From contig CAMLKX010000054.1 in assembly GCA_946480515.1 (NCBI GenBank), positions 1-9,768 on the forward strand: 9,768 nt of DNA, given 5' to 3'. Below, one piece after another: positions 1 through 9,768 of this stretch; the first letter of the stretch is position 1, and each line of letters opens with the position of its first letter. This stretch comes from an uncultured Sphingomonadaceae bacterium (GTDB taxonomy: Bacteria; Pseudomonadota; Alphaproteobacteria; Sphingomonadales; Sphingomonadaceae). The translations under genes were made by a program, and so were the position numbers. A model generated the notes under the pieces. It saw only the letters and a list, made by a program, of their open reading frames with translations. It was not told where the DNA came from and ran no database searches.

Positions 1-728
1 CTCCTATCAGGCAGGCGATTGCGGTTCAGGAGCATGCTCTGTCGGTCCTGCTCGGCAGAAACCCGGGACCAATCGAACGCGGGGGAACTCTGGAATCGCT
101 TCAGTCGCCTGCGGTCCCAGCCGGGCTTCCATCAGAGCTGCTGAACCGGCGTCCGGATATCCTTCAGGCCGAGCAGCAGCTGGTTGCATCCAATGCCCTG
201 ATCGGGGCCGCGCGTGCTCTCTTCTTTCCGCGCATTAGTCTGACCGGCTTGTTCGGCTTTGCCAGTGGTTCCCTCGAGACTTTGTTTAGCGGCCCAGCGC
301 GGACCTGGACTTTCACCGGCGATGTGGCGGGTCCAATCTACACCGGCGGGGGGATCGTCGCGGCAGTCGATCAGGCGGAAGCGAGGAGGGATCAGGCGTT
401 CGCCAATTACGAGTCGGTGGTTCAGAACGCATTTCGCGACGTCGAGGACTCTCTTGCCGATCTGCGTCACAGCCAGGAGCTGCGAACGACTCTCGAGCGG
501 CGGGTCATGGTTCTCCGCCGAGGACTCGATCTCGCCAATGAGCGGTACGAGAATGGCTATTCCGACTATCTTGAGGTGCTCGATACCGAGCGTGGCCTGT
601 TCTCGGCGGAGCTCCAGCTGGCTTCAGCGCGCGGTGACTATCAGCGGGCGTTGGTGAGCCTCTATCGGGCGCTCGGTGGTGACTGGACGGCCACGGCGCC
701 AGCGCAAGTCGGGGCAATCCGCCAGTGA
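1..728 (+). CDS. RND/FUSC-type efflux outer membrane factor, NodT/OprM family (5' truncated)
   Basis: This is the C-terminal part (about 242 residues, read from base 3) of an outer-membrane channel protein of the TolC/OprM superfamily, NodT subgroup. Such trimers span the outer membrane and periplasm and pass substrates from an inner-membrane pump and its adaptor to the outside. Visible family hallmarks are a GLPSELLNRRPDILQAEQQL stretch encoded at about 129-185, followed by an IGAARA-FFPRISLTG segment, a GPIYTGGGI segment near 331-357, and a long helix ending in ERYENGYSDYLEVLDTER, the typical end of the second OEP repeat. The N-terminus, and any lipobox, lies before the window. The stop overlaps the next gene's GTG start by four bases, which implies translational coupling to the HlyD adaptor. 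Family assignment is firm; the substrate is unknown. Confidence 0.93.
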   Translation, partial: PIRQAIAVQEHALSVLLGRNPGPIERGGTLESLQSPAVPAGLPSELLNRRPDILQAEQQLVASNALIGAARALFFPRISLTGLFGFASGSLETLFSGPARTWTFTGDVAGPIYTGGGIVAAVDQAEARRDQAFANYESVVQNAFRDVEDSLADLRHSQELRTTLERRVMVLRRGLDLANERYENGYSDYLEVLDTERGLFSAELQLASARGDYQRALVSLYRALGGDWTATAPAQVGAIRQ

Positions 729-1870
729 ATGCGGTCCCCGAGCAAGGCGGCAGTCAGCCTGTCGCCACCGAGATCGACGTTGGACCTGGCACTCCGCCTC
801 CGAACCCGATGCGCAAGGTCGTGCTGATTGCGGTCGGCGTATTGTTGATCCTGTTCATTTACCACGTCCTTTCGGACCGCTTCACCCCTTACACTTCTCA
901 GGCCCGGGTCGAGACATTCCTGACTCAGATCGCTCCTGAGGTTGCTGGCGACGTCCGCGAAGTTGGGGTGCGGGACAATGGCTTTGTCCGCAAAGGCGAG
1001 CTTTTGTTCAGAGTCGATCCGGAGCCCTATGAGCTTGCGATGCGCGCCGCGGAGGCGAATCTGTCGGTCGCGATGCAGGGTGCTGACGTCTCGGTTGCGG
1101 ATGTTGCAGTGGCGCAAGCGCAGCTCAGGAAGCACCGCGTTGATCTCGCTGCGAGCAGGGCCCTGGGGGGCATCGTCACCGATCTCGTCGACAAGCGCGC
1201 CCTTGCCGAGACCCAGGGCATCCGCGCCAGAGCAGAGGTGGCCAAGACCGAAGCTGACGTAACGCGGGCCCAGGCGGATCTGCGCAAGGCCCGCGCCAAT
1301 CTGGGCGATGCGGGCCTACGCAACGCCAAGGTGCGGCAGGCTCTCGCGGCTCTCGAACAAGCCCGGCTCGATTTGCGCAACACCGAGGTCCGCGCGCCCG
1401 CTCGCGGAACGGTCACCAACCTGCGCCTTGCCGTTGGGCAATATGTTGCGCCAGGCCAGCCGTTGCTGAGCTTTCTTGAAAGCGGCCCACGTTGGATCAT
1501 GGCCGACATGCGTGAAAATCAGCTTGGCAATGTTGCGCCGGGGCAGGAGGTGTTGATCGCCTTCGATGTGAAGCCAGGTCAGCTGTTCAAGGGTCGGGTT
1601 CACAGCATTGGCTGGGGTGTGAGCCAAGGGGACGAAACCCCGACCGGTCAACTGTCCACCATGCCCGCAGATCAGGGTTGGCTACGGAATCCGCAGCGCT
1701 TCCCGGTCCGGATCATGGTTCTGCCGGATGAGGAGACTGATGCCGGAATTGAGGTCGGCCGCAGTGGTGCTCAGGCCAACGTCATTATCTTCACAAGCGA
1801 CAAATCGATCATGAACCCGATCGGCAGGCTGTGGATCAAGATCGTCGCCCTCCTCAGCTATCTGCAGTAG
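725..1870 (+). CDS. HlyD/EmrA-family periplasmic adaptor (membrane fusion protein) of a DUF2955 exporter
   Basis: A 381-residue adaptor that would bridge the DUF2955 inner-membrane protein and the outer-membrane factor encoded just before it. A cytoplasmic tail of about 30 residues is followed by one membrane segment (about 31-49). Next come the first lipoyl half (about 63-100), a long Ala/Arg/Gln-rich coiled-coil hairpin (about 101-220), the second lipoyl half (EVRAPARGTVTNL, about 221-250) and a beta-barrel domain to about 355. The C-terminus, NPIGRLWIKIVALLSYLQ, matches the tail I know from adaptors paired with DUF2955/AaeB-like pumps. The start is a GTG at 725 inside the upstream stop (GTGA), and no strong ribosome binding site is evident, so coupling is likely. 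The 3' end may overlap the next gene by 40 bases. AaeA and EmrA are the nearest characterised relatives; the substrate cannot be read from sequence. Confidence 0.93.
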   Translation: MNAVPEQGGSQPVATEIDVGPGTPPPNPMRKVVLIAVGVLLILFIYHVLSDRFTPYTSQARVETFLTQIAPEVAGDVREVGVRDNGFVRKGELLFRVDPEPYELAMRAAEANLSVAMQGADVSVADVAVAQAQLRKHRVDLAASRALGGIVTDLVDKRALAETQGIRARAEVAKTEADVTRAQADLRKARANLGDAGLRNAKVRQALAALEQARLDLRNTEVRAPARGTVTNLRLAVGQYVAPGQPLLSFLESGPRWIMADMRENQLGNVAPGQEVLIAFDVKPGQLFKGRVHSIGWGVSQGDETPTGQLSTMPADQGWLRNPQRFPVRIMVLPDEETDAGIEVGRSGAQANVIIFTSDKSIMNPIGRLWIKIVALLSYLQ

Positions 1871-2922
1871 CTGTGCCAGTCTCCTCGTTACCGAACCGCG
1901 CGATTGATCCAGAAGAGGCCGCGCGCCTCCACTTCGTGCTCCGCTTCAGTTTCGGAACGGCGGGCGCCTTCACCATTTGCGAATGGATGGGGTGGCAGCC
2001 AGCCGCGCTCGCGGCGGTCCTCGCCGGCATTCTTTTGGCGAACCTGCCGGCAGCACCGCCGGCTAAAGTCGGCATTGGACTGGCGCTGATCATGACCATC
2101 TGGGCCTTCCTTGCCTACGCGCTGACCGTGCTTCTGTTCGAAACGCCGCACATCCTGTTCGGAGTGATCGGCCTGATCATGTTCCTGGCTTTTTCCGGAC
2201 TTGCTAATGCGAAGGGTCAGCTTCCGCTGACTCTGCTGCTGATTTGCATGGCGGTGATCCCGGTGATCACCCTCACATATCCCGACCTAGCCAATGTGGT
2301 TCGTGCCGCGTTCACGCGAGCAATGGCGGTGGCAGTCATTTTCATGTGGATTGCGTTTGCCGCGTGGCCGCGGGCGTTGATCAAGGCGCAGCCGCCGCCG
2401 CAGGGACCGGTCGAGCTTCCGGTGCTGACGGCGCTGATCGGCACGCTGATCGTTTTGCCGGTCATGCTCATCTACTGGCTGTTTGGCCTCACCGATGCCA
2501 TTCCTGTCCTGCTCACGACCGTGCTGCTCGTCGCGAAAATGGAAGAGGAACGCGGGACGGCGACCGGCCTCGTCAAACTGACGGTCAATTTTCTTGGCGG
2601 GTTCATCGCCTTTGCGGCCTATGGGCTGCTGCAGATCGCGCCCAACCTAGTGACTTTTGGGCTGCTCACGTTTCTTCTGAGTTTCACCTTCGCTCGACAG
2701 ATCGCGAAGGGTGGAGTCTGGGGCGGCAACGCGCTCCTGGCCTTCAACGCAACGATGGTCATCTTTGGCCTGCTGGTCCTGAAAGGCGAATCCAATTCGG
2801 GAACCTGGGGATCGCGGGTGGTGCAGTTCGGAATCGCCTGCGTTTTCGTTGTCGGCATGATGAAGCTTCTCTGGCCGCGACTAAAGCAGCGCCGGATCGC
2901 CGCTCAGTATAACGCCGGATAG
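1831..2922 (+). CDS. DUF2955 family inner-membrane transporter, half-size FUSC-like pump
   Basis: A 363-residue, very hydrophobic protein with about 11-12 predicted membrane segments in two similar halves. The first half spans about 36-180. A Pro-rich linker (QPPPQGP, about 187-193) separates it from the second half at about 196-347. The pattern and the HlyD neighbour fit DUF2955, a family related to fusaric acid resistance (FUSC/AaeB) proteins, but this protein is much shorter than AaeB (about 650 residues) and lacks its large cytoplasmic domain. It would be the energised component of the tripartite exporter. The start is uncertain: GTG at 1831 overlaps the adaptor by 40 bases behind a weak GGCAGG, while an in-frame GTG at 1873 would begin just after the adaptor stop. 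Both precede the conserved hydrophobic region, so the mature protein is little affected. Confidence 0.88.
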   Translation: MDQDRRPPQLSAVAVPVSSLPNRAIDPEEAARLHFVLRFSFGTAGAFTICEWMGWQPAALAAVLAGILLANLPAAPPAKVGIGLALIMTIWAFLAYALTVLLFETPHILFGVIGLIMFLAFSGLANAKGQLPLTLLLICMAVIPVITLTYPDLANVVRAAFTRAMAVAVIFMWIAFAAWPRALIKAQPPPQGPVELPVLTALIGTLIVLPVMLIYWLFGLTDAIPVLLTTVLLVAKMEEERGTATGLVKLTVNFLGGFIAFAAYGLLQIAPNLVTFGLLTFLLSFTFARQIAKGGVWGGNALLAFNATMVIFGLLVLKGESNSGTWGSRVVQFGIACVFVVGMMKLLWPRLKQRRIAAQYNAG

Positions 2923-2954
2923 GAACGCCTCGGAAGAAACCCTAGCGGGACCAA

Positions 2955-4466
2955 ATGCGACGCGAGCCATTCGCAGCCCTGTTCATAGCGATGGCCCTGT
3001 GGTCGTGCTCCGAAGCGCAGGATTCGAAAGAGCCATCGAAAAATCCAGCGACCGCATCGACCAAGCCGCCCGGCTACCAGGCTGCACTTCCGGAAGAATT
3101 GCGCGCAGTCGTGAACCGCCGGTTCACCGGGGACCTGGACGGAATGGTTGAGCGGCGGCTCATTCGGATCGCGGCACCCTTCAACCGCACCTTCTACTTC
3201 CTTGATGGAGGCGTCGAGCGCGGCCTCTCCTACGACTATGCCAAGCTGTTTGAGAAATCCCTCAACGAGCAGCTTGGGAGTGGCCATCCCGGCGTCCATA
3301 TCGTGATCCTGCCGATGCCGCGCGATGCGCTTCTGCCGGCCTTGAACGACGGCTTGGCGGACATGGCGGTTGCGCAATTGACCATCACTCCGGAACGGCT
3401 GCGGATTGCCGATTTCACAATCCCGACGCGAGCGAACGTCACTGAGATTTGGGTGAGCGGGCCGGGTTCCGTTCAGTCGAATTCGCCAGATGCATTCAGC
3501 GGACGACAGGTGTTCGTTCGCAAAAGTTCAAGCTACTTCCAGAGTCTTCAGTTGCTGAACAACCGGCTGACGGCAGCCGGCAAACCGTCGGTCGACATCC
3601 GTGAAGCCCCGGAAAATCTTGAGGACGACGACCTGCTCGAAATGGTCAGTGCCGGCCTGATCCCGGCGACCGTCACGGACGACTATCTCGCTCAGTTCTG
3701 GAAAAGGATTTTTCCCGGACTGGTGCTCAGTGAAGCCGCGCCTCTCCGGACCGGCGGGCAACTGGCGGTCGCGGTTCGCAAATCCAGTCCGCAGCTCAAG
3801 GGTGAATTGGATAGCTTCATTCAAGCAAACGGCTTGGACACCACGCTGGGGGCGATCCTCAACAAGCGCTACCTGAAAGACGCCGACTATGTGCGCAGCG
3901 CCGCCGCTGGCGAAGAGCGTCGCAAGTTTCTCGCGGTCGTTGACCTCTTCCGCAAATATGGCCGGCAGTATGATTTCGATTATCTGCTGATGGCCGCGCA
4001 GGGTTATCAGGAGTCTCGGCTCGACCAAGGCGCCAAGAGCCACGTCGGCGCAATTGGCGTGATGCAATTAATGCCTGCCACAGGCGAGGAACAGAAGGTC
4101 GGCGACATCCGCCAGATCGAGCCCAACATCCACGGCGGCGTCAAATATATGCGGTTCATTCGCGACCGCTATTTCGGTGACGAGCCGATCACCGCGATCA
4201 ACAAGGGCCTGTTCGCCTTTGCCTCTTACAACGCCGGGCCGGGCCGCATCCAGCAACTTCGCAAGGAAGCCGCAGCACGCGGTCTCGATCCCAACATTTG
4301 GTTCGGCAATGTCGAGCAGGTGGCAGCGGATCGCGTCGGTTCGGAACCCGTCACTTACGTCAGCAATATCTACAAATATTACATCGCCTACCGGTTAATC
4401 ACCCAGGAAGAGGCTGAACGTCAGAAGACCAAGGCCGCGTTGCGGGCGCAAGCAAAGGCTAGCTGA
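2955..4466 (+). CDS. MltF-like membrane-bound lytic murein transglycosylase, SBP_bac_3 plus SLT domains
   Basis: A 503-residue lipoprotein candidate that should cleave the MurNAc-GlcNAc bond of peptidoglycan to give 1,6-anhydro-MurNAc ends. The N-terminus is hydrophobic and ends in LWSC with Cys18 as probable lipidation site (Trp at -2 is unusual). Residues about 68-310 form a periplasmic solute-binding domain, seen in GLSYDYAKLFE, DGLADMAVAQLTITPER and LRIADFTIP. Residues about 325-485 form the SLT domain: the catalytic Glu is E353 in YQESRLD, followed by GVMQLMP (368-374), ASYNAGPG (423-430) and VTYVSNIYKYY (466-476). Length and domain order match MltF (about 518 residues in E. coli). It starts 32 bases after the DUF2955 gene with GGGA at 2947-2950, so co-transcription with the exporter is likely. 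In MltF the binding domain regulates the enzyme; its ligand here is unknown. Confidence 0.93.
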   Translation: MRREPFAALFIAMALWSCSEAQDSKEPSKNPATASTKPPGYQAALPEELRAVVNRRFTGDLDGMVERRLIRIAAPFNRTFYFLDGGVERGLSYDYAKLFEKSLNEQLGSGHPGVHIVILPMPRDALLPALNDGLADMAVAQLTITPERLRIADFTIPTRANVTEIWVSGPGSVQSNSPDAFSGRQVFVRKSSSYFQSLQLLNNRLTAAGKPSVDIREAPENLEDDDLLEMVSAGLIPATVTDDYLAQFWKRIFPGLVLSEAAPLRTGGQLAVAVRKSSPQLKGELDSFIQANGLDTTLGAILNKRYLKDADYVRSAAAGEERRKFLAVVDLFRKYGRQYDFDYLLMAAQGYQESRLDQGAKSHVGAIGVMQLMPATGEEQKVGDIRQIEPNIHGGVKYMRFIRDRYFGDEPITAINKGLFAFASYNAGPGRIQQLRKEAAARGLDPNIWFGNVEQVAADRVGSEPVTYVSNIYKYYIAYRLITQEEAERQKTKAALRAQAKAS

Positions 4467-4487
4467 GCCGTTCGAGGGTTCCTCAGA

Positions 4488-4511
4488 CTTGGGGTTTCCC
4501 CGGATGGCAGC
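4488..4511 (+). promoter_or_regulatory. Conserved regulatory element, copy A (before the patatin gene)
   Basis: The core reads TTGGGGTTTCCCCGGATGG from 4489. It contains a perfect GGGG-TTT-CCCC dyad and aligns without gaps to the copies at 6526-6549 and 9122-9145 (16 of 24 identical to each). Its first base is 76 bases before the ATG at 4564. A small GGATG-GCAG-CATCC inverted repeat overlaps its right end (4502-4515). I read it as an operator or activator site in the patatin/DUF3047 promoter, possibly for the response regulator encoded nearby. The binding partner is inferred. Confidence 0.6.
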
Positions 4512-4563
4512 ATCCTCAAGCAGCAGCGAAGATCAGCACTCCTGTTTTCAGCGGAGAGTAAGC

Positions 4564-5781
4564 ATGGCTGTGAGTGTCGGGCGTCGCCTGCTGATCATGC
4601 TCTCGACCGCGCAACTGGCGATTGCCGGCTGCTCGACTCCGCACCGCCTACCGGCTGTGCCATTGGGTCAAGTCGCGCTCGCGAGCCCAACATCAGCTCC
4701 GGTGCGCTATCTTGTCACTCGCGAAACGGAGAGCTTCGCCGCTGAGGCCCGTAGCGCTCTGGCGAAGGAGCAGCAATGGCTGGCCACCGCCGGACAAGGT
4801 GCTGAGCTCCCCCCGGCCAATTTCCTGGCGATTTCGGGCGGCGGCGATAACGGTGCCTATGGCGCGGGTTTTCTGAACGGGTGGACTCAATCAGGAACCC
4901 GGCCAGAGTTCAAAGCAGTCACGGGAATCAGCACCGGAGCGCTGATCGCTCCATTTGCCTTTCTGGGGCCCAGGTACGACTATGTGCTTGAGCGGGTTTA
5001 TACCCAGGTGTCGCAGAAGGACATTTTCAAGAAGCGAGGCATCGTCAAGGGCCTGTTCGGTGATGCGATGGCCGACACCCGACCGCTCGCGCTGTTGATC
5101 TCGTCCTACGTCAATCGTTCGCTGCTGGATCAAATCGCCGCCGAGTACGCCAAGGGCCGGTTGCTGCTGGTCGGAACCGCGAACCTAGACTCGCTCGAGC
5201 CGGTGATCTGGAACATGACCGCGATCGCGGCGAGCAAGGATCCGAATGCCGTCGAGCTGTTCAGCAAGGTCCTGCTGGCTTCGGCTTCCATTCCCGGCGC
5301 TTTTCCGCCGGTGATGATCGACGTGAATGTCGACGGCCGGCATTATCAAGAGATGCATGCGGACGGTGGAACGATGACTCAGGTCTTCCTCTATCCGCCA
5401 TCATTGAACATCGCGAATTCGCCGCAGCGCAAGCGCGCTTTGTACATCATCAGGAACGCTCGCATGGATGCGGATTGGGCGAGCGTCGAACGGCGCACCT
5501 TGAGCATCACTGCGCGGGCGATTGCATCGCTCACTCGGACTCAAGGGGTCGGCGACCTTTACCGGATCTTCGCGACTGCCCAGCGGGACGGCTTCGATTT
5601 CAACCTGACCTACATCCCGGCGACCTTTACGACTCCGCACATGGAAGAGTTCGACACCGCTTACATGCGGTCGCTCTATGACGTCGGCTTGCGCGCTGCG
5701 AAGGGCGGGCACCAGTGGCAGAAGTATCCACCTGGGTTCGAGGCGCCGATGCAGGCCTCGGCGGGATCAACCGCGAATTGA
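4564..5781 (+). CDS. Patatin-like phospholipase family lipoprotein
   Basis: A 405-residue predicted lipoprotein with a patatin-type Ser-Asp dyad, which in this family hydrolyses acyl esters of lipids. The signal peptide runs to IAGC with Cys23 as lipid-modified residue. The glycine-rich oxyanion region is SGGGDNGAYG (91-100), the nucleophile is Ser123 in GISTG (121-125), and the Asp is D267 in HADGG (265-269). ASIPGAFPPV (241-250) is also typical. I chose the ATG at 4564 because GGAGAG at 4553-4558 sits at good spacing and the signal peptide begins there. A longer frame back to TTG 4489 only adds a Ser-rich, non-conserved stretch running through regulatory element A. The gene stands alone after a 97-base gap and is followed within 5 bases by DUF3047. 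Fold and dyad are clear; lipase activity and substrate are inferred. Confidence 0.92.
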   Translation: MAVSVGRRLLIMLSTAQLAIAGCSTPHRLPAVPLGQVALASPTSAPVRYLVTRETESFAAEARSALAKEQQWLATAGQGAELPPANFLAISGGGDNGAYGAGFLNGWTQSGTRPEFKAVTGISTGALIAPFAFLGPRYDYVLERVYTQVSQKDIFKKRGIVKGLFGDAMADTRPLALLISSYVNRSLLDQIAAEYAKGRLLLVGTANLDSLEPVIWNMTAIAASKDPNAVELFSKVLLASASIPGAFPPVMIDVNVDGRHYQEMHADGGTMTQVFLYPPSLNIANSPQRKRALYIIRNARMDADWASVERRTLSITARAIASLTRTQGVGDLYRIFATAQRDGFDFNLTYIPATFTTPHMEEFDTAYMRSLYDVGLRAAKGGHQWQKYPPGFEAPMQASAGSTAN

Positions 5782-5786
5782 CGGTG

Positions 5787-6506
5787 ATGCACGCGGCCGT
5801 CGTTCTGTTGAGTGCGGCCCTGGCCTCGAGCAGCCTCGCACCGAACTGGATTGGCCGGTTTGCGAACCCAGGCAGTCCCCCTGCGCCTTGGAGGTCGGTG
5901 CCCTACGGCAATACGCCGCCAACACACTACCGCGTGGCTGCGATCAATGGAAAGACCGGCGTCGAGGCGATTGTCGATCGCAGCATGTCGCTGCTCGGCC
6001 GGCCGATCAGCGTGGACCTGACGAAGACACCGGTGCTGTGCTGGCGGTGGTTCGTCAGCAATCCAGTGCGAAAAGCGGACATGACCCGGCGCAGCGGCGA
6101 TGACTATGCCGCTCGAGTCTATGTCGCGTTCGATATTCCCAACTCGGCGCTATCCGGCTCCACCAAGCTCAAGCTGAAAATGGCGCGCAGCTTGCTAAAG
6201 CGGGATGTCCCTGACGCTGCGCTGGTCTATGTGTGGGACAATACCCATTCGGTCGGGACGGCGCGCAAGAGCAGTTACACGGATCGCTCGCAACTGGTCG
6301 TTGCCGAAACCGGCGCGTCGCGGGCTGGATCATGGGTGACAGAGCGCGCCGATGTCGCCGCGGATTATGCTCGCGCCTTTCCGCGCCAGCCAGGCACACC
6401 AACTTTTTTCGGCATCGCGGCCGATGGCGACAACACGAACAGCAAGGGGCGCGCGGGCTTCGCGGACATCCACTTCGTCGGCCGCGACGAGCCCTGCGCC
6501 GCCTAA
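5787..6506 (+). CDS. Exported DUF3047 domain protein
   Basis: A 239-residue protein matching DUF3047, a family without known function. An N-terminal hydrophobic stretch ending ALASSSLA suggests a Sec signal peptide (cleavage near residue 18). Hallmarks are VLCWRWFV (83-90), KADM (96-99), GDDYAARVYVAFD (104-116), LVYVWDN (146-152) and the C-terminal ADGDNTN-SKGRAGFADIHF region (212-230), where the Asp-rich DGDN turn is strongly family-like. It begins 5 bases after the patatin stop. A GTG directly before the ATG (5784) is an alternative start, and no good Shine-Dalgarno is visible, so translation is probably coupled to the patatin gene. The pairing suggests a shared envelope role, perhaps with the patatin product as lipid-acting partner, but no function can be assigned from sequence. 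Confidence 0.85.
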   Translation: MHAAVVLLSAALASSSLAPNWIGRFANPGSPPAPWRSVPYGNTPPTHYRVAAINGKTGVEAIVDRSMSLLGRPISVDLTKTPVLCWRWFVSNPVRKADMTRRSGDDYAARVYVAFDIPNSALSGSTKLKLKMARSLLKRDVPDAALVYVWDNTHSVGTARKSSYTDRSQLVVAETGASRAGSWVTERADVAADYARAFPRQPGTPTFFGIAADGDNTNSKGRAGFADIHFVGRDEPCAA

Positions 6507-6525
6507 ACCTTCCTACTGTTGAGAC

Positions 6526-6570
6526 CCTAGGGTTTGTCCTGATGGAGCCCGATGCCGCCGGGTGCGACCC
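6526..6570 (+). promoter_or_regulatory. Conserved regulatory element, copy B, with second conserved block (before the DUF3313 gene)
   Basis: The first block (6526-6549) begins CCTAGGGTTTGTCCTGATGG and includes the 10-base palindrome ACCCTAGGGT at 6524-6533. Four bases later comes a second block, GCCGCCGGGTGCGACCC (6554-6570), which is 14 of 17 identical to a block at the same offset in the copy before DUF2092 (9150-9166). The first base lies 81 bases before the ATG at 6607. The second block contains the inverted repeat GGGT-GCG-ACCC. It may be a bipartite binding site or a promoter element; the role is inferred. Confidence 0.6.
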
Positions 6571-6606
6571 CTACGGCTGGTCTCAACGATCGTCTGGAGC
6601 GAAGAT

Positions 6607-7284
6607 ATGACTGGCGTTCAAATCGCGCGGCTTGCCATTCCCGCACTGGTGCTGCTGGCGGCCGTGCCCGCCAACGCACAAACTGAAGATCACGCACCCG
6701 TTTCCCTGCGGTCGTCCCAACGGATGACTCAGGACCGGCCGGGAAGCGAGTCATGGACCTACGCTCAGCCGGTAACCCGCTTCACGCGGTACCGGACCGT
6801 GATCGTTGAACCGACAGCCGTATATCAAGGGCCTGATGCGCAGTTCGAAGGAATCGATCCTGGAGCACGCGCAACCTACGCGGGGATCATCACTCAGGAA
6901 CTGCGTTCGGAGTTGGCGAAGACCTTCCCGTCGCCGGCGACTGCTCAGGCCGATACGCTGCGTGTGAAGGTGACGATCCTCGGGGCTTCGAAAACGACGG
7001 GCGGAATCGCGACTGCGACTCGGGTGACGCCCTTTGGCTTTGCTACCAGTGCACTCAAGAGCGCCTTGGGCAAGACAGGTAGCCTGACCGGCTCTGTGCT
7101 TTACGCGGTCGAGGTGCACGACGCGAAGTCCAACGAGCTGCTGCTGGCAGCGGTGAGGCGCCGTACTCCCGATCCGCTTGATGTCCCCGCCACGCTCTCG
7201 ACCACCGACACGGTAAAGGCGGTCGCCCGGGATTTCGCAACGTCTGCCCGCCGCCGATTGGAAGAACTGACTCAAGCCAGGTGA
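6607..7284 (+). CDS. Exported DUF3313 domain protein
   Basis: A 225-residue protein with a clear Sec signal peptide: a hydrophobic core LAIPALVLLAAV and an ANA-Q cleavage site after residue 24. The mature part fits DUF3313, often found as small envelope proteins or lipoproteins in Proteobacteria. Here FTRYRTVIVEPTAVYQG (59-75) is the family's strand-rich opening. It is followed by a helix (ATYAGIITQELRSELAKTF, 89-107), LRVKVTILGA (118-127) and a LYAVEVHDAKSNELLLAAV strand pair (165-183). There is no lipobox, so the product is probably a soluble periplasmic or loosely attached protein. The ATG at 6607 is chosen because GGAG at 6596-6599 lies 7 bases upstream and the signal peptide starts there. 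The gene has its own upstream element (copy B) and is followed by a strong hairpin, so it may be monocistronic. Function unknown. Confidence 0.85.
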   Translation: MTGVQIARLAIPALVLLAAVPANAQTEDHAPVSLRSSQRMTQDRPGSESWTYAQPVTRFTRYRTVIVEPTAVYQGPDAQFEGIDPGARATYAGIITQELRSELAKTFPSPATAQADTLRVKVTILGASKTTGGIATATRVTPFGFATSALKSALGKTGSLTGSVLYAVEVHDAKSNELLLAAVRRRTPDPLDVPATLSTTDTVKAVARDFATSARRRLEELTQAR

Positions 7285-7292
7285 GTGGTAAG

Positions 7293-7305
7293 CCGGAAAC
7301 TCCGG
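7293..7305 (+). other. Small inverted repeat after DUF3313 gene
   Basis: CCGGA-AAC-TCCGG forms a 5-bp stem with a 3-base loop, 8 bases after the DUF3313 stop and followed by ATTTCT. It could contribute to transcript termination or 3'-end stability. The stem is too short to call a terminator alone. Confidence 0.3.
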
Positions 7306-7321
7306 ATTTCTCCCGAAGTTG

Positions 7322-7355
7322 GATGCTCTGCTCGGGGTTTTCCCAGCAGAGCATC
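7322..7355 (+). terminator. Strong hairpin after DUF3313, possible terminator or operator
   Basis: Two perfect 11-base arms (7322-7332 and 7345-7355, GATGCTCTGCT and its complement) can extend by three more G-C pairs (7334-7336 with 7342-7344) around a single unpaired C, leaving a five-base loop. It lies 37 bases after the DUF3313 stop and before the kinase gene. It has no downstream T-run, so it is not a textbook intrinsic terminator, though it could end or stabilise the DUF3313 transcript. The central GGGGTTTTCCC resembles the core of the regulatory elements, so a DNA-binding role is an alternative. Confidence 0.5.
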
Positions 7356-7365
7356 AATGTTCTTG

Positions 7366-7413
7366 CCCCATTAATTTACAAAAAACTTCTTACCATAGAT
7401 CAATAAAGAGATT
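7366..7413 (+). promoter_or_regulatory. AT-rich probable promoter region of the histidine kinase gene
   Basis: This stretch of about 48 bases is sharply more A+T-rich than the rest of the window. It contains a TTTACA at 7375-7380 that could act as a -35 element, but no convincing -10 hexamer at 16-18 bases. I therefore support a promoter-like region and not specific boxes. Confidence 0.35.
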
Positions 7414-7488
7414 ATGATTTGGGGCGAGGTAAGTGGCGTCTCCACCTCACCATGCTCGGGCAACGAAGCTTATCATGGGGGCTTGAAG

Positions 7489-8247
7489 ATGGACGGCCAT
7501 TCTAATCTCGACCGAGAATGTAGAGGGATTTCAGCCTTCTTCGGTGAACCTGCGGCCGACTGGGACGGAATCCTCAAGGCTCATGAGTATGAGCGGGAAC
7601 GACTCGGACAGGAGCTGCACGACTCGGCTGGTCAGTTGATGGTCGCGTTGCACCTCAGCTTTGCGCGGCTGCGGCATGATGACGAAAATCCGCTGCACGC
7701 CGAAATCATCGACGAGATTCAGGGGACGATCCACGAGATCGATCGGCAGATCCGATCGTTGGCTTTTCTCCATCATCCGGCTGAACTCGGCACACGGAAC
7801 GTTGACGTCGCCATTCAGGCGCTTGCGACTGGTTTCGGAAGCCGAAGCGGAATTCGGACCAGCTTCACAAGTCGTGGCAATTTCGCCGACCTGGATGAAG
7901 CCGTGGCGGTGGCTCTACTCCGCGTTGCGCAGGAAGCCTTGGTCAACATTCACCGCCATGCCCATGCCACCACCGCGATCATCGCCCTACGGAGCGGCGA
8001 TGGCATCATCGAACTCAGCATCTCTGACGACGGGGTGGGAATCCCCACCGCACCGCGTTCCGATGGGCAGGGCATTGGACTTCAGGGCATGCGGCATCGT
8101 GTTCGGTCGGTGAATGGCCAATTCGAGGCTGCCCGACTACGGCGCGGGACCATGATTTTCGTGCGGATTCCGATCGGGATGCGGGCAATCGCTGACGAGC
8201 CGATGGAGCGCAGTCGCGGGACCGGCGGTCGGGTGGCGGCAGGCTAG
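7489..8247 (+). CDS. Soluble sensor histidine kinase, HisKA_3/HPK7 (NarX/DegS-like) type
   Basis: A 252-residue kinase that should autophosphorylate on His and pass phosphate to a NarL/FixJ-type regulator. The dimerisation/H-box is ERLGQELHDSAGQLMVALH, with His44 the likely phosphorylated residue. The HATPase domain shows VAQEALVNIHRHAHA (N-box, N153), SISDDGVGI (D-box) and GQGIGLQGMRHRV (G-box). There is no membrane segment and no PAS, GAF or other sensor domain: only about 24 residues precede the kinase core. I prefer the ATG at 7489, with GGGGG at 7477-7481. An in-frame ATG at 7414 adds 25 residues with no recognisable features; it has AAAGAG three bases away and cannot be excluded. It converges on, and overlaps by four bases, the response-regulator gene, its probable partner. 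Confidence 0.88.
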   Translation: MDGHSNLDRECRGISAFFGEPAADWDGILKAHEYERERLGQELHDSAGQLMVALHLSFARLRHDDENPLHAEIIDEIQGTIHEIDRQIRSLAFLHHPAELGTRNVDVAIQALATGFGSRSGIRTSFTSRGNFADLDEAVAVALLRVAQEALVNIHRHAHATTAIIALRSGDGIIELSISDDGVGIPTAPRSDGQGIGLQGMRHRVRSVNGQFEAARLRRGTMIFVRIPIGMRAIADEPMERSRGTGGRVAAG

Positions 8248-8891
8248 GCCTGGATCAGCTGGTTGCGGACGGCGTAGCGCACGAGGTCGGCCGTCGTCTT
8301 CAGCTTTAGCTTGCGCATCGCGCTGGCGCGGTGAGTTTCCACCGTCTTGATGCTGATGTTGAGCCGGGCCGCGATTTCCTTGTTGATGTGACCTTCGGCG
8401 ACCTGCTGCACAATCTCGCGCTCGCGGTGGGTCAGGCTGCTCGCCACCGCCTGCGGCTTGCTGTCGAGGAACTGATCGAGAAGCGTGTCGGAGATCGCCC
8501 CTGAGAAGTAAGAGCGGTGGATCGACAATGCGTCGAGCGCTGCAATCAGGTGGCGTTCCGCGTCCGATTTCAGCACGAACCCGCGTACTCCCGCGCGGAG
8601 GATGTCCATGATGATCTCTTCGCGATCGTGCATGGTGTAGAGCAGGATCTCGATCCGGGGAAATTCCCGCTTGAGCGCATGGGACAGATCGAGGCCGTTC
8701 AGCTCTGGAATTGAGTAATCGAGGATCGCAATGTCGGGACGGCTTTCCCGCGCCAGCTCGAGTCCCGAACGTCCGTCAGCGGCTTCTCCAACCACCTGGT
8801 AGTAAGGTTTGGTTTCGACAAGCTGGCGAACACCGCGCCGGACCGCGTCATGATCATCGACAATGATTAACCGCCGGATCGGACTCGTCAT
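8244..8891 (-). CDS. NarL/FixJ-family two-component response regulator
   Basis: A 215-residue DNA-binding response regulator. The receiver domain (about 6-122) has the acidic pair D12/D13 (VDDHD), phosphoacceptor D58 in AILDYSIPELNG, T86 in LLYTMHD and K108 in FVLKSD, so all switch residues are present. The LuxR-type helix-turn-helix spans about 152-215: LTHREREIVQQVAEGHINKE, then IAARLNISIKTVETHRASAM with the recognition helix, then KLKLKTTADLVRYAV. The ATG at 8891 is the only credible start: an in-frame TGA lies seven codons upstream, and AGGA sits very close to the ATG. Its stop codon shares the palindrome CTAG (8244-8247) with the convergent kinase's stop. A copy of the conserved element lies upstream on its strand (9013-9036), which suggests autoregulation. 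The partner kinase is inferred from adjacency and family match. Confidence 0.93.
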   Translation of the reverse strand: MTSPIRRLIIVDDHDAVRRGVRQLVETKPYYQVVGEAADGRSGLELARESRPDIAILDYSIPELNGLDLSHALKREFPRIEILLYTMHDREEIIMDILRAGVRGFVLKSDAERHLIAALDALSIHRSYFSGAISDTLLDQFLDSKPQAVASSLTHREREIVQQVAEGHINKEIAARLNISIKTVETHRASAMRKLKLKTTADLVRYAVRNQLIQA

Positions 8892-9012
8892 ATCCTGCCA
8901 ATTCGTTGTTCATCGCGCCAAGACCAGCGCTCGACACGACCCCTGTTGACGCCTGGCACACACTCGACCCGCAACACGACCGAGCAGTTCGAACGTAAGA
9001 AGATCAGCATCA

Positions 9013-9036
9013 ATTCCAATCGGGGTAAACCCATAT
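9013..9036 (-). promoter_or_regulatory. Conserved regulatory element, copy D (before the response regulator gene)
   Basis: Read on the minus strand this is ATATGGGTTTACCCCGATTG, which satisfies every position of the shared core GGG(T/A)TTnnCC(C/T)GAT. It lacks the leading CTAG and has GATT where the other copies have GATG. The core has a GGGT-TT-ACCC dyad. It starts 145 bases before the regulator ATG, farther than the 76-82 of the other copies. This is consistent with autoregulation through a longer leader, but that is inference. Confidence 0.45.
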
Positions 9037-9099
9037 CCACGGGGAGGCCCGGTTTGGTCGTGCATGAGCGCAAACCCGTTTGGTTGAGCGACCCTCCAT

Positions 9100-9117
9100 A
9101 TCAGGGACGTTCCTGAT
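9100..9117. repeat. 18-base imperfect palindrome upstream of element C
   Basis: ATCAGGGACGTTCCTGAT has six-base complementary arms around an ACGT centre, with one mismatched pair. It ends five bases before element copy C, in the divergent control region. It could be a binding site for a second dimeric regulator, or part of the same regulator's site. No similar palindrome was found before the other two element-bearing genes. Confidence 0.4.
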
Positions 9118-9121
9118 CAGG

Positions 9122-9166
9122 CCTAGGGATTAGCCCGATGAAAGCGCTGGCCGCCGGATGGTACCC
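9122..9166 (+). promoter_or_regulatory. Conserved regulatory element, copy C, with second conserved block (before the DUF2092 gene)
   Basis: The first block (9122-9145) begins CCTAGGGATTAGCCCGATG and contains a GGG-ATTAG-CCC dyad. The second block, GCCGCCGGATGGTACCC (9150-9166), follows four bases later, exactly as in copy B. The first base lies 82 bases before the ATG at 9204. Across 45 aligned bases, copies B and C are identical at 31 positions without a gap, though the genes they precede are unrelated. Confidence 0.6.
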
Positions 9167-9203
9167 GCTGATGAACCGGGACATCCAGGCACGGAGATTT
9201 TGC

Positions 9204-9768
9204 ATGATGCGCCTTCACTCTTCGGTCGTGACGCTAGGGCTGTTGCTGGCGCTCACCGGGCCGGTTCAATCCGCTGCTCAAACGCCGCGCTCAGGCATGG
9301 CCATGCCCAGGCCTGCCGGGGATGACCCGATCGCCAATGAAGGCGTGATCGAAGATGGCGCGATCGACGCGCTCAAAGAGATGAGCGATTATCTGATGAC
9401 CGCGAAGACCCTCGCCATCACGTCTCAAGGCAACATCGACGTGGTCACGAACGACGGGCAGCGGATCCAGCTTGACGGGACGACGACCTACAAGGTGCGC
9501 CGCCCTGGCTTCGTCATTGATTACGTCAGCGACATCAAGAGCCGGCGGTTCATTTACGACGGCAAAAACTTCACCGTCTATTCTCCCAAACTTGGCTATT
9601 ACGCGAGCGTTCCGGCTCCACGCACCAACCGCGAAGTGCTCGATACCATCTACAACAAGTTCGGGATCGCACTCCCGCTGGAGGATTTGTTCCGCTGGGG
9701 CGATGGCTCCCGCAACGCGCGAATCGAAGCTTTGAAGTCCGCTTACAAGGTCGGGACGGCCACTCTCG
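9204..9768 (+). CDS. Exported DUF2092 domain protein (3' truncated by window edge)
   Basis: The first 188 residues of a protein that stays open to the end of the window. A Sec signal peptide is clear: hydrophobic LGLLLALTG, with cleavage likely near VQSAA-Q (residues 22-26). The mature part matches DUF2092: AIDALKEMSDYL (53-64), a NIDVVTNDGQRIQLDG strand pair (77-92), a YKVRRPG segment (96-102), RRFIYDGKNFTVYSP (114-128) and GIALPLEDLFRWG (154-166). The family is thought to have a LolA/LolB-like fold, which would suit a periplasmic lipid- or lipoprotein-binding role; that is an inference from family knowledge. The ATG at 9204 is chosen because GGAG at 9193-9196 lies 7 bases upstream; a second ATG follows directly at 9207. 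The gene is transcribed away from the response regulator and carries element copy C. Confidence 0.88.
   Translation, partial: MMRLHSSVVTLGLLLALTGPVQSAAQTPRSGMAMPRPAGDDPIANEGVIEDGAIDALKEMSDYLMTAKTLAITSQGNIDVVTNDGQRIQLDGTTTYKVRRPGFVIDYVSDIKSRRFIYDGKNFTVYSPKLGYYASVPAPRTNREVLDTIYNKFGIALPLEDLFRWGDGSRNARIEALKSAYKVGTATL

Follow-up and report, generated by a model that had tools for sequence, protein, structure and literature searches.

In this study, a short element that recurs in the window (the whole stretch of 9,768 nucleotides analysed, from an uncultured Sphingomonadaceae bacterium) is, on sequence grounds, very probably where the adjacent two-component regulator binds. The targets of this regulator seem to include its own gene and many genes for secreted or membrane proteins, most of them of unknown function, in Sphingomonas and its relatives. 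The predicted envelope regulon is apparently not previously described; in the open PMC text, no title or abstract start described this regulator, motif or regulon. The genes and candidate sites are listed in Table 1.

Table 1. Genes and candidate operator sites of the window (scores from the matrix of regulator-gene promoters).
Feature	Coordinates	Strand	Remarks
Patatin-like protein, proposed target	4564..5781	+	PF01734; lipoprotein-like signal by eye
DUF3047 protein	5787..6506	+	PF11249
DUF3313 protein, proposed target	6607..7284	+	PF11769
HisKA_3 histidine kinase	7489..8247	+	Without recognisable sensor domain; start set to 7489 by eye
NarL/FixJ response regulator, proposed binder	8244..8891	-	Response_reg + GerE
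DUF2092 protein, LolA-like, proposed target	9204..9767	+	PF09865; extends past window end
Candidate operator, patatin gene	4489..4507	+	Dyad 16-mer 4489-4504 + ATGG extension; 16.7 bits
Candidate operator, DUF3313 gene	6527..6545	+	Dyad 16-mer 6527-6542 + ATGG extension; 22.2 bits
Candidate operator, regulator's own gene	9017..9035	-	Strongest window site, 23.1 bits
Second dyad TCAGGGACGTTCCTGA	9101..9116	+	Tandem site exactly 22 bp upstream of DUF2092 operator
Candidate operator, DUF2092 gene	9123..9141	+	Dyad 16-mer 9123-9138; 13.2 bits

The regulator has a receiver domain (PF00072, 87 bits) and a GerE/LuxR-type helix-turn-helix domain (PF00196, 68 bits), and these domains, together with the solved relatives NarL, VraR and DevR, place it among the NarL/FixJ response regulators; Asp58 was assigned by eye from the sequence as its phospho-acceptor. 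Its counterpart in the type strain S. caseinilyticus NSE70-1, which carries the system, shares 83% identity with it. The kinase and regulator genes are convergent, and their 3' ends overlap by 4 bp. The DUF3047 gene is probably co-transcribed with the patatin gene, given the 5 bases between them. A relation between DUF2092 and LolA is described in the available part of PMC4520260.

A sequence-only reading had reported three similar 24-mers, 4488-4511 (CTTGGGGTTTCCCCGGATGGCAGC), 6526-6549 (CCTAGGGTTTGTCCTGATGGAGCC) and 9122-9145 (CCTAGGGATTAGCCCGATGAAAGC), upstream of the patatin, DUF3313 and DUF2092 genes, respectively. On recount, the gapless pairwise identities were indeed 16, 16 and 17 of 24, all three segments agree in 14 columns, and the distances of 76, 81 and 82 bp to the gene starts are right because 4564, 6607 and 9204 are each the position of an ATG. 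The three downstream genes, which had been called unrelated, belong to separate Pfam families (patatin, DUF3313 and DUF2092). The consensus given at that time matches the DUF3313 and DUF2092 sites exactly but requires three mismatches at the patatin site. With up to three mismatches allowed, it occurs four times in the window, where 0.35 occurrences would be expected, and none of 200 shuffles reached four, although this test is optimistic since the pattern was derived from the very sites tested. Two other candidates were rejected: 2928-2945 on the minus strand, 9 bases before an MltF-like gene, has two mismatches to this pattern, stands outside the 14 best sites of the independent matrix and is probably a chance match, and the repeat at 7335-7349 resembles a weak site but lies, by eye, within a hairpin after DUF3313. 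The Rfam scan of the window gave 0 matches at the gathering threshold.

The motif was recovered de novo upstream of 26 of 26 regulator homologs, with a log-likelihood of 209 compared with 55-62 in five mononucleotide shuffles. A matrix made from 25 of these regulator-gene promoters, all in other loci and with the window left out, ranked the site of the regulator gene first in the window, the DUF3313 site second, the patatin site third and the DUF2092 site fifth. The first of these (matrix match at 9017-9034, minus strand), absent from the sequence-only reading, is located 125 bp before the regulator start. The DUF2092 site is the weak one, scoring below the 13.9 bits of 8656-8673, which is located inside the regulator gene. 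Over 200 Markov-simulated versions of the window, the top score averaged 9.9, with a 95% point of 15.1 and a maximum of 20.0, and the third-best score never exceeded 10.62.

A genome scan for the frequency and placement of the motif, its co-occurrence with the regulator and its conservation in close relatives had been suggested. Around the regulator in 25 loci, there were 103 non-coding and 9 coding sites, compared with 3.15 and 9.2 for column-permuted matrices, and 0 of 40 permuted matrices matched the non-coding count; here the regulator's own promoters were excluded, but the second regulator promoters of L005 and L006 were kept. A stricter count in 23 loci, with these second promoters and two near-duplicate loci removed, gave 92 non-coding and 9 coding sites against 2.95 and 8.45. 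The near-duplicates (L004 and L220, both of L003) were also left out of the de novo motif and of the layout, second-dyad and envelope-bias counts given below, and were kept in the count of 103 and 9 and in the start-distance count. Counting against the proposal, a 12-bit matrix scan also found 93 sites in 64 loci of more remote homologs (L015-L053, L056-L080), compared with 41.4 for the permuted control; L015, L017 and L018 contribute 14 of these 93 with their non-coding sites. A reversed-pattern control was too lenient, since 58 genomes that lack the regulator still gave 14 matches to 1, and therefore column-permuted matrices, gene location and co-occurrence were used. Genes and starts outside the window came from a simple gene caller; starts may be misplaced, and some ORFs are doubtful. 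By the matrix, permuted and co-occurrence controls, the motif is above background.

The motif also follows the regulator across genomes. In a survey of 397 genomes, pattern P1 was present in all 15 that bear the regulator (56 matches) and in 126 of the 382 regulator-free ones (162 matches, counted by hand). At least three matches occurred in 11 of the 15 and in 5 of the 382, with a Fisher p of 7e-15, a value that overstates independence, since the genomes with both regulator and motif are relatives of one another. Among 15 regulator-bearing Sphingomonadales, G060 and G072 had no P1 match. A looser pattern, NRGGGWTTNNCCYGATG, was rejected; it gave 18 matches in 15 regulator-bearing Sphingomonadales compared with 14 in 58 without the regulator, a poorer separation. 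Within Microvirga's family, four perfect P1 sites were found in the genome that has six regulator copies, compared with one in the other 118 genomes combined, G446 and G463 bear the regulator without a perfect P1 site, and only three of eight regulator copies (L245, L246 and L249) have a matrix site of at least 11.9 bits shortly upstream. The regulator is on the minus strand in L247, L250, L251 and L252. The sites lie mostly in non-coding DNA in the 23 regulator loci counted above, and 49 of 60 were outside genes in regulator-bearing genomes, compared with 9 of 30 in regulator-free ones.

Chance, or shared DNA ancestry, might have been suspected when only three copies with 16-17 of 24 identical bases were at hand, but it is hardly credible beside the de novo motif, the matrix, permuted-control, alignment and co-occurrence results and the unrelated families of the downstream genes. 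It could also be supposed that a different NarL-family paralog in the same genomes binds the motif and that the neighbouring regulator is merely a target. Several genomes do have at least two close copies of the regulator (G063, G064 and G258, and six in G076), and in L149 one site precedes another NarL-type regulator gene. We give this supposition a small chance, because 26 of 26 homologs examined have a putative self-operator before the regulator gene, which points to autoregulation, because the sites are dense around the regulator and rare in genomes without it, and because self-control is the simplest reading.

Conservation in relatives is strong before the DUF3313 and regulator genes and weak before the DUF2092 gene, and some patatin sites are weak. 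For example, in five aligned DUF3313 promoters GGnTTTnnnCnGATGGAG is invariant, and the site scores 15.0-21.2 bits in four relatives. In five aligned patatin promoters the GGGTTT and GAT columns are invariant, and the best matrix score in L214 and L215 is below 12 bits. The DUF2092 site was aligned across four promoters, and the sites of the three relatives among them are weak (7.1, 7.7 and 11.3 bits); the second dyad there scores 11.2 bits at offset -22 with a symmetric matrix, and its TCAGG is invariant in the same alignment.

The site, its position, orientation, spacing and co-occurrence with the regulator were all obtained by computation. Of 134 sites having a downstream start, 77 lie 40-80 bp before it. 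After a flank-similarity filter (114 of 128 sites kept), 64 of 114 had A at position 40, 55 of 114 had T at position 44, and 43 had both letters, whereas this pair placed elsewhere averaged 5.1 (at most 22). This -10-like signal stands at a fixed distance after the site, and one site orientation is preferred; the -10 boxes of the window are individually poor (GAAGAT, GACCCC, TACCCG and ACGTTC), and the signal is visible only in the ensemble. Reckoned from the inferred -10 signal, the dyad centre would be at about -43.5, a putative class II placement (near -41 to -44, with -35 overlap). At 27 of 117 sites a second dyad exceeded 0 bits within offsets -24 to -21, compared with 0 of 117 at control offsets; this is a minority of promoters that includes one of the four in the window. 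The fixed spacing to the A...T signal and the single orientation would also be expected if the element were the promoter signal of an alternative sigma factor, with no regulator site. We consider this very improbable, as a 16-bp dyad core with a weaker copy 22 bp upstream has the shape for a dimer, and the element tracks the regulator.

Taken as a whole, we think it quite likely that the regulator encoded at 8244-8891 is an autoregulated NarL/FixJ class II activator of an envelope regulon and that the element is its operator. The binding itself, the sign (activation, not repression), the phosphorylation, the partnership with the kinase and the function are what we infer. A half-site of about TCRGGG would be paired into the 16-bp dyad (TCRGGGWWWWYCCYGA) and bound by one dimer. 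The dyad would overlap the -35 region, with the conserved ATGG extension in the -35 place, and therefore the phosphorylated regulator would be an activator of class II. Some promoters may have a second dimer on the weaker dyad 22 bp further upstream. Position alone fits either sign, and a dyad covering the inferred -35 region could instead mark a repressor that keeps RNA polymerase off until the kinase removes phosphate. We regard repression as rather unlikely, since ATGG is conserved in place of a good -35 box, as would suit activator-dependent promoters, and the second dyad at -22 upstream would favour activation. As an activator, the regulator would activate its own gene in a positive loop, as well as the patatin-DUF3047 pair, DUF3313 and, through the weaker site, DUF2092. 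In relatives, its targets would also include a sulfatase with its formylglycine-generating enzyme, Phenol_MetA_deg proteins of the outer membrane, DUF202, DUF4136, and membrane proteins of the bestrophin-like and other kinds. The convergent kinase is soluble and the likely phosphate donor, and therefore the signal is probably cytoplasmic.

According to a crude predictor, 65 of the 90 proteins downstream of sites in the loci are signal- or membrane-like, compared with 131 of 326 neighbours. The 90 include one truncated regulator gene (L006:10070-10648), and the family scan used the other 89; among the target families listed (25 of 31) are DUF3313, DUF2092, DUF202, DUF4136, sulfatase with its maturase and Phenol_MetA_deg. 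The earlier proposal that the regulator controls a small envelope regulon formed by this cluster is thus supported computationally, with control itself predicted from these data, but its extent was too narrow, as sites reach beyond the cluster. There is about an even chance that a conserved alphaproteobacterial envelope regulon, with an autoregulated NarL-type regulator and a soluble kinase, is at work, in which DUF3313, DUF2092, DUF3047, DUF202, DUF4136, bestrophin-like proteins and sulfatases with their maturase serve one response. If true, a cytoplasmic signal could, for instance, trigger a shared response that remodels the outer membrane or its anionic groups. Several families of unknown function in sphingomonads would be linked through shared control, and regulon membership would be a strong functional clue where sequence offers none. 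The regulator, operator and promoter layout are given here in directly testable form, and the operator could be used for predicting further regulon members.

Among solved structures, the best relative of the window regulator is NarL (1a04, E 1.4e-30), of a common fold family, and the regulator reaches 136 bits in the NarL model against a cut-off of 250. The NarL operator pairs 7-bp half sites across a 2-bp gap (7-2-7), and its half-site letters differ from those of the window operator. MctR of Rhizobium (NF052445) is the best named NCBIfam match at 189 bits, but the window regulator is below the curated cut-off of 300 and does not pass the model, and no mctP-like symporter is among the ten genes of the window. 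For the rhizobial FixJ, the available part of PMC4999443 gives an imperfect palindrome of 16-18 bp as the site, two protected regions at the fixK promoter, (-69, -44) and (-57, -31), and TAAGTAATTTCCCTTA as the published site, which is TAAG-type as at fixK. The two systems are alike in being two-component regulators with an imperfect palindrome of 16-18 bp or a 16-bp dyad; they differ, as far as that part of the source goes, in that the window operator is TCRGGG-type, without a TAAG-type site, and has other targets. The window regulator also fails the curated FixJ model (89.3 bits against a cut-off of 255). DevR/DosR of mycobacteria belongs to another phylum, with other genes and distant sequence, and the solved DevR (3c3w) matches the window regulator with E 8.5e-26, behind NarL and VraR. 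In the available part of PMC3029386, DevR/DosR is an autoregulated NarL-type protein with closely packed boxes, of which the proximal box covers the -35 element, and with cooperative binding to a weaker box. On that account, it resembles the window system in being NarL-type and in the autoregulation and the layout of a -35 box with a weaker neighbour that are predicted for the window.

The sequence-only reading had described a shared 24-bp element before the patatin, DUF3313 and DUF2092 genes, and the three 24-mers were found as described. A pattern built from them, with at most 3 mismatches, had 4 matches in the window against 0.35 expected, which is merely suggestive because the pattern was derived from those very sites. 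A motif search by simple expectation-maximisation (18-bp motif) was run on the upstream DNA (260 bp each) of the window's regulator gene and 27 homologs, 28 in all, with two near-duplicates removed. It returned TAGGGTTTACCCCGATGG, present in 26 of 26 upstream sequences, with a log-likelihood of 209 compared with 55–62 for five mononucleotide shuffles. The matrix used to score the window omitted its own site and was made from the other 25. Over 200 simulations of the window, the top score averaged 9.9 bits and the third never exceeded 10.62 bits; the five best sites of the window are listed in the table together with its 10 genes. The site inside the regulator gene may be a chance match.

Genes, matrix sites and other features of the window
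Feature	Position	Strand	Context	Basis or score
OEP	3-728		pump operon, first gene	Pfam
HlyD	725-1870		pump operon	Pfam
DUF2955	1831-2922		pump operon	Pfam
Solute-binding/SLT protein	2955-4466		MltF model 155 bits (cut-off 354)	Pfam
Patatin	4564-5781			Pfam
DUF3047	5787-6506			Pfam
DUF3313	6607-7284			Pfam
Long hairpin (GATGCTCTGCT / AGCAGAGCATC)	7318-7355		3' of DUF3313; perhaps a terminator	no T-run, by eye
HisKA_3 kinase	7489-8247			Pfam
NarL/FixJ response regulator	8244-8891	minus		Pfam
DUF2092	9204 to window edge			Pfam
Site, rank 1	9017-9034	minus	before regulator	23.1 bits
Site, rank 2	6528		before DUF3313	22.2 bits
Site, rank 3	4490		before patatin	16.7 bits
Site, rank 4	8656-8673	plus	within regulator gene	13.9 bits
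Site, rank 5	9124		before DUF2092	13.2 bits
Second dyad	9101-9116		before DUF2092

Matrix sites scoring 12 bits or more numbered 153 in the window and 25 regulator loci, and our own gene caller placed 142 of them outside genes. When the main regulator promoters were excluded, the 25 loci held 103 non-coding and 9 coding sites, compared with averages of 3.15 and 9.2 for 40 column-permuted matrices. When the near-duplicate loci (L004, L220) were dropped as well, along with the second regulator promoters in L005 and L006, 92 non-coding and 9 coding sites were left against 2.95 and 8.45 in the permuted control, so that near the regulator the motif is above background and mostly outside genes. At the 12-bit threshold, the 25 regulator loci (490 kb) had 148 sites and the remote-homolog loci of many phyla (853 kb) had 76; regulator-free loci totalling 81 kb, each included for its pattern match, had 11. 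In 64 homolog loci from outside Sphingomonadales, there were 93 sites versus 41.4 with permuted matrices, and three alphaproteobacterial loci (L015, L017 and L018) had 14 non-coding and no coding sites.

Matches to the strict pattern P1 (TCRGGGNTTNNCCYGATGG, allowing one mismatch) were tallied across 397 genomes of the Sphingomonas caseinilyticus family, in which the regulator was also sought (E ≤1e-60, best 7 candidates per genome scored) and found in 15. P1 matched in all 15 regulator-bearing genomes (56 matches) and in 126 of the 382 others (162 matches, counted by hand from the table), these counts being lower bounds because P1 misses the window's own CTAGGG-type sites. At least three matches occurred in 11 of 15 versus 5 of 382 genomes (Fisher p 7e-15, optimistic given genome relatedness), and the motif thus tracks the regulator. 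Among regulator-bearing genomes, 11 of 60 sites were inside genes; among genomes lacking the regulator, 21 of 30 were. An overlapping set of genomes was selected via regulator loci, and in it P1 matched in 16 of 23 genomes and in 13 of 15 Sphingomonadales (42 matches); two regulator-bearing Sphingomonadales genomes, G060 and G072, had no P1 match.

The regulator at the Microvirga lupini locus L018 is 47% identical, and the regulator was found in 3 of 119 genomes of that family. Microvirga has 4 perfect P1 sites along with 6 regulator copies, and two perfect P1 sites there are spaced 22 bp apart; the remaining 118 genomes combined have 1, and the other two regulator-bearing genomes (G446 and G463) have no perfect P1 site. 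A matrix site lay within about 150 bp upstream of 3 of the family's 8 regulator copies (L245, 13.8; L246, 12.5; L249, 11.9 bits), with none there for the remaining 5; therefore, self-control of the regulator, as read from its promoters, appears clear in Sphingomonadales and is only partly seen elsewhere. Genome G416 of the same family carries one perfect palindromic site (L253, 1045, minus strand; 24.1 bits) and gave no regulator match at E 1e-60.

Promoters were also aligned with those of relatives sharing about 64–81% DNA identity with the window. The element is a conserved island before DUF3313 (five sequences including the window), patatin (five) and DUF2092 (four), and it is in register in five of six regulator promoters, the misaligned L216 having its own site at 10714. 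The DUF3313 site scored 15.0–21.2 bits in all four relatives. The patatin site scored 19.6 bits in L001 and 18.9 bits in L216, with no site above 11.3 bits in L214 and L215. The DUF2092 site reached just 7.1, 7.7 and 11.3 bits in the three relatives, which makes this the least certain of the four promoters. In these relatives the element is strong by score before DUF3313 and the regulator, and aligned but weak before DUF2092 and, in two of them, before patatin. The weak DUF2092 sites and the partial self-control outside Sphingomonadales leave the main evidence intact. A relative, G258, has a site of 14.9 bits (L216, 4805, minus strand) 153 bp ahead of the pump operon's OEP gene, so in that genome the pump may be part of the regulon; the window does not include the start of this operon.

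Towards the GATGG end, 134 sites had a start within 300 bp, 77 of them at 40–80 bp. In the opposite direction, 115 sites had a start, 14 at 40–80 bp, and the largest group (41) was at 150–200 bp, as would be expected of divergent genes. Column statistics of 117 sites gave the dyad TCRGGGWWWWYCCYGA, then T-R-G, and little more until A40 and T44. With similar flanks removed, A was at position 40 in 64 of 114 sites, T at position 44 in 55 and both in 43; at other offsets the pair occurred 5.1 times on average and 22 times at most. A40 and T44 would be −11 and −7 of a −10 element, so that transcription would start near position 51 and the dyad would be centred near −43.5, covering the −35 region, a class II layout resting on this putative −10 signal. 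The predicted leaders are 24, 29 and 30 nt for the three window genes and 93 nt for the regulator. A weaker second dyad is located 22 bp further upstream (mean score peak at −22, z 4.8) and, between −24 and −21, exceeds 0 bits in 27 of 117 sites versus 0 at control offsets; it is clear before DUF2092 and absent at the window's other three sites.

Pfam scanning of 89 proteins downstream of sites in regulator loci found DUF3313 (9), Phenol_MetA_deg (8), DUF2092 and DUF202 (7 each), FGE-sulfatase and bestrophin-like (5 each), sulfatase and DUF4136 (4 each), SBF (3), patatin and Omp85 (2 each) and others; in other parts of the genomes, sites preceded further sulfatases and SulP, AI-2E and DUF1269 proteins. 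A crude predictor called a signal peptide or membrane segment in 65 of 90 targets versus 131 of 326 neighbours, and DUF2092 is related to LolA in the part of the source available (PMC4520260). The label of envelope regulon therefore seems fair for this predicted set, and the set does not yet point to one single biological role. A different, second NarL-type regulator gene behind a site at another locus (L149, 707-1447) hints at a regulatory cascade.

The genes for the kinase and the regulator converge, their 3' ends overlapping by 4 bp, and so do not form one operon. In L001, they are tail-to-tail with no overlap; the window's arrangement is unusual for a cognate pair. From the neighbourhood, we infer that the kinase is the regulator's partner. 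Across 15 relatives, the called kinase has 223–427 aa, and a simple hydropathy rule gave no membrane segment for 14 of them; the window's kinase has only HisKA_3 and ATPase domains (Pfam), and therefore the signal is likely cytoplasmic.

The closest regulator homologs found are 91% and 90% identical, and the closest named one, from Sphingomonas caseinilyticus, is 83% identical. Our search of the open literature found no description of the regulator, its site or its regulon. We consider the proposal that the regulator controls the exported-protein cluster a good one on this sequence evidence, and the regulon is new and apparently undescribed, and of a kind that is well known. The regulator scores below the curated cut-offs of the FixJ, NarL and MctR models, and its site letters are unlike those of FixJ as far as the available text gives them. 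According to the portions available of the two sources, the predicted layout works like that of FixJ at fixK (PMC4999443) and of the DevR promoters (PMC3029386).
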